A stretch of 64,000 nt of DNA from an uncultured Lachnospiraceae bacterium (GTDB lineage Bacteria > Bacillota > Clostridia > Lachnospirales > Lachnospiraceae). Numbering within the stretch: position 1 is the first letter of the stretch; each line of letters opens with the position of its first letter. The stretch covers positions 52,950 through 116,949 of the forward strand of contig CAMXPV010000003.1 in the NCBI GenBank assembly GCA_947245585.1. Direction: 5' to 3'. Positions 1 through 64,000 of this stretch are shown here, piece after piece. The translations under genes and the position numbers were made by a program. The notes beneath the pieces are model-generated. The model saw nothing but the letters and a program-made list of their open reading frames with translations, was not told where the DNA came from and did not search any database.

Positions 1-325
1 AATTTGCAAAAAGGTTTAAAGCCTTACGAATCCCCAGAAGTCCTGCCTCCGGCCGCAGATTCGGCGGAAGCTTATACCATGGAGACGTGGTGGTATCGCC
101 ACCGATAGAGCCCATGAGCACCGCATCCGCACTCTTTGCCGTCTCCACTGCCTCGTCAGTCAGGGGTACGCCGTGCACGTCGATGGACGCGCCTCCCATC
201 AGAATGTCCGTGTACTGCATGTCGTGTCCATATTTTTCCGCCACCGCATCCAACACCTTCTTTGCCTCAGTAACGATTTCCGGCCCGATTCCATCGCCGG
301 GGATACAGGTAATCTTAAGTTCCAT
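1..325 (-). CDS. leuB: 3-isopropylmalate dehydrogenase, N-terminal part (truncated by window edge)
   Basis: Minus-strand translation from ATG at 325: MELKITCIPGDGIGPEIVTEAKKVLDAVAEKYGHDMQYTDILMGGASIDVHGVPLTDEAVETAKSADAVLMGSIGG, typical of the IPMDH/ICDH N-terminus. Not in the ORF track because it runs off the edge. Confidence 0.88.
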   Translation of the reverse strand, partial: MELKITCIPGDGIGPEIVTEAKKVLDAVAEKYGHDMQYTDILMGGASIDVHGVPLTDEAVETAKSADAVLMGSIGGDTTTSPWYKLPPNLRPEAGLLGIRKALNLFAN

Positions 326-353
326 AAGGCTCCTCCGTTCCCATAAATTCTTC

Positions 354-385
354 AAAAAGCCGGATCACTTCCGAGCCGGCTTTTT
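354..385 (-). terminator. Rho-independent terminator
   Basis: 10-bp stem AAAAAGCCGG/CCGGCTTTTT with T-run, between the lipoprotein gene and leuB. Confidence 0.75.
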
Positions 386-414
386 GTTTTACTTCCTATT
401 TTCTTTTTTGATTC

Positions 415-834
415 CTACTGTGCTTTGTAACTCTTCTCCACAAGTACGCTTCCGTCGGGATTGCAGTACTTGATACCAAACGACACGGTTCCTTTGTCCG
501 CACCGATCTCATCATCCAACGCACCGGCAATCGCCGCAAAAGCAGATTCCAGTGAATCAAGGCTCTCTTCCATAAGCGCTATGTTCTCTTCAGGTACTTC
601 ATAACCTTCCTTCAGGGTAGCAGTATAAACCACATTGTTGCCGGTTATCTCCACCGCCATATCCGTTGACTCGTCTCCCATAGCCTCCATCTGGTTCTCA
701 AGCTCCTGCATTGCTGCCTGATCAGCCTTCATGTACTCTTCCAACGTCTTTTTGGAACCGCCGCAGGCAGTTACAGACATAGCCAGCGTCAAAAGCGCTG
801 CGCACACGATAGTTTTCATTGATCTCCTCTTCAT
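415..834 (-). CDS. Small secreted lipoprotein (DUF4854-like)
   Basis: Signal peptide with lipobox-like SVTACGG, short acidic mature domain. Confidence 0.6.
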   Translation of the reverse strand: MKRRSMKTIVCAALLTLAMSVTACGGSKKTLEEYMKADQAAMQELENQMEAMGDESTDMAVEITGNNVVYTATLKEGYEVPEENIALMEESLDSLESAFAAIAGALDDEIGADKGTVSFGIKYCNPDGSVLVEKSYKAQ

Positions 835-887
835 AGATAACTTACTCCTCCTAAAAAATTTTATTTATGTTGTATTACTATTACAAC

Positions 888-1202
888 CTACTCCGCTTCC
901 GCCTTCTCTATCTGGGCGATCGCCGCCTTCTGCATAGGAATGCGGCAGTTTTTGTTACTGCCGAACTCAACAATAACCGTATCGTCAGTAATGTCAATCA
1001 CAATCCCGTAAAATCCGCTGTTGGTCAATACACAGTCGCCCACAGCCATCTCTGCGAGCATCGCCGCCATCCGCTTCTGTTCCTTCTTCTGCGGACGAAT
1101 CATGATAAAATACATGAACGCGACAATAATGACAATATAAATGATCATAATCAGACCACCGCCCGTAGCGGCACCTGCGTCAGCCGTTAATAACAATCCC
1201 AT
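888..1202 (-). CDS. yajC: Preprotein translocase subunit YajC
   Basis: Single N-terminal TM, FMYFIMIRPQKKEQKRMAAML motif; next to tgt. Confidence 0.92.
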   Translation of the reverse strand: MGLLLTADAGAATGGGLIMIIYIVIIVAFMYFIMIRPQKKEQKRMAAMLAEMAVGDCVLTNSGFYGIVIDITDDTVIVEFGSNKNCRIPMQKAAIAQIEKAEAE

Positions 1203-1292
1203 ATCGTTTCCTCCATTATCCTTTCAATAAAATACTAAAGCCTATCATACACAACTTAAACAGGAAAAACAAGCCCCTTCCTAAAATTTTCA

Positions 1293-2426
1293 TCAGTCCT
1301 TGCCATTTTGCATCCCGTCAAGCTTCTGTTTCTTATAGGAAGCAAAGCGTCCCTCGTCCAACGCTTCCCTGATTTCCTCCATCATTTTATTATAGAAATA
1401 AAGGTTGTGCAGGACGCACAGGCGCATGCCTAACATCTCCTTTGCTTTCAGCAGATGCCTGATATAAGCGCGGGAATATCTCTGACACGCCGGACACGGG
1501 CATCCCTCCTCGATCGGTCTTTCATCCAATTCATATTTCGCGTTAAAGAGATTTATTTTTCCGCCGTTGGTGTAGAGATGACCATGCCGCCCGTTTCTTG
1601 TAGGATACACGCAGTCAAAAAAATCAACGCCCCGTTCCACCGCCTCCAAAATATTCGCCGGTGTCCCGACACCCATCAAATAGGTAGGCTTGTCCACCGG
1701 CAGCCAGGGAACCGTCTCCTCAATCACATGATACATCTGCTCGTGGCTCTCCCCCACCGCCAGACCTCCCAGCGCATAACCATCGCAGTCAAGCTCCGCA
1801 ATCCGCCTTGCATGGTCAATCCGGATATCATCAAAAACCGCCCCCTGATTGATTCCAAATAACAACTGCTTTTTATTTATGGTATCTTCCAACCCGTTCA
1901 GTCGCGCCATCTCCTGTTTACAGCGTACAAGCCATCTGCTTGTGCGGGCCACGGAATCCTCCACATAGTCCCTTAGTGCAGTGCTCGGCGGACATTCGTC
2001 AAAGGCCATGGCAATGGTGGAAGCCAGATTCGATTGAATCTGCATACTCTCCTCAGGCCCCATGAATATTTTTCTTCCGTCTATGTGCGAGTGGAAATAT
2101 ACCCCCTCCTCCTTGATCCTGCGAAGCCCTGCCAGTGAAAACACCTGAAATCCACCGGAATCTGTCAGAATCGGCTTATTCCATGACATAAATTTATGAA
2201 GGCCGCCCAACTGCCTGATCACCTGATCGCCCGGCCGCACATGCAGATGATACGTGTTGGACAATTCCACCTGCGTTCCAATTTTTTCCAGATCCTCCGT
2301 GGACACGGCTCCTTTGATGGCCGCCACTGTCCCGACATTCATAAAGACAGGGGTTTGCACTGTGCCGTGTACGGTTGTAAGCGCGGCACGCTTAGCCCTG
2401 CCTTCCATTTTTAAAACCTGATACAT
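1293..2426 (-). CDS. tgt: tRNA-guanine(34) transglycosylase
   Basis: TPVFMNVGTVAAIKG, LTDSGGFQVFSL, YPTRNGRHG, Zn site CPCPAC. Confidence 0.97.
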   Translation of the reverse strand: MYQVLKMEGRAKRAALTTVHGTVQTPVFMNVGTVAAIKGAVSTEDLEKIGTQVELSNTYHLHVRPGDQVIRQLGGLHKFMSWNKPILTDSGGFQVFSLAGLRRIKEEGVYFHSHIDGRKIFMGPEESMQIQSNLASTIAMAFDECPPSTALRDYVEDSVARTSRWLVRCKQEMARLNGLEDTINKKQLLFGINQGAVFDDIRIDHARRIAELDCDGYALGGLAVGESHEQMYHVIEETVPWLPVDKPTYLMGVGTPANILEAVERGVDFFDCVYPTRNGRHGHLYTNGGKINLFNAKYELDERPIEEGCPCPACQRYSRAYIRHLLKAKEMLGMRLCVLHNLYFYNKMMEEIREALDEGRFASYKKQKLDGMQNGKD

Positions 2427-2451
2427 AATGCCCTCTTTCCAAATAGAATAA

Positions 2452-3534
2452 CTATAGATATTTATCCCAAAACTCTTCCAGACAAAGATTTTCCTCTTTC
2501 ATGACTGCCGCCGCTTCCCTGCCCACATACCGGAAGTGCCAGGGCTCGTACTCAATACTCGTAATATACTCTTTCCCTTCCGGATAACGCAGAACAAAAC
2601 CGTATTCGCTGCTGTGCTCCGCCAGCCACTTTCCACCCTCCGTATCGGCAAAGCCCTGCTTCAGTTCACTATACGAATCCGATGTGATATCCAGTGCAAG
2701 TCCCACCTCATGTTCACTGCATCCCGGAACCGTAATGACTCTGGATGTCGCCTTATAGGCTTCCATATAAGAAAATCCCTGTCTCATATAGGATTTGATC
2801 CTGTCATTAAAATTGTTTTCCTGACGATCGGAAGTCCTGTACGGGGATCTGACCACTAAATTCAGTCCATCCGCCTTAGCCGCCTGCATCATCAGGAGCA
2901 GATCTTCGATCACCCGCTCGTCGCAGCGCATTCCCGACATAAAGGTTCCCAATTTAAAATCATACCCGTCCGGAATGGGATGATGCTTGTTAATCAGTGT
3001 AAGCCTCCAATCGGAAGAGTCAAAAGTCAGCTCCTCCACGCTCATTACGGGCTCCTGATTCACATAGTCCGAATGTTCCCCGATCCCCTCATGTTCATGA
3101 TGTTCCAACAGATCATCCAGAGTATAAGTTTCCAATCCCTCTTCTTCATGCTCCGTAACGATTCCGTCCCCGTCTAAAATCACCTCATCGGGCACCGTAA
3201 CAGGATCAACCTCCGCCAACGAAATATCCGATGTCTCAACAACCGCGCTATAAGTCTCCTGCGCGCCTGCAAACCCGGTGCGTTCCGCGAACACAGCAAA
3301 GGAAAAGCTGCAGCTGCTCATGGAAAAAACTGCCACAAATACCATACTGGCATATCGTTTCCCATTGGACACAAAATGTCTCCCTATATAATAAAAGAAA
3401 AGAGAGATTGACATTGCCGCCAGACAAGGGTACTTCATCCATTTATGCTTTTTGGCTGCCCCCATAAAATATGCAATTATATTTTGCCGAAATGTTTTAT
3501 CCATCCAAAACCCCAAATTTGACATAATTGACAT
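2452..3534 (-). CDS. Membrane-anchored D-alanyl-D-alanine carboxypeptidase (VanY/DacB-type M15)
   Basis: SPYRTSDRQ, CSEHEVGLALDI, YEPWHFRYVG motifs. Confidence 0.85.
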   Translation of the reverse strand: MSIMSNLGFWMDKTFRQNIIAYFMGAAKKHKWMKYPCLAAMSISLFFYYIGRHFVSNGKRYASMVFVAVFSMSSCSFSFAVFAERTGFAGAQETYSAVVETSDISLAEVDPVTVPDEVILDGDGIVTEHEEEGLETYTLDDLLEHHEHEGIGEHSDYVNQEPVMSVEELTFDSSDWRLTLINKHHPIPDGYDFKLGTFMSGMRCDERVIEDLLLMMQAAKADGLNLVVRSPYRTSDRQENNFNDRIKSYMRQGFSYMEAYKATSRVITVPGCSEHEVGLALDITSDSYSELKQGFADTEGGKWLAEHSSEYGFVLRYPEGKEYITSIEYEPWHFRYVGREAAAVMKEENLCLEEFWDKYL

Positions 3535-3940
3535 AATTATAATTTCTGTCTTATATCATAACACATAAAATTTTTTTGTACACCCTTTTTTATGTAAATC
3601 TGTCATTTTTCGCCCCTTTTTTTATTTCTTTCCCCTTTCGATTTGATTTTTTAAAGTCTTCCCCCTAGTTTCTTCCCCCTTTTCCACCCGGTTTCATCCC
3701 TCCTTTTTCTGTTTGGCGCTCTTGCAATTTTACTAGAATATGATATGCTGTGTAAAGGAAAAATGGCCTGTATTCCCATACTTTTCCAAGTGTTAATGTT
3801 TTTACGTACATTTTCTCCACAGGCGCTTTGTGCGATTGTATTTAATTGTACATTTTATATTTCACATGAAATTTAATTTTGCAGGATATCCTGCATGCTT
3901 TTATCAGAAAACTTCACACAATTTAAGAAAGGATCAGACA

Positions 3941-5041
3941 ATGGCAGGATCAACACTGGGAATTATCTATCGAATTACCACTTGGGGCGAATCACACGGC
4001 CCCGGACTGGGTGTTGTTGTGGACGGTTGTCCCGCGGGACTCCCCCTCGATACAAACGATATTCAGTCATATTTGAACCGGCGAAGGCCCGGACAAAACC
4101 GCATGACTACCCCCCGCAAAGAAGCTGACGCCGTAGAAATTCTCTCAGGCGTATTTGAGGGGAAAACCACGGGCGCCCCTATTTCCCTTCTCATTCGGAA
4201 TACTTCGCAGCGCTCCGGGGACTACAGCGAGATTGCTGCCTGCTATCGTCCGGGCCATGCAGATTATACTTTTGACCAAAAATACGGCTTTCGTGATTAT
4301 CGGGGCGGCGGACGCTCCTCCGGGCGTGAAACCATCGGTCGTGTGGCTGCCGGAGCCATCGCCGCAAAGGCCCTGTCTGAGTTTGGCATACGCCTCACCG
4401 CCTACACCAAATCCATCGGTCCTGTGTGCATTGACCCAAACGCATTTGACAGGGAAGCCATTGGGGAAACCCCCACTTCTATGCCGGACAGAGAAGCCTC
4501 GATCCGCGCGGAACAATATTTGGAGGACTGTATGCGAAACTATGACTCCTCCGGCGGGGTAATCGAGTGCGTGATCGACGGCGTTCCGGCCGGCCTGGGC
4601 GATCCGGTCTTTGAAAAACTGGATGCCAATCTGGCCAAGGCGGTTATGTCCATCGGCGCTGTCAAGGCAGTGGAGATCGGGGACGGCACCGCAGTATCCG
4701 CCCGACGGGGATCGGAAAACAACGATGCCTTCCGCATGAATAACGGTCAGATTGTTAAGACCACCAACCACGCAGGCGGCATTTTAGGCGGCATCAGCGA
4801 CGGTTCTCCCATTCTTCTGCGCGCTTATGTAAAGCCAACGCCTTCCATCTTCTCTCCGCAGAACACTGTCAACAGAGACGGGGAGGAAATCAGCATCTCC
4901 ATCAAGGGCAGACATGACCCCGTTATTGTTCCAAGGGCGGTGGTTGTGGTGGAGTCTATGGCGGCCATCACGATTCTGGATGCCCTCCTGGTAAATGCAG
5001 GGGCCAAAATGGATCACTTGAAAGCGATATACAAAAATTAA
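3941..5041 (+). CDS. aroC: Chorismate synthase
   Basis: MAGSTLGIIYRITTWGESHGPGLGVVVDGCPAGL; start re-assigned from ORF-track 3830 to ATG 3941. Confidence 0.96.
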   Translation: MAGSTLGIIYRITTWGESHGPGLGVVVDGCPAGLPLDTNDIQSYLNRRRPGQNRMTTPRKEADAVEILSGVFEGKTTGAPISLLIRNTSQRSGDYSEIAACYRPGHADYTFDQKYGFRDYRGGGRSSGRETIGRVAAGAIAAKALSEFGIRLTAYTKSIGPVCIDPNAFDREAIGETPTSMPDREASIRAEQYLEDCMRNYDSSGGVIECVIDGVPAGLGDPVFEKLDANLAKAVMSIGAVKAVEIGDGTAVSARRGSENNDAFRMNNGQIVKTTNHAGGILGGISDGSPILLRAYVKPTPSIFSPQNTVNRDGEEISISIKGRHDPVIVPRAVVVVESMAAITILDALLVNAGAKMDHLKAIYKN

Positions 5042-5119
5042 ATCAGCCAGAAAAACTACTTGTATTTTAAAACAGGAATTAATATTTTCCATTTTTTGAC
5101 ATCTGATCCAATTTCAAAC

Positions 5120-5163
5120 AAAAGACTCTCCGACTTAAGTTAACCAGTCCGGAGAGTCTTTCT
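5120..5163. terminator. Bidirectional hairpin terminator between convergent genes
   Basis: AAAGACTCTCC...GGAGAGTCTTT between convergent aroC and DUF3737 genes. Confidence 0.75.
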
Positions 5164-5205
5164 CTATCACAATATCATATAATAACGTGCAGCTTTTTCG
5201 TGGTA

Positions 5206-6066
5206 TCATCCGTTATTGCTCTTCACAAAAATTTCCGCTGTACATTCCATAACAGGAGCTTCTTTTATAATTTCACTCACACTGTCCACTGTAATCCTTC
5301 CCGATTTCGGATTTTTAATGGATATCACATGGCCCTTCACATCCGCTTCCACTTCGGAATACTCAAATGAGAGATCGGTCTCTTCCATGGTACAGTTAAT
5401 CAGCTTTAGGTTTTTGCAGTAGCACAAGGGCTGTGTCCCAATGATTTTGCAGTCGATCAGGGTCAATCCGTCGGAAAACCACGCCAGATATTCCCCCTTC
5501 ACCACGGAGTTTCTCACCGTCACATTTTCACTGTGCCAGAACGCGTCCTTTGTATCCAGTACACAGTCGGAAATTTCCAGATTCTTCATATACTGAAACG
5601 AATACTTTCCCTTCATTTTGACCCGTTCCAATTTCACATCCCTGCTGTCAAAGAACAAATACTCCGATTCGACTTCCGAATCTGTAATCGCGATCTTTTT
5701 CGATTTCCAACCGAACTCCTGCGATACAATACGGCAGTTCTCCAACCGGATGTCTTCACACTCTCTGACGGCCTTGATCCCGTTCAAAACTGAGTTTTGT
5801 ATCACGCCGTCCGATGCGTACCAGATGGCCGCCCGTGTCAGTTCATCCATAGTGGAGTCTTCCATCGCAAACTTTTTCACATGCCACAGCGGATACCGCA
5901 AAGAGAAACTACAACCTTTCAGCCGTACATCCCTTGATTCCTTCAATGCAGATTCGCCGTCTGCAGGCCCCGCAAAAATGCAATCCACCACTTCTGCGTC
6001 CTGCAGATTATATAACGCCCGTTCTTCATCGAATTGCCTCTTTGCAATCTGTTTTCTCATTTTCAA
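5206..6066 (-). CDS. DUF3737 family protein (right-handed beta-helix-like repeats)
   Basis: Repeated D/NC-spaced beta-helix pattern (LKGCSF, LENCRI, ISDCVL, LIDCKI, LINCTM). Confidence 0.75.
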   Translation of the reverse strand: MKMRKQIAKRQFDEERALYNLQDAEVVDCIFAGPADGESALKESRDVRLKGCSFSLRYPLWHVKKFAMEDSTMDELTRAAIWYASDGVIQNSVLNGIKAVRECEDIRLENCRIVSQEFGWKSKKIAITDSEVESEYLFFDSRDVKLERVKMKGKYSFQYMKNLEISDCVLDTKDAFWHSENVTVRNSVVKGEYLAWFSDGLTLIDCKIIGTQPLCYCKNLKLINCTMEETDLSFEYSEVEADVKGHVISIKNPKSGRITVDSVSEIIKEAPVMECTAEIFVKSNNG

Positions 6067-6072
6067 CCCCTC

Positions 6073-7845
6073 CTATTGTGTCAAATAACTGGATATACAA
6101 TACAGAGTCTCTCCGTTATACTCTACCCTCGACCATCCATAATCCTCATTGATACCTGTTCTGGTCACATATTCTCCGTTGTGCAGGGTAGCGGCTACCA
6201 CTGCGTCGGGATTGGTTACACTGGGAAGTTTGCGCAGATTGACTTCGATCTTTGCCGTCACCTGTTCGCTTCTCTCCGCAAACCGGGTTTTTAACCCGTC
6301 TCCGCTTCCGGCTCCCTCCTGTGTTTCCGGCTCCTTCACCTGATAGCCAAGATCCGTGGTCAAATAACTACTCACAGCATAGACGGTCTGATCGTTGTAG
6401 AGCAGTCTTGACCAACCACTGTCACTAACCCCTGTTCTCTTCAAAGTTTCTCCATTTTTCAGGGTATACACCACCGTGCTGTCATCCCCCTGACTGGGAA
6501 TATTACGCAGATTGGTGGCATCCTTGGCTGTTACCTCCTCATCCACCTGGGAAAAGGGCATCAACGCCTCCACATCCGCCCGAGCCTCCTCCGGTGTCTC
6601 CTCACTTATCGCACCGGCCGTTCCCTCATAGCCAAAGTAAGCAATGTTCACGTCCACCGGTTGGCTGATGCCGGGAACCGTTCCCCGGTTGGTGTACTGC
6701 CACATCGCATGGGTTCCCTGATAGGAAGACTTTTCCGTCTGTGGATAGGGTGTCGAGGGATATTGCGACACCCAGATCCGGTAAGTCTTCTCAATTCGTG
6801 AAGTTTCCCATTTGGCATCGCCTGCCATCTCATTCATGGATGAGTAAAACATGGGCGTATAGCCCCTCTCATAAATTCTGTTTAGATATGCAATCGCAAT
6901 GTCTGTCCGCTGTGTGGCGGAAAGTCCGTACTGCGCGCTGTCGGCACGTTCAAAGCCCTCACAGTCAAAGGCTACCGGATATGTAATCTGGTACTGGGCG
7001 ATATAGTCAGCTGTCCAGTCTGCCTCCTCCACTGCCTCCTCCTTGCTTGTGGCGGTGGAAAAGAAATATGCCCCGATCTTAATCCCGTTTTTCTGGGCCT
7101 CCTGCATATTATATCTGGCGTTGCTGTCTGCAACGATCTCACGGCTGCCATCCATACGGTATCCAACCCGCACCATGGCAAACTCTATGCCGGAAGCCGC
7201 CACCTGCGCCCAATCAATCGTCCCCTGGTATCTGGCCACATCAATGCCAAGCGTAATCTCATCGGTCTCCGCCACGGCCCCGGAGGAAAGAAGCTGACTC
7301 ACATCCACCTCTGTCCCCTGCTCCGTGCCCATGGTTTCCGTTTCCGGATCCTCCTGCGCTGCGCCGCTGTCATCCTGCGCCTTCTGTGCTTCTTCCCCTG
7401 TCTGCTCCTCTGCTGATTCCCCGGCTGACTCCTGCGCCGCCTGCGCATTCTCCTCCGAATCCGCCTCTGCATCCTGCTCTTCATTTTGCGCCCCGGCCAA
7501 TTCCTGGGGTTCGGAAACTTCCTCCATGACAGGGACTTCCTTCTCCCTTCCGCCCCGGAAGAGAAAAAATGCCGCCACTGCGATCACGACTGTAACAAGC
7601 CCGATCACGGCAGGAAATAACACCCGTTTCACAAAGCGAAGGGTATTTTCATCGAGTTCCCGGTCAAAGTCATCATCAAAACCATCGTCCTCATCCGCGG
7701 AATCATACTCTTCTTCATCCTCCGAAAAGTCGTACTCTTCCTCCTCTTCCGTATCGTACACATCCTCATCTGACACACCGTATTCCTGATCCAGATCAAG
7801 GAACTCCAGCTCTTCGTCTTTCTGTTTTTTCCCGTTTGACTTCAT
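6073..7845 (-). CDS. GH25 (lysozyme) domain protein, membrane-anchored, with two SH3b-like repeats
   Basis: GIDVARYQGTIDWAQVAASGIEFAMVRVGYR; acidic cytoplasmic N-terminus then TM; two VTAKxxxNLRxxPS repeats. Confidence 0.88.
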   Translation of the reverse strand: MKSNGKKQKDEELEFLDLDQEYGVSDEDVYDTEEEEEYDFSEDEEEYDSADEDDGFDDDFDRELDENTLRFVKRVLFPAVIGLVTVVIAVAAFFLFRGGREKEVPVMEEVSEPQELAGAQNEEQDAEADSEENAQAAQESAGESAEEQTGEEAQKAQDDSGAAQEDPETETMGTEQGTEVDVSQLLSSGAVAETDEITLGIDVARYQGTIDWAQVAASGIEFAMVRVGYRMDGSREIVADSNARYNMQEAQKNGIKIGAYFFSTATSKEEAVEEADWTADYIAQYQITYPVAFDCEGFERADSAQYGLSATQRTDIAIAYLNRIYERGYTPMFYSSMNEMAGDAKWETSRIEKTYRIWVSQYPSTPYPQTEKSSYQGTHAMWQYTNRGTVPGISQPVDVNIAYFGYEGTAGAISEETPEEARADVEALMPFSQVDEEVTAKDATNLRNIPSQGDDSTVVYTLKNGETLKRTGVSDSGWSRLLYNDQTVYAVSSYLTTDLGYQVKEPETQEGAGSGDGLKTRFAERSEQVTAKIEVNLRKLPSVTNPDAVVAATLHNGEYVTRTGINEDYGWSRVEYNGETLYCISSYLTQ

Positions 7846-7895
7846 GGTACACCCCTTCCATCTATACGTAAATTACAACCGTTATCTATCTATGG

Positions 7896-8879
7896 TTAGA
7901 AGTTCTCCAAAAGCTCTAAATAAAACTCGTGGTAATCCTTTCTGTTCTCCTTCATAAACTGAATAGCGGACTTGGGATGTTGATTCAAAAGGCCTGTCAA
8001 CAGATAGGGCACCTCGTACCCCCACGACACACCGGATTCTCGAAGCGGCACAATCTGTTCCTCAATAAAACGCAGAATCGGGTTGATATTGTATTTCGGG
8101 TTCTTTAAGAATCCCAACAGCAATTCACTGGGACAGTTTCCGCACCCACGCCCCATTCCGCTCACGGTCGCATCCAGATAGCTCACGCCCATAATGACAA
8201 CCTCAGTGGTGTTGGCAAAGGCCAACTGTTGATTATTGTGGGCATGAATACCCACTTTTTTATTATACTTATCAGCCACTTCCAGATATTTATCCGCAAG
8301 TCTTCTGACCTGCTCCGGATAGAGGGAACCATAGCTGTCCACCAGATAAATCGTACCCACACTGCTTTGTCCAAGCAGATCAAGCGCCGCGTCCAGATCG
8401 GTCTCGTTGGCCTTTGAAATGGCCATAATGTTGACCGTCGTCTCATAGCCTTTCTTCGTGCAATCCTCAATCATCGCGATGGCCGCAGGAATGGTATTGA
8501 TATAGGTTGCAACACGCACCAGATCCACCGGGCTGTCCTTCTTGTTTACGATATCCTTTTTATAATCGCACCGGCCCACATCCGCCATAACGCCGATCTT
8601 CATATCCGTCTTGTTATCTCCCACAATGGCGCGGATCTCCTTGTCATCGCAGAACTTCCACTTGCCGAACTTATTCACGTCAAACATTTCCTTGGACGCT
8701 TTGTACCCAAACTCCATGTAATCCACGCCGGCCTTGATATTTGCCTTATACAGCGCCTTCACAAACTCGTCCGTAAAGAAAAAATCATTCACCAGTCCAC
8801 CGTCTCGCAGTGTACAGTCCACCACCTTGATATCCGGTGCGTATGACATTAATGTTCTTCCCTTTGCTCTCTTTTCCAT
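7896..8879 (-). CDS. HMGL-like aldolase catalytic domain protein (DRE-TIM family)
   Basis: VVDCTLRDGGLVNDF, GIHAHNNQQLAFANT, GMGRGCGNCPSELLL. Confidence 0.85.
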   Translation of the reverse strand: MEKRAKGRTLMSYAPDIKVVDCTLRDGGLVNDFFFTDEFVKALYKANIKAGVDYMEFGYKASKEMFDVNKFGKWKFCDDKEIRAIVGDNKTDMKIGVMADVGRCDYKKDIVNKKDSPVDLVRVATYINTIPAAIAMIEDCTKKGYETTVNIMAISKANETDLDAALDLLGQSSVGTIYLVDSYGSLYPEQVRRLADKYLEVADKYNKKVGIHAHNNQQLAFANTTEVVIMGVSYLDATVSGMGRGCGNCPSELLLGFLKNPKYNINPILRFIEEQIVPLRESGVSWGYEVPYLLTGLLNQHPKSAIQFMKENRKDYHEFYLELLENF

Positions 8880-8929
8880 AGTAACACCTCTTTCTTTTTT
8901 GCATTACGCATGTTATTAAACCTTGCTTT

Positions 8930-10153
8930 TTATGCAAGAATCTTTTTAAAACTCTTCTTACCCTTCTTTACGATAAACTCTTCCGCTGCAATATCCTCTT
9001 TTGTGTAGCAAGTCTTTACATCCGTCACCTTCTCGCCCTTCACGGACACGCCGCCCTGCTCCACGGCCCTGCGCGCCTCGGAGCGGGAAGCCGCCAGTCC
9101 GCCGGAAACCAGAATGCCGAGAATATCAATACTGCCATCCCTGAAATCTTCGTCCTTTAACGTTACAGCTGGCATATTTTCCGAACTGGTTCCACCCACA
9201 AAAAGCGCTCTGGAAGCTTCTTTCGCCTTATCAGCTTCCTCCTCTCCGTGCACCAGATTCGTCAGCTCATAGGCCAGAATCTCCTTTGCCTCGTTTAACT
9301 GGCTGCCCTCCCATTTGTCCATCTCCTCAATCTGCGAAAGAGGCAGGAAAGTGAGCATACGCAGGCATTTGAGCACATCCGCATCGTCCACATTCCGCCA
9401 GTATTGATAAAACTCAAAGGGAGTCGTCTTGTTGGGATCAAGCCACACCGCACCCTTCTGTGTCTTACCCATCTTCTTACCCTCGGAGTTCATAAGCAGG
9501 GTAATCGTCATGGCATAAGCGTCTTTGGAAAGCTTTCTGCGGATCAAATCTGTACCGCCAAGCATATTGCTCCACTGATCGTCCCCGCCAAACTGCATAT
9601 TACAGCCGTATCTCTTGTACAGCTCCAGAAAATCGTAGCTCTGCATAATCATGTAATTAAATTCAAGGAAGCTTAACCCTTTTTCCATCCTCTGCTTGTA
9701 GCACTCCGCCCGCAGCATATTGTTGACAGAAAAGCACGCGCCGACCTCCCTGATAAACTCCACATAGTTTAAATCAAGCAGCCAGTCCGCATTGTTGACC
9801 ATAAGAGCCTTTCCCTCGGAAAAGTCGATAAACCGGCTCATCTGCTTCTTAAAGCACTCGCAGTTGTGATCGATCGTCTCCTTCGTCATCATGGAGCGCA
9901 TGTCCGTGCGCCCGGAAGGGTCTCCGATCATAGCCGTTCCGCCGCCGATCAGGGCAATCGGCTTATTGCCCGCCTCCTGCAGCCGTTTCATCAGACAAAG
10001 GGCCATGAAATGTCCCACATGCAGACTGTCCGCCGTAGGGTCAAACCCGATATAAAAGGTCGCCTTCCCGTTGTTGATCAGTTCGCGGATCTCCTCCGCG
10101 TTTGTGAGCTGCGCGAGAAGTCCTCTCGCCTGTAATTCTTCGTAGATTCCCAT
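8930..10153 (-). CDS. tyrS: Tyrosyl-tRNA synthetase
   Basis: [32 protein letters not shown] (KMSKS-like), S4 domain; start re-assigned to ATG 10153 because ORF-track start 10258 lies in the T-box. Confidence 0.96.
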
Positions 10154-10194
10154 GATTTCCTCCATTCCTCTCCGCATTTCGACTCTGCTTATGC

Positions 10195-10530
10195 GCGCAA
10201 AGAACCCCCGTCCTGCCATCAGGACGAGGGTTAAACTCGTGTTACCACCTAATTTCACGAATGACTCGCATCATCCGCCTCACCGGGTACGGTCATAGAA
10301 TAACATTTGTTATACATTGTTACGTCCGCCTATGACGATACTCTCCTGCTATAACGTGCATTCCTCCGTCACGGCCTACTAAGAAACGTCTCCGCCCTAT
10401 TCCGCCATGAAGCTCCGAGATGTATTCATGGAAGAGTTCCCGCGCGCCTCTCATCCGCCGGCTGCTTTCTGTCCGTTTCCTGATCCACTACTTGTTCTCT
10501 TCAACGCCTGTCTTCTTTGTTTGTTGCAAA
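10195..10530 (-). promoter_or_regulatory. T-box leader of tyrS (candidate Tyr/UAC specifier)
   Basis: Minus strand carries AGGTGGTAACACGAG (T-box, 10236-10250), then terminator AACCCTCGTCCTGatggCAGGACGGGGGTT (10201-10232); candidate specifier context GAA-UAC-A at about 10421-10427. Confidence 0.88.
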
Positions 10531-10600
10531 GCTTTACTGCCTTATAATGTATACGAATTTCCGGGCTTTGTCAACCTTTTTTTATTCTATGACAGGCAGT

Positions 10601-11470
10601 TTAGTTTTTCAGGAACGCAACAACACCATTGCTCTTTAAATTCAATACCACGTGGTCGGCTCTCACTTCCATAACTTCCACATCTGTCCATGCACCGTCA
10701 ATGTACTGTGCCGCCGCAATATTGGCGCCGTCTGTCACGCCGGGCATATAGAAATTGATCGTTGCCTCCGCGGCCGGGAACTGAACGTCTACCACATTCA
10801 ATACGATACCATCTTTATTTGCGCGGACAGAATCCACGAATGCAATTGACACCTTGGAGATGCTCGCTGTCATGTTGGTTACCTTGCCGTCCACGATCAG
10901 ATTGCCGCCCTGAGCAACAGGCGTTGCCTCCTCGATGCCCTGGGTATCTAACACCGCATTATTGTAATACTCGTCCGCAGATTTGCCTGCCGCCTCTGCA
11001 TCCTGCATCTGCGCCCCGTTCACGAAGCCCTGCGCTACCGCTTCTCCTTCCAGACGCACCGCTTCCCTGCTTGCCTCTTCCAGTGCCTTCCGCTCCGCCG
11101 CTTCCTTTTCCTTCGCCGCAGCAATCGCCGCTTTTTCCGCACTGCTTAAAGACTTGGAAGAACCTGAAGATGAAGAAGGCCTTGAAGCAGACCTGTATTC
11201 AGGGAAGTAACCCTCTTTCCACCTTATGCCATCAAAGGTATGCCACACATTACCATCACCCTTCCAAGTATCGCCTACTATCGGATGTTGGCCGTCCGGT
11301 GTATTGGATACAGAAGGTTCCTCCAATCCTATATAATGATGATTGTAACCAAAATCATGTATTTCTCCTGCTCCGCCTGTTCCATAACTCCCCGCTGCCA
11401 ATACAGTCATGCCAGACAGCATCAAACCCATCGCCATTAAAAATGCCAGATATTTTCTTATTTTCTTCAT
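10601..11470 (-). CDS. Secreted coiled-coil protein, paralog A of a family with variable N-terminus and conserved C-terminal domain
   Basis: Signal peptide MKKIRKYLAFLMAMGLMLSGMTVLAAG; Ser-rich linker, Ala/Glu-rich helix; C-terminal half closely matches the 40424-41272 product. RBS AAGGAGAG before ATG 11470; the ORF-track TTG start (11560) lies upstream of the putative promoter. Confidence 0.85.
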   Translation of the reverse strand: MKKIRKYLAFLMAMGLMLSGMTVLAAGSYGTGGAGEIHDFGYNHHYIGLEEPSVSNTPDGQHPIVGDTWKGDGNVWHTFDGIRWKEGYFPEYRSASRPSSSSGSSKSLSSAEKAAIAAAKEKEAAERKALEEASREAVRLEGEAVAQGFVNGAQMQDAEAAGKSADEYYNNAVLDTQGIEEATPVAQGGNLIVDGKVTNMTASISKVSIAFVDSVRANKDGIVLNVVDVQFPAAEATINFYMPGVTDGANIAAAQYIDGAWTDVEVMEVRADHVVLNLKSNGVVAFLKN

Positions 11471-11516
11471 GTGTTTGTCTCTCCTTCTCTTCATAAAATG
11501 TATGTTTGACTCATTC

Positions 11517-11547
11517 ATTATACCCCCCCCCGGTAAAAAAATGGCAA
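11517..11547 (-). promoter_or_regulatory. Candidate promoter with G9 spacer tract (paralog A)
   Basis: Minus strand TTGCCA-N19-TATAAT; spacer is TTTTTTTACCGGGGGGGGG (G9 at 11523-11531), directly abutting -10. Confidence 0.6.
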
Positions 11548-11569
11548 GCGCTTTTTTCAATTTTTATAA

Positions 11570-11602
11570 AAAAAGAGGCCCCTCTCCATGAGGCAGCCCC
11601 TA
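11570..11602 (-). terminator. Terminator downstream of XRE gene
   Basis: Minus strand GGGGCTGCCTCATGGAGAGGGGCCTCTTTTTTT. Confidence 0.6.
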
Positions 11603-11659
11603 AAATTTAGACTTTATTCACGAAACAGTTTCGGCTGCGACGCGGCCTTCCTGCTCCTC

Positions 11660-12064
11660 TTATTCCTTTTCTTTTTTGGCAAAGGCTGTCATGGCAAGAC
11701 AGGACAAGCCTATTCCAAGCATTCCAAATCCGGAATTTACATCCAATTCTTTCAAAACGGAAAGAACAACTACACCGACACCCATAGCAAGCGCAACTGC
11801 CTTCATAATCATGTGAATCATCGGCGTGATATCTTTCTTTCCACCATCCAAAGACGCGGCCTTAACCTGCATCAACTCATCCACACTGATTCCAAACACT
11901 TCTGCAAGCTTCGGAATGGTATTCACGTCCGGACAGGAGAGATCTCTTTCCCACTTGGAAACCGCCTTATCAGTTACACCCATTTTTTCAGCCAATTCCA
12001 ACTGTGTCAGTCCTTGTTCTTTCCTTAATGATGCAATCATTATGCCAAGAGTTTTCTTTTCCAT
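11660..12064 (-). CDS. XRE-family HTH regulator with C-terminal TM segments
   Basis: IASLRKEQGLTQLELAEKMGVTDKAVSKWERDLSCPDVNTIPKLAEVFGISVDEL, then two hydrophobic segments; start re-assigned to ATG 12064. Confidence 0.85.
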   Translation of the reverse strand: MEKKTLGIMIASLRKEQGLTQLELAEKMGVTDKAVSKWERDLSCPDVNTIPKLAEVFGISVDELMQVKAASLDGGKKDITPMIHMIMKAVALAMGVGVVVLSVLKELDVNSGFGMLGIGLSCLAMTAFAKKEKE

Positions 12065-12181
12065 TGCTTCTTGACTCCTTTCATTTTTAATGACCACATC
12101 GTAACATTTCCTTCCCGATTCACTCAACCGACCGCCAGTTTAGTCCGGTAGACCTATGGTTTAGCTGTATTGAAACCAATC

Positions 12182-12613
12182 TTAATGCAGTCCCAGATCC
12201 TCCCCCGAAATCATGGCGATCCCGTTCTTGGTAAGAATCTCCGCAAGGCCGTCCGTGTCCGCCACGCGGAAGATCATGCAGGCCTGCCCGTCCTTCTGCC
12301 CAAAAACAGAATACATGTACTCCACGTCGATTTCCGCTGCGGAAATCACACCGAGCACCTTGCTCAAACCGCCGGGCGTATCAGGAACCGCCACGCCCAC
12401 AACAGGGGTCATGGTCAGGATAAAGCCCTGCTCCAACAAAATGGCGGAAGCTTTCGACGCATCGTCCACAATCAGACGCAGTACGCCGTAATCCGCTGTC
12501 TCCGCGATATTGATCGCCCGCATGTTCACATGGTTTTCCGAAAGAATCCCTGTGATGTCCGCAAGCTGTCCCGCCTTATTTTCCAAAAATACAGATATCT
12601 GAGGTATGGTCAT
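12182..12613 (-). CDS. Tandem ACT-domain protein
   Basis: ISVFLENKAGQLADITGILSENHVNMRAINIAET; two ACT repeats; next to paaK. Confidence 0.85.
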   Translation of the reverse strand: MTIPQISVFLENKAGQLADITGILSENHVNMRAINIAETADYGVLRLIVDDASKASAILLEQGFILTMTPVVGVAVPDTPGGLSKVLGVISAAEIDVEYMYSVFGQKDGQACMIFRVADTDGLAEILTKNGIAMISGEDLGLH

Positions 12614-12641
12614 ATGTTATCTCCTCTCTGACTTTCCAGTC

Positions 12642-13940
12642 CTAAATCTTCCGGTTATCAATGACGCGCACTGCCTTGCCTTCACTTCGCGTAATGGACT
12701 TAGGCGCCACCAGACGTACCTTCGCATAAATACCGAGCATCGCCTTGAGGGCGGATACCAATCCCTTCTCCATCTCCGTGATCTTACCCAGATTATCGGA
12801 GAAGTTTTCAGGTGTCATCTCCACCTTTACCTCAATGGTGTCGGAGTTGTTGACGCGGTCAACAATGATCTGGTAATTCGCCTGATATCCCTGCTCCAAA
12901 AGCACCGTCTCAATCTGGGACGGGAATACGTTGACACCCTTGACAATGAGCATATCGTCGCTTCTGCCCATGGGCTTACTCATCTTCACATGAGTCCGGC
13001 CACAGGAACACTGCTTTCTGGTCAGCACACAGATATCTCTGGTACGATAACGCAGAAGCGGGAATGCCTCCTTCGTGATCGAGGTAAATACCAACTCGCC
13101 CTTGCTGCCTTCCGGAAGAACCTCCCTCGTATCCGGATCAATGATCTCCGCGATAAAATGATCCTCATTGATGTGCATGCCGGTCTGCTCGCTGCACTCA
13201 AAGGCAACGCCGGGGCCGCTAGTCTCTGTAAGACCATAGATATCGTAAGCCTTGATCCCCAGTTTATTCTGGATATCCTGACGCATCTCCTCGCTCCATG
13301 CCTCCGCGCCGAAGATACCCGCTTTTAACTTAATCTTATCCCGCAGGCCGCGCTCGTGGATGCTCTCCGCCAAAAACGCGGCGTAGGAAGGTGTACAGCA
13401 GAGAATTGTCGCCTCCAGATCCACCATAAACTGCAGCTGTCTGTCCGTATTGCCGGAAGACATCGGCAGCGTCAGGCAGCCTACTTTATGGCTGCCGCCG
13501 TTTAAACCAGGGCCGCCCGTAAAGAGTCCGTAACCGTAGCAGACATGACAGACATCGCCGCTAGTGCCGCCTGCTGCTGTGATCGCGCGGGCACAGCAGT
13601 CCTCCCACAAATCTATGTCATGCTGCGTATAGAAAGCAACCACTCTGCGCCCCGTGGTGCCGGATGTGGACTGAATCCGCACGCAGTCCTTCAGGGGTTT
13701 TGCCAAAAGACCGTAAGGATACGCCTCCCGCAGATCGTCCTTTGTCAAAAAAGGCAGCTTATGTAAGTCTTCCACGCCCTGGATATCCTCCGGCGTAACC
13801 CCTTTCTCCTCCATCTTTTTGCGGTAGTAAGGCACATCGTCCCACACATGACGCACCTGTTTCACCAACCGCTCATTCTGCCATGCGAGAATCTGCTCCC
13901 TGTCCGCCGTCTCAATTTCTTTCTGGTAATACCGTTCCAT
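12642..13940 (-). CDS. paaK: Phenylacetate-CoA ligase (PaaK-type)
   Basis: QSTSGTTGRRVV, YDIYGLTETSGPG, GRSDDMLIVKGVNVFPSQIE. Confidence 0.92.
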   Translation of the reverse strand: MERYYQKEIETADREQILAWQNERLVKQVRHVWDDVPYYRKKMEEKGVTPEDIQGVEDLHKLPFLTKDDLREAYPYGLLAKPLKDCVRIQSTSGTTGRRVVAFYTQHDIDLWEDCCARAITAAGGTSGDVCHVCYGYGLFTGGPGLNGGSHKVGCLTLPMSSGNTDRQLQFMVDLEATILCCTPSYAAFLAESIHERGLRDKIKLKAGIFGAEAWSEEMRQDIQNKLGIKAYDIYGLTETSGPGVAFECSEQTGMHINEDHFIAEIIDPDTREVLPEGSKGELVFTSITKEAFPLLRYRTRDICVLTRKQCSCGRTHVKMSKPMGRSDDMLIVKGVNVFPSQIETVLLEQGYQANYQIIVDRVNNSDTIEVKVEMTPENFSDNLGKITEMEKGLVSALKAMLGIYAKVRLVAPKSITRSEGKAVRVIDNRKI

Positions 13941-13978
13941 AAGTTTATTCTCCTTCTCGTTTCCTGTCCTAATACGCT

Positions 13979-14551
13979 TTACGCACTGCGCCCGGCTTCA
14001 AACGCCTTTTTATTCATCTCCAAAAATTTGGGCGGCACGCTGTGCTCAATCGCATCCATCCACTCCTCGTCCGTAAAATCGAAATGCTTAGCCAATCTCC
14101 CCATCAACACCAGATTGACCGCCTTGCTGCTTCCCGCTTCCTCCGCCAAGGAAAGCGCATCAAAGGCATCCACCTTGACATCCAGGGACGAAAGCTTCTG
14201 AACCAAGTTCTCCGGATACGCCGCCGCGCCGGCAATCACCGGCATCGGGTTGATCTGTTGGCTGTTCACAATCATTCTGCCGCCCGGCTTTATGTACTCC
14301 GTATAGCGGGCTGCCTCCAACAGTTCAAAAGAAAGAATGCAGTCCGCCTGTCCCTTGTCTATGATGGGAGAACAGACCCTGTCTCCATAGCGCACATAGG
14401 TGACAACGCTTCCGCCTCGCTGGCTCATGCCGTGCACCTCACTCACCTTCACATCAAAGCCCTTTGTGAGAAGCAGCCGCCCCAAAAGTTTGCTCGCAAG
14501 CAGAGTCCCCTGTCCGCCCACGCCCACAATCATGATATTCTTTGTTTCCAT
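13979..14551 (-). CDS. iorB: Indolepyruvate ferredoxin oxidoreductase, beta subunit
   Basis: NIMIVGVGGQGTLLASKLLGRL, VSEVHGMSQRGGSVVTYVRYG; start set to ATG 14551. Confidence 0.92.
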   Translation of the reverse strand: METKNIMIVGVGGQGTLLASKLLGRLLLTKGFDVKVSEVHGMSQRGGSVVTYVRYGDRVCSPIIDKGQADCILSFELLEAARYTEYIKPGGRMIVNSQQINPMPVIAGAAAYPENLVQKLSSLDVKVDAFDALSLAEEAGSSKAVNLVLMGRLAKHFDFTDEEWMDAIEHSVPPKFLEMNKKAFEAGRSA

Positions 14552-14552
14552 C

Positions 14553-16307
14553 TTATCGTCCCCCTTCCGCGCCGAGTGCCCCGAATTTGCAAAGCTGCTC
14601 GCAAACGCCACAGCCCACGCAGAGGGTCTCGTCGATCACCGCCTTGCCATCCACCATGCTGATGGCGGGACAACCAATGTTCATACATGCCTTACAGCCC
14701 TTGCACTTTTCCGGATCGGAACAGATGGGGCCGGCGTGTTTCACATATTTTAACAGCGCGCAGGGCCGGCGGGAAATAATAACGGAAGGCTCCTTTACCG
14801 AAAGCTCCTCCTGAATCGCGCTCTGGCAAGCCTCCATATCATAGGGATCTACCACTCGCACCCTCCTGATGCCTACGGCGTGGCACAAGCTCTCCAGATC
14901 AATCTTGGTACAGGGATCGCCCTTCAAGTTATAGCCCGTGGTGGGATTCTGTTGATGGCCCGTCATACCCGTGATGGAGTTATCCAGTATAATCACAGTG
15001 GAGTTGGACTCATTGTAAGCAATGTTAATCAGTCCTGTAACGCCGGAATGAATAAAAGTGGAGTCACCGATCACCGCCACCGTCCTTCCTGCGCTCTCCT
15101 CATCTCCCGCCTTGATGAAACCGTGCAGTCCGGAGACGGACGCACCCATACATACGGTAGTGTCGATCGCATTTAAGGGGGCAACCGCGCCCAATGTATA
15201 ACACCCGATATCACCAAGTACGGTTAAATTCAATTTCTTAAGCACATAGAAGAGGCTCCTGTGTGGACATCCCGCACACATCACGGGCGGTCTTGCCGGA
15301 ATCTCCTCTCCGAGCAGCGCGCCTGTCTGTACGCTGCCCCCAAGCTTCTCCTTCACCACATTCTGACTCAGCTCACCGATCTCGGTAAACAGCTCTTTCC
15401 CGGTCACGGCAAGGCCCAGATTCCTGCAATGGGTCTCAATGAAACTGTCCAGTTCCTCCACCACTACCAACCTGTCAACGGAAGCGGCAAAGTCCTTGAT
15501 CTTTGTCTCCGGCATGGGCCAGATCATGCCCAATTTCAGGACGGGGTATGTATCCCCAAAGGCCTCTTTCACATACTGGTAACAGGTGGAAGACGTGATA
15601 ATACCAACGGAAGTGTCCTGCCCCTGTTCAATCCGGTTGATTTCTGTCTTCTCAGCCCATGCAGCGAGCGCTCTCGTGCGTTCCTCCACAACCGGATGTT
15701 TTTTCTTTGCGTACGCCGGCATCATAATATATTTTGCGGGATTCTTTTCGTACTTCCTCTGTTCCGGCACTACCCGCTCCGCTGTCTCCACCACGCTCTG
15801 GGAATGGCTGACGCGGGTGCACATCTTGATCAGTACCGCCGTATCAAACTTCTCGGAAAGCCCATAGGCAAGTTTGGCAAAAGCAAGCGCCTCCGCGGAA
15901 TCGGAAGGCTCCAACATGGGAATCTTAGCCGCCTGCGCATAATGGCGGGAATCCTGCTCATTCTGGGAGCTGTGCATCCCGGCATCATCGGCCACACCTA
16001 TGATTAATCCGGCGTTCACGCCCGTATAAGAAATTGTAAAAAGGGGATCGGCCGCCACATTTAATCCAACATGCTTCATGGCGCAAAAGCTCCGTTTCCC
16101 GCGCACAGAAGCACCAAACGCCGCTTCCAGGGCTACTTTCTCATTGGGTGCCCACTCCGCATAAACCTCGTCATACTTCGCCACGCACTCGGTAATCTCC
16201 GTGCTGGGCGTTCCCGGATAACTGGACACAAAGCTGCAGCCCGCCTCATAAAGTCCCCTGGCAACCGCCTCGTTGCCAAGCATCAGTGTTTTCATAAAGA
16301 TATCCAT
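14553..16307 (-). CDS. iorA: Indolepyruvate ferredoxin oxidoreductase, alpha subunit
   Basis: MLGNEAVARGLYEAGCSFVSSYPGTPSTEI, TPP motif GDSTFIHSG, C-terminal [4Fe-4S] motifs CKGCKAC...CVGCGVCEQLC. Confidence 0.94.
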   Translation of the reverse strand: MDIFMKTLMLGNEAVARGLYEAGCSFVSSYPGTPSTEITECVAKYDEVYAEWAPNEKVALEAAFGASVRGKRSFCAMKHVGLNVAADPLFTISYTGVNAGLIIGVADDAGMHSSQNEQDSRHYAQAAKIPMLEPSDSAEALAFAKLAYGLSEKFDTAVLIKMCTRVSHSQSVVETAERVVPEQRKYEKNPAKYIMMPAYAKKKHPVVEERTRALAAWAEKTEINRIEQGQDTSVGIITSSTCYQYVKEAFGDTYPVLKLGMIWPMPETKIKDFAASVDRLVVVEELDSFIETHCRNLGLAVTGKELFTEIGELSQNVVKEKLGGSVQTGALLGEEIPARPPVMCAGCPHRSLFYVLKKLNLTVLGDIGCYTLGAVAPLNAIDTTVCMGASVSGLHGFIKAGDEESAGRTVAVIGDSTFIHSGVTGLINIAYNESNSTVIILDNSITGMTGHQQNPTTGYNLKGDPCTKIDLESLCHAVGIRRVRVVDPYDMEACQSAIQEELSVKEPSVIISRRPCALLKYVKHAGPICSDPEKCKGCKACMNIGCPAISMVDGKAVIDETLCVGCGVCEQLCKFGALGAEGGR

Positions 16308-16319
16308 TCCTTTCTTTTG

Positions 16320-17870
16320 TTAATTTTCATCGCCGATGGAATCTTTTACGGAAACCGTTACCTTCCTATCGTAACAGGAGAACACCTCCTCCAGTTTCTT
16401 CTCCCCGGGCGCTTTAGTCACCACGCTCACCACAGGCACAATCACAAGTCCCGCCAACATACAGAATGCGCCGGCATTGATCGGGGACTGCAAATAAGCC
16501 GGAAATGACGGGCGAACAAATATATTGGCAAGCATCACGATCGTGGAGAAAAGAAAGCTCACCCAACAGGCCGCCTTCGTAGTCCGTTTCCAATACAAAC
16601 CATAGAGAAACGGCGCTAGAAATGCGCCTGCAAGCGCGCCCCAACTCACACCCATGAGCTGCGCGATAAAAGTAACATTGGAGCGGTACTGGATCAACGC
16701 CAGAATCACGGAAATCAAGATAAACACTACCAGAAGGCCCCGCATCCATTTCACCTGTTTCTTCTCATCCATCTCTTTTATTATATTACCTTTAATGAAA
16801 TCCAACGTCAAGGTGGAGCTGGATGCCAATACCAGGGAGGACAGGGTGGACATAGACGCGGAAAGCACCAGAATTACCACCACTGCAATCAAAATCGTAG
16901 GCAGGCCGCTTAACATGGTGGGCACCACCGAATCATACCCGTTCGCCGCAATGTCAATCTTATCACTGAAAAGTCTCCCGAAACCGCCTAAGAAATAGCA
17001 GCCGCCTGCCACCACAAGAGCAAAAAAGGTAGAAATAATCATTCCCTTATTGATGGCGCTCTCACTCTTGATGGCGTAAAATTTCTGCACCATCTGCGGC
17101 AGTCCCCAGGTCCCCAAACTGGTCAGAATCACCACGCCCAACAGTCCCGCAGGGTCGGGTCCAAAGAAGGAATTAAACACACCGGGGGCCGCAGAGACCG
17201 TCTCGTCACTCACCGCTGACAACTTATCAAGCGCGGCGAGAAATCCGCCTTGACTGTGCAGTACCGCAAAAATAACAGCCACTATTCCAAAAATCATGAT
17301 AATACCCTGAATAAAATCATTGATGGCAGTCGCCATGTAACCGCCCGCTATGACATAAATTCCTGTAAGCACAGCCATAACCACCACACACACGCTGTAA
17401 TCAATGTCAAAGGCCATGCCGAACAGACGGCTCAATCCATTGTATAAGCTGGCCGTGTAAGGGATCAGAAAGATAAAGATAATCGCCGAAGCCGCAAGTT
17501 TTAAGGGCTTGCTCTCAAACCGCTTGCCAAAAAACTCCGGCATGGTGGCGCTGTCTAAATGCTGCGTCATAATACGGGTGCGCCGCCCCAGCACCGCCCA
17601 CGCAAGAAGGGAGCCGATAAAGGCGTTTCCCAACCCGGCCCAGGTAGCCGCGATCCCATATTTCCATCCGAACTGCCCCGCATACCCCACGAATACCACC
17701 GCTGAAAAATAACTGGTTCCATAGGCGAAGGCGGTAAGCCACGGGCCAACACTCCTGCCGCCCAATACAAATCCGTTCACATCCGTGGCGTGTTTTCGGC
17801 AGTAAAGCCCGATTCCAATCATAACGCCGAAAAAAATAACAAGCATAATTACTTTAATAAACAGGTCCAT
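16320..17870 (-). CDS. Sodium:solute symporter (SSS family)
   Basis: Multi-TM; GGRSVGPWLTAFAYGTSYFSAVVFVGYAG, DFIQGIIMIFG. Confidence 0.88.
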   Translation of the reverse strand: MDLFIKVIMLVIFFGVMIGIGLYCRKHATDVNGFVLGGRSVGPWLTAFAYGTSYFSAVVFVGYAGQFGWKYGIAATWAGLGNAFIGSLLAWAVLGRRTRIMTQHLDSATMPEFFGKRFESKPLKLAASAIIFIFLIPYTASLYNGLSRLFGMAFDIDYSVCVVVMAVLTGIYVIAGGYMATAINDFIQGIIMIFGIVAVIFAVLHSQGGFLAALDKLSAVSDETVSAAPGVFNSFFGPDPAGLLGVVILTSLGTWGLPQMVQKFYAIKSESAINKGMIISTFFALVVAGGCYFLGGFGRLFSDKIDIAANGYDSVVPTMLSGLPTILIAVVVILVLSASMSTLSSLVLASSSTLTLDFIKGNIIKEMDEKKQVKWMRGLLVVFILISVILALIQYRSNVTFIAQLMGVSWGALAGAFLAPFLYGLYWKRTTKAACWVSFLFSTIVMLANIFVRPSFPAYLQSPINAGAFCMLAGLVIVPVVSVVTKAPGEKKLEEVFSCYDRKVTVSVKDSIGDEN

Positions 17871-17908
17871 TTTGCTCTCTTCCTCAACTTTCCATCCAAA
17901 CTGTGTAT

Positions 17909-19546
17909 TTAATTCTTAATCTGGGCTTCCACCAGACTGCCGTGACAATACCGCTCCCTGAGCACCGGCTTTTCTATCTTGCCCGTAGGGTTTCTGGGCA
18001 CTTTCTCAAAGATGATCTTTCTGGGCCTTTTGTAGCGCGGAAGGTCATTGCAGAATGCCATTATCTCCTCCTCCGTACAGCTTTCGCCATCCTTGATCTC
18101 TATGACAGCCGCCGCGATCTCGCCAAGCCTGTTATCCGGCAGGCCAATCACCGCCACATCTTTAATTTTATCGTTTCTGCGCAGGAAGTCCTCTATCTGC
18201 ACAGGATACAGGTTCTCGCCTCCGGAGATAATGACATCTTTCTTCCGGTCCACCAGATAAATGAATCCGTCCTCATCCATCCGCGCCATATCGCCCGTAT
18301 AAAGCCAACCGTCCTTTAAGACTTCCGCCGTCGCCTCCGGGTTCTTGTAATAGCAGAGCATGACACCGGGGCCGTGCACAATCAGTTCTCCCACATCTCC
18401 CTGCACAGTTTCCTGTCCCTGCTCGTCTACAATCTTTGCCTCCCAGTGATAGCCCGGCTTTCCGATGGCCCCTACCTTATGTATGTTTTCCACACCCAAA
18501 TGCACACAGCCGGGGCCTATGGATTCACTCAGACCATAGTTCGTGTCATACAGGTGATGCGGAAAATGCTTTTTCCAACGCTGTATCAAACTTGGCGGAA
18601 CGGGCTGTGCGCCGATGTGCATCAACCGCCACTGCTCTAGCAGATAATGGTCCATATCCACTTTACCGGAATCAATAGCGTCCAGAAGATCCTGCGCCCA
18701 TGGCACCAAAAGCCACACGATGGTACACTGCTCTTCCGTCACCGCCCGCAATATCCACTCCGGCTTCACGCCTCTAAGAAGTACGGCTTTCCCGCCCGTA
18801 ATCAAAGAACCAAACCAGTGCATTTTTGCCCCGGTATGGTACAGCGGCGGAATACAGAGAAACACATCTTCCTTCGTCTGTCCGTGATGATTCTGTTCTG
18901 TCTCACAGGAGGAGCGCAGTGACCGATGATTGTGCAGGATTGCCTTGGGGAATCCCGTGGTACCCGAGGAAAAATAAATCGCCGCATAGTCCTCTTCACA
19001 CAGCGCAACCGGGGGCGCGCTGGAAGAACAAAATCCCATCAGTTTCAGGCAGTCTTCCGTATAATCCGGTCCGTCTGTCCCCGGGAAAAACATCATCCCA
19101 ACGCCCGGCAGATCGTCCGCGATGCTGTCCATCCGCTCGATAAATTCCGGTCCGAAAACCAACACCTCCACGTCCGCCAATTCCAGGCAATACTTGATCT
19201 CATCAGCCGAATACCGGAAATTCATGGGAACTGCCACGCCGCCCGCCTTCAGAATGCCAAAATAGATGGGCAGCCACTCCAGACAGTTCATCATCAGAAT
19301 CCCCACCTTCGTCTCCCGCTCCATCCCGCGGCTTAAGAGCAGATTTGCAAAGCGGTTTGCCCGTCTGTCAAAGTCAGCCCAGCTCAGCTCCCTTCGATAG
19401 GGTGCGCCGTTTCCCGCGCTCTCAATCAGGCTCGCCTCCCGCCATGTCACCGCGCTGTCGCGTTCCTGAGAGGGATTCAATTCCACAAGCGCGGTGTCCG
19501 ACCCGTAAAGCCGGGCATTGCGCTCCAAAAACTCCGTGATTACCAT
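17909..19546 (-). CDS. AMP-dependent acyl-CoA synthetase/ligase
   Basis: YFSSGTTGFPKAILHNH, YGLSESIGPG, GWLYTGDMARMDEDGFIYLVDRKKDVIISGGENLYP, NPTGKIEKPVL. Confidence 0.92.
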   Translation of the reverse strand: MVITEFLERNARLYGSDTALVELNPSQERDSAVTWREASLIESAGNGAPYRRELSWADFDRRANRFANLLLSRGMERETKVGILMMNCLEWLPIYFGILKAGGVAVPMNFRYSADEIKYCLELADVEVLVFGPEFIERMDSIADDLPGVGMMFFPGTDGPDYTEDCLKLMGFCSSSAPPVALCEEDYAAIYFSSGTTGFPKAILHNHRSLRSSCETEQNHHGQTKEDVFLCIPPLYHTGAKMHWFGSLITGGKAVLLRGVKPEWILRAVTEEQCTIVWLLVPWAQDLLDAIDSGKVDMDHYLLEQWRLMHIGAQPVPPSLIQRWKKHFPHHLYDTNYGLSESIGPGCVHLGVENIHKVGAIGKPGYHWEAKIVDEQGQETVQGDVGELIVHGPGVMLCYYKNPEATAEVLKDGWLYTGDMARMDEDGFIYLVDRKKDVIISGGENLYPVQIEDFLRRNDKIKDVAVIGLPDNRLGEIAAAVIEIKDGESCTEEEIMAFCNDLPRYKRPRKIIFEKVPRNPTGKIEKPVLRERYCHGSLVEAQIKN

Positions 19547-19562
19547 TCCTCTTCCTCCTTCG

Positions 19563-19964
19563 TTATGATTCCACTACATAGGCGTTCACCGTGGCGTGCG
19601 CCACATATGTGCCAAGTTCATCCCGAATATCCACCGTCAAAAGCGCAGTGGTACGCCCACTCCGCAAACGGGAAGCCTCCGCAATCAACCGCTTTCCTTT
19701 GGCCGGTGCCAAAAAAGTGATGGATGCATTCTGGCTGACCGTATTTCTCTCCTCAAACCCGTTCGCCGCTACGGCACAGGTAAAATCTGCCAGAGTAAAA
19801 ACGGCTCCTCCCATGGGGACATTGTTTGCGTTCATATGATGCGGCTCCAATTGCAGGGAACAGACTGCCTTCCCCGGCTCCGCACTGTCAATCACAATTC
19901 CCACTGCCTTTGAAGCAAAATGATCATTTTGAAACCGATCTCGGATCTCTTCTAATGTTGCCAT
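19563..19964 (-). CDS. PaaI-family hotdog thioesterase
   Basis: HHMNANNVPMGGAVFTLADFTCAVAANG; start re-assigned to ATG 19964. Confidence 0.88.
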   Translation of the reverse strand: MATLEEIRDRFQNDHFASKAVGIVIDSAEPGKAVCSLQLEPHHMNANNVPMGGAVFTLADFTCAVAANGFEERNTVSQNASITFLAPAKGKRLIAEASRLRSGRTTALLTVDIRDELGTYVAHATVNAYVVES

Positions 19965-20004
19965 AACCGATCCCCCTTCCATACATGCAAAAACTACATT
20001 CACC

Positions 20005-20033
20005 ACTTTAACACTTTTACTCGTTAAAGTCAA
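20005..20033 (-). promoter_or_regulatory. Promoter and candidate operator of the aryl-acid cluster
   Basis: Minus strand TTGACT-N17-TAAAGT; overlapping perfect inverted repeat ACTTTAAC-N10-GTTAAAGT (20005-20030). Confidence 0.65.
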
Positions 20034-20040
20034 TCGTACA

Positions 20041-20062
20041 AAAAATCGAGCTTCGCTCGATT
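20041..20062 (-). terminator. Intrinsic terminator hairpin
   Basis: Minus strand ATCGAG-CGAAG-CTCGAT-TTTTTG. Confidence 0.6.
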
Positions 20063-20120
20063 GCGAGATCTGCTTCGCAGCCTCGGATAAGCGAGGGACT
20101 TTCCTATATCATAAAATAAA

Positions 20121-20160
20121 ACGCGCACAAGCATCTTGAAAATATTGTGCTTATGCGCGC
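20121..20160 (-). terminator. Terminator after vWA gene
   Basis: Minus strand GCGCGCATAAGCACAA...TGCTTGTGCGCGTTTTATTTTA. Confidence 0.65.
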
Positions 20161-20163
20161 CCG

Positions 20164-21360
20164 CTATCTGGTCACCATCAGTTTCATCATCGCCTGATTC
20201 AGACCGTCCACCGTCAGTTTATACATGGGGAAGAGGCCCTTAATGGCCGTCTCCGCTTCCCGCCAGGGTGCATGACCTGGTGCCATCTTTGGATTAAGCC
20301 ACACAATCTTTTTATAATGCCGTTTCATCAAAAGCAGCCAGTCCATACCGGAAAGCCCGCCGTTTGGCCCCCTGTAATTTCCCGTGGTGGAATAGAGCTC
20401 TTCCGGCGCCATAGCCGCATCCCCCACAATAATCACCTTGTAGTCGCTGTCCAGATTGCGGAACATCCATTCCGTCTCAATCCATTCGCCGTTCTCGCAC
20501 TCCGGCGTCTTGTAAAGATGGGAGTAGATACAGTTATGGAAAAAGTACGTTTTCACATCCTTATAGTGATTCGATTTATGCACTGACTGAAACAGCTCGC
20601 TCAAAAGCGTCGTGTAGGGAATCATGGTGCCGCCCGAATCCATCAAAAGGAGCAGTTTTACCGCATTTTTGCGGGGCTTTTCCATCACGATCTGCAGACA
20701 GCCACCATTGTTGCAGGTCGCGTCTATCGTGCCGTCTATGTCCAGTTCCGTCTCCGGAATATCCAACTTGGTGGAAAACTGCCGCAGCTTACGAAGCGCC
20801 ATCTGGAACTGCCTGTTATCCAACACTTTATCGTTTCTGAAATCACGGTACTTTCTGGCTCCCACCACCTGAAAAGCAGACTGGTAACCGGTGCTGCCGC
20901 CCACACGGATGCCGCCCATATTACCGCCCATATTGCCGAAAGAAGTCTTTCCCATGGTGCCGATCCAGAAACTGCCGCCGTTATGCTCCTCGTCCTGATC
21001 CCGCAGCCTGTCTTTGAACTTATTTTCGATGTCATCCTTGTCCATGGTGACCACTTCCTGATTCATCTCATGGCGCATCTCTTCAAACACATCCTGCATC
21101 TCCGGCTTATCCAGCCAACGGAGCATATTTTTACTCACCTCGTTCTCCGACTGAATCCCCTTGAACACTTCGTCAAAGGCCATGTCAAACTTATCGAACT
21201 CGGTCTCCGATTTGACCAGAATCATGCGGGAAAGATAATAAAATTCCGTCAGGCTGCTGTGGCAAAGCCCCTGCTGTAAGGCATCCTGCAAAGTCAGCCA
21301 CTCGCTCAAAGACACATCCAATCCTTTTTCTTTCAGCGTATAAAAAAATTTACTGAACAT
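20164..21360 (-). CDS. VWA-domain (CoxE-like) protein
   Basis: VKLLLLMDSGGTM MIDAS-like motif; next to MoxR ATPase. Confidence 0.8.
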   Translation of the reverse strand: MFSKFFYTLKEKGLDVSLSEWLTLQDALQQGLCHSSLTEFYYLSRMILVKSETEFDKFDMAFDEVFKGIQSENEVSKNMLRWLDKPEMQDVFEEMRHEMNQEVVTMDKDDIENKFKDRLRDQDEEHNGGSFWIGTMGKTSFGNMGGNMGGIRVGGSTGYQSAFQVVGARKYRDFRNDKVLDNRQFQMALRKLRQFSTKLDIPETELDIDGTIDATCNNGGCLQIVMEKPRKNAVKLLLLMDSGGTMIPYTTLLSELFQSVHKSNHYKDVKTYFFHNCIYSHLYKTPECENGEWIETEWMFRNLDSDYKVIIVGDAAMAPEELYSTTGNYRGPNGGLSGMDWLLLMKRHYKKIVWLNPKMAPGHAPWREAETAIKGLFPMYKLTVDGLNQAMMKLMVTR

Positions 21361-21372
21361 ATGAAACCCTCA

Positions 21373-22188
21373 TCAGTCCGTCCTGTTCTTTACCGTCTCC
21401 AAATCTTCGTCCTTCTTGACCACCACCCCGATGAACGGCAGTTCCTCCTTGAGCCTGTCTGTGGGAATACCGCCGATCTGCAAGGCGTTTACCCAGTCAA
21501 TCAACTCCGAAGTGCTAGGCTTTTTGCGGATATCTTTCATGGAGCGAATCCAGTAAAACACCTCCATGGCATCTTTTAACAGCTTCTCCTCCACATCCGG
21601 ATAGTGGGTTCTCACAATCTCCTCCATCAGCGGCTGATCCGGAAAATCAATGTAATGAAAAATACATCTCCTAAGGAATGCGTCCGGCAGTTCTTTCTCC
21701 GCGTTGGAAGTGATAATCACAATCGGTCTGTGCTTCGCCTTGACCGTCCGCTTCGTCTCATGGATATAAAATTCCATCTGGTCAAGCTCCCAGAGCAGAT
21801 CATTGGGGAACTCCAAATCCGCCTTGTCGATCTCGTCAATCAAAAGAATCACCTGCTCGTCGGACTCAAAAGCCTCCCCCAACTTACCAAGTTTAATATA
21901 GTGGGCAATGTCATCCACGCCCTCCTCTCCAAACTGGCCGTCATACAATCTCTGAATCGTGTCATACATATAAAGACCGTCCTGCGCCTTGGTGGTGGAC
22001 TTGATATTCCAGATAATCAGCTTCTTTCCCAGAGAAGCCGCCACCGCCTGCGCCAACATCGTCTTTCCCGTACCTGGCTCCCCCTTTACCAAAAGCGGCT
22101 TCTGCAAGGCAATCGCCACATTCACGCTAGCCAAAAGCTCTTCGGATGCCACATAATCAGCCGTGCTGTTAAATTTCGTATTTGCCAT
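21373..22188 (-). CDS. MoxR-family AAA+ ATPase
   Basis: LLVKGEPGTGKTMLAQAVA, VILLIDEIDKADLEFPNDLLWELDQMEFYI, ITSNAEKELPDAFLRRC. Confidence 0.92.
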   Translation of the reverse strand: MANTKFNSTADYVASEELLASVNVAIALQKPLLVKGEPGTGKTMLAQAVAASLGKKLIIWNIKSTTKAQDGLYMYDTIQRLYDGQFGEEGVDDIAHYIKLGKLGEAFESDEQVILLIDEIDKADLEFPNDLLWELDQMEFYIHETKRTVKAKHRPIVIITSNAEKELPDAFLRRCIFHYIDFPDQPLMEEIVRTHYPDVEEKLLKDAMEVFYWIRSMKDIRKKPSTSELIDWVNALQIGGIPTDRLKEELPFIGVVVKKDEDLETVKNRTD

Positions 22189-22218
22189 ATTCATTTCCTT
22201 TCTCACGGTTTTCGCTTA

Positions 22219-22247
22219 TTGCGCACGTTATAAATTTATGTTACGAT
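22219..22247 (+). promoter_or_regulatory. sigma-A type promoter of metF
   Basis: TTGCGC-N17-TACGAT. Confidence 0.5.
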
Positions 22248-22290
22248 ATTTCAGATGTAAAAGCAAGGAAAACAGAAAGGAACCTACGAT

Positions 22291-23130
22291 ATGTCACAAA
22301 ATACAAGTCTCTCTTTCGAGGTATTTCCCCCGAAAAAAGAAGAAGAATTTGAAAACATTTTTGATTTTTTGAGGGAAGCCGCAAAACTGCATCCCGATTT
22401 TATAAGCTGTACATACGGTGCAGGCGGTTCCCGCGCAGGAAAAACCATCGAGATCGCCTCATTCATTCAAAAAGAACTTAGCATCGACGCGATCGCCCAC
22501 ATCACCTGCGTTGGATTCACCAAAGCAGACCTTGAGAAAAACTGTGAGGCTCTCAAGGACGCAGGCGTAAACCATGTGCTTGCCCTGCGTGGGGACAGGC
22601 CCCAACATATGACGGACGAACAGTTTAACAGCCGTGAATTCTTTTATGCCACCGATCTGGTTCGCCATTTAAAGGCTCACACAAACTTACAGATTTCCGG
22701 TGCCTGCTATCCCGAGAAACATTTTGAAGCCCCCAGCTTTGAAGAGGATTTAAAGCATTTAAAGGAAAAGGTAGACGCAGGCGTTACCTCTCTGGTGACC
22801 CAGATGTTTTTCGATAACGCCTGTTTTTACCGTTTTATGGAAAAGGCCCGCGGCATGGGAATTGATGTACCCGTCCACGCCGGCATCATGCCCATCACAA
22901 TGGCAAAGCAGCTCGGCACCACTGTATCGCTCTCCGGCTCCTCCGTGCCGAAGGAGCTTGCCGATCTGATCGCTGTCTACGGAGAGAACAAAGAGGACAT
23001 GCGAAAGGCCGGAATCGACTATGCGGTGCGCCAGATCCTCGACCTGAAAAAGAACGGGGTAAACGGCATTCACATTTACTCTATGAATAAATTGAAGACC
23101 ACGACAGAAATCTGCGGGATGATTCGCTAA
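22291..23130 (+). CDS. metF: Methylenetetrahydrofolate reductase
   Basis: LSFEVFPPKKEEEFENI, FISCTYGAGGS, HVLALRGDRP. Confidence 0.94.
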   Translation: MSQNTSLSFEVFPPKKEEEFENIFDFLREAAKLHPDFISCTYGAGGSRAGKTIEIASFIQKELSIDAIAHITCVGFTKADLEKNCEALKDAGVNHVLALRGDRPQHMTDEQFNSREFFYATDLVRHLKAHTNLQISGACYPEKHFEAPSFEEDLKHLKEKVDAGVTSLVTQMFFDNACFYRFMEKARGMGIDVPVHAGIMPITMAKQLGTTVSLSGSSVPKELADLIAVYGENKEDMRKAGIDYAVRQILDLKKNGVNGIHIYSMNKLKTTTEICGMIR

Positions 23131-23143
23131 CGGAGGCATAAAA

Positions 23144-24499
23144 ATGGAACGAGAAAAATTCGGCTCACGGATGGGCTTTATTCTGTTATCGGCGGGGTGT
23201 GCAATCGGCATCGGCAATGTATGGCGGTTTCCGTACATCGCCGGCATGTACGGCGGCGGCATGTTTGTGCTGTTCTATCTGTTCTTTCTGGCTGCTATGG
23301 GCATCCCGGTGATGACCATGGAATTTGCCGTAGGGCGCGCCAGCAGAAAAAGTATTATCAAGAGCTTTTCGAAACTGGAAAAGCCCGGTCAGAAATGGCA
23401 TTTGCACGGTTATCTTGGCATGGCGGGCAATTATCTGCTGATGATGTTCTACACCACAGTGGCGGGTTGGATGCTGTACTATTTCTATCTGATGCTGACC
23501 GGAAAATTTACGGGAAAAGACAAGACCCAGGTGTCTGGCATGTTTCAGGAGATGTTGGAAAGCCCGGCTGTACTTACCGCCGTCATGGTCATTATCGTAG
23601 TAGCGGGCATCCTGATCTGCTCCTTCGGCCTGCAAAAAGGCGTCGAAAGAATGACTAAAATAATGATGTCGTTACTTCTTTTGATTATCATAGTTCTGGC
23701 TGTGCGCGGCATGACGCTGCCCGGCGGCACAGAAGGGCTGAAATTTTACCTTCTTCCCGATGTACAGAGAATGCGGGATGTGGGTATCCTGGAAACAATA
23801 ACAGCCGCTATGAATCAGGCATTCTTTACACTGAGTCTGGGCATCGGCGCTATGGCCATATTTGGCAGCTATATTGACAAAAACAGGACCCTTCTGGGAG
23901 AATCGATCAATATTGCCATTCTGGATACCTTTGTGGCTTTTGCATCGGGTCTCATCATTTTTCCAACCTGCTTTGCCTTTGATATCAGCCCAGATATGGG
24001 CCCAAGCCTGATCTTTATTACGCTGCCGAATATTTTCAACCACATGGCAGGAGGCCGGGTATGGGGAACCCTGTTTTTCATATTTATGACATTTGCGGCA
24101 TTCTCCACCATACTGGCCGTGTTTGAAAATATTATCTCCTGCGGCATGGATCTGTTTCACTGGAGCAGGAAAAAATCCTGTGCCATCAATTTGATTGCTC
24201 TCATTGCGCTCTCACTGCCCTGCGTGTTTGGGTACAATATCTGGTCCGCCTTCCAACCGTTGGGAGAGGGAAGCACAATCCTTGATCTGGAAGACTTTCT
24301 TGTCAGCAACGTAATTCTCCCGGTTGGCTCCCTCATCTATCTGCTGTTCTGTGTAACAAAATACGGTTGGGGGTTTGAAAAGTACCACAAGGAAGCCAAT
24401 ACCGGCGAAGGCATAAAAATACCGACAGGTATTCGCGTCTATGTCACCTATATCCTGCCGGTACTGCTCATTTTCCTGATTATAAAAGGATGGCTTTAA
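23144..24499 (+). CDS. Sodium-dependent transporter, NSS/SNF family
   Basis: FGSRMGFILLSAGCAIGIGNVWRFPYIAGMYGGGMFVLFYL. Confidence 0.94.
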   Translation: MEREKFGSRMGFILLSAGCAIGIGNVWRFPYIAGMYGGGMFVLFYLFFLAAMGIPVMTMEFAVGRASRKSIIKSFSKLEKPGQKWHLHGYLGMAGNYLLMMFYTTVAGWMLYYFYLMLTGKFTGKDKTQVSGMFQEMLESPAVLTAVMVIIVVAGILICSFGLQKGVERMTKIMMSLLLLIIIVLAVRGMTLPGGTEGLKFYLLPDVQRMRDVGILETITAAMNQAFFTLSLGIGAMAIFGSYIDKNRTLLGESINIAILDTFVAFASGLIIFPTCFAFDISPDMGPSLIFITLPNIFNHMAGGRVWGTLFFIFMTFAAFSTILAVFENIISCGMDLFHWSRKKSCAINLIALIALSLPCVFGYNIWSAFQPLGEGSTILDLEDFLVSNVILPVGSLIYLLFCVTKYGWGFEKYHKEANTGEGIKIPTGIRVYVTYILPVLLIFLIIKGWL

Positions 24500-24509
24500 G
24501 CGCCGCCTC

Positions 24510-25526
24510 TCACGCTTCCTCCCACGGGATCAGCGGATTCTCGATCTTCTTATCCCGCAGCATCAGGTTTTTTACCGCCTCGTCTACAGGCATCCCATCA
24601 AACAATACCGCGTTCACCTGCTCGATAATGGGGAGCTGCACGTGGTATTTTTCTGCAAGCCCCATGGCTGCCTTCGCGGAGTACACCCCCTCCACCACCA
24701 TCTTCACCTCGTCCATGGCCTGCTCCATGGTATAGCCCTTGCCAATCAGAATGCCGGCCCGACGGTTTCTGGAGTGCATGGACGCGCAGGTCACAATCAG
24801 ATCTCCAATACCGGTAAGCCCGCTGAACGTCTCGATTCTGCCGCCCATGGCAAGACCCAGCCTTGCGATCTCCGCAATCCCTCTGGTAATTAACGCCGCC
24901 TTCGTGTTATCCCCGTAGCCAAGCCCGTCGGCAATCCCGGCCGCAAGCGCCACCACATTTTTAAGGGCCGCGCCAAGCTCCACACCAAGCACATCTGGCG
25001 TGATATAGACGCGGAACACTTCGTTCATAAAAATATTTTGAAGATATTCTGCCGTAGATTTCTTCGATGCCGCCACAACGATAGTGGTCGGTATGCCTCT
25101 GCCAACCTCCTCCGCATGGGAAGGTCCGGAAAGCACTGCCACCTCGGCCTGCGGAATCTCCTCCTCAATGATCTGGGAAAGCGTCATCAACGTCTTTTCC
25201 TCGATTCCCTTCGCCACATCCACAATGATCTGTCCCTCTTTTACAAAGGGCTTCATCGAATGGGACGTACTTCTTGTATAGGGGGAAGGCACTGCCAGCA
25301 CCAACACATCCCTGCCAGTCACCGCAGCTTCCAGATCCGTTGTAAATACCATATCGTCGGGAAGTTTGACGCCAGGCAGCTTATCCTTGTGCTCACGCTC
25401 CTTGTTCAGCATCTCAATCTCCGACTCCACAATCGACCAGACTGTAATCTTATGCCCGTTTTTGTGAAGAAGCACCGCCAATGCCGTGCCCCAGCTCCCC
25501 GCGCCTATAATACTGATATCCGCCAT
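24510..25526 (-). CDS. gpsA: NAD(P)-dependent glycerol-3-phosphate dehydrogenase
   Basis: ISIIGAGSWGTALAVLL, VLSGPSHAEEV, ALKNVVALAAGIADGLGYGDNTKAALITRGI. Confidence 0.96.
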   Translation of the reverse strand: MADISIIGAGSWGTALAVLLHKNGHKITVWSIVESEIEMLNKEREHKDKLPGVKLPDDMVFTTDLEAAVTGRDVLVLAVPSPYTRSTSHSMKPFVKEGQIIVDVAKGIEEKTLMTLSQIIEEEIPQAEVAVLSGPSHAEEVGRGIPTTIVVAASKKSTAEYLQNIFMNEVFRVYITPDVLGVELGAALKNVVALAAGIADGLGYGDNTKAALITRGIAEIARLGLAMGGRIETFSGLTGIGDLIVTCASMHSRNRRAGILIGKGYTMEQAMDEVKMVVEGVYSAKAAMGLAEKYHVQLPIIEQVNAVLFDGMPVDEAVKNLMLRDKKIENPLIPWEEA

Positions 25527-25557
25527 ATGATCCCCTCCTTTTTATAATCCCTCTCCA

Positions 25558-26217
25558 TTAAGATTCCTTTTCCTCTGTGCTTTTATGAGTCAGGTATGTC
25601 TTCCGCTCCGTGCCGCTTACCAATCTCTTAATATTCTCCCGATGCTTCCAGAACGCCATCACCGTCAGCAAAACAAGAATAACGTACATCTCGTTCAGAC
25701 GTGTCTGCGTCATGCCAAAAACACCCATCTGTCCGAGAATAATCATCTCGATCAAAAAGCCCGCATACACCAAAAGCGATCCCAAAGAAACATAGTGTGT
25801 GATAAAAAACGCACCGAAAAACAGGATAATTCCCATGGGAATCAAATAAGGGTGAAAAGACAAAATCAAGCCCGCTGTGGCTGCAATCCCCTTACCCCCT
25901 TTAAATTTCAGATAAAAAGGAAAATTATGTCCAATGATCGCACCTGCCGCCGTGTACATCTTCAGAAGATAGATCATGTCCGTGTGCGAGCTTCCGAAAA
26001 TAATACCCGTAATCACAACCGCCAGAATACATTTCATGATATCGCCCACAAGCACCAGAAGCCCTGCCTTCGTCCCGAACACCCGAAGCGTATTCGTTGT
26101 CCCCGCATTGCCACTCCCGTAATTTCTAATATCAACGCCATGCAATCTTCCGTAAATATAGGCTGTCTGAAAAAGCCCAAACACATATCCGATCAATAAA
26201 CAAATAACGCGTACCAC
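25558..26217 (-). CDS. plsY: Acyl-phosphate:glycerol-3-phosphate acyltransferase PlsY
   Basis: GVDIRNYGSGNAGTTNTLRVFG, GHNFPFYLKFKGGKGIAATAG. Confidence 0.95.
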   Translation of the reverse strand: MVRVICLLIGYVFGLFQTAYIYGRLHGVDIRNYGSGNAGTTNTLRVFGTKAGLLVLVGDIMKCILAVVITGIIFGSSHTDMIYLLKMYTAAGAIIGHNFPFYLKFKGGKGIAATAGLILSFHPYLIPMGIILFFGAFFITHYVSLGSLLVYAGFLIEMIILGQMGVFGMTQTRLNEMYVILVLLTVMAFWKHRENIKRLVSGTERKTYLTHKSTEEKES

Positions 26218-26219
26218 TT

Positions 26220-27557
26220 TTACTTATTTTCCTTTCTCTCTCTGACAAAAAATTTTAAGGGCGTTCCCACAAACCCGAAAGTGTCGCGGATCTGGTTTTC
26301 CAAATACCGCAGATAAGAAAAATGCATCAATTCCTTATCGTTCACAAAGATCACAAAAGTAGGCGGCTTCACCGCAACCTGCGTGGTATAGTAAATCCGA
26401 AGCCGTTTCCCCTTATCCGCCGGGGGCTGCTGCAACGCCACCGCTTCTGTCACAATCTCATTTAACACGCCTGTCGCCACGCGCATGGAATGGTTTTCGT
26501 TCACCGCGTCAATCACATCGTAAAGTTTCATCAGCCGCTGTCCGCTCACCGCCGAGATAAACATGATCTCCGCATAGGACATAAAAGACAGCACCTGTCT
26601 GATCTTCTGCGTGTACTCCTTCACCGTCTGATTATCCTTCTCGATGGCATCCCACTTATTCACCGCGATAATAACGGCTTTTCCTCTATCATGGGCAATT
26701 CCGGCAATTTTGGCATCCTGCTCCGTCACGCCCTCCACAGCATCAATCATAAGCACGGCGATATCCGCCCTCTCCACTGCAGACACCGTGCGGATAATCA
26801 TGTAACGCTCCAGCTCTTCCTTGATCTTATTCTTTCTCCGGAGTCCCGCCGTGTCGATAAACACATACTCCTTGCCATTGTGTGTGATCTCCGTGTCCAC
26901 AGCGTCCCTCGTGGTGCCCGCAATATCCGAGACGATCAGGCGGTTTTCGCCGATCAGCCGGTTGATGACAGAAGACTTTCCCACATTCGGTTTTCCGACA
27001 ATAGCCACCTTGATGCGTTCATCCTCTTCCTCTTCCTGCCCGTCCTGTTCAAAGTGGGAAACCACCTCGTCCAGAAACTCACCGAAACCGAGACGGTTGG
27101 AGGCTGATATGGGAAAGGGCTCCCCGATGCCCAGATTATAAAACTCATAGACATCCGCCATATATTTTTTGAAATCATCCACCTTATTGACCGCTAAAAC
27201 AATCGGCTTTCTCGATCTTCTGAGCATGTCGGCCACTTTTGCATCCGCATCCTGCAGGCCCTGTTTGACATCCACCAGAAAGATAATCACGTCCGCCGTA
27301 TCTATGGCGATCTGCGCCTGTTCGCGCATCTGGGAAAGGATGATATCTTTGCTGTCCGGTTCAATACCGCCGGTATCGATCAGCGTAAAATTCCGTTCAA
27401 CCCATGAAACATCTGTATAAATCCGGTCTCTGGTAATACCTGGCGTATCTTTCACAATAGCTATATTCTCACCGGCCAAAGCGTTAAACAGGGTAGATTT
27501 TCCCACATTCGGTCTTCCCACCACCGCCACGATCGGCTTGGTCCCTTTTTTGCTCAT
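26220..27557 (-). CDS. der: Ribosome biogenesis GTPase Der (EngA)
   Basis: Two G domains: VAVVGRPNVGKSTLFN and VAIVGKPNVGKSSVIN, C-terminal KH-like domain. Confidence 0.97.
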   Translation of the reverse strand: MSKKGTKPIVAVVGRPNVGKSTLFNALAGENIAIVKDTPGITRDRIYTDVSWVERNFTLIDTGGIEPDSKDIILSQMREQAQIAIDTADVIIFLVDVKQGLQDADAKVADMLRRSRKPIVLAVNKVDDFKKYMADVYEFYNLGIGEPFPISASNRLGFGEFLDEVVSHFEQDGQEEEEDERIKVAIVGKPNVGKSSVINRLIGENRLIVSDIAGTTRDAVDTEITHNGKEYVFIDTAGLRRKNKIKEELERYMIIRTVSAVERADIAVLMIDAVEGVTEQDAKIAGIAHDRGKAVIIAVNKWDAIEKDNQTVKEYTQKIRQVLSFMSYAEIMFISAVSGQRLMKLYDVIDAVNENHSMRVATGVLNEIVTEAVALQQPPADKGKRLRIYYTTQVAVKPPTFVIFVNDKELMHFSYLRYLENQIRDTFGFVGTPLKFFVRERKENK

Positions 27558-27673
27558 ATTGCGACCTCTCTATTCTACAGCAAACAAGTCATATACCGCT
27601 TGATTTTACAACATCTTGTCCCGCTTGTAAAGAAAAACGCGCTTTTATTTTGGGAAATAAAGACTGAATCCGC

Positions 27674-27702
27674 TTGACAGGCTCCCCCTGTAATGATATA
27701 TA
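27674..27702 (+). promoter_or_regulatory. sigma-A type promoter of prs
   Basis: TTGACA-N17-TATATA (or N19-TATAAT). Confidence 0.6.
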
Positions 27703-27770
27703 ATTTTTGTAGTTACACATTAGTACATAAAATACAAATCGCGCCAAGATGCGCTTTCATTGGAGAAAAA

Positions 27771-28964
27771 ATGCCTAACACAGAACAACTTGAACATTCT
27801 ATGCCAGTGGCTGCCATGAAGCTTCTTGCTCCCAAAGCCGCTCTTCCTCTGGCGGAAAAAATCAACCATCATTTGGTGGAGTACCGCCGCAATCTCAAAA
27901 ACGATGTCAAAAATGACCCCGCCTTTCACGGTTATATGGAGGACAATTACCTGATGGAGGTGGACTGTCCCCGCTTCGGAACCGGAGAAGGAAAAGCGGT
28001 TCTTAGCGATTCTGTCCGCGGCAAGGATATCTTCCTGCTCACGGATGTGTGCAATCACAGCATCACTTATACCATGAACGGTTTCACAAACTATATGTCA
28101 CCCGACGACCATTATCAGGATTTAAAGCGAATCATCTCCGCCATAAACGGCAAAGCGCACCGAATCAATGTGATCATGCCCTATCTCTATGAGGGGCGGC
28201 AGCACAAAAGAAACGGCAGGGAATCCCTTGACTGCGCCTACGCCATCAAGGAGCTGATGGATATGGGCGTATCCAATTTCATCACCTTCGATGCCCATGA
28301 TCCACGTGTGCAGAACTCCGTTCCCATCAAAGGCTTTGACAACTTCATGCCTCCTTACCAATTCATACGGACACTGCTGCGCATGGAGAAAAACCTGATC
28401 ATTGACAAGAAACATACCATCGTGATCAGTCCCGATGAGGGCGCATTGGACAGAGCCGTTTACCTTGCCGACGTTCTCGGCGTAGACGCAGGCATGTTCT
28501 ATAAGCGCCGGGATTACTCCACCATTGTAGACGGCAAGAACCCCATCGTCGCCCACGAATTTCTGGGAGACAATGTGGACGGCAAGGATGTCATCGTTAT
28601 CGACGATATTATTTCCTCCGGCGGCAGTATGATCGACACTGCCAAACAGCTAAAAAAGATGAACGCGAAACGGGTCTTCGTCTGCTGCACCTTTGGTCTG
28701 TTTACGGACGGGCTATCCGCTTTTGACGCAGCTTACGAAAGCTGCTACATTGACCGGATCGTGACCACCAATCTCTGCTATCAGCCACCGGAATTAAAGG
28801 ACAAGCCTTACTACATAGAGGCGGATATGAGCAAATTCATGGCCTCGATCATCGACTTTATGAATCATGACGCTTCCATGGCAAACATCTACACGCCCAC
28901 GGACAAGATTCATCAGATTCTCGCAAAATATAACAACCGTGAAGTGAGCGGACTGGACATTTAA
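27771..28964 (+). CDS. prs: Ribose-phosphate pyrophosphokinase (divergent Clostridia-type)
   Basis: RINVIMPYLYEGRQHKRNGRESLDCAYAIKEL, VIVIDDIISSGGSMIDTAKQLK; start set to ATG 27771. Confidence 0.88.
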   Translation: MPNTEQLEHSMPVAAMKLLAPKAALPLAEKINHHLVEYRRNLKNDVKNDPAFHGYMEDNYLMEVDCPRFGTGEGKAVLSDSVRGKDIFLLTDVCNHSITYTMNGFTNYMSPDDHYQDLKRIISAINGKAHRINVIMPYLYEGRQHKRNGRESLDCAYAIKELMDMGVSNFITFDAHDPRVQNSVPIKGFDNFMPPYQFIRTLLRMEKNLIIDKKHTIVISPDEGALDRAVYLADVLGVDAGMFYKRRDYSTIVDGKNPIVAHEFLGDNVDGKDVIVIDDIISSGGSMIDTAKQLKKMNAKRVFVCCTFGLFTDGLSAFDAAYESCYIDRIVTTNLCYQPPELKDKPYYIEADMSKFMASIIDFMNHDASMANIYTPTDKIHQILAKYNNREVSGLDI

Positions 28965-28992
28965 AATCCGCTTCGCGGACTCGGTTCAAAAC

Positions 28993-29018
28993 AAAGGAGG
29001 GCCTTCGCCCTCCTTTTT
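28993..29018 (+). terminator. Terminator after prs
   Basis: AAAGGAGGGC-CTTC-GCCCTCCTTTTT. Confidence 0.85.
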
Positions 29019-29034
29019 CTGATTCCCTTATAAA

Positions 29035-31902
29035 TCACACGGTTTCCCCGACTGCCGGAAATACCAAAAATACTTTGAACAGATCGCCGTCCAGCTCGAT
29101 CTCAAAGCTGCCCTTCTGGGCTATGGTCAGGTTCTTTGCTATGGACAAGCCCAAACCGCTCCCCTCCGTGGTTCTCGACTCGTCTCCCCTGATAAACCGC
29201 TCCGTCAATTCTTCCGGCTTACAATTCAGGGGATTCTCCGAAATATTCTTGATGGATATCTCGATCTGCTCCGTCCCATTCTCTCCGCCGCTTTCCCGCT
29301 TATCCAGCGTCACGTACACCCGTGTACCCGCCATCGCGTACTTAAAGACATTATTGAACAGATTCTCCATCACGCGCCAGATCCTGCGGCTGTCCGCCTC
29401 GATCACCACATTCCGGGTATGCACGTTCATGACCGTAGTCAGATTCTTTGTCTCAAACTTCTCGGAAAATTCCCCGATGGTCTGATTCAACAGCTCCGTC
29501 AGATTGATCCGCTCAAAATGATAACTGATATTTCCGGAAGTAATCTTGCTTGCCTCCACCAGATCGTCCGTGAGCTGTTTCAAGCGTTGGGATTTTTCAT
29601 CCAGTACGCGGATATAATTCTGTACCTTTTCGTTGTCTACCCGCTCCCTTTTCAGCAAATCCACATAGTTGATAATGGAGGTGAGGGGTGTCTTGATGTC
29701 GTGGGACACGTTGGTGATCAGATCGGCCTTCATGCGCTCATCCTTCATGCTGATCTCCACGGCCTCCTTGATGCCCTTTCCGATGCTGTTGACGGAATTG
29801 GCAAGGACTTTGTTATCGCCGTGCAGCTCCTCCGTGTCGATCTGGTGTTCCACCTGGCCTCCGGCTATGGTCTCTATGCCCTGCACAATGCCCTGCCGTT
29901 CTTTCGCATCCTTATAAAGCAGAACGCCCACAAGCACATCCACGATACAGATGAACAAAATCAGAAGTATATCGAAGTCCCCATACTTGCTGCTCTCCAG
30001 GACAATCAGATGAAACAGCAGGAACGCGCCGTAAGGCACCCATGTCCGCAGAACGATTCCTCCGTTGTCATATACCTGCCACGCAAGCTGCTTTAATTTC
30101 AGAAGCAGTCGGTAGAGGTAAGAATTATGAAACAGCTCCCTCGCCTTGATTCTCCTGACCAGACTGTAGAAGAAAAAGGTAAACACCAGATCCGCCAGGA
30201 ATACGATCCCGAGGAAGACCGCTACAAACCAATCCTGATGAATTGCCTCCCGGTAATATGCAGTATCGGTGGGATCACATCCCGCAAGTTCCGCCATCAC
30301 AACCAAAATCCAGACTGCAAGGAAAGCCACGCCGAAGGCGATGAGCAGGGCCGCCTCTGTGGGAATCCGATCAAAAGCAGTCAACCTGATTTGCTTGACT
30401 CCCTCCTCGTCATACTCCCTTCCCGCCGTCACTGTCTGGTAGATCAAGAGTATCAGATACAGAAGGCCGCAGACAATGGCCGCCGCCAACCACATCCAGA
30501 GATTTGGCAGATAATCCCTGCCCTGTCTAAAAGCATCCGCTGCCGGGTAGGAAGTGTCTACACTGAGCCAGATTCTAACCGACTCCGGATACGCATAGTC
30601 ATAGCTTTGTAGAATTTTGCTGATTGTTTCCTCTTTAATGTCAGTGTTGGTCACATATTTCATATCCGCAGGACTGTAATAGATAAATCTCTCATCTAAC
30701 GGCTCCCCCATCTTTTCCTGTGTCCCGTAATCCTGCATCTTCCTAAGCGCCATTTCCCTGTCACTGCTTCCCTCGGGCATATTGCTGTAATACTGGGTTT
30801 CCTTCCCCACCTTCTTCTCAATCAGATAGCGCACATTGGAGTTTTCCATGCTGTAATAATCAGCATAGGTAATGTATTCTTCGTAGTTATAGAAAAGGCT
30901 CTCTGCCGCGTTCTGCACACTGTGGCAAAGATCATAGTAGAGCTCCCAGTCAGATACATAGTCCTCCAGTTTCCTGCCGTCTACGGTCTTATAACGATTC
31001 ACCAGAACATCGTATTCGGCGGCAGTCATATCGCCATCCTCACCATCAGAATACAGGACCTGCTCCTCAACCTCTGCGCGTGTCGTCTCCGTCTGCGCAG
31101 AATCCCCATACTCGACCACCACTTCCGCGTGATCGCCAAGGGCGCTTGCCGGCTCATATCCTTCCACAAAGCCGGAATCATCGACGCTATATGACACGCC
31201 CGCCTTGAAAGCCTTGTCTGTCGTTACATCCTTGACTGTCGTATAACTCTCCACATCCGATTTCAGATAACCGGCATCCGAGGTATTGCGGTAACCGCTG
31301 TCCGGATCGATGGTGGTAATCTGTGTCTTTCCCGCTAAAAAGTCTGCCGCTTCCGCCGCCGTCATTCTCTCAGTGGTCCACTCAAATCCGTACTTCTGCC
31401 ATTTGAGCAGGTCTTCCAGCCGATAGTTGGCGGTCACATACTTTTCCGGGAGTCCGCTGCTGCGGTAATTATAGGCCGTCACATCCACAATCTTTGCGCC
31501 GTCAAAAACGCCGTCCGTCTCCAACTGACTGCTCACCACGCCGAAGCGGATGATGTCCGCTGCCGCATGGCCAAAAATCTGATTAAAGACCCTGGAATCC
31601 TCAAACGGTGTACCCGGATCGGGTGTATAATTGACATACTCAATCGTACCGCCCCAGGAATGATTGGCCGACTGAATCTCCATGGTCGTACCCACCGTCA
31701 CGACAATCATGGCAAACACCATAACCGCCAAAGCGATATGCTGTACGCCGAGAAGCGCTGTCCTGAGAAAGCGTCTGTTTTTCGGACGTCTCTCCTTTTT
31801 GCGTCTCTTCTCCTTTTTTTCTTTTATCTCAGGATATTGGATATCCTGTGTGTCTTCGAGAATCTCCCTGTTCTCTTCACGTTCTGTATTTTCCATTCCC
31901 AT
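29035..31902 (-). CDS. Large membrane sensor histidine kinase (955 aa)
   Basis: HisKA NVSHDIKTPLTSIINYVDLL, HATPase EGSGLGLSIAKNL; N-terminal TM with long extracytoplasmic domain. Confidence 0.92.
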   Translation of the reverse strand: MGMENTEREENREILEDTQDIQYPEIKEKKEKRRKKERRPKNRRFLRTALLGVQHIALAVMVFAMIVVTVGTTMEIQSANHSWGGTIEYVNYTPDPGTPFEDSRVFNQIFGHAAADIIRFGVVSSQLETDGVFDGAKIVDVTAYNYRSSGLPEKYVTANYRLEDLLKWQKYGFEWTTERMTAAEAADFLAGKTQITTIDPDSGYRNTSDAGYLKSDVESYTTVKDVTTDKAFKAGVSYSVDDSGFVEGYEPASALGDHAEVVVEYGDSAQTETTRAEVEEQVLYSDGEDGDMTAAEYDVLVNRYKTVDGRKLEDYVSDWELYYDLCHSVQNAAESLFYNYEEYITYADYYSMENSNVRYLIEKKVGKETQYYSNMPEGSSDREMALRKMQDYGTQEKMGEPLDERFIYYSPADMKYVTNTDIKEETISKILQSYDYAYPESVRIWLSVDTSYPAADAFRQGRDYLPNLWMWLAAAIVCGLLYLILLIYQTVTAGREYDEEGVKQIRLTAFDRIPTEAALLIAFGVAFLAVWILVVMAELAGCDPTDTAYYREAIHQDWFVAVFLGIVFLADLVFTFFFYSLVRRIKARELFHNSYLYRLLLKLKQLAWQVYDNGGIVLRTWVPYGAFLLFHLIVLESSKYGDFDILLILFICIVDVLVGVLLYKDAKERQGIVQGIETIAGGQVEHQIDTEELHGDNKVLANSVNSIGKGIKEAVEISMKDERMKADLITNVSHDIKTPLTSIINYVDLLKRERVDNEKVQNYIRVLDEKSQRLKQLTDDLVEASKITSGNISYHFERINLTELLNQTIGEFSEKFETKNLTTVMNVHTRNVVIEADSRRIWRVMENLFNNVFKYAMAGTRVYVTLDKRESGGENGTEQIEISIKNISENPLNCKPEELTERFIRGDESRTTEGSGLGLSIAKNLTIAQKGSFEIELDGDLFKVFLVFPAVGETV

Positions 31903-31926
31903 ATTCCTTCCCTCTATGTGCCCATT

Positions 31927-32622
31927 TTAAGCGTCCTTTTCCACCTTATAACCGATCCCCCACACAACCTTGAGATATCGGGGCTCCTTGGGATTGATCT
32001 CAATTTTTTCCCTGATATGCCTGATGTGAACCGCCACCGTGTTGTCCGCGCCGATGGCCTCCTCATTCCAGATACTCTCATAAATCTGATTAATGGAAAA
32101 CACACGGCCGCAATTTCTTACAAGCAGGAGTAAAATATTGTACTCGATAGGCGTCAGCTTTACGCTCTCCCCGTCCACCGTCACCTCCTTCGTGTCGTCA
32201 TTGATGCACAGCCCACCCACCTGAAAAAGGGCGTTGTTCTCCGTGTTGAGATTCCCTAACATGGTGTATCTGCGGAGATTGGATTTCACCCGCGCCACCA
32301 GTTCCTGCGGATTAAAGGGTTTTGTGATATAATCGTCCGCGCCGATATTCAATCCCAGAATCTTGTCGTTGTCCTCCGACTTGGCCGAGAGGAAAATAAT
32401 GGGAACACTGGAATATTCCCGAATTTTTATGGTGGCGTGAATCCCGTCCATCTTAGGCATCATAATGTCGATGAGAAGCAGATGGATCTGCTGTTCTTTC
32501 AGGATGCGGATGGCCTCCTGTCCGTCGTAGGCCTTAAAGATCGTATATCCCTCCTGTAAGAGATAGATTTCGATCGCATCCACAATCTCTCTGTCGTCGT
32601 CACACACCAGTATATTCGCCAT
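31927..32622 (-). CDS. OmpR/VanR-type response regulator
   Basis: ILVCDDDREIVDAIEIYL, LLIDIMMPKMDG, C-terminal winged helix. Confidence 0.95.
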   Translation of the reverse strand: MANILVCDDDREIVDAIEIYLLQEGYTIFKAYDGQEAIRILKEQQIHLLLIDIMMPKMDGIHATIKIREYSSVPIIFLSAKSEDNDKILGLNIGADDYITKPFNPQELVARVKSNLRRYTMLGNLNTENNALFQVGGLCINDDTKEVTVDGESVKLTPIEYNILLLLVRNCGRVFSINQIYESIWNEEAIGADNTVAVHIRHIREKIEINPKEPRYLKVVWGIGYKVEKDA

Positions 32623-32717
32623 GGCTTTCTCCTCTCCGTAAACCGATCCGGTATCTCATCATAACTAGTTAAACATAGAATCATAAAGGAATAGATGGGA
32701 ATTTCATTAAGTTTCTC

Positions 32718-33572
32718 TTAATTTGGATGGATTCCCAGAAATGCACCCAGATTGCCGCGCCGTCCCTTACTTGCCCGGTGGGAAAAAAGATAATCCGCAT
32801 TGTGGCAGGTACACAGATCCGTTACCTGAATCCGGTCCGGTAAAATGCCCGCCTCCGTAAGCACAATCTCATTGGCCCTCCACAGATCAAGCTGATACTT
32901 CCCGCCGCCTTTTTCGCGCAAGATTTCACGCTTTTGTCCCGGCCTTTGAAATTCTGCGGCAAAGGCATCCGCCACATCCTCGCTGACCTCATAGCAGTCC
33001 TGACAGATGGAAGGGCCCACCGCCGCCACCAGATCGGCAGGATCCGTGCCGTAAACTTCCCCCATTTTCTCCACCACGCACCGCCCCATGCGGGCCACCG
33101 TACCACGCCAGCCGGAATGGGCAAGCGCAATAGCCCGTCTCTTGACATCTACAAAGTACAAAGGCACACAGTCCGCAAAAAAGGTCGCCAGATACACCCC
33201 CGGCTCATCTGTCAAAAGGCCGTCCACATCTGTGTAATCCCGCTTTCTTGTAATGCCCTTTCCGCCGTCCGCTCTACCTGCCACCCGCAGATTGGTGGTG
33301 TGGGTCTGATCAGAACAGACGATATCTTCCACACTACAATGCAGCGTGTCCGCAACGCGCCTGAAGTTTTCATCTACCGCTTCCTTCCTGTCCCCTCTGG
33401 TATAACTTAAATTCAGGGAACTGTAGATTCCCTCGCTTGCGCCGCCCATTCTGGTGGTAAACAGATGATTTACCCACTCCTGCTCTTCCAACAAAGGAAA
33501 GGTGAGATAAACCATCTCCCCCTCCCTGTTCACACGCATCTGCCTGCTGTTTTCCTGTCTGTGCCAGTTCAT
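32718..33572 (-). CDS. pgeF: Peptidoglycan editing factor PgeF (laccase-domain/YlmD family)
   Basis: LATFFADCVPLYFVD, ALAHSGWRGTVARM, GPSICQDCYEV. Confidence 0.92.
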   Translation of the reverse strand: MNWHRQENSRQMRVNREGEMVYLTFPLLEEQEWVNHLFTTRMGGASEGIYSSLNLSYTRGDRKEAVDENFRRVADTLHCSVEDIVCSDQTHTTNLRVAGRADGGKGITRKRDYTDVDGLLTDEPGVYLATFFADCVPLYFVDVKRRAIALAHSGWRGTVARMGRCVVEKMGEVYGTDPADLVAAVGPSICQDCYEVSEDVADAFAAEFQRPGQKREILREKGGGKYQLDLWRANEIVLTEAGILPDRIQVTDLCTCHNADYLFSHRASKGRRGNLGAFLGIHPN

Positions 33573-33584
33573 ATTGCTCCTTTC

Positions 33585-33944
33585 CTAACATATGTAGTTA
33601 AACGCGTTCTTAATCCACTGTATACTTTCCCCGTCCAGAGCCACCACGTCAAATCGGATCGGCGTATCTTCCGCACAGTGATGCAGATACCGGTAATAAT
33701 CCGCCACCTTGCATATTTTCCTCTGCTTGGCCGTCCCCACCGCCTCCGCCGCGCTGCCCTTGCTTTTTCCGGAACGGTATTTCACCTCGAAAAAGACAAG
33801 ATAAGCCCCGTCATAGCCAACGATATCAATTTCTCCCTGCCGGTTCCTGAAATTGCGCTCCGCAATTTTCACGCCCTGAGAAAGTAAATAGGCACAGACC
33901 TGCTCTTCTCTCTGTGCCCCTGCCGCTCTCGTATTCATCCTCAT
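33585..33944 (-). CDS. YraN family (UPF0102) endonuclease-like protein
   Basis: AAGAQREEQVCAYLLSQGVKIAERNFRNRQGEIDIVGYDGAYLVFFEVKYR. Confidence 0.92.
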   Translation of the reverse strand: MRMNTRAAGAQREEQVCAYLLSQGVKIAERNFRNRQGEIDIVGYDGAYLVFFEVKYRSGKSKGSAAEAVGTAKQRKICKVADYYRYLHHCAEDTPIRFDVVALDGESIQWIKNAFNYIC

Positions 33945-34240
33945 GTACCCTTCGCCATCTTGGCTTTCACCTTATCCATGGAATCCACGAATATCAAGAT
34001 CTCCGCCACCACCTCGTACAGCTCCGGCGGAATCATTTCCCCGATCTCCAACCGGGACAGCGTATCTGCCAGTTTATCATCCCGATGGATTGGCACATCC
34101 GCCTCCTTCGCCCTCTCAATGATGCGCTCCGCAAGCGCGCCTCTGCCGGAGGCAATGACGCGCGGCGCTTCGTCGTCCGGGTCGTATTCCAGGGCAATCG
34201 CCTGTTTTACTTTTTCCTTCTCCTGCTTTTTTTCCGCCAT
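33941..34240 (-). CDS. Stand-alone FlhB/EscU C-terminal-domain protein (YlqH-like)
   Basis: AIALEYDPDDEAPRVIASGRGALAERIIERAKEADVPIHRDDKLADTLSRLEIGEMIPPELYEVVAEIL. Confidence 0.88.
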   Translation of the reverse strand: MAEKKQEKEKVKQAIALEYDPDDEAPRVIASGRGALAERIIERAKEADVPIHRDDKLADTLSRLEIGEMIPPELYEVVAEILIFVDSMDKVKAKMAKGT

Positions 34241-34261
34241 ATTCTTACCTCTTCACCCGCA

Positions 34262-36061
34262 CTAGGCTCTCATATCAAAGGAAGTCCTGCTGAGTACCGA
34301 AATATTCTTCTGTTGGTGCAGCAGAGTCTGCATGATGGAAGATTCCTCTTCCTCTCCGTCGTCCTCCTTCACATGCATCTGCGCCTTCAAAGAATACCCT
34401 CTGCTCTCCAATCTCTTATTTAAAGTTTCTATATTCTCCCCGATCAAATCCAAAACGCTTTCGTCCATCACCGTAAAGTTTGTGGACACCTGCTTATCCT
34501 TCATCGTCACATAGACATCAAGAGGCCCCAAATGCTCCATATCCAAATGCAGAAGCGCGCTCACCTGCCCGTCTTTTGCCGCCAGATTTTTCTTGTTTGT
34601 ATAGACGTAAAGATCGCCGTGGGCATTGTTGCCAAGCATCTTTAAGGGCAGCTGCACATAGGTGTACAGATGATTCATCTGATTCATAAAATCCACGTTG
34701 CTCTGCAGATTCTGGACGCTTCTTGAAACAGGCGCATCGCCCTTTCCCGCTGTCTCAAGAGCCTGGGAAAGTCTCGCCGTCTGTTCCCTGATCCTCTCGT
34801 AGAGCTGTTCCACCTGCTTTTTGTCCGCCACATCCTTCGGTTCTATCATCCACTGTCGGCCAATCTGGTCTTTTAACAGCTGTTTAAACTCATTTCCGCC
34901 AAGGAGCCTTTGCAGGGCCTGATCCGGCGCATCCTTCCTCTGCGTTCCGGTAAGAAGATGGCGGATTAACTGCAGTACGTCCTTTGCAGGCAGTTCGCCG
35001 TTTCTGATCTGCTCCGCTGTCTGTTCGTCCACGCCAAGACCCTTCAGGGTATCTCCCAACTGCTTCCACTGGGCCTCCGACAAAACAGGTTCCCGCCCTG
35101 CAGTCTGTGCGCCCTCCCCATTCTCCTTTGTCTCAGCAGCCTCGGCCATAAGCTGCTCTGCCTGCGCCGCGCCCTCCGGCAGATCGGCCAAAAGCGCATC
35201 CGCTATCTGCGCTGCTCCACTGGCCGCGGCATTCCCGGCATTCTCAGTCCCCGCACCCTGCGCGGCCTCCTGCGCCGCCGCATCGCCCGCCAAAGCTGTG
35301 CCATCTGCACTCTGCTGTAAGGTGACGGTTCCGTCCTGTGCGCCGCCGTCGGTAAAAATATCGATAACAGCGCTGTAGAAAGCCAGCGCCCGCTCGCCCT
35401 GCCCCTCGTTCACAAGGGCTGTAAAAGTCTGCGGCAATTCCTCCATAATGGTCTCCGCACTCGAGAGAATCTGATGACTCGCATTTTGATAATGCTCAAA
35501 CTGCTCGATATTCTCCAATGTCACGGGCAGTTCAAGCTTCGTCATCTGAATGATGGAGGTCGGATTCTGGCCGGGAAAATCCAGAAGCAGTCTGCTCATA
35601 TTCAGGATAGAGTCCTTATCGATGGGCATACCCTCCTCCATCATTTTCGCAACCATCTCAATATTCGCACTGGTCTCCGGCAGTCCTGCCGCCGCAAGCG
35701 CACGCAAAATCGTGGCCGTGTTCGCTGTGTTTGTGTACAGAGGCGCAAGCGACATAAACGAATTGCTGTTGGACTTGACCTCAAAACTCATCATCTGGCC
35801 GAGCGCCAGACTCACGCTCTTGTCGATCTTGGCGTTGATGGCATAATCCTGCGCCAATTCAATCTGTACCGAATTGCCATTCCTGCTCACCACCGTTCCT
35901 TGTATCGTCTGGCCCGGCTTCAAATTCCGAATCTCGCTTTGCAGGCGCATAAGCCGTTCTCCCTTGTTTCCGGAGTCCGAAACTTTCACTGTGTCGCCCG
36001 CCCTTACACTCTGACTCTCTTTTTTAAATATGCTTCCCAGATTCAAGTCTATACCTCGCAA
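34262..36061 (-). CDS. FliK/hook-length-control-like protein (YlqG-position)
   Basis: Low-complexity Ala/Gln/Glu middle and C-terminal LPLKMLGNNAHGDLYVYTN...LHLDMEHLGPLDVYVTMKDKQVSTNFTV, resembling FliK C-terminal domain; upstream of FlhB-C homolog. Confidence 0.65.
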   Translation of the reverse strand: MRGIDLNLGSIFKKESQSVRAGDTVKVSDSGNKGERLMRLQSEIRNLKPGQTIQGTVVSRNGNSVQIELAQDYAINAKIDKSVSLALGQMMSFEVKSNSNSFMSLAPLYTNTANTATILRALAAAGLPETSANIEMVAKMMEEGMPIDKDSILNMSRLLLDFPGQNPTSIIQMTKLELPVTLENIEQFEHYQNASHQILSSAETIMEELPQTFTALVNEGQGERALAFYSAVIDIFTDGGAQDGTVTLQQSADGTALAGDAAAQEAAQGAGTENAGNAAASGAAQIADALLADLPEGAAQAEQLMAEAAETKENGEGAQTAGREPVLSEAQWKQLGDTLKGLGVDEQTAEQIRNGELPAKDVLQLIRHLLTGTQRKDAPDQALQRLLGGNEFKQLLKDQIGRQWMIEPKDVADKKQVEQLYERIREQTARLSQALETAGKGDAPVSRSVQNLQSNVDFMNQMNHLYTYVQLPLKMLGNNAHGDLYVYTNKKNLAAKDGQVSALLHLDMEHLGPLDVYVTMKDKQVSTNFTVMDESVLDLIGENIETLNKRLESRGYSLKAQMHVKEDDGEEEESSIMQTLLHQQKNISVLSRTSFDMRA

Positions 36062-36813
36062 AAATGTGTGATAAAAGATTTTCTGTGAATGGGACAGGGC
36101 CCGTACTTTTCAAGCGCCTCGATGTGCGCCCTCGCGCCGTATCCCTTGTTTGAGGCAAAGCCGTACACCGGATACACCTCATCGTACTGTACCATCAGGC
36201 GGTCCCTCGTCACCTTTGCCACGATACTTGCCGCCCCAATGGAAATGCTTTTCGCGTCTCCCTTGATAATAGGAACCTGCCTCATCTCTACACCCGGTAT
36301 GGTCACGGCATCGTTTAGTAAGAGATCCGGCACAACAGACAGCTTTCCAATAGCCTCACGCATAGCCTCATAGGTCGCCTGCAGGATATTGATCTCATCA
36401 ATGCGGGCCGGCGTACTGTAACCAAGTCCCACTGCCACCGCTTTCTCCATGATCACCTCATAAAGTTCCTCTCTCTTTTTTTCGGAGAGTTTCTTGGAAT
36501 CATTGATATATAAAATGTCACAATCTTTCGGCAAAATCACCGCTCCCGCCACCACCGGACCTGCAAGCGGGCCTCTTCCCACCTCGTCAATGCCGCAGAT
36601 ATGCGTATAGGCGGCATATTCTCTCTCATACCGCTGTAAATCTAACGTCCGCTTTACCTCTTTTTCATAGGCCGCAATACGCTTTTTCGCCTTGGTAATT
36701 TCCGCCTGCACACCCGCTCTCTCGTCGTCTGCATACTCCGAAAACAAAGCAGGCAGCTCTTCGATAGCTGCCGCCTGTAATTTTTCTCTTATGGTTCCAA
36801 TCTTTTCTGCCAT
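36049..36813 (-). CDS. rnhB: Ribonuclease HII
   Basis: ICGIDEVGRGPLAGPVVAGAVIL. Confidence 0.96.
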   Translation of the reverse strand: MAEKIGTIREKLQAAAIEELPALFSEYADDERAGVQAEITKAKKRIAAYEKEVKRTLDLQRYEREYAAYTHICGIDEVGRGPLAGPVVAGAVILPKDCDILYINDSKKLSEKKREELYEVIMEKAVAVGLGYSTPARIDEINILQATYEAMREAIGKLSVVPDLLLNDAVTIPGVEMRQVPIIKGDAKSISIGAASIVAKVTRDRLMVQYDEVYPVYGFASNKGYGARAHIEALEKYGPCPIHRKSFITHFCEV

Positions 36814-36831
36814 TTATCCTTCTCCCGCCCA

Positions 36832-37371
36832 TTAGCGATGTTTAATAAATCCAATCTTTTCGAGCGGCCATATCCGAAGCCATGCTCTCCCAATTATGTT
36901 TTCTCTCCTGATGTTTGCTACGGAAGGATCCCTGCTGTCGGTACTGTTGTTTCTGTTATCTCCCAGAACAAAATATTCGTCTTTCCCCAACGTGATCGGC
37001 TCGTATGCCCTGCCCGGATTCTCTATGACTTCCTTGCCGTAAAAGTCATCAATCACCTCTCCCTCCACATAGATCTTTCCTTCCTCGTCAATCTGTACCG
37101 TCTCTCCCGGCAGACCTATGACTCTCTTGATATAAAAGGTGTCCTTCTCCCCCAAAAAGCGGAATACAATAATGTCATACCGCTCCGGATCATGGAAGCG
37201 GTAGCTGATTTTGTCTACAATCAAATTATCCGCTTCACTGAGCATCGGCTCCATAGAGCTTCCCTGCACCTGCGTCCTTTGTCCCACAAAATGGATCACC
37301 AGATAAACAAGGCACAAAACGCCAAGCAGATACAGACTCGTGTTCAAAATCTCCCGCAATACTCTCTTCAC
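36832..37371 (-). CDS. lepB: Signal peptidase I (copy 1)
   Basis: VQGSSMEPMLSEADNLIVDKISYR, FYIKRVIGLPGETV, YFVLGDNRNNSTDSRD. Confidence 0.95.
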   Translation of the reverse strand: MKRVLREILNTSLYLLGVLCLVYLVIHFVGQRTQVQGSSMEPMLSEADNLIVDKISYRFHDPERYDIIVFRFLGEKDTFYIKRVIGLPGETVQIDEEGKIYVEGEVIDDFYGKEVIENPGRAYEPITLGKDEYFVLGDNRNNSTDSRDPSVANIRRENIIGRAWLRIWPLEKIGFIKHR

Positions 37372-38240
37372 TCCTGCTCTTCCTCCTGCTGTTGGTCACA
37401 CATTTCCAATGTAATTCTTCCTATTCTGCCGTTTCTGAAATCATCCACCAAAAGGGCCGCCGCTTTTTCATAGTCCGGCTCCTGTCCTTTTTTATAACAT
37501 TTGCGGTTTTCACAGATTAAATCAAGCGCCTGAACGGGCGTAAGCTCTGTCTCACCGTCAATCTGGTATCTGGCAAACAAATGTTCTCCGTAATATGCCA
37601 TCAGATAGGCCAAAAGCTCCGACGCAAGCTCCGTCATCTGTAAAATCTCGTCGTTCATGGACCCGATCATGGCAAGCTTTTTGCCCACTTCTTCACTTTC
37701 AAACTTAGGCCACAAAATACCCGGCGTGTCCAAAAGCTCCAATTCTTTGTTCAGCCTGATCCACTGTTTCCCCTTGGTTACACCCGGCTTATTTCCCGTC
37801 TTCGTACATGCTTTTCCCGCAAAGGAATTGATAAAAGTGGATTTTCCCACATTGGGAATGCCCACGACGATCGCCCTGACAGGCCTGTTTTTGATTCCAC
37901 GCTTTCTGTCTCGCTCAATTTTTTCCCTGCACGCCTCCTGTACTTTTGGCTGAATGGCACGCATCCCTTGTCCGGTCTTGGCGTTAATCTCAAGAACATG
38001 AAAGCCACGCTCCTTAAAATATGACATCCAACGCTTATTTGCCTCCGGGTCTGCCAAATCTGATTTATTCAGAAGAATCAGCCGGGCCTTGTTCTTTCCC
38101 AATTCATCTATGTCCGGATTTTTACTGGAAAGGGGAACTCTGGCATCCACCAACTCAATCACCAGATCAATGAGACTGATGTTCTCCTGCATCATGCGCT
38201 TCGCCTTCGTCATATGCCCCGGATACCACTGATAATTCAT
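37368..38240 (-). CDS. rbgA: Ribosome biogenesis GTPase RbgA/YlqF
   Basis: YPGHMTKAKRMMQENISLIDLVIELVDARVPLSS; circularly permuted G motifs GIPNVGKSTFIN. Confidence 0.95.
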   Translation of the reverse strand: MNYQWYPGHMTKAKRMMQENISLIDLVIELVDARVPLSSKNPDIDELGKNKARLILLNKSDLADPEANKRWMSYFKERGFHVLEINAKTGQGMRAIQPKVQEACREKIERDRKRGIKNRPVRAIVVGIPNVGKSTFINSFAGKACTKTGNKPGVTKGKQWIRLNKELELLDTPGILWPKFESEEVGKKLAMIGSMNDEILQMTELASELLAYLMAYYGEHLFARYQIDGETELTPVQALDLICENRKCYKKGQEPDYEKAAALLVDDFRNGRIGRITLEMCDQQQEEEQE

Positions 38241-38252
38241 GTTCTGTCCCCT

Positions 38253-38864
38253 CTATTCAATCATGCCCATGGAATCTTCCTGAGCCGCCATATGAAACCA
38301 TGCTTTACCGACAATATCATCTTTCTTCACCGCGCCGATATTGCCTGACCGGCTGTCTTCACTGCTGTTTCTGTTATCTCCCAAAACAAAAAACTCGTCT
38401 CCGCCCAGAAGGAGTTCATTCTGCGCAATACCGGGGTCTGCAATCTTGTCGAAAAGCTCGTTCTCCTCCAAAAGCACCCCGTCTATATAAACGCTGCCAT
38501 CCCGAATTTGCACTGTCTCACCGGGCAGTCCTACCACCCGCTTCACGTAAAAATGCGTATTCTGGTTCCCGTTTGGCAGAAAAACAACGACATCCCCGCG
38601 CCTGGGCGTAGATATCCTGTAAAGAATACGGTTCATCAATATTTCCTGCCCATTGTGCAGCGCAGGTTCCATGGAGTCACCGATCACACTGGTCCGCATT
38701 CCCACCGAAAACACAAGAACAAACGCCAGAAAAACGGCGACGGCACCGCCCACCAACAATTCCATGATATCCTTTAGCAGCCTTGGGTTCAGCCTTTTTT
38801 TCTTTTGATAAAAAGTAAGTCCCTTTCTCCTAGCCACAGTCTCTTCCTCTTGCCGTAGACTCAA
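38253..38864 (-). CDS. lepB: Signal peptidase I (copy 2)
   Basis: VIGDSMEPALHNGQEILMNRILYR, FYVKRVVGLPGETVQI, FFVLGDNRNSSEDSRSG. Confidence 0.95.
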   Translation of the reverse strand: MSLRQEEETVARRKGLTFYQKKKRLNPRLLKDIMELLVGGAVAVFLAFVLVFSVGMRTSVIGDSMEPALHNGQEILMNRILYRISTPRRGDVVVFLPNGNQNTHFYVKRVVGLPGETVQIRDGSVYIDGVLLEENELFDKIADPGIAQNELLLGGDEFFVLGDNRNSSEDSRSGNIGAVKKDDIVGKAWFHMAAQEDSMGMIE

Positions 38865-38868
38865 AAAA

Positions 38869-38902
38869 CAGATACCTCCATATTTCGAGGTATCTGCCTT
38901 AT
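38869..38902 (-). terminator. Terminator after rplS
   Basis: CAGATACCTC...GAGGTATCTG followed (minus strand) by T-run. Confidence 0.75.
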
Positions 38903-38911
38903 GTTTTCCGC

Positions 38912-39259
38912 TTATCTCACTAACTCTTTTACCTTGGCTTTCTTGCCGACGCGGTTTCTCAGGTAATTCAGTTTCGCACGTCTCACCTTACCACGTCTTA
39001 CAACCTCGACTTTCTCCACATTAGGAGAGTGCATGGGCCATGTCTTTTCTACGCCTACGCCGTTTGACATCTTACGCACGGTAAAGGTCGTTCTGTTGCC
39101 GCCGCCCTGAATCTTTAAAACAGTGCCTTCAAACACCTGGATTCTCTCGCGGTTACCCTCTTTGATCTTACCGTACACCTTAACGGTATCGCCTACGTTA
39201 AAATCGTCAACATTTTCCTTTAACTGTTCCGCTTCAATTTCTCTAATAATATCGTTCAT
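38912..39259 (-). CDS. rplS: 50S ribosomal protein L19
   Basis: [56 protein letters not shown]. Confidence 0.97.
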
Positions 39260-39381
39260 ATTCTCCTCCTGATATGCTCCGGATGTTCTTAATACGTCTG
39301 TAGCAGAGGACCACCCTTCATCACAACATTAATAACTTACCATATTGTGTTGGTAAATGCAAGAGGTTTTTATAATATAAT

Positions 39382-39419
39382 CTTACTGCGCGATAAAGGC
39401 AACTACGCCGTTTTCTTTC
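39382..39419 (-). pseudogene. 3' remnant of a third paralog of the secreted coiled-coil family
   Basis: Minus strand GAAAGAAAACGGCGTAGTTGCCTTTATCGCGCAGTAAG (KENGVVAFIAQ*); 33/38 identity to the 3' end of the 40424-41272 gene (KGNGVVAFIAQ*), most differences synonymous. Confidence 0.7.
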
Positions 39420-39430
39420 TGCTATATATC

Positions 39431-39658
39431 CTACATCATCAACAATCCGCTATTATTCATTTCTTCATGAATAAACTCTGCCCATTCCTCAACTGTATCA
39501 TGCTCAACATAATCTTTATCACGCCGCAATGCTTCAGATAAATAAGAATCGCGAACAGCACGATACGCCTCTACTTCATTCATATGATACTGTCTTATCA
39601 ATACATCTTTTACAAATTCCTTGAACTCTCTTATTTCTGCATTTGTCATACTGCTCAC
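39431..39658 (-). CDS. DUF3791 family small protein (candidate antitoxin partner)
   Basis: 75 aa, MSSMTNAEIREFKEFVKDVLIRQYHMNEVEAYRAVRDSYLSEALRRD; 4-bp ATGA overlap with upstream DUF3990 gene. Confidence 0.7.
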   Translation of the reverse strand: MSSMTNAEIREFKEFVKDVLIRQYHMNEVEAYRAVRDSYLSEALRRDKDYVEHDTVEEWAEFIHEEMNNSGLLMM

Positions 39659-40251
39659 CTTCTTTCCATCATTTTCATATATTTTTCTTTGTTTTTTATT
39701 ATATCACATGACAATAATGTTATGCAAGAATAAGCCTTTTGCGTATGAAATGAATATTGCAACGGATATGGTTTCCCATTATCTTTTAAAAAATTATGAA
39801 AATCGATATCTCTTGGAGATTTAACACCTTTATTAACCAAATATGCTATATTTGCTATACTCCCGTCGGCAATTTCTCCGTAGCAAATATCATATCTGCC
39901 ATCTTGATTATGTTCTTTTATATCATATGCATCCAATATTTCTTTTGTCAACCGATTATTTAAAACGAAATATCCCCATCTTTCGCTATGTCTTACATAT
40001 TGCGCTACTGTTAAATCTAAATCTTTTCTTAATGCAAAATTCATATTTACTATGTACGGCTCTTCAAGTTTTCTATATTTCCTGTTATACTTATCAGTCG
40101 CTCTCAATGCCGAAATTACCGCATGATCATAATTAGGTGTTGCATAAAATCCGGCCCCAAAATCAAGATACGGTTTACTATATTTCAAATCTATGCCATT
40201 TGTTATAATATTAATTGCAGAACTACAATTTGTACCATGATAAAGTTTCAC
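39655..40251 (-). CDS. DUF3990 family protein (ADP-ribosyltransferase-like; candidate toxin)
   Basis: KLYHGTNCSSAINIITNGIDL, YLDFGAGFYATPNYDHA, YDICYGEIADGSIANIAYLV. Confidence 0.75.
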   Translation of the reverse strand: MKLYHGTNCSSAINIITNGIDLKYSKPYLDFGAGFYATPNYDHAVISALRATDKYNRKYRKLEEPYIVNMNFALRKDLDLTVAQYVRHSERWGYFVLNNRLTKEILDAYDIKEHNQDGRYDICYGEIADGSIANIAYLVNKGVKSPRDIDFHNFLKDNGKPYPLQYSFHTQKAYSCITLLSCDIIKNKEKYMKMMERR

Positions 40252-40325
40252 ACTTATGCTCCTTTTTTAGCTAAATCATAACACAATTTACTATTCTATT
40301 AAAGAAATTTTATAGATTTATATGC

Positions 40326-40368
40326 AAAAAAAGCCACTGCCGTAGTCATATCACACGGCAGTGGCTTC
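40326..40368 (-). terminator. Terminator after paralog B
   Basis: Minus strand GAAGCCACTGCCG...CGGCAGTGGCTTTTTTT. Confidence 0.9.
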
Positions 40369-40423
40369 CCCACACTTATATACAAATTACAAAGTTTTCT
40401 ACTTTAATAACATTACGGAACGC

Positions 40424-41272
40424 TTACTGCGCGATAAACGCAACGACACCGTTCCCTTTCATATTCAGGGTTACATGGTCTGCTCTTACTTCCGCTACCT
40501 CTACGTCAACCCATGTGCCTGCATTGTACTGCAGGGCAATGATGCTCTCTTCCCCTGTGATGCCGGGTGTATAGAAGTTGATCGTCGCCTCCACTGCGGG
40601 ATAACTCACTTCAACCACATTCAAAACCGTTCCCTCCTGCTCGATGCGGACGGAATCCACATAAGCGCGGTTGGTCACCTTGCTGATAGACGCAGACATA
40701 TTGGTCACCTGTCCGTCTACAACAAGATTACCGCCCTGTCCTACGGTCATCGCATTCTCAATGCCGGGAGTGCTCACAACTGCATTATTGTAAAACTCGC
40801 CTGCGGACATATTTTTCTCTGCTGCTCTGTACATATCGCCTACATCGGCAAAACCTTCATCCATCGCTGCGCCCACCAGACGGACTGCCTCTGCGCTCGC
40901 CTGCTCCTGTATCAGGCGCTCTTTCGTAGCTTCTGCTTCCGCTCTTGCCTCTGCCTCACGCTCTGCGGCGGATTTGGAGTCGGAACTACTGGAACCAGAA
41001 TCGGAACTGGAGCCGCCATAGGAATCTGTAAGCACCCACTTTCCTCCTTTATACACATACATCTTAGATTCATTCGAACTCCACCAAAAATCACCCTCCG
41101 TCATGCCGCTAGTAGGTGCGTCCGCTTGATTAAACTGCTGTGGTCCATTTGATTCCGTCTGTTGTCCTCCGTTACCACCTGTTTCTTCTTCATCCGCCGC
41201 AAACACCGACATCGCCGATACCATCAAGCCCACCGCCAACATAAACGCCAACCATTTTCTTACTGTTCTCAT
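40424..41272 (-). CDS. Secreted coiled-coil protein, paralog B
   Basis: Signal peptide MRTVRKWLAFMLAVGLMVSAMSVFAADEE; Ser-rich linker; Ala/Glu-rich helix; C-terminal domain shared with 10601-11470. Confidence 0.88.
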   Translation of the reverse strand: MRTVRKWLAFMLAVGLMVSAMSVFAADEEETGGNGGQQTESNGPQQFNQADAPTSGMTEGDFWWSSNESKMYVYKGGKWVLTDSYGGSSSDSGSSSSDSKSAAEREAEARAEAEATKERLIQEQASAEAVRLVGAAMDEGFADVGDMYRAAEKNMSAGEFYNNAVVSTPGIENAMTVGQGGNLVVDGQVTNMSASISKVTNRAYVDSVRIEQEGTVLNVVEVSYPAVEATINFYTPGITGEESIIALQYNAGTWVDVEVAEVRADHVTLNMKGNGVVAFIAQ

Positions 41273-41377
41273 GATCCTTCTCCTCCTTAACAGGGATTTT
41301 CACACCGCTTGTCCTACTGCCCTTATCCCCTATCATTTTTTCATTTCTGGTACTTCTGAAGCCGCTTCATGATTCTT

Positions 41378-41406
41378 ATTATACAGTAGACATAACGCTT
41401 TTGCAA
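41378..41406 (-). promoter_or_regulatory. Canonical promoter of paralog B
   Basis: Minus strand TTGCAA-N17-TATAAT. Confidence 0.7.
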
Positions 41407-41440
41407 ACGTTTTTTAGATTATTTGTAAACTACAATATGT

Positions 41441-41468
41441 TGTATACCCCCCCCCGGAAATTTTTCAA
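41441..41468 (-). promoter_or_regulatory. Candidate upstream promoter with G9 spacer tract (paralog B)
   Basis: Minus strand TTGAAA-N16-TATACA; spacer ends CCGGGGGGGGG (G9 at 41447-41455); 15-mer CCGGGGGGGGGTATA identical to paralog A upstream. Confidence 0.5.
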
Positions 41469-41529
41469 CATCTTGTGGTTTTCCCATTTTCTGGAGTTTT
41501 GAGAGCCCTTTTTTTGCTCACAAAAGCAG

Positions 41530-41574
41530 AAAAAAAGTGCAAAATCCGAATCAATGTTTTCGGAATCTGCACCT
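41530..41574 (-). terminator. Terminator of the trmD operon
   Basis: Minus strand GGTGCAGATTCCGAA...TTCGGATTTTGCACTTTTTTT. Confidence 0.8.
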
Positions 41575-41643
41575 TCTGCTCTCCTATCAAAAGTTGCCTT
41601 TCATAAAAATAGCATACCAAACATTCGTAGGTAATAACATCCC

Positions 41644-42351
41644 CTAAAACTGCCTCTCCCTATACTTTTCATACAAATCAGGCCGTCTTTCTTTCGTCCG
41701 CAAAAGCGCCTGTTCCCTCCGCCATGCGTCCACCTTCGCGTGATCCCCCGAAAGCAAGATCTCCGGCACTCTCTTCTCATGCCAGATCTCCGGTCTGGAA
41801 TACTGCGGATACTCCAAAAGACCGTCCTCAAAGGACTCCGTCTGTGATGACTCCCCATTGTGGAGAACGCCGGGCACCAGTCTTGCGATGGCATCAGCCA
41901 TCACCATAGCGGGAAGTTCGCCCCCCGTCAGCACATAATCGCCGATGGAAACCTCATCCGTCACGATTTCTTCAAGCACCCTCTCATCAATTCCCTCATA
42001 ATGCCCGCAGAGAAAAATCAAATCGCTCTCCCCTGCCATTTCCTGCGCCATCTCCTGACAGAAAGTCTTTCCCTGCGGCGTGAGATAAATAACGCGGCTA
42101 GCCCTTTCCCTGCCAACGCGGTCAACAATCGACTGATAGGCATCAAATACCGGTTGGGCCTGCATCAGCATTCCCGCACCGCCTCCATAGGGATAGTCGT
42201 CCACCTTACCATGTTTGTCAAGCGTGTAGTCCCTGATATTAACCGCCTCTATAAAAATATGTCCGTTTTTCACTGCCCTTCCGAGAATGCTGGTATTCAG
42301 TCCCTGCATCACCATTTCGGGAAAGAGCGTCAAAATATGAAAATGTAACAT
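41644..42351 (-). CDS. trmD: tRNA (guanine-N1)-methyltransferase
   Basis: LTLFPEMVMQGLNTSILGRA, VDDYPYGGGAGMLMQ, FLCGHYEGIDERV. Confidence 0.97.
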   Translation of the reverse strand: MLHFHILTLFPEMVMQGLNTSILGRAVKNGHIFIEAVNIRDYTLDKHGKVDDYPYGGGAGMLMQAQPVFDAYQSIVDRVGRERASRVIYLTPQGKTFCQEMAQEMAGESDLIFLCGHYEGIDERVLEEIVTDEVSIGDYVLTGGELPAMVMADAIARLVPGVLHNGESSQTESFEDGLLEYPQYSRPEIWHEKRVPEILLSGDHAKVDAWRREQALLRTKERRPDLYEKYRERQF

Positions 42352-42878
42352 TATAACAACCCGTCCATAATATGCACCGTAATTTTCTTCTCTTCCATGT
42401 CAACCGTTTTCACACAGTCCTTGATCGCCGGAAGCAGCGCCTCCGTGCCGTCTGGCCTGCCCACCACATAAACATCATTTGCGCCAGTAGCCAGAACATC
42501 TTTCAGTGTACCGAGCGTTTCTCCCTCGTCCGTGACCACCAATGAGCCGATCAAATCGGCCACAAAATACTCGTCCTTTTTTAACTTAACCGCCTTGTCC
42601 CGCGTGACCAGAAGCTTTCCCTTCTTATATTTTTCCACGTCATTGATGGAATCATATCCCTTGAATTTCAAAATCACAAACTGTTTAAAAAATTTGACAC
42701 CCTCAATCTCCATGGAAATGCGCTCCCTCCCGGTATCTAGCGTCACTTCCTTCAATTTTTTAAAGCGGTTCGCGTCGTCCGTGGTGGGAAACACCTTGAC
42801 TTCTCCCCGGATTCCGTGGGTCTGGGTGATCACACCCACCTGTAACTCGTCATTCTTACTGTTGTCTGCCATTCCCAT
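42351..42878 (-). CDS. rimM: 16S rRNA processing protein RimM
   Basis: [24 protein letters not shown]. Confidence 0.95.
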
Positions 42879-42963
42879 TCACAACTCCCTGATTTATCTT
42901 CTCCGCCTTCTGACTCGATTCGTATAAGCAGACCCCACAGATTCCTCTGTGGGGCCAGATTTG

Positions 42964-43191
42964 TCAGATGATCTCTACATCCACTCTCTTATTGTCCTTA
43001 GATGACGCGGCTTTGACAACAGAGCGGATCGCTTTCGCGATACGTCCCTGTTTCCCAATAACCTTTCCCATATCGGAGGGAGCCACATGAAGTTCCACGG
43101 TGATATTCTTACCGTCTTCCTTCTGTGTCACCACCACTTCGTCCGGGTTCTCAACAAGAGCTTTTGCGATCACTTCAACCAATTCTTTCAT
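42964..43191 (-). CDS. khpA: KH-domain RNA-binding protein KhpA (YlqC)
   Basis: VAPSDMGKVIGKQGRIAKAIRSVVKAAS. Confidence 0.93.
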   Translation of the reverse strand: MKELVEVIAKALVENPDEVVVTQKEDGKNITVELHVAPSDMGKVIGKQGRIAKAIRSVVKAASSKDNKRVDVEII

Positions 43192-43222
43192 AGTCCACCT
43201 CCAAAAGCGATCTGGAACTCTC

Positions 43223-43468
43223 TTACTTTGTCACGCCAACTGTCTTGAAGATACGGCTTACAATCTCTGTGGGCTGTGCACCGTTTGCGAGCCATTTCTT
43301 CGCTTCCTCCTCGTTTACCTTGTAAGTGCTGGGGTCAGTATTGGGATCGTATGTGCCGATCTCCGCAATACATCTGCCGTCTCTGGGGGATCTGGAATCT
43401 GCCACTACAATCCTGTAAAAAGGATGCTTCTTCTGTCCCATTCTTCTTAATCTGATCTTAACTGCCAT
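43223..43468 (-). CDS. rpsP: 30S ribosomal protein S16
   Basis: [31 protein letters not shown]. Confidence 0.97.
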
Positions 43469-43509
43469 TTTTCTTTGCCTCCATTGTAAAATAATTTATT
43501 TTTGAAACC

Positions 43510-44877
43510 CTAAAATGGGAATTTCATACCACCCATGCCGCCGAACAGGCCGCGTCCCTTCTTACCGCCCATCATGCCGGGAAACTGTTTCATCATTTTC
43601 TGCGATTGTTCAAACTGTTTCATAAATCGGTTCACAACCGCAATGTCCACTCCGGCTCCTTTTGCAATTCGGCCTTTTCTACTGGGATTTAAAAGCTTGG
43701 GATTCTGCCGTTCCTCCGGTGTCATACTTAAAACAATCGCCTCCATGCGGGCCAACTGTTTTTCATCCACCGCAGATTCAATGTCTGCCATCTGTTTTCC
43801 CATACCGGGCATCATGCTTAAGATTCCGGAAAGGCCGCCCATGTTCCGCATTTGCTTCATGCTTTCAAGATAATCCTCGAAATCGAACTTGCCCTTCTTC
43901 ATGCGGGCAGCCATCTCTTTTTCTTTTTCTTCGTCTATGTCAAGATTCTGTTGCGCTTTCTCAATCAGCGTGAGCACATCACCCATGCCCAAAATCCGGT
44001 TCGCCATGCGGTCCGGATAAAACTGCTCCAAATCGGAAAGCTTCTCTCCCATACCGATATAGAGAATCGGCTTTCCCGTCACTGCCTTGATGGAAAGCGC
44101 CGCGCCGCCTCTGGAGTCACCGTCCATCTTGGACAATACCACGCCGTCTATCCCGACCTTCTCGTCAAATTCTTTTGCCACATTCACGGCATCCTGACCT
44201 GTCATGGCATCCACCACCAAAAGCGTCTGGTGTACCTCCATGCCGTTTTTAATCCCAATCAGCTCCGCCATCATCTCTTCATCTATGTGGAGCCGGCCTG
44301 CCGTATCCAGAATCACTACGTTGTGGCCGTTCTTCCTCGCATGCTCCAAAGCTGCCGCCGCAATGTCCGCCGGTCTGTGATTCTCCCCCATGGAAAACAC
44401 ATCGACCTGTTGCTTCTCTCCATTGATCTGTAACTGTTTAATCGCCGCCGGACGATAAACGTCACAGGCCACAAGCAGCGGTTTCTTTCCTTTCAGCTTA
44501 AGCTTCCCGGCGATCTTTGCCGTGGTGGTGGTCTTACCTGCACCCTGTAAGCCGCACATCATAATGACTGTGACTGCCTTGCCCGGCTGCATCTCAATCT
44601 CGGTTGTTTCGGAGCCCATCAGCGAGACCATCTCTTCGTTGACAATCTTAATGACCATCTGCCCGGGATTTAAGCCGTTCATCACATCGGCTCCGACGGC
44701 GCGCTCTTCCACAGCCTTTACAAACTGCTTCACCACCTTGAAGTTCACGTCTGCCTCCAAAAGAGCCATCTTGACCTCTTTCAGGGCAGTCCTGACATCC
44801 TCCTCCGTGAGGCGTCCCTTGCTCCTCAAATTTTTAAACACATTCTGCAGTTTATCCGTCAGACTCTCAAACGCCAT
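43510..44877 (-). CDS. ffh: Signal recognition particle protein Ffh
   Basis: MAFESLTDKLQNVFKNLRSKG, GLQGAGKTTTTAKIA, Met-rich M domain; start set to ATG 44877. Confidence 0.97.
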   Translation of the reverse strand: MAFESLTDKLQNVFKNLRSKGRLTEEDVRTALKEVKMALLEADVNFKVVKQFVKAVEERAVGADVMNGLNPGQMVIKIVNEEMVSLMGSETTEIEMQPGKAVTVIMMCGLQGAGKTTTTAKIAGKLKLKGKKPLLVACDVYRPAAIKQLQINGEKQQVDVFSMGENHRPADIAAAALEHARKNGHNVVILDTAGRLHIDEEMMAELIGIKNGMEVHQTLLVVDAMTGQDAVNVAKEFDEKVGIDGVVLSKMDGDSRGGAALSIKAVTGKPILYIGMGEKLSDLEQFYPDRMANRILGMGDVLTLIEKAQQNLDIDEEKEKEMAARMKKGKFDFEDYLESMKQMRNMGGLSGILSMMPGMGKQMADIESAVDEKQLARMEAIVLSMTPEERQNPKLLNPSRKGRIAKGAGVDIAVVNRFMKQFEQSQKMMKQFPGMMGGKKGRGLFGGMGGMKFPF

Positions 44878-44923
44878 CTGTCTTACGCCTTTCTCCACTG
44901 TACCGGAATGCCGGTACAATGAG

Positions 44924-45277
44924 CTATAGCTCCTGCATGATCTGATCAGACAAATCTCTGATCTGCGATCCGTAAAGTTTCTGGTCCTTCAGCTCTCCGC
45001 TCTCAAACCTGACGGAAAGCGCATTGATCTGCGAAATCTTTTCTTTGATACTCGCAAACCTGGCAACCAACTTAAGTTTCTCCTCATATCCCAAAAGCGT
45101 CTTATCGCATCGCTTCACAATATCGTGAACCGCCTGCCTGCTTATGCCCTCCGCCTCTGCGATCTCTCCGAGGGAAAGATTCTCATACACGACGCTCTCG
45201 TAGATTTCCTGTTGGTGCCCGGTCAGCAGATCTCCATAAAAATCATACAATAAACCCTGTTCTACGATCTTTTCCAT
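44924..45277 (-). CDS. YlxM/p13-like DNA-binding protein
   Basis: LLYDFYGDLLTGHQQEIYESVVYENLSLGEIAEAEGISRQAVHDIVKRCDKTL; upstream of ffh. Confidence 0.92.
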   Translation of the reverse strand: MEKIVEQGLLYDFYGDLLTGHQQEIYESVVYENLSLGEIAEAEGISRQAVHDIVKRCDKTLLGYEEKLKLVARFASIKEKISQINALSVRFESGELKDQKLYGSQIRDLSDQIMQEL

Positions 45278-45350
45278 GTTTTTCCCCTGCCAACTGTTTT
45301 CTCGGTAACAACAGCCGACTGTTGCATTGTACAATACTGGAAAGATCGTG

Positions 45351-46613
45351 TCAAGTGTTTTTTCTTGACAGCCCCGCATTCACCGAAAGTGCCGTCAAAA
45401 TCCCGTACACACAGATTGAGAACTCCCTCCACGTAAAATAAGAATTATCGCTAGAATGATGCATGGTCAGGTAATACCACAAAAACGGATAGAGCGCCAC
45501 CAACAGGATCCACGCGGTGACAGGAAAAACTTGTATTCCATTCCTGCGGAAGTTTATGATCACACACACCAGAAGCAATAACGCCAGACAAATCAAGACA
45601 GCCCAACTTGATTTCATATTGCAGGCATCAAAATTCAGCCACAAGGTAGTCGCAAAGGAACGCCCCTTTTCATAATGACCGCTTCTGAATTTCACCTGAT
45701 TTACCGCATCCATAATCACATTTTCATCCGTGAGAACGGATGCTGCAACCCACTTGGCTCCCCACATGCCCACATAGCCGATCCCCCAGGAAATCGTGTG
45801 AAATATAATATCTTTTATGCTTTTTTTCCAGTTTTCCCTGCACTCCTGGTCTATCGCCAGATAGGTAATCAGCGGAATGCCAAGTGTCACAAACGGATAG
45901 GTCAGCAGATCAAAAAAAGCGGTCAAAATACCCGTTAGCAAAAACAGATAATTGCGCCTCGTATCATTCAAATGCGCCCGCAATCCGACCAAGGCCATGG
46001 AAGCCAACAGCATCAGATAAAAGCAGGGAGAAAACTGCATGGAACTAAAAAGACTGAGCGGCGTCAGGAATAAATACATCCCAAAAAAGGGGATAACCAG
46101 TGCCTTCTCTCCTGTCGAAAACAGCAGATACAGAAACGCAAAAACCAAAGCAAGCTGTATCGCCATGTTAATCTGCCTGATCTCACCGTAGTTAAAAAAG
46201 CAAAGAAGCGGCCGCCACAAGATCTGATACCCATGCCAGTACCTTCCATAAGTCTCCACACTATAGTCTTTGTTTTCCAAAGCGATCATTTCATAGAAGG
46301 ATTCCATGGGATTGATTCCGCCCACCTGCACCCTTGTATCCAGCAGAATGTCCCTGATTCCATCGTCCGTTTCCGTATAGGCCGTGTTCAGCATCAACCC
46401 GTCCGTATAGCCGTCAAGCTGCGTCATCTTCACCGTTGGCCACATGAATGAGCCGAGTCCCTCTCTATGCATCAAAATGGCGGATTCCCAAGCATTGTCT
46501 TTCATCCTGTTCTGTGGAACAAGATAGGTCGCTGCAAGAGCCATCACTCCCACAACCGCGCCGATTGCAACAATCAAAATTTCCTTCAAAAATAACTTTG
46601 CGGTTTCTTTCAT
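45351..46613 (-). CDS. Polytopic membrane protein of unknown function (420 aa)
   Basis: Multiple hydrophobic segments; no confident family. Confidence 0.6.
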   Translation of the reverse strand: MKETAKLFLKEILIVAIGAVVGVMALAATYLVPQNRMKDNAWESAILMHREGLGSFMWPTVKMTQLDGYTDGLMLNTAYTETDDGIRDILLDTRVQVGGINPMESFYEMIALENKDYSVETYGRYWHGYQILWRPLLCFFNYGEIRQINMAIQLALVFAFLYLLFSTGEKALVIPFFGMYLFLTPLSLFSSMQFSPCFYLMLLASMALVGLRAHLNDTRRNYLFLLTGILTAFFDLLTYPFVTLGIPLITYLAIDQECRENWKKSIKDIIFHTISWGIGYVGMWGAKWVAASVLTDENVIMDAVNQVKFRSGHYEKGRSFATTLWLNFDACNMKSSWAVLICLALLLLVCVIINFRRNGIQVFPVTAWILLVALYPFLWYYLTMHHSSDNSYFTWREFSICVYGILTALSVNAGLSRKNT

Positions 46614-46814
46614 ATCGTTCTCTCCTCACGATTCAGCTTGTATCTTTGCCAAATTTTATATATTTTTTCGTAATAATTAATATATTATACTTTATATTTT
46701 GGCAGTGCGCAAGAATTCAGCGTTTACGGCGCTTTTCCACTGCTCCGGCCCCCGCTTCTCTCCTTGACAAATTTTTCCTTTGTTATAGAATAAATAGATC
46801 AGGAGGATAACGCT

Positions 46815-47582
46815 ATGTTTCAATTTTTGATTTGTTTTATCGCCGGGATCGGTGCCGGCCTAGGAACCGGCTTCGCCGGCATGAGCGCAGCCGCCGTCAT
46901 CAGTCCCATGTTGATCACTTTCCTGGGGCTTCCGGCATATGAAGCTGTGGGGATTGCCCTTGCAAGCGATGTCCTTGCAAGCGCCGTCAGTGCATACACC
47001 TACGGAAAAAACAAAAATCTTGATATCAAAAACGGTATTGTCATGATGGTCACTGTCCTGCTGTTTACACTGGTCGGAAGTTTTATCGCCAGTCTGGTTC
47101 CCAACACCACCATGGGCAGTTTTTCCGTATTTATGACATTGCTTCTTGGCATCAAGTTTATCGTAAAACCGGTTATGACTACCAAAGAAACCATGGCAGC
47201 GGTGAGCGTCAAAAAGCGCATTGTTCAGTCCATTCTGAGTGGCGCCGTTGTCGGTTTCATCTGCGGCTTTATCGGCGCAGGCGGTGGAATGATGATGCTC
47301 CTGCTTTTGACCAGTCTTTTAGGATATGAACTGAAAACAGCTGTCGGAACAAGTGTATTTATCATGACCTTTACAGCATTTACCGGAGCTGTCAGCCATT
47401 TTGCCATCGGCGGAATGCCGGATCTTCTGTGTCTGGTTTTCTGTGTTGCGTCCACTCTGCTTTGGGCCAGAATCGCCGCAAAATTCGCCAACAAGGCATC
47501 TGCCGCCACCCTAAACCGCGCCACCGGCGTTGTACTTGCCGTTCTGGGCATATCCATTCTCGCAGTAAATTATCTGAAATAA
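46815..47582 (+). CDS. TSUP family (TauE/SafE) membrane transporter
   Basis: IGAGLGTGFAGMSAAAVISPML, GFICGFIGAGGGMMMLLLLTSLLGYELKTAVGTS. Confidence 0.88.
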   Translation: MFQFLICFIAGIGAGLGTGFAGMSAAAVISPMLITFLGLPAYEAVGIALASDVLASAVSAYTYGKNKNLDIKNGIVMMVTVLLFTLVGSFIASLVPNTTMGSFSVFMTLLLGIKFIVKPVMTTKETMAAVSVKKRIVQSILSGAVVGFICGFIGAGGGMMMLLLLTSLLGYELKTAVGTSVFIMTFTAFTGAVSHFAIGGMPDLLCLVFCVASTLLWARIAAKFANKASAATLNRATGVVLAVLGISILAVNYLK

Positions 47583-47640
47583 AACGAGAAACAAGTGAAA
47601 AAACCCACAAAACAAGCTATGCAATCCGGCAAAAAAATGG

Positions 47641-47820
47641 TATAATGTACGCGATAGCAATGAGCAGTGCGTGGACAGAGGATAAGCGAAGAGGGGAGCT
47701 TGCTCACCGATACGTTTATCCGAATGGACACATAGGGCGAATGCCCGCTAACGAGGGAAACCGTAGGTTTTTCGAGTGCGCACTGCGGTTTCTTATGATA
47801 ATAATTTACAGGGGGATACT
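47641..47820 (+). ncRNA. Candidate structured leader RNA/riboswitch-like element
   Basis: Extended -10 (TGGTATAAT) then P1 GCAGTGCG/CGCACTGC (47664-47671/47779-47786), P2 GGATAAGCG/CGTTTATCC, P3 GGGC-GAAT-GCCC, P4 GGGAAACC-GTA-GGTTTTTC; GAAACC (47757-47762) can alternatively pair GGTTTC (47787-47792); followed by RBS AGGGGG and ATG 47825. Confidence 0.55.
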
Positions 47821-47824
47821 TGTT

Positions 47825-48598
47825 ATGAAGCTTTCAGATTTTATGGATATCACTCAATTGCAGAAAATTCAAGACGCATTTTCGGAGGCCACAGGACTTG
47901 CCGCCGTCGCCATTGACACCGAGGGCAATTATATTACCAGAGGAAGTGGGTTTACCGATTTCTGTATGAAACACACCCGCGGCTGTGCAGAAGGCGCTAA
48001 GCGCTGCCAAAAATGTGATGCCGAGGGACATGGTGTCTATGAGTGCCACGCAGGACTTATGGATTTTTCCATCGACATTACTCTGAATGGAGAAAAACTA
48101 GGCGCCGTCATCGGCGGACAAGTTCTCCCCCAAGAGCCGAACGAGGAAAAGTTTACGCAAATCGCCGAAGAGCTTGGCATCGATCCTGCTTCCTATGTCC
48201 GCGCTGTCCACAAAGTGCCTGTACGCTCTGAAAAGGCCATCCGATCCGCCGCGGATCTTTTAAACGATGTGATCAACCGCATGGTTTTACAGGAATATAT
48301 GAACGCGACCGAATATAAAAAAATCCATGTCTGGGAGGACGAGATCGTAAACGCCAACGATGCCGTATCCAGAATCAAGGAAAACACCAAAGCGTTGGAA
48401 GCGCTTGCCTCCAAGCAGACAATCATGGCTTTAAACGCTTCCATCGAAACTGCCCGCGTCGGCGCGGCAGGCGCTGGTTTTGGCGTGATTGCAAAGCAGA
48501 TGGGCGTATTCTCCAAACAGTCCACGGAGATTTACAAAAAGATCACCGAGGATGCCAACAATATCTCTGAGGCCATCGGGAAGATGAACGAAAGTTGA
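47825..48598 (+). CDS. Minimal soluble chemoreceptor-like protein: PocR sensory domain plus short MCP signalling segment
   Basis: DITQLQKIQDAFSEATGLAAVAIDTEGN...CMKHTRGCAEGAKRCQKCDAEG...YECHAGLMDFSI; C-term ALNASIETARVGAAGAGFGVIAKQMGVFSKQS; start re-assigned to ATG 47825. Confidence 0.85.
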   Translation: MKLSDFMDITQLQKIQDAFSEATGLAAVAIDTEGNYITRGSGFTDFCMKHTRGCAEGAKRCQKCDAEGHGVYECHAGLMDFSIDITLNGEKLGAVIGGQVLPQEPNEEKFTQIAEELGIDPASYVRAVHKVPVRSEKAIRSAADLLNDVINRMVLQEYMNATEYKKIHVWEDEIVNANDAVSRIKENTKALEALASKQTIMALNASIETARVGAAGAGFGVIAKQMGVFSKQSTEIYKKITEDANNISEAIGKMNES

Positions 48599-48662
48599 TT
48601 CTGAGTTTCTACATAAAATACAAAAGCTGCCTACCGCCAAATGCGGAGACAGCTTTTTCTTT

Positions 48663-49331
48663 TCAGACGACGATTTCCAGATATCCAACCATCTTGGTCA
48701 TGTCAAACTCCTTTAGCACGCCCAGATTGGGATCGTAAAACTTTCCGTCGTATTCTACCAGATAGTGGCTGTATCTGCCCATGCGCTCCATAATAATGGC
48801 GCATTTCGGAAGATCCACGCTTTTGCCAAGCGTATATACAATCTTATCCGCATGACGGATTCCCAGATACTCTAAGGTGGCGATCATCTTGCTCATATTC
48901 GCCTGCCATTCCCGGCATTTCATAATATCGCAGGCCTCATCCAACGTCGTTCCTGCAATCATAGCGATACAGGACTGTCCGCACAGGCCGTCCCAGGGCT
49001 GCGTCACCAATTCCACACCATCAATTTTGCGGATGGGATTCTCCACACTGTAATGACTGTCGCCGCTCATACTCATCACGTTGCCTACAATCTCAATAGA
49101 GATCAGATATTTTTTCCCAAGCTCCACCTTCGTGAGAACTTCATTGCTGACCGGAATATCATAGTACCCCTGCCCCTTGGGAAGAAGGTCGCAGATGAAA
49201 CACACATCGTCAAAACAGACCCTCACCGGCGCGTCACCCACCTTCTCGCATACCTCCCACACATTGAAGGGAACGGCAATGGTATTCTCATTCTCCCGAA
49301 ACTCCACAGTGCCTTCAAATTCATACTTCAT
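48663..49331 (-). CDS. DUF1905-like domain fused to C39-like/papain-like peptidase domain
   Basis: N-term VPFNVWEVCEKVGDAPVRVCFDDVCFICDLLPKGQGYYDIPVSNEVLTKV; C-term QPWDGLCGQSCIAMIAGTTLDEA...YSHYLVEYDGKFYDPNLG. Confidence 0.65.
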   Translation of the reverse strand: MKYEFEGTVEFRENENTIAVPFNVWEVCEKVGDAPVRVCFDDVCFICDLLPKGQGYYDIPVSNEVLTKVELGKKYLISIEIVGNVMSMSGDSHYSVENPIRKIDGVELVTQPWDGLCGQSCIAMIAGTTLDEACDIMKCREWQANMSKMIATLEYLGIRHADKIVYTLGKSVDLPKCAIIMERMGRYSHYLVEYDGKFYDPNLGVLKEFDMTKMVGYLEIVV

Positions 49332-49380
49332 GCTGTAACCCTGCCTTTCTATTTGTATTCTATCGCTTTAAAGTCTGCGT

Positions 49381-50487
49381 CTACTCAAAACTGATATTTA
49401 AATCCACATCTCCCTTTATGCCTGCAATCTCCCCTTTGTTGGTATACTGCCAGATTTTAAAATCATAGGGAAAATAATAGGATTCGTCATAGTAGGCAAA
49501 CCATTTATCATATTCCTCAAGCTCCTCTATATTCAAAAGAAGCGTAAAGGTTTTTAAGTTACCGTAAATCATAGGCGTATATCCTGCCTCTTTGATCTTC
49601 TCACAAAAAGCAATGCAGTATTTCGTGCGCTCCTCACTGGTCAGATCGTTCCCTCTGGCCTTCGTACTGGTCACTGCCTCCACATCCAGAACCACCGGAT
49701 ATTTCACCTTGTAAGGAGCGATAGATTCAATCACATACTCTGCCTCTTCCTCCGCCTCTTCCTCACTCAGAGCCTGCGTAAAGAAGTAAATGCCCACATC
49801 TATGTCGTTTGCAAGCGCTCCTTTGATATTGTCCTCAAAGGTTTCATCCTCGATAATGTCCCCTTCGGTATACCCCCGTATGCCCAAACGGATAAAGGCG
49901 TATTCCACCTCGTCGGAAGCTACCTTTTTCCAGTCGATTTCATCCTGATATTTGGAGACATCGATCCCTTTATGGGAAATCCGCTCCCCGTTCTCGTAAT
50001 AATGCATCACGCCATCCCCATCCGCCATAAAGGCTTCCGGATCATATGTATTCTTGGCCAACTCCTCCAGAATCGGAAAAAAGTAATACTGCCCGGCATC
50101 CGCCACCACAATCTCATTCGGGAAGAAATTCCGAAGCATCTGCGTTGTTCCCTCGCCGGAAGTCATTTGCTCCTTCAACTGGCCAAGAAAAGCTTCGACC
50201 GTTTCCTCTTCCGTCTTCTCCTTTACTTCCTCCACCGCACTGTCAATCAGCGCGTCCACCTCCGCCTGGCTGTACGTCGCTTCCTCGTCCAACCTGATCG
50301 CTTCCAATTCATTCATAACCGCCGTATTTCTCTGTTGGACTGCCCGGTATTGGAATACCATCACCAGACAGATCGTAACCGCCGTCAGCGTAACAATACA
50401 GAGAAGAATGGAGCCCGCAAGTAAACTGTTCTCACTTCTCCTTCGTTTCTTTTTGCTGCGCTTTCCCTGCAAATGATTCTCCTGCAT
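49381..50487 (-). CDS. GH25 lysozyme-like protein, membrane-anchored
   Basis: KGIDVSKYQDEIDWKKVASDEVEYAFIRLGIRGYTEGDI; N-terminal TM. Confidence 0.9.
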   Translation of the reverse strand: MQENHLQGKRSKKKRRRSENSLLAGSILLCIVTLTAVTICLVMVFQYRAVQQRNTAVMNELEAIRLDEEATYSQAEVDALIDSAVEEVKEKTEEETVEAFLGQLKEQMTSGEGTTQMLRNFFPNEIVVADAGQYYFFPILEELAKNTYDPEAFMADGDGVMHYYENGERISHKGIDVSKYQDEIDWKKVASDEVEYAFIRLGIRGYTEGDIIEDETFEDNIKGALANDIDVGIYFFTQALSEEEAEEEAEYVIESIAPYKVKYPVVLDVEAVTSTKARGNDLTSEERTKYCIAFCEKIKEAGYTPMIYGNLKTFTLLLNIEELEEYDKWFAYYDESYYFPYDFKIWQYTNKGEIAGIKGDVDLNISFE

Positions 50488-50511
50488 AAACTCTCCTTTT
50501 TTATGCGTCCG

Positions 50512-51351
50512 CTACACGCGCTCACTAAAGTAGCTTTTGTACCCCTCTCCGAACACCTCTGTCGCACTGGTAATAATCATAAAGGATTCGGAATCTTCCT
50601 CTTTCACAATCTCTTCCACTCTGGGAGAGACAGGCTTTTTCACCACGCAGAGGATCACCTTCTTGTTATCTCCACTATATGCACCCTGCCCGTTTATATA
50701 TGTCACGCCGATCCCCGCGTCCGACAACAGCCTCTCCGCAATCCGTTCCGCCTTCCCACTGATAATATACAGCATTTTTGCCTCATCCCTGCCATAAAGC
50801 ACAATATCCATCACAAAGGATGTGCAGATCACCGAGATTGCCGCATACAGCGCCGCTTCAAGATCTCGGAACACAATGCCGGAAAGTGTGACAATACATG
50901 CGTCTGCGATAAAAAATATTTTTCCCGTTTTTAGATGGGGAAAGCGAAGCCTTAGCGTTTTTACAATAATATCCATACCGCCTGTGGTCGCGCCCGCGCG
51001 CAAAATCACACCGATGGAGACGGCCGTCAATGTGCCGCCCACAAGCGCCGCAAGCAGGATATCATCCGTGGCCGGTTCATAGAGTGAAAGCACATTGGTA
51101 AAAACAGATATCAACGCCGTAGCATAAATCGTAGATATCGTCAATCCTATTCCAAATTTCCACACGGCAAACAGCAAAATCGGCACATTGAGAAGCATGA
51201 TCAGCGTTCCCGTGCTTACCGGCAAAATTCTGCTCAGTATAATGGAAATTCCCGTCACGCCGCCCGGCGCCATGTTATTGGGATCCGTAAAAAGACTGAC
51301 ACCCACGGCATAGACGAACGCCGCTGCTGTTATAATACCATATTTTTTCAT
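50512..51351 (-). CDS. YitT family membrane protein (DUF2179 C-terminal)
   Basis: GVSLFTDPNNMAPGGVTGISIIL, GATTGGMDIIVKTLR, C-term VTYINGQGAYSGDNKKVILCVV. Confidence 0.9.
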   Translation of the reverse strand: MKKYGIITAAAFVYAVGVSLFTDPNNMAPGGVTGISIILSRILPVSTGTLIMLLNVPILLFAVWKFGIGLTISTIYATALISVFTNVLSLYEPATDDILLAALVGGTLTAVSIGVILRAGATTGGMDIIVKTLRLRFPHLKTGKIFFIADACIVTLSGIVFRDLEAALYAAISVICTSFVMDIVLYGRDEAKMLYIISGKAERIAERLLSDAGIGVTYINGQGAYSGDNKKVILCVVKKPVSPRVEEIVKEEDSESFMIITSATEVFGEGYKSYFSERV

Positions 51352-51408
51352 GAATATGAGCCCCACCTTTTTCCTGATTTACAGTTATCATATCCATATT
51401 TGCAAGTT

Positions 51409-52626
51409 CTACACGCTCGCCCTCACCAGTTTCGGTTGGTAACCGTGATCCTTAAGCGCCTGCATAATCTGGTTTTTATGCTCCGTCCCGTACGCTTCCA
51501 GTGTGATCCGAAGCTCCACGGCCGCGTTCCGGTTGATGGACACAAACTGGTTGTGCTCCAGTTTGATCACGTTGCCGTCCTCCTTCGCAATCACGTCGGC
51601 TACCCGTGAGAGCTCTCCCGGCTTATCCGGCAAGAGTACGGAAACCGAGAAGATCCGGTCACGCAGCACCAGGCCCTGCTGTACCACGGAGGACATGGTA
51701 ATCACATCCATATTGCCGCCGCTTAAGATGGAGACAATTTTCTTATTTTTTACATTCAGATGCTTTAATGCCGCCACCGTGAGAAGGCCGGAGTTTTCCA
51801 CGATCATCTTGTGGTTTTCCACCATGTCGAGGAAAGCCACCACAAGCTCCTCATCCTCCACCGTGATAATATCGTCCAAATTTTTGCTGACATAGGGGAA
51901 AATCTTCTCCCCCGGCGTCTTCACTGCCGTGCCGTCCGCGATGGTATTGACATGATCCATGGTCACAACCTTGCCCGCTTTGACAGAAGCCTGCATACAG
52001 GCCGCACCCGCCGGCTCCACCCCAATGACTTTAATCTTGGGATTTAAAAGTTTCGCCAATGTGGACACACCGGTGGCCAGTCCGCCGCCGCCGATAGGAA
52101 CCAGAATGTAATCCACAAGGGGAAGTTCTTTTATAATTTCCATCGCTATGGTTCCCTGTCCGGTAGCCACCGCCAAATCGTCAAAGGGATGTACAAAGGT
52201 ATACCCGTTTTTTGCTGCCAATTCCTCGGCATGAGCACAGGCCTCGTCGTATACATCGCCGTGGAGAATGACCTCCGCGCCGTAGCCTTTGGTGCGGTTT
52301 ACTTTGATTAAGGGAGTCGTTGTCGGCATCACAATCACAGCCTTCACACCGTAGCACTTCGCCGCATAGGCCACGCCCTGCGCATGGTTTCCGGCAGAGG
52401 CCGTAATCAGTCCCTTAGTCCGCTCCTCCGGGCTCAACGTGCTGATTTTATAATATGCGCCCCTGAGCTTATAAGCCCCCGTGAGCTGCATATTCTCCGG
52501 CTTTAAATAAACTTTGTTTCCCGTCTGCGCACTGAAATAATCACTGTACACCAACTTTGTCTCTGAAGCGACTTCCTTCACAACATTATAGGCTTCCTCA
52601 AACCGATCCAATGAAAGTTCTTTCAT
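51409..52626 (-). CDS. ilvA: Threonine ammonia-lyase with C-terminal ACT domain
   Basis: VYLKPENMQLTGAYKLRGAYYKI (PLP Lys), ITASAGNHAQGVAYAAK, PIGGGGLATGVS. Confidence 0.92.
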   Translation of the reverse strand: MKELSLDRFEEAYNVVKEVASETKLVYSDYFSAQTGNKVYLKPENMQLTGAYKLRGAYYKISTLSPEERTKGLITASAGNHAQGVAYAAKCYGVKAVIVMPTTTPLIKVNRTKGYGAEVILHGDVYDEACAHAEELAAKNGYTFVHPFDDLAVATGQGTIAMEIIKELPLVDYILVPIGGGGLATGVSTLAKLLNPKIKVIGVEPAGAACMQASVKAGKVVTMDHVNTIADGTAVKTPGEKIFPYVSKNLDDIITVEDEELVVAFLDMVENHKMIVENSGLLTVAALKHLNVKNKKIVSILSGGNMDVITMSSVVQQGLVLRDRIFSVSVLLPDKPGELSRVADVIAKEDGNVIKLEHNQFVSINRNAAVELRITLEAYGTEHKNQIMQALKDHGYQPKLVRASV

Positions 52627-52628
52627 GT

Positions 52629-53579
52629 TTACTCCCCCTCTTTTTCTTCCTGTGCCACATCAAACAACGCGTCAACGAACTGATCCGCGTCAAACTTCTG
52701 CAAATCTTCTATGCTCTCGCCCACACCGATATATTTGACCGGAATCTGCAGCTCCGACTGGATCGCCACCGCGATGCCACCCTTTGCTGTCCCGTCCATC
52801 TTTGTCAGGATAATTCCCGTCAGATCCGCCACTTCACCAAACTCTTTCGCCTGCTGCAAAGCATTCTGCCCGGTGGTGCCGTCCAACACGACCAGATTTT
52901 CCCTGTGCGCATCCGGAAATTCCCTGTCAATGATGCGGTTGATCTTTTTCAGCTCCTCCATCAAATTTTTCTTATTGTGAAGCCTTCCCGCCGTATCACA
53001 TAAAAGCACATCCACATTCCGCGCTTTGGCCGCATTCACGGCATCATAGATCACACTGGCCGGGTCTGAGCCTTCGTTTCCGCCAATCATATCTACACCC
53101 GCCCGGTCAGCCCACTGCGCAAGCTGTTCTCCTGCCGCCGCGCGAAATGTATCCGCCGCTGCAATCAACACTTTTCTTCCCTGACTCTTCAACTGTCCGG
53201 CTAGCTTTCCCACCGTTGTGGTCTTCCCCACGCCGTTGACACCGATCACCAAAACCACCGACTGTTTTTCCTCAAACTCATAGGCCGTCTCACCGACCTG
53301 CATCTGCTCCTTAATATTCCGAATCAGAAATTCCTTGCAGTCGGCAGGCTCTTTGATATGGTTTTCCTTCACCTGATCCCGCAGTTTATCAAGAATCTCC
53401 CCGGTGGCTTTCACCCCGATATCGCCCATAATCAGTATCTCTTCTAGCTCCTCGTAGAAGTCGTCGTCGATATTGGAAAAACCGCCAAACACCGAGTCTA
53501 TCCCGTGCACGATATTATTTCTGGTCTTGGTGAGGCCATCTTTCAGCCTGCTAAAGAAGCCTTTCTTTTCTTCGCTCAT
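52629..53579 (-). CDS. ftsY: Signal recognition particle receptor FtsY
   Basis: [41 protein letters not shown]. Confidence 0.96.
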
Positions 53580-53616
53580 ATCATCCTCTCCCCACTTCGG
53601 AGAATGCCCCTTGCGG

Positions 53617-56600
53617 CTAATCCTCCAATTCCTTGTCTATCAGGTTGACGCTCACCAATGTGGAGACACCTTTCTCCTGCATGGTGATACCATAGAGCCG
53701 GTCCGCCTTCTCCATTGTGCCGCGCCTATGTGTAATCACAATAAACTGGGTGCTCTTTGTCAGCTTATGCAGATACTTTGCGAACCGGGTCACATTGTTC
53801 TCGTCCAGAGCCGCCTCGATCTCATCCAGGAGACAAAATGGCGAAGGTTTCAGATTCTGGATCGCAAAAAGCAGGCAGATCGCCGTCAGAGACTTCTCGC
53901 CGCCGGACATCTGCATCATATTTACCAGTTTCTTCCCGGGCGGTTGGGCAATTACCAGAATACCCGCCTCCAGTACATCCTCCCCGTCTATCAATTCAAG
54001 AGAACCTTTTCCGCCTCCGAACAGTTCTTTAAATACCTTGTCAAATTCCCGGTTAATCTGGGCAAATTTTTCATTGAACTGTTTGCGCATGGAAGTGTCC
54101 AATTCCTCTATGATATTCAGCAGGGTTTTTTCCGCCTCCACCAGATCGTCATGCTGGGTCTTCAAGAACGTATACCGTTCCATCAGATTGCGGTAATCCT
54201 CGATGGCGTTCACATTGACATCGCCCAGTTTCCTGATCTCGTCCTTCAGTCCGCTGATATCCCGCTTCATTGCAGGCAGATCGTTCATCTCCTCGTTTTT
54301 GAGCCCTTCTGCGTCGGAGAGAGTAATCTCATACTCGTCCCACATATAATTAATCTGGGACTCAATGGATTCCTCCATCCTCTCCTTCTGCGCATTTAAG
54401 CGGTACACTTCTTTGTCCAGTGCGGACATGCGCTGAGAGAGCTCCTCCCTGGAATTGAAAAAGTTTTTCTGTCTGCCGGTAAGCTCCTCTTTTGTCCCCA
54501 CATCTTCTTTCAGTTTGAGTTCCGCGTCCGTCTGAGCCGTGTGGGAGGCTTCGATGGTTTTCTCGATTTCGAGAATGCTCTCCTTCTTGCGTTCCACCTC
54601 TTCCTTGCCCAGATGCAGTCCCTCTTTTACCTCGTTGAGCTCGGCCCTGTAACGGTCTCTCTCCCCGTCCACACGCTCCAGGTTCTGCCGTTTGAAATCT
54701 GCGTTCTGACGCATCTTCTCCACTTCCACGTCCCACTCAGAAACCTGCGCCGCCTGTTCTGATTCAAGCGTCCGTTTTTCCTCCAACTGCTTCTGGAATT
54801 CGCCGATCTGAGATTCCACGTTCTTCTCCAGGGCTTCGGAATCGGCTAGCTCTTTTGCAGCCCCTTCCTTGCCTGCGCGAATCTCGCCTATTTGGTTCTC
54901 AATATCCTGTTCCTCATTTTTAAGTTCGCCAAATCCCTCTGTAGTTTCGCTCTTTTTCTCCTCCGCCTGCATTACATTCATTCTGGCGGTATTCTGCTCG
55001 ATAAACTTACGCTGGATCTGTCCCTTGATATCCTCAATCTCCAACCGCATCTTGTTGCGGCCGCGCTTGGTCTCCTCGATCTCATTTAAAATCTGATCAA
55101 TCTCTTTCACATACTGCTTGACTTTTTTCTCCAACTCCTCGATCTCTCTGCGTCTGCCCAAAAGATTGGAGTTGTTTTTAAATGCGCCGCCGCTGATGGC
55201 ACCGCCGGGAACCAGAAGTTCCCCCTCCAGCGTGACCATGCGAATGCCATAATCGAACTTTCTGGCAATCTTCACCGCATTGTCCACATTATCTACCACA
55301 AGAATGCGGCCCAACATAGCCTTGGCCACATTTTTATATTTTTTCTCAATCCTGACCAGTTCATCCGCCATGCCTACCACACCCGGCTCCTTCAAAGATT
55401 CCGGGTTCTTAAATTCCTGCGGATGGGTAATGCTCGTAAGCGGTAAAAAGGTAGCGCGGCCCGCTTTTGCCTTTTTCAAAAAGCCGATCATCCGCTTGGC
55501 CGTCTCCTCATCCTCCGTGACGATATTCTGGATATTTCCGCCTAGCGCCGTCTCAATGGCCGTCTCGTATTTTGCGTCCACTTGAATGATATCCGCCACA
55601 ACGCCGATAATACCCTTCTCCGTGTCCTTCTTCTCCATGACCGCCTTCACGCTGCCGCCATACCCCTCATAGCGTTCCGTCAGGTTGGAAAGCGCCTCCA
55701 ATTTAGACTTCTGCTGATGATAGAGCACCTGCGTGTCTCTGAGTTTCTGATCTTTTGCAGCCAACTCGTCCCGCACACCCGCGAGCTTTTCTTCCATGAG
55801 CTCCTGCTGTTCCGTCAGCTCCTGAATCGACCTTGTGATATTCTCAAATTCTTCTTCTAATTTCTTGATGGTCTCCGTCTGCTCCGCCTCGTCGGACTTA
55901 GCCCGAAGAAGACGGGAATTCAATTCCGCCTTACGGATATTCACCTGCTCCAACATGGTGTCAAAACGACCCAGTTTGGACTTGATGGTGGCGCGATTGT
56001 TCAGCGCCTCTATAATCGTATTCTTCCCACTTTCAATGTGCGCATTTAAAGTTTCAATCTCACTCTGGGTTTTTTCCAGAAGCTCTCTGGCCTGGGTTCT
56101 TTTTTCCTCCAATAAGGCAAGCTTTTCATCGATCTCCTGTTTCTCGGAAAGGATCGCCTCCCGTTCCTTATCCCTCTCGGAGAGCTGTTCGCTAATACTC
56201 GCAATACGGCTCTGCAAGTGCTCTTCATTTCCCTCTGCCGAGTGAATCTGCTCCTTTAAGACATTGATCTCGCCTTCCAGTTTGGAGCGCATCACGCCGG
56301 TATCCGTGAGCGTGGCTCTGGCCGCCTCAATCTCTGCATCCAACTGCTCAATGCGGCCTTGAATCCGCTCATACTCCTCCTTGGCGGACTCATACTTTTC
56401 CGTGGTCTCCTGTAAATCGAATCCCGCAATCTGAAGCTTGCCGTCGATCTCCTTCAACTGACCCGTGATCCGTACATTTTCCAACAGAAAGACATTCACG
56501 TCCAGGGTTTTTAACTCTTCCTTCTTGCGCAGATAAATCCTTGCCTTGTCCGCCTGTTTTTCAAGCGGCCCCGTCTGCTTTTCAAGCTCCGCCAGAATGT

Positions 56601-57177
56601 CGTTGACGCGCACAAGATTCTGCTTCTCCGCTTCCAGCTTCTTCTGGGCCGCGTACTTGCGTCTCTTGAATTTCACGATCCCGGCCGCCTCGTCAAAGAG
56701 CTCTCTGCGCTCCTCCGGCTTGCCGCTCAATATTTTATCAATCTGCCCCTGTCCGATAATGGAGTACCCCTCCTTACCGATACCGGTATCATAAAAAAGC
56801 TCGTTAACGTCCTTTAGACGGCAGGGTGTGCCGTTTAACATATACTCGCTCTCCCCGGAGCGGTAAAGCCGTCTGGAAACTGTCACCTCGTCATAATCAA
56901 TGGGAAGCTGATGGTCGGAATTATCCAACGTAATTGCCACATAGGCGTAGCCGAGAGGCTTTCTCATCTCCGTTCCCGAAAAGATGACATCCTGCATGGA
57001 AACGCCGCGGAGCTGTTTGATGCGCTGTTCTCCGAGCACCCACCTGACCGCGTCCGCCACGTTGCTCTTTCCGGAACCGTTTGGCCCTACAATACCCGTG
57101 ATGCCGTTGTGAAACTTAAAGTTTATTTTATTGGCAAATGATTTAAATCCGTGTACCTCTATACTTTTTAAATACAT
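53617..57177 (-). CDS. smc: Chromosome segregation protein SMC
   Basis: MYLKSIEVHGFKSFANKINFKFHNGITGIVGPNGSGKSNVADAVRWVLGEQ, hinge, C-terminal LSGGEKSLTAICLLFAI. Confidence 0.97.
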   Translation of the reverse strand: MYLKSIEVHGFKSFANKINFKFHNGITGIVGPNGSGKSNVADAVRWVLGEQRIKQLRGVSMQDVIFSGTEMRKPLGYAYVAITLDNSDHQLPIDYDEVTVSRRLYRSGESEYMLNGTPCRLKDVNELFYDTGIGKEGYSIIGQGQIDKILSGKPEERRELFDEAAGIVKFKRRKYAAQKKLEAEKQNLVRVNDILAELEKQTGPLEKQADKARIYLRKKEELKTLDVNVFLLENVRITGQLKEIDGKLQIAGFDLQETTEKYESAKEEYERIQGRIEQLDAEIEAARATLTDTGVMRSKLEGEINVLKEQIHSAEGNEEHLQSRIASISEQLSERDKEREAILSEKQEIDEKLALLEEKRTQARELLEKTQSEIETLNAHIESGKNTIIEALNNRATIKSKLGRFDTMLEQVNIRKAELNSRLLRAKSDEAEQTETIKKLEEEFENITRSIQELTEQQELMEEKLAGVRDELAAKDQKLRDTQVLYHQQKSKLEALSNLTERYEGYGGSVKAVMEKKDTEKGIIGVVADIIQVDAKYETAIETALGGNIQNIVTEDEETAKRMIGFLKKAKAGRATFLPLTSITHPQEFKNPESLKEPGVVGMADELVRIEKKYKNVAKAMLGRILVVDNVDNAVKIARKFDYGIRMVTLEGELLVPGGAISGGAFKNNSNLLGRRREIEELEKKVKQYVKEIDQILNEIEETKRGRNKMRLEIEDIKGQIQRKFIEQNTARMNVMQAEEKKSETTEGFGELKNEEQDIENQIGEIRAGKEGAAKELADSEALEKNVESQIGEFQKQLEEKRTLESEQAAQVSEWDVEVEKMRQNADFKRQNLERVDGERDRYRAELNEVKEGLHLGKEEVERKKESILEIEKTIEASHTAQTDAELKLKEDVGTKEELTGRQKNFFNSREELSQRMSALDKEVYRLNAQKERMEESIESQINYMWDEYEITLSDAEGLKNEEMNDLPAMKRDISGLKDEIRKLGDVNVNAIEDYRNLMERYTFLKTQHDDLVEAEKTLLNIIEELDTSMRKQFNEKFAQINREFDKVFKELFGGGKGSLELIDGEDVLEAGILVIAQPPGKKLVNMMQMSGGEKSLTAICLLFAIQNLKPSPFCLLDEIEAALDENNVTRFAKYLHKLTKSTQFIVITHRRGTMEKADRLYGITMQEKGVSTLVSVNLIDKELED

Positions 57178-57207
57178 AGTTACCTCTCGTCTATATCTGA
57201 ATTCCCG

Positions 57208-57897
57208 CTATCCCTCTCGCATGGTAAGGAGAGCCTGATATGCCGCCTGCTGCTGTGCCGCTTTCTTGGAATGACCGCTTCCACGGCCTACCTTTTTCTC
57301 TCCCACATAGGCCTCCACTTCAAAGATCTTATCGTGGTCCGGCCCTTCTTCCCTCACCGTCCAATAGCGAAGCGGTCCTTCCCCTCTCTGCTGCACAAGC
57401 TCCTGTAAAATGGTCTTCGCATCGTAAAAAAGCTGTTTGTTCTCCAGATCAGACAAGATAAAGCGCTTAATAAACGCAGAAGCTTTCTCGATTCCCCCAT
57501 CCAGATAAATGGCACCGATGAGCGCCTCCATCACATCCGACACAATGGAATCCCTGTTCCTGCCACCCGTACCCTCCTCGCCTTTGCCGAGCAAAATATA
57601 CCGTTCCAGTCCAAACTCCCTTGCGCAGTAAGCGAGAGCCGGTTCACAGACCATGGAGGCCCGAAGCTTGGTCAGGTCTCCCTCCGCTGTCTCCTCCCTC
57701 TGCCTGTAGAGAAAATCACTGCTCACAAATTCCAGAACGGCATCTCCTAAAAATTCTAATCTTTCATAATCTCCGTACCGGTTAATTTTCATCTCATTGG
57801 CATAGGAGCTATGGGTCAGCGCCTGACGTAACAGCATGTCATCCTGAAACCGGTATGCAATTTTTTCTTCCAATGTATCAAACGCTTCTTCCACCAT
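57208..57897 (-). CDS. rnc: Ribonuclease III
   Basis: YERLEFLGDAVLEFVSSDFLY, dsRBD at C-terminus. Confidence 0.96.
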   Translation of the reverse strand: MVEEAFDTLEEKIAYRFQDDMLLRQALTHSSYANEMKINRYGDYERLEFLGDAVLEFVSSDFLYRQREETAEGDLTKLRASMVCEPALAYCAREFGLERYILLGKGEEGTGGRNRDSIVSDVMEALIGAIYLDGGIEKASAFIKRFILSDLENKQLFYDAKTILQELVQQRGEGPLRYWTVREEGPDHDKIFEVEAYVGEKKVGRGSGHSKKAAQQQAAYQALLTMREG

Positions 57898-57911
57898 AAA
57901 AACCTCCGCAT

Positions 57912-57945
57912 GGAAAAGCCCTTCCTTATCAGAAAGGGCTCTTTG
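57912..57945 (-). terminator. Hairpin between acpP and rnc
   Basis: AGCCCTTTCTGATAAGGAAGGGCTTTTC. Confidence 0.6.
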
Positions 57946-57946
57946 C

Positions 57947-58177
57947 TTACTCCCTGCTGTTCTTAATCAAATCCACCGCCTCGCCCACCGTGGTGATACG
58001 CTCCGCTTTCTCGGCCGGTATCTCGATGTGAAAGGCCTCCTCAATTCCCATGATTATCTGGTACACATCCAAAGAATCTGCACCCAGATCTTCCAGAAAG
58101 GTAGTCTCCAATGTGATCTCCTTCGTATCCACACTCAAGACCTCCGCTATCACTTCCCGTAATTTTTCCAGTTCCAT
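57947..58177 (-). CDS. acpP: Acyl carrier protein
   Basis: TFLEDLGADSLDVYQIIMGIEEAF. Confidence 0.95.
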   Translation of the reverse strand: MELEKLREVIAEVLSVDTKEITLETTFLEDLGADSLDVYQIIMGIEEAFHIEIPAEKAERITTVGEAVDLIKNSRE

Positions 58178-58211
58178 TGTTTATACGACCTCTCTCGTAA
58201 AATTAGAAATT

Positions 58212-59252
58212 CTATTCACAAGGTGCGACCTTCTCCCGGATCTTTTCACTGATCTTCTGTTCCGTAAAGGTGATACACTGCAAAATGGAATTCTTTATCT
58301 CATTTGCCTTAGAGCTCCCGTGGGTTTTTACGACCAACCCTTTCAATCCCAGAAGCGGCGCGCCGCCATACTGTTCTAAGTCAAAAGCCTTTAAAGTCGT
58401 CTTAAGCGCCGGTTTGATCAAAAGCGCGCCGAGTTTACTGCGCAGGGAGGTCATCATTCCTTCCTTCACCTTGCTGATCAACGTAAGTCCCACGCCCTCG
58501 TAAGTTTTCAGAATCACATTTCCCACAAAAGCCTCGCAGACTACCACGTCGGCGGCACCTGCCGGAATATCCCTGGCCTCCACGCTGCCGATAAAATTGA
58601 TGTCGGGACAATTCTTCAAAAGAGGAAAGGTCTCCTTCACCAACGCATTTCCCTTCTCCTCCTCGGCGCCGATATTCACAAGGCCGACCCGGGGATTCTT
58701 CACCCCCATCACATACTCCATATAAATGGAACCCATCTTCGCAAACTGTACAAGATGGGATGGTCTCGCATCCACATTTGCGCCGCAGTCAATCAGAAGA
58801 GAACAACCCGTTGCCGTGGGGATCAGCGGTGCAAGAGGCGGCCTTTCCACACCCTTGATACGCCCCACAATCACCTGACCGCCCACCAGGGTGGCTCCGG
58901 TGCTGCCCGCAGACACAAAGGCATCGCAGGTACCATCCTTCACCAGATTTAAAGCCTTCACCAATGAGGAATCCTTCTTCTTGCGGATCGCCATCACCGG
59001 CGGCTCCGCCGTCTCGATAATCTCAGAGGCATGTACCACTTCAATCTGTTCCTTCTGATATGTATAGCCTGCCAGTTCTTTCTCTAGCACATCCTGCTTT
59101 CCGACCAGATAAACCTTTATCTTTTCGCTTTCATTTACCGCTTCCACTGCGCCCTTTACCGTCTCCACAGGAGCGTTATCCCCGCCCATAGCGTCTACGG
59201 CCACCTTAATCCATTCGCTCATCCGTTCTCCTTCCAAGCCAAGCAAACACAC
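58212..59252 (-). CDS. plsX: Phosphate acyltransferase PlsX
   Basis: VAVDAMGGDNAPVETVKGAVEAV, SAGSTGATLVGG. Confidence 0.95.
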   Translation of the reverse strand: MCLLGLEGERMSEWIKVAVDAMGGDNAPVETVKGAVEAVNESEKIKVYLVGKQDVLEKELAGYTYQKEQIEVVHASEIIETAEPPVMAIRKKKDSSLVKALNLVKDGTCDAFVSAGSTGATLVGGQVIVGRIKGVERPPLAPLIPTATGCSLLIDCGANVDARPSHLVQFAKMGSIYMEYVMGVKNPRVGLVNIGAEEEKGNALVKETFPLLKNCPDINFIGSVEARDIPAGAADVVVCEAFVGNVILKTYEGVGLTLISKVKEGMMTSLRSKLGALLIKPALKTTLKAFDLEQYGGAPLLGLKGLVVKTHGSSKANEIKNSILQCITFTEQKISEKIREKVAPCE

Positions 59253-59300
59253 CGTGTTTTCAAGGTTGGCTCTACAATATCATACTAAATCCACATATAA

Positions 59301-59337
59301 AAATCAAGGCTCTTCGAGAGGTTCCCGAAAAGCCCGT
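59301..59337 (-). terminator. Terminator after rpmF
   Basis: Minus strand GGGCTTTTCG...CGAAGAGCCTTGATTTTT. Confidence 0.6.
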
Positions 59338-59346
59338 GCACATCGA

Positions 59347-59526
59347 TCAATCAACTGCGATGATTTCTTTTTTGTTATACGTTCCACATTTCTTACATAC
59401 TCTGTGGGGCACCATCAACGCGCCGCACTTGCTACATTTTACTAATGTAGGAGCAGTCATTTTCCAATTTGCTCTTCTCTTATCTCTTCTACCCTTAGAA
59501 GATTTGTTTTTAGGACAAATAGACAT
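59347..59526 (-). CDS. rpmF: 50S ribosomal protein L32
   Basis: MSICPKNKSSKGRRDKRRANWKMTAPTLVKCSKCGALMVPHRVCKKCGTY. Confidence 0.96.
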   Translation of the reverse strand: MSICPKNKSSKGRRDKRRANWKMTAPTLVKCSKCGALMVPHRVCKKCGTYNKKEIIAVD

Positions 59527-59528
59527 CG

Positions 59529-60053
59529 TCACACCTCCTTATCCGCTTCGAAAATATCTTTGATCGCCGCCATTCTGGGATCCGGTACAAAATGATCGCA
59601 ATCACATGTCCCCTCATTCAGATCCCTGCCGCATGTGGGGCAGATCCCCTTACAATCCGGCTTACACAGTATCTTCATAGGCCAGCTTGTCACTATCTCA
59701 CTGAGTAGTAAGTCTTCCACATTCAACTGAAAACCTTCCACAAAAGGCTGCTCTTCGTAGGCCGAAGGATCTGTCGCCGCATCCGGCGCCCACACCTCTC
59801 TGACAAAGGAAAGCTGCATCTTCTGCCTGACTGGCTTTAAACATCTGTCACAGTCCGCATCAAAAATGAACTCCACCCTGCCCTCGATCTTCGCCCTGCC
59901 CTTGCCTGTGTTGGTAAAAACAAAATCGACCGGCGTAAAGTCACACACCGAATAAGTTTCGCCGCCGACAGAAACCTCAGATATCTGCGCTTCTGCCTGC
60001 CTTGCAATCACTTTGTCCTCGTTTGTCAACACCTCTGTCAGGTTTATGAACAT
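59529..60053 (-). CDS. YceD/DUF177 family protein
   Basis: Location upstream of rpmF; DADCDRCLKPV, CKPDCKGICPTCGRDLNEGTCDC. Confidence 0.9.
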   Translation of the reverse strand: MFINLTEVLTNEDKVIARQAEAQISEVSVGGETYSVCDFTPVDFVFTNTGKGRAKIEGRVEFIFDADCDRCLKPVRQKMQLSFVREVWAPDAATDPSAYEEQPFVEGFQLNVEDLLLSEIVTSWPMKILCKPDCKGICPTCGRDLNEGTCDCDHFVPDPRMAAIKDIFEADKEV

Positions 60054-60151
60054 AGCAGACTCCCATCCATACTCAAACAATTATACATAGGGCTTTCCTG
60101 TTTGTCAACAAATAGTTTCAGAATCGGAAAACAAAAAATGCTTATAAACTC

Positions 60152-60182
60152 TTGACCTTATACCAACTATATCCTTTATACT
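60152..60182 (+). promoter_or_regulatory. MerR-type promoter with 19-bp spacer
   Basis: TTGACC-N19-TATACT upstream of a MerR gene. Confidence 0.5.
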
Positions 60183-60220
60183 CAGATTAATAAATCACGA
60201 GAAAGGGGGCCTCATTTCCA

Positions 60221-61060
60221 TTGAACATTCATGAAATGGAACGTATGACAGGAGTCACGAAACAAAATATTCGTTTCTATGAAAAAAAAGGGCTGCTCCA
60301 TCCGATGAGAAACGATACAAATAATTACCGGGAATATTCGGAGAGCGATCTGGCTGCGCTCAAAAAAATCAAGCTTTTAAGAATGTTGGATTTTTCTCTG
60401 GAAGAAATCGGTAAAATTTTGTCCGCAGAAGTACCGCTTTCCAACGTACTGGAACAGCATCTCATCGAACTGCAGACAAGACAGCAGAAATTACAAAGCT
60501 GCATTCAAATTTGCAAGGATATTCTAAAAACGGATACCGACACGCTGAATCCGGACAAAATCATTGAAAAAATGAATCAAATAGAAAGAAATGGAGGGAA
60601 ATTTATGTCAATAATCGAAGATTATAAAAAATACGCTGCGGGACAGCATAAACGCCGCTTTTCCTTTAAACCGGATACCATGGTAATGAATCCCGCAGAA
60701 TTTTCAGAAGCGCTGTTCCAATATGCAAATGAAAACAACCGGGACCTGATTCTGATCAAAGAAGGGATGTATCCTGTCTTTGAACTTGATGGCGTAGAAT
60801 ACACCGCACAACGCGCCTTTGACCGCTTCGGCGCAACCGTACATTGCAGCATGACCCATCCTGACGAAGACGGCATTGACACTATATCAAACAAAAGGAA
60901 AATCCTGTTCCGGTTTATCAGTGGGCCCTATCTGTTTATGCTGATCGTCTTTCTTTTTATGGCCATCAGCAGACAAAACATCGGTTGGACGGCTTTGACA
61001 GCCATCATGATCTTCCCGTATCTGCTCTGGTGCTTTGGCATCTTTCCAATTAGGAAATAA
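60221..61060 (+). CDS. MerR-family regulator with C-terminal transmembrane segments
   Basis: MNIHEMERMTGVTKQNIRFYEKKGLLHPMRN HTH (TTG start); C-terminal ISGPYLFMLIVFLFMAIS and ALTAIMIFPYLLWCFGIF hydrophobic segments. Confidence 0.85.
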   Translation: MNIHEMERMTGVTKQNIRFYEKKGLLHPMRNDTNNYREYSESDLAALKKIKLLRMLDFSLEEIGKILSAEVPLSNVLEQHLIELQTRQQKLQSCIQICKDILKTDTDTLNPDKIIEKMNQIERNGGKFMSIIEDYKKYAAGQHKRRFSFKPDTMVMNPAEFSEALFQYANENNRDLILIKEGMYPVFELDGVEYTAQRAFDRFGATVHCSMTHPDEDGIDTISNKRKILFRFISGPYLFMLIVFLFMAISRQNIGWTALTAIMIFPYLLWCFGIFPIRK

Positions 61061-61094
61061 TACAGGCAGGTGCTCTATTTTTCCAGGCCATTCT

Positions 61095-61135
61095 AAAAAA
61101 GGCATTGAAAACATTTTGCTTTCAATGCCTTTTCA
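61095..61135. terminator. Bidirectional terminator
   Basis: AAAAAAGGCATTGAAA-ACATTTTGC-TTTCAATGCCTTTT between convergent genes. Confidence 0.8.
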
Positions 61136-61152
61136 CTCCTAATCCTTATTTT

Positions 61153-62958
61153 TTATACAGAGAACTGCTCGACACCGCCTACCAGATGATCCACATCGCT
61201 CTTCAAATCCTCTACCATTTCCTTTGATCTTGCCACAATCTGCCCTAACTCTTCAGTCATAGCGGATGTTTCTTCGGAAGAAGCCGCGTTGTCCTGTGCC
61301 AGACCGTTTAACGTATCAAGCACCGTGGTGATTCCCTGCCGCTGAACCTCTATCTCCTCCGTCATGGATTCAATATTTACAATGGATGCCATACACTGAT
61401 CCAGATTGGTATACAACTCCTTAAAAATGCTCTGGGTATCATTCAATACATTCACCTGGCGTTCCACCGTTCCATTCACTTTCTCCATAATCTGCAGTGA
61501 CTGTACGGACTTATTTACCAGATCATTGATAATATTGGAGATTTCGCTCACCGACTGCGCCGATTGGTTTGCCAACGCGCCAATCTCCGTCGCCACTACG
61601 GCAAAGCCTTTGCCGCTCTCTCCGGCACGCGCCGCCTCAATGGAAGCGTTCAGGGCAAGCAGATTTGTCTGATCTGCAATGGCATCAATCAGTCCGGCAG
61701 CCTGCTTGATCGCATCCGCCGCCTCATTGGTCGCCTCAGCCTGCTGCTGCATGCTGATCACATCCTCTTTCGTCCGCATATTTGCCTCCACCAACTCCTG
61801 CAGCTTGTCCGAGCACTGTCTGCTCAGATTCCTCATGGAATCGGAGTTATCCCGCAGATCCGCCACTTCTTTGGTGGTTCTGTCAATTCCCTCCGCAATC
61901 TTGCCCACTTCCCCGGTGGCATCGGAGGTGGAAGCCGCCTGCGTGGTAATATTCTTAGCGATATCCTCCACCGCAATATCCACCTCACCGATGGATTTTT
62001 CCATCTGATGGAAACTGTTTTCAAACTCCACGGTCATATTTTCTATATTGCGTGAGGTATCAGCAATCGCCGTAATTAAACTATTGATCTTCTGTCTGGC
62101 TGTATTCAGGCTGTCCGCCGCCACGCCCATCTCATTTCTCTGCTTTACAACCACGTCCGCCGTCAGATCGCCTTCCGAAATGCTGACCGCAAAATCTTTC
62201 ACCCTGCGAAGAGGCACTACCAAAAATTCTCCGACAACAAAAGATACTGCCACAGTGATCAACAGCAGAATCACACAACAGCCCGCCATGAGAATACAGG
62301 AGTTGCGAAACTCTTTGACAATTGAATTCTTGATTCCCTGCATCTCCTCTTCCATATCATCCACATAGTTACCCGTGGAAATTGCCCATCCCCAAGGCTC
62401 AAAGTAACCGGAATAAGCCACCTTTGGCGCCACAGTCACACCGTCTGCCTTGGTAAAATAAAATTCATTATAGCCGCCCTTTTCCCCTGACTGACAGACC
62501 TTCATGATTTCCTGAATGATCATGATACCGTTCTGGTCTTCCAGATCATACCTGTTATTTCCCTCCTGCTCAGGAAGGATCGGGTGCATAATCAGTATGT
62601 AATCCTTGTCGTCAATCCAGAAATAACCGCTCTGATCATCGCGGTAACGCATGGCGCGGACAATTTCGGCCGCCTCGTGCTTGGCCTCCTCCTCCGTCAG
62701 CTCCCCTGTTCCTACTTTATCATATTCCGCCTGCAAAATCGTCAGCACACTCTGCACCTGCGATTTGATTTCCGTCCGATACCCGTCGTCCATCGCCTTT
62801 GCATACTCGTCATAAGCGCCGTTGGAAATATTTCGGATCGTCATGACACCGATTGCGCCAACCACCACTCCTATGACAATGCCAAGCGATGCACAGACCA
62901 AAACCAATGTGGTTTTCAGGCTTTTTACCTTTCCCTGATGTTCCTTCAAAGTCAACAC
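61153..62958 (-). CDS. Methyl-accepting chemotaxis protein with Cache sensory domain
   Basis: Two TMs, [22 protein letters not shown]...[19 protein letters not shown] (sCache), HAMP, signalling tip [38 protein letters not shown]. Confidence 0.94.
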
Positions 62959-63064
62959 TTCCTTCCCTCTTTTTACGGTTCTATCTATGTAAAATATCTC
63001 TCAAATATTATACACCTGTCCTCTTTTTCATTCAAGTATTGATTATGTGGTTCGCGCTTGACGC

Positions 63065-63092
63065 TTGATTTCCTGCTGACATGATATATAAT
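63065..63092 (+). promoter_or_regulatory. sigma-A type promoter of the hemerythrin gene
   Basis: TTGATT-N16-TATAAT. Confidence 0.55.
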
Positions 63093-63126
63093 AGAAATAG
63101 AGTTACATAGAAGGAGGGCGTTTGAT

Positions 63127-63936
63127 ATGTATCATTTTACAGAGGACTGCCTGATCGGCGTGGAGCAAATTGACGCCGAACACAGAGAACTGTTTCGGAT
63201 CATAAACGAAACTCAGGATTTACTGGACAATCAGATTATCAGCGACAAATATGACCGTATTGTAGAGATGGTGGAGCGTCTCGAGCAGTATGCGGAAGAA
63301 CACTTTGCACACGAAGAGGACTACATGGAAAGCATCCATCATCCGGAGTTGAATCTGCAGAAGCGTCAGCATCTCTTCTTTCGTGATAAAATCAACGGCA
63401 TCACCAACTCCTTTTCTTCCGATCACGAACAGCAGGCGATATTGGAAGATTTGCTCCGCTATCTTGTCACCTGGCTGTACCGTCATATCATCAGTTCCGA
63501 TCTGATGATCGGCAAGCTGAAACCCTCGGATGAATGGACGGCACCGGAGTTCACTGAAAAGTATCACACCGGTATCGCAATCGTCGACAAGGAGCACAAA
63601 GAGCTGTTCCGCATCATCGGGGATGTATACCGCGTGATGACCGACGAAATGGCATTGGACAAATATGACGAGATTGTAAGACTTCTGGAAGAGCTGAAAG
63701 AATACACAAAATTCCATTTTCAGGATGAAGAGTTCTACATGGAAAGCATTCAATACGAAGGACTGGAAGCCCAGAAAAGAGCTCATGAAGCGTTCGTATC
63801 CAGACTGGAAGAAACCGATCTGGAACATGTGGACGAAAACCAACAGGAAACGTTGGAGGAGCTGATGGAATTTCTGACGGAGTGGTTGGTAAACCACATA
63901 CTAAACAGCGACAAAAAAATCGGACAGGGGCGCTAA
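63127..63936 (+). CDS. Tandem two-domain bacteriohemerythrin
   Basis: Two repeats with EHRELF/EHKELF, HFAHEEDYM/HFQDEEFYM, QKRQH/QKRAH, HIISSD/HILNSD. Confidence 0.9.
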   Translation: MYHFTEDCLIGVEQIDAEHRELFRIINETQDLLDNQIISDKYDRIVEMVERLEQYAEEHFAHEEDYMESIHHPELNLQKRQHLFFRDKINGITNSFSSDHEQQAILEDLLRYLVTWLYRHIISSDLMIGKLKPSDEWTAPEFTEKYHTGIAIVDKEHKELFRIIGDVYRVMTDEMALDKYDEIVRLLEELKEYTKFHFQDEEFYMESIQYEGLEAQKRAHEAFVSRLEETDLEHVDENQQETLEELMEFLTEWLVNHILNSDKKIGQGR

Positions 63937-63957
63937 GATAACGCCCCTCAGACTGTC

Positions 63958-64000
63958 AAAGAACCCCTGTTATGCAGCAGCACAGCAGAGGTTCTTTTTT
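63958..64000 (+). terminator. Terminator after hemerythrin gene
   Basis: AAGAACCCCTGTT...AGCAGAGGTTCTTTTTT. Confidence 0.75.

Follow-up and report, generated by a model that had tools for sequence, protein, structure and literature searches.

Poly-G tracts in the promoter spacers of surface-protein genes suggest homopolymer-based variation in a genus of Lachnospiraceae

The window considered here, by which we mean the whole stretch of 64,000 nucleotides analysed from an uncultured Lachnospiraceae bacterium, carries on its minus strand a gene for a predicted secreted protein (gene A), a regulator gene upstream of it and, further along, a paralog of gene A (paralog B). The features that matter for what follows are these:

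10601 to 11470, minus strand: gene A, a predicted secreted protein of 289 aa with a signal peptide
11481 to 11486, minus strand: Shine-Dalgarno sequence AAGGAG for the ATG at 11470, read directly
11517 to 11522, minus strand: -10 element TATAAT (6/6), directly abutting the G9, read directly
11523 to 11531, minus strand: G9 homopolymer (C9 on the plus strand), among the 14 runs of at least nine G in the genome
11523 to 11541, minus strand: 19-bp spacer made up of TTTTTTTACC and G9, read directly; identical in locus L050, and 19 bp is the mode of the class
11542 to 11547, minus strand: -35 element TTGCCA (5/6), read directly; the same in L050, TTGCTA in L052
11578 to 11594, minus strand: terminator-like hairpin and T-run at the end of the XRE gene, L050 having a comparable hairpin in this position
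11660 to 12067, minus strand: upstream XRE (HTH_3) regulator, a separate unit, from its domain match
40424 to 41272, minus strand: paralog B, with ~50% identity to gene A, from homology
41378 to 41406, minus strand: conserved promoter of paralog B, TTGCAA-17-TATAAT (TTGAAA-17-TATAAT at the same place in L057)
41447 to 41455, minus strand: G9 upstream of paralog B, followed by TATACA; outside the spacer of the conserved promoter and absent from L057

Gene A is laid out as a signal peptide, a Ser-rich and helical region and a conserved C-terminal domain of ~130 aa. No Pfam family was found for it, the only hit being a sub-threshold NCBIfam match, it has no sequence relatives in the PDB, an Rfam search gave no match, and an AlphaFold2 model from an alignment of six sequences reached a pLDDT of 46. 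The ATG at 11470 opens a typical signal peptide, and because homologs begin at this same ATG with its AAGGAG, the TTG start at 11560 is an artefact of the ORF caller, just as an earlier note on this DNA had supposed. That note also took gene A to be transcribed on its own, and here too the reading is supported, since the hairpin and T-run (11594-11578) close the upstream XRE gene and gene A is therefore probably its own transcription unit.

Lying 46 bp upstream of the ATG, the promoter of gene A reads TTGCCA-TTTTTTTACC-GGGGGGGGG-TATAAT on the minus strand (window 11547–11517, by direct reading of the sequence). What had been described from the letters, namely a G9 wedged between the -35 and -10 of a secreted-protein gene, abutting a consensus -10 and giving a spacer of 19 bp (11523-11541), proved exact when the sequence was re-read. 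Most likely, this is a sigma-A-like promoter of the housekeeping type with a slippage-prone G9 in its spacer. Half palindromes resembling AAGCGCTTG (CcpA/LacI-type) overlap the -35 here (window 11542-11555), and also at L052, L055, L099 and L108. Paralog B has a CC-G9-TATA of its own (41447-41455), which precedes the -35 of the conserved promoter by ~40 bp; with a 17-bp spacer and the G9 upstream of the promoter, the idea that it shares gene A's promoter type was dropped.

Could all of this be chance? A dinucleotide shuffle does not single out two G8+ runs in 64 kb as exceptional, and the length of the homopolymers in the window is therefore no proof by itself. In 400 kb of the organism's own genome, G/C runs of length 5, 6, 7, 8 and 9 number 290, 28, 1, 0 and 1, and the whole genome of 3.69 Mb holds 14 runs of 9-12, which form a second mode, far higher than the decay of homopolymers with length would give, as is typical of contingency tracts. 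Across 77 genomes of the genus, GGGGGGGTATAAT (G7+ before TATAAT) gives 38 matches versus 1 in the reversed control; ~37 sites have G8+ directly before TATAAT, exact G7 appears just once among the sites read, and both exact G6 (7 versus 4 in the control) and the poly-C version CCCCCCCCTATAAT (2 versus 2) are at background. When the tract may be followed by any TANNNT (GGGGGGGGTANNNT), 67 of the 77 genomes have a match and the control is far lower, TAAAAT being common and some of its matches being flagellin start regions. Scanning the family (397 genomes) gives 29 versus 1 reversed control, and 8 of 300 genomes in a phylum sample are positive, our own included, so that the design is concentrated in the genus and yet not confined to it. 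Tract lengths of the sites read are 8 (13 sites), 9 (50), 10 (50) and 11 (13). A class of promoters with poly-G spacers thus exists in the genus and, more thinly, in the family, and it resembles meningococcal porA; the genus counts against their controls bear out the earlier placing of gene A's promoter in a class like known phase-variable promoters. A chance juxtaposition of homopolymer and promoter can point to the ordinary result of shuffling, but against counts of 38 versus 1 and 29 versus 1, and a promoter core kept in relatives, we give it practically no credence. The viral contigs with G8+TATAAT belong mostly to unrelated organisms. The sole G7-TATAAT site (L106, G048:C26:1-120) sits at a contig edge with an upstream flank unlike that of its relatives, as in an assembly break or rearrangement.

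The genes behind these promoters have a recognisable character, many of them coding for secreted proteins, lipoproteins or sensory proteins. By a simple rule, 34 of 65 non-redundant ORFs behind tract promoters start with a signal peptide, versus 43 of 253 SD-ATG ORFs (P 2e-8, the background coming from our own genome and the test set from many genomes) and 8 of 60 behind ordinary promoters (P 4e-6). Their products include solute-binding lipoproteins, DUF285/leucine-rich proteins and large surface proteins that match no Pfam family, together with CpsB/CapC, a chemoreceptor, a response regulator, a GntR regulator and an ABC permease. The other promoter-like tracts of our own genome stand in front of a membrane-protein gene (C40) and of the genes for a chemoreceptor (C2) and a GntR regulator (C7). 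One family of large secreted proteins (L089, L206, L262, L266 and L277) has its G-tract promoter flanked by an inverted repeat, CACGTAA...TTACGTG, a putative operator or hairpin. Flagellin genes in five species (L042 at G000:C56:17627 in our own genome, L205, L256, L261 and L278) have a G10 placed 4-7 nt before the start codon, where, as G10-TAAAATG or G10-CAAAATCATG, it occupies the position expected of the Shine-Dalgarno sequence and possibly makes for translational variation of flagellin.

The spacing of the class is its most distinctive property. Among perfect promoters of the genus, TTGACA-N17-TATAAT occurs 1750 times (control 56) and TTGACA-N19-TATAAT 140 times (control 60), and a G9-G10 tract is found in 18 of those 140, versus 0 of 150 among the 17-bp matches listed (P 1e-6), with the tract not abutting TATAAT in 10 of the 18, most of which have an alternative -10, TATATA, at 17 bp. 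Measured from the tracts, a 19-bp spacer to the nearest -35 is seen in 29 of 69 sites (18 of 31 with a perfect TTGACA), and when related sites are collapsed 19 of 43 independent loci have a 19-bp spacer, which is the mode of the G-tract promoters. Total spacing is also less variable than when tract lengths are permuted, for sites whose non-G part is at least 8 (P 0.001-0.007), a subset picked after seeing the data, the result over all sites being not significant. Within the gene A family, the spacer is 17 bp in the homologs that lack a tract (L054, L056 and L057) and 19 bp in A, L050 and L052, while L055 has its G9 two bases off the -10 and a spacer of 16. From the 19-bp mode and the 17-bp tract-less homologs, 19 bp with G9-G10 therefore looks like the selected state. 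The proposal that 19 bp is an aberrant spacing, to be restored to 17 by the loss of about two G, is not supported: the class mode is 19 bp, and G9 with 19 bp is also kept in relatives of gene A from two other species. In six genomes the G9 stands beside the -35 and not the -10, in promoters of the form TTGACA(A/T)G9...GTATATAAT (G064:C35:4265, G065:C3:101269, G067:C6:117934, G068:C1:87502, G072:C6:84732 and G073:C25:8812), so the position of the tract within the spacer is flexible.

How far the tracts are preserved between species can be followed at gene A itself. Its syntenic ortholog between paaK and tyrS in G060 (L050) has an identical promoter core over more than 30 bp, G9 included, followed by a diverged leader (57% over 60 bp); L052 in G009 keeps the core with 2 mismatches and again a G9; and in G045 the corresponding position beside paaK is taken by three tandem copies (L046/L075), with G11, G10 and G11. 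A comparison of 20 groups of related loci shows less spread in tract length within a locus than would be expected (P 0.02, with one assembly per species and one tract length from each assembly), and in the L080 group G9 is found in 4 of 4 species. Between related loci, differences of 1-4 in length do occur, for example 9/10/10/10 before GntR, 11/10/11 in the tandem copies and 7-11 in the BigS group. Tract length is thus partly locus-specific and conserved between species; this speaks for a set point and forms the chief argument against slippage that is free and frequent.

Coding G-tracts show that insertions or deletions within tracts do arise in our own genome, since two of its genes are frame-broken exactly at a tract: a methyltransferase gene (C26:15544; G000, L026) at a G11, and an acetyltransferase-like gene (C8:90178; G000, L020) at a G8. 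A third candidate, at C30:23355, was set aside, since the tract there more likely marks the junction between an ACP gene and a methyltransferase gene behind it. On viral contigs L158, L168 and L192, related phage or prophage genes have a G10, a G11 and a G13 at the same place inside the coding frame.

From the anatomy, enrichment, spacer mode, conservation and gene class of these promoters we infer slippage at the gene A tract, a change in expression and the length that is ON, and the account we prefer runs as follows. Slipped-strand mispairing would occasionally add or remove one G at the tract; each such slip would move the -35 relative to the -10 by about one base-pair step; and with the spacing shifted, sister cells would differ in gene A transcription, in a graded and porA-like way. 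The 19-bp state, as the commonest and apparently selected one, is taken to be an expressed state. That gene A belongs to a recurrent sigma-A-like class with 9-10 G usually abutting the -10 in a spacer of ~19 bp, and that slippage varies its transcription, strikes us as probable, and by analogy the class suggests that these bacteria may adjust their surface proteins, or switch them on and off, by gaining or losing a G. There is a bolder version: poly(dG) may lean towards an A-like helix, in which each base pair adds less rise, and the best spacing could thus shift upward. On this basis surface genes across the genus might have an optimum of 19 and not 17, because the tract shortens or unwinds the spacer, with slippage tuning expression around the shifted optimum at many loci per genome, an idea we put forward only tentatively.

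The chief alternative is a structural spacer that stays fixed and does not switch. Here a stiff, A-form-like G-tract would make 19 bp act like ~17, its length would stay constant, and expression would be steady or responsive to supercoiling. Such an element fits well with a class mode of 19 bp against 17 in ordinary promoters, with tract lengths conserved across species and with the presence of G-tracts but not C-tracts before TATAAT; the reduced variability of total spacing speaks for it as well, but in a post hoc subset and without significance over all sites. A mononucleotide run of 9-10 bp is intrinsically slippage-prone, however, related loci do differ by 1-4 in tract length, some coding genes of this genome lose their frame at G-tracts, and the targets resemble the genes usually found at contingency loci, all of which leads us to regard a constant element as rather unlikely.

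Two further readings take the 19 bp differently. A MerR-family regulator that untwists the spacer would match its length at gene A, but MerR-type 19-bp spacers contain a dyad operator, whereas TTTTTTTACCGGGGGGGGG (T7ACCG9) on direct reading has none and the adjacent regulator is XRE-type, so we find it hard to believe in. The original suggestion, that 19 bp is OFF and cells that have lost two G (17 bp) are ON, has behind it the fact that 17 bp is the ordinary optimum here (1750 versus 140 perfect promoters), and Treponema pallidum tp0126 is reported to work best at 17 (PMC7864442). It would need most loci in most species to have been sampled OFF at one and the same spacing, and the 2-G-loss state is hardly ever seen, since just 1 of the G7+ TATAAT sites that were read has a G7 tract; we consider it quite improbable.

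If slippage does vary these promoters, Lachnospiraceae surface proteins, chemoreceptors, capsule regulators and transporters could differ from cell to cell through a kind of variation that is easily lost in short-read assemblies. What is known of promoter phase variation in gut Firmicutes comes mainly from invertible DNA, and a search of the literature, covering mostly openly accessible papers, turned up no account of promoters varying by poly-G in Lachnospiraceae. With the 19-bp mode it also becomes directly testable whether the composition of a spacer shifts the optimal distance between -35 and -10.

Among known systems, the contingency loci of Campylobacter and Helicobacter, with ~8-12 G in surface and glycan genes, are alike in that our own genome has coding G-tracts too, but those loci act mostly by frameshift and the main class here sits at promoters. 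Bordetella fim has a poly-C at an activator-dependent promoter (BvgA), unlike the present genus, in which poly-C before TATAAT is at background. The fim homopolymer is cited as acting on promoter spacing (PMC3899988). The precedent is porA of Neisseria meningitidis, which likewise has a poly-G of 9-11 between the -35 and -10 of a surface-protein gene (PMC3639595; PMC3899988). There, surface expression is high with 11G, 2-fold lower with 10G and 13-fold lower with 9G (PMC3639595), and one-G steps thus change expression (PMC3639595; PMC3899988). Gene A follows the porA type in having its homopolymer between -35 and -10, recognisable hexamers kept in relatives and a secreted or surface product (a predicted signal peptide in gene A and its homologs, and class-wide enrichment), and departs from it in a feature that is typical but not defining, a spacer distribution centred near the 17-bp optimum, the mode here being 19 bp. 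Also unlike porA, the design belongs to a Gram-positive commensal clade, usually has the tract abutting the -10, is common to many loci and species and is a candidate switch. The ompW-like tp0126 of Treponema pallidum similarly has a poly-G between its -35 and -10, with an optimum of 17 bp (PMC7864442), and set against that optimum a mode of 19 bp would, if confirmed, be new.

Follow-up and report, generated by a model that had tools for sequence, protein, structure and literature searches.

Poly-G tracts fused to the -10 hexamer of Lachnospiraceae promoters: candidates for slippage-tunable expression of secreted proteins

RESULTS

Two G9 tracts lie upstream of paralogous genes in different contexts

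We analyzed a 64,000-nucleotide stretch of DNA (the window) from the 3.69-Mb genome of an uncultured Lachnospiraceae bacterium. Two of its genes, at loci A and B, encode the predicted secreted proteins P0002 and P0001, respectively (Table 1), which are 48% identical in alignment and matched no Pfam domain. Neither Rfam elements nor tRNAs were found in the window. A pattern search recovered the 15-mer CCGGGGGGGGGTATA twice in the window, at 11519 to 11533 and 41443 to 41457, on the minus strand in both cases. These are the two copies claimed by the first-pass annotation, and dinucleotide-preserving shuffles gave no match to the 15-mer. The accompanying claim that the window has no further C/G run of at least nine also holds, even when the threshold is lowered to at least seven: the two G9 tracts are the sole runs of G or C of that length.

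Table 1. Features of loci A and B (window coordinates)
Feature	Position	Strand	Basis or remark
Locus A gene, 289-aa predicted secreted protein P0002	10601..11470	-	Translation
Locus A promoter, TTGCCA (11542-11547)-N19 ending CC-G9-TATAAT (11517-11522)	11517..11547	-	Design common to L195 and L172
Locus A G9 tract, 3' part of the promoter spacer	11523..11531	-	Read from the letters
Locus B gene, 282-aa predicted secreted protein P0001	40424..41272	-	Translation
Locus B downstream sigma-A-like promoter, TTGCAA (41401-41406)-N17-TATAAT (41378-41383)	41378..41406	-	Conserved
Locus B inverted repeat, downstream arm CAACATATTGTAGTT	41428..41442	-	Kept in L047, L048, and L049
Locus B candidate promoter of the first-pass annotation, TTGAAA (41463-41468)-N16-TATACA (41441-41446)	41441..41468	-	Letters; absent in L047 to L049
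Locus B inverted-repeat loop, 23 nt, holding G9	41443..41465	-	21 nt in three relatives
Locus B G9 tract, within the 15-mer 41443-41457	41447..41455	-	Letters and pattern search
Locus B inverted repeat, upstream arm AACCACAAGATGTTG	41466..41480	-	Kept in L047, L048, and L049

The contexts of the two tracts differ. The promoter of locus A lies 46 nt upstream of its gene and carries the G9 within its spacer, the homopolymer thus sitting between -35 and -10 as in porA-type promoters. It is nearly unchanged, G9 included, in genome G848 (L195, CTTGCCATTTTTTTACC-G9-TATAAT), and a promoter close to it, again with G9, is found in genome G798 (L172), giving exactly nine Gs in three species. The proteins encoded downstream of this promoter in G848 and G798 differ in their N-terminal halves.

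The letters of locus B are as the first-pass annotation read them: TTGAAA-N16-TATACA precedes the ATG at 41272, and downstream of this hexamer pair stands another promoter, TTGCAA-N17-TATAAT. Here the G9 lies in the loop of an inverted repeat. Three orthologs (L047, L048, and L049) keep the inverted repeat around a loop of 21 nt without a homopolymer, as well as the downstream promoter in the form TTGAAA-N17-TATAAT; at the position of the locus B tract they have neither a G tract nor a TATACA-like -10 hexamer. According to a pattern search, the arm pair of this dyad occurs a single time in the genome.

Poly-G runs are overrepresented in the source genome

Pattern searches, from which all genome-wide tract counts derive, found 18 runs of eight or more Gs in the source genome (4, 7, 4, 2, and 1 of lengths 8, 9, 10, 11, and 12, respectively; nine is the commonest length), against about 0.7 expected by extrapolation from shorter runs. 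For this extrapolation, counting G6 windows gave estimates of 212 runs of six and 12 runs of seven, their split being approximate as it was estimated among the first 100 matches listed. Promoter-like spacer contexts were seen at locus A and upstream of a GntR-type regulator and a chemotaxis receptor. Other tracts stand just before the start codons of genes for a flagellin, a BlaI-type repressor, and a cytidylyltransferase; the remaining contexts are coding sequence and one terminator-like site.

Several of these sites merit a description of their own. In the promoter of the GntR-type regulator (L003, G000:C7), a G9-TATAAT follows a TGTACTA/TAGTACA-like repeat, and other regulators may therefore meet such tracts. 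A G10 directly precedes the start codon of the flagellin gene (L038, G000:C56), and a G12 and a G11 (L029 and L034, both on G000:C30) lie beside cytidylyltransferase and methyltransferase genes; these three tracts are reminiscent of the contingency loci for surface glycans in Campylobacter. A GNAT gene (L004, G000:C8) and a methyltransferase gene (L022, G000:C26) each contain a coding tract that is out of frame with the remaining gene, as is a poly-G in a small secreted-protein-like gene of another species (L201, G845:C34). These could reflect real frame switching or assembly error. L034 was discarded as a third case in the genome, its tract ending a carrier-protein-like gene and the methyltransferase having its own start. 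Three of the 18 tracts are at most ~320 bases from a contig end (G000:C51:45, G000:C68:243, and G000:C62:13905; 0.29 expected), and the contig of one homolog (L046/L162) starts 15 bases ahead of the gene. Assemblies may break at poly-G tracts, and tract counts are therefore probably too low.

Tracts are enriched upstream of the P0001/P0002 family

The 77 congeneric genomes provided 76 homologs of P0001/P0002 with readable upstream DNA. A promoter tract of G8 to G11 precedes nine of them (~0.08 expected), a count that leaves out the coding tract of L201. The enrichment upstream of this family, which the first-pass annotation had proposed to look for, is thus borne out. The nine tract-bearing homologs come from six genomes, several being copies within one genome, and the other 67 have no tract. 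Apart from the locus A-type promoters, tract lengths of 8, 9, 10, or 11 Gs were found; one genome (G833) has three tandem homolog genes with 11, 10, and 11 Gs. Matching promoter-like sites in different species (L175 and L177) have 11 and 13 Gs. Homologs of P0001/P0002 are rare in a sample of the wider Lachnospiraceae. A motif confined to this protein family was rejected, since the class is wider and includes other secreted proteins, the chemotaxis receptor, and the GntR regulator.

A class of G8-TATAAT promoters occurs across the Lachnospiraceae

A set of 397 Lachnospiraceae genomes from 334 genera contained 29 G8-TATAAT sites, compared with 1 site for the reversed pattern and 2 for the C-tract control, C8-TATAAT. 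Together with the shuffles, these controls rule out a chance repeat. A -35 hexamer within one mismatch of TTGACA was present at 14 to 20 nt in 21 of the 29 sites (shuffled mean, 1.3). The spacing of these 21 promoters is shifted: 15 have 18 to 20 nt, with a mode of 18 to 19, and just 3 have the usual optimum of 17, which is the spacing of 82 of 150 ordinary TTGACA/TATAAT promoters of Lachnospiraceae. Downstream genes start with a signal-peptide-like sequence in 16 of 25 cases, versus 7 of 25 for control promoters (Fisher test; P = 0.02), as called by a simple rule rather than a dedicated predictor. When the sample covered the whole phylum, the tract was directly adjacent to TATAAT at 13 sites, compared with 18 sites distributed among eight other gaps.

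The tracts of the family set are 8 to 13 Gs long, with a peak at 9 (13/29), and CC precedes the tract in 10 of the 29 sites. Nine being the commonest length and CC a frequent neighbor, it is unsurprising that two members of one class share CC-G9-TATA, and the exact match between the two 15-mers is less remarkable than it first seemed. The feature that exceeds chance is the poly-G tract class itself. In another family of the phylum, matching promoter-like sites of two species (L151, G735:C1, and L152, G775:C28) have 18 and 11 Gs; their promoter carries the palindrome GAACATATGTTC, which we take to be LexA-like.

DISCUSSION

Three roles had been put forward for the G tract: an upstream tandem promoter, a regulator-binding site, and a sigma-factor-specific element. 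The last finds no place in our data, because most class members have ordinary TTGACA-like -35 hexamers (21/29) and no special sigma factor is needed; the set having been selected on TATAAT, sigma type is tested independently by the -35 alone. A promoter is the reading that fits locus A and the class as a whole. For locus B itself this role is weak, as its orthologs lack both the tract and the -10 hexamer while the downstream promoter is conserved. A regulator-binding site fits more closely there, as conserved inverted-repeat arms enclose the tract.

The architecture of these promoters, their strand specificity, their enrichment at secreted genes and in the P0001/P0002 family, and their shifted -35/-10 spacing are all observed. 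On balance, we think that they probably reflect sigma-A promoters tunable by slippage, of the porA type at locus A, although our confidence in this is modest. At locus A and in most members, the spacer of an ordinary sigma-A-type promoter has the G8 to G13 as its 3' portion, which abuts the -10 hexamer. DNA polymerase would slip on the tract, leaving the cells of one population with tracts that are one or a few Gs apart. Every G gained or lost would alter the -35/-10 distance and hence the strength of the promoter, and the outcome would be a graded or on/off expression of the surface protein. A G at -14 is a known contact of extended -10 promoters. The tract abuts the -10, and slippage would therefore keep a G at this position and move only the -35. 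The differences in tract length that we observed are between species, with one assembly each; variation within a strain and its consequence for expression are what we infer. The excess of long runs, their peak at 9, and the two out-of-frame coding tracts of the source genome, which could be assembly errors, also speak for slippage. Against it stand the scarcity of the 17-nt optimum (3 of 21 class promoters), the 67 of 76 homologs that have no tract, and the lack of one in the relatives of locus B.

Three species keep the same G9 in the locus A promoter, a genuine sign against slippage that favors another reading, in which the tract is a fixed structural spacer, a stiff and more A-like DNA that aligns -35 and -10 at 18 to 20 bp and sets promoter strength or the response to supercoiling with no switch. 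The class mode of 18 to 19, unlike 17, and the use of G but not C are also in its favor. Family-set tracts of 8 to 13 Gs, spacings of 14 to 20, and matching sites at least 2 Gs apart between species do not suit a fixed element, and we consider this reading unlikely.

The tracts might also have no function, runs growing by neutral slippage wherever they are tolerated, as they would be in spacers. This agrees with the tracts that the genome carries in coding sequence and elsewhere, with the presence of a tract at locus B and its absence from the orthologs, and with the majority of P0001/P0002 homologs that have none. Yet neutral growth fails to predict the excess of G over C (29 versus 2), the contact of the tract with the -10, or the enrichment at secreted genes and in the P0001/P0002 family, which makes it a rather improbable account of the class.

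Two operator readings have very little probability in our view. In one, the arms of locus B would be NrdR-type boxes, tract length would set their spacing, and a longer tract would release repression. The arms are conserved, with loops of 21 nt in relatives versus 23 in locus B, and if they are centered on their ATAT-like core, the centers are 31 and 33 bp apart, which would leave 15 and 17 bp between boxes of 16 bp. The arms appear to resemble the NrdR consensus at ~10 to 12 of 16 positions; counting against this reading, a link to ribonucleotide reductase is absent and the genome has the dyad pattern only once. NrdR represses at box separations of 15 to 17 bp and is released at 18 to 24 bp (PMC12051234). 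By this rule the tract length at locus B would matter, which we offer as a lead and not as a result. In the other, a CsoR-like regulator would read TACC...GGTA around the G run, as suggested by locus A (TACC-G9-TATA, in which TACC faces GGTA) and by the TACC common to two homolog promoters (L195 and L172), but we rejected this operator because its dyad is not conserved across homolog promoters and family sites: TACC precedes just 3 of the 29 family tracts and is missing from the remaining homolog promoters, a fixed operator is hard to reconcile with variable tract length, and the downstream genes encode secreted proteins rather than metal efflux.

Slippage-tunable promoters have precedents in other bacteria. 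In Neisseria meningitidis, porA (and also fetA and opc) has a homopolymer in the -35/-10 spacer (PMC3639595, PMC2791445). The length of the porA poly-G is proven to control expression, the surface protein being two-fold lower with 10G and thirteen-fold lower with 9G than with 11G (PMC3639595). The tracts of locus A and its class are similar in length to those of porA (9 to 11 Gs), lie likewise between -35 and -10, and precede genes for secreted or surface proteins. Unlike in porA, the Lachnospiraceae tract abuts the -10 and the spacing has its mode at 18 to 19; moreover, Neisseria belongs to another phylum, and it is there that variation within a strain is proven, along with the effect that this has on expression.

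Locus B has the layout of another Neisseria gene, nadA, in which NadR operators lie on either side of a repeat tract located upstream of the core promoter (PMC2791445). The slippage-prone tract of locus B likewise lies between two arms, here conserved ones, with a normal promoter further downstream. The tract of nadA is made of TAAA repeats and its repressor is known, whereas that of locus B is a mononucleotide run missing in the relatives. The tract of locus B is species-specific, and its likeness to nadA is one of layout only. If it acts at all, it would shift the spacing between two regulator half-sites, as in nadA; such a spacing effect is possible, and a functionless tract is equally so. 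A broader scenario, in which secreted proteins across the family are switched by slippage in sigma-A promoters with a -10-fused tract, and in which the tract of locus B entered an operator loop and tunes a second geometry, is one that we put forward tentatively and regard as doubtful.

In gut Clostridia, DNA inversion accounts for most of the phase variation described. The invertible promoters of Clostridioides difficile likewise give phase-variable expression, by site-specific inversion rather than homopolymer slippage (PMC11868660). G-tract slippage is proven in the pilus genes of Bifidobacterium breve, whose authors mention further G-tracts in promoter spacers (PMC9187656). This species is also a Gram-positive gut commensal with G10 to G11 tracts, but it belongs to the Actinomycetota and switches frame inside genes, whereas the main class in Lachnospiraceae lies in promoters. 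A topical search of the open-access literature, of a coverage too limited to prove absence, found no poly-G slippage promoters described for Lachnospiraceae. The mechanism class is already known, and the Lachnospiraceae case is probably a new example of it. If true, it would predict which secreted proteins of these abundant commensals vary from cell to cell.
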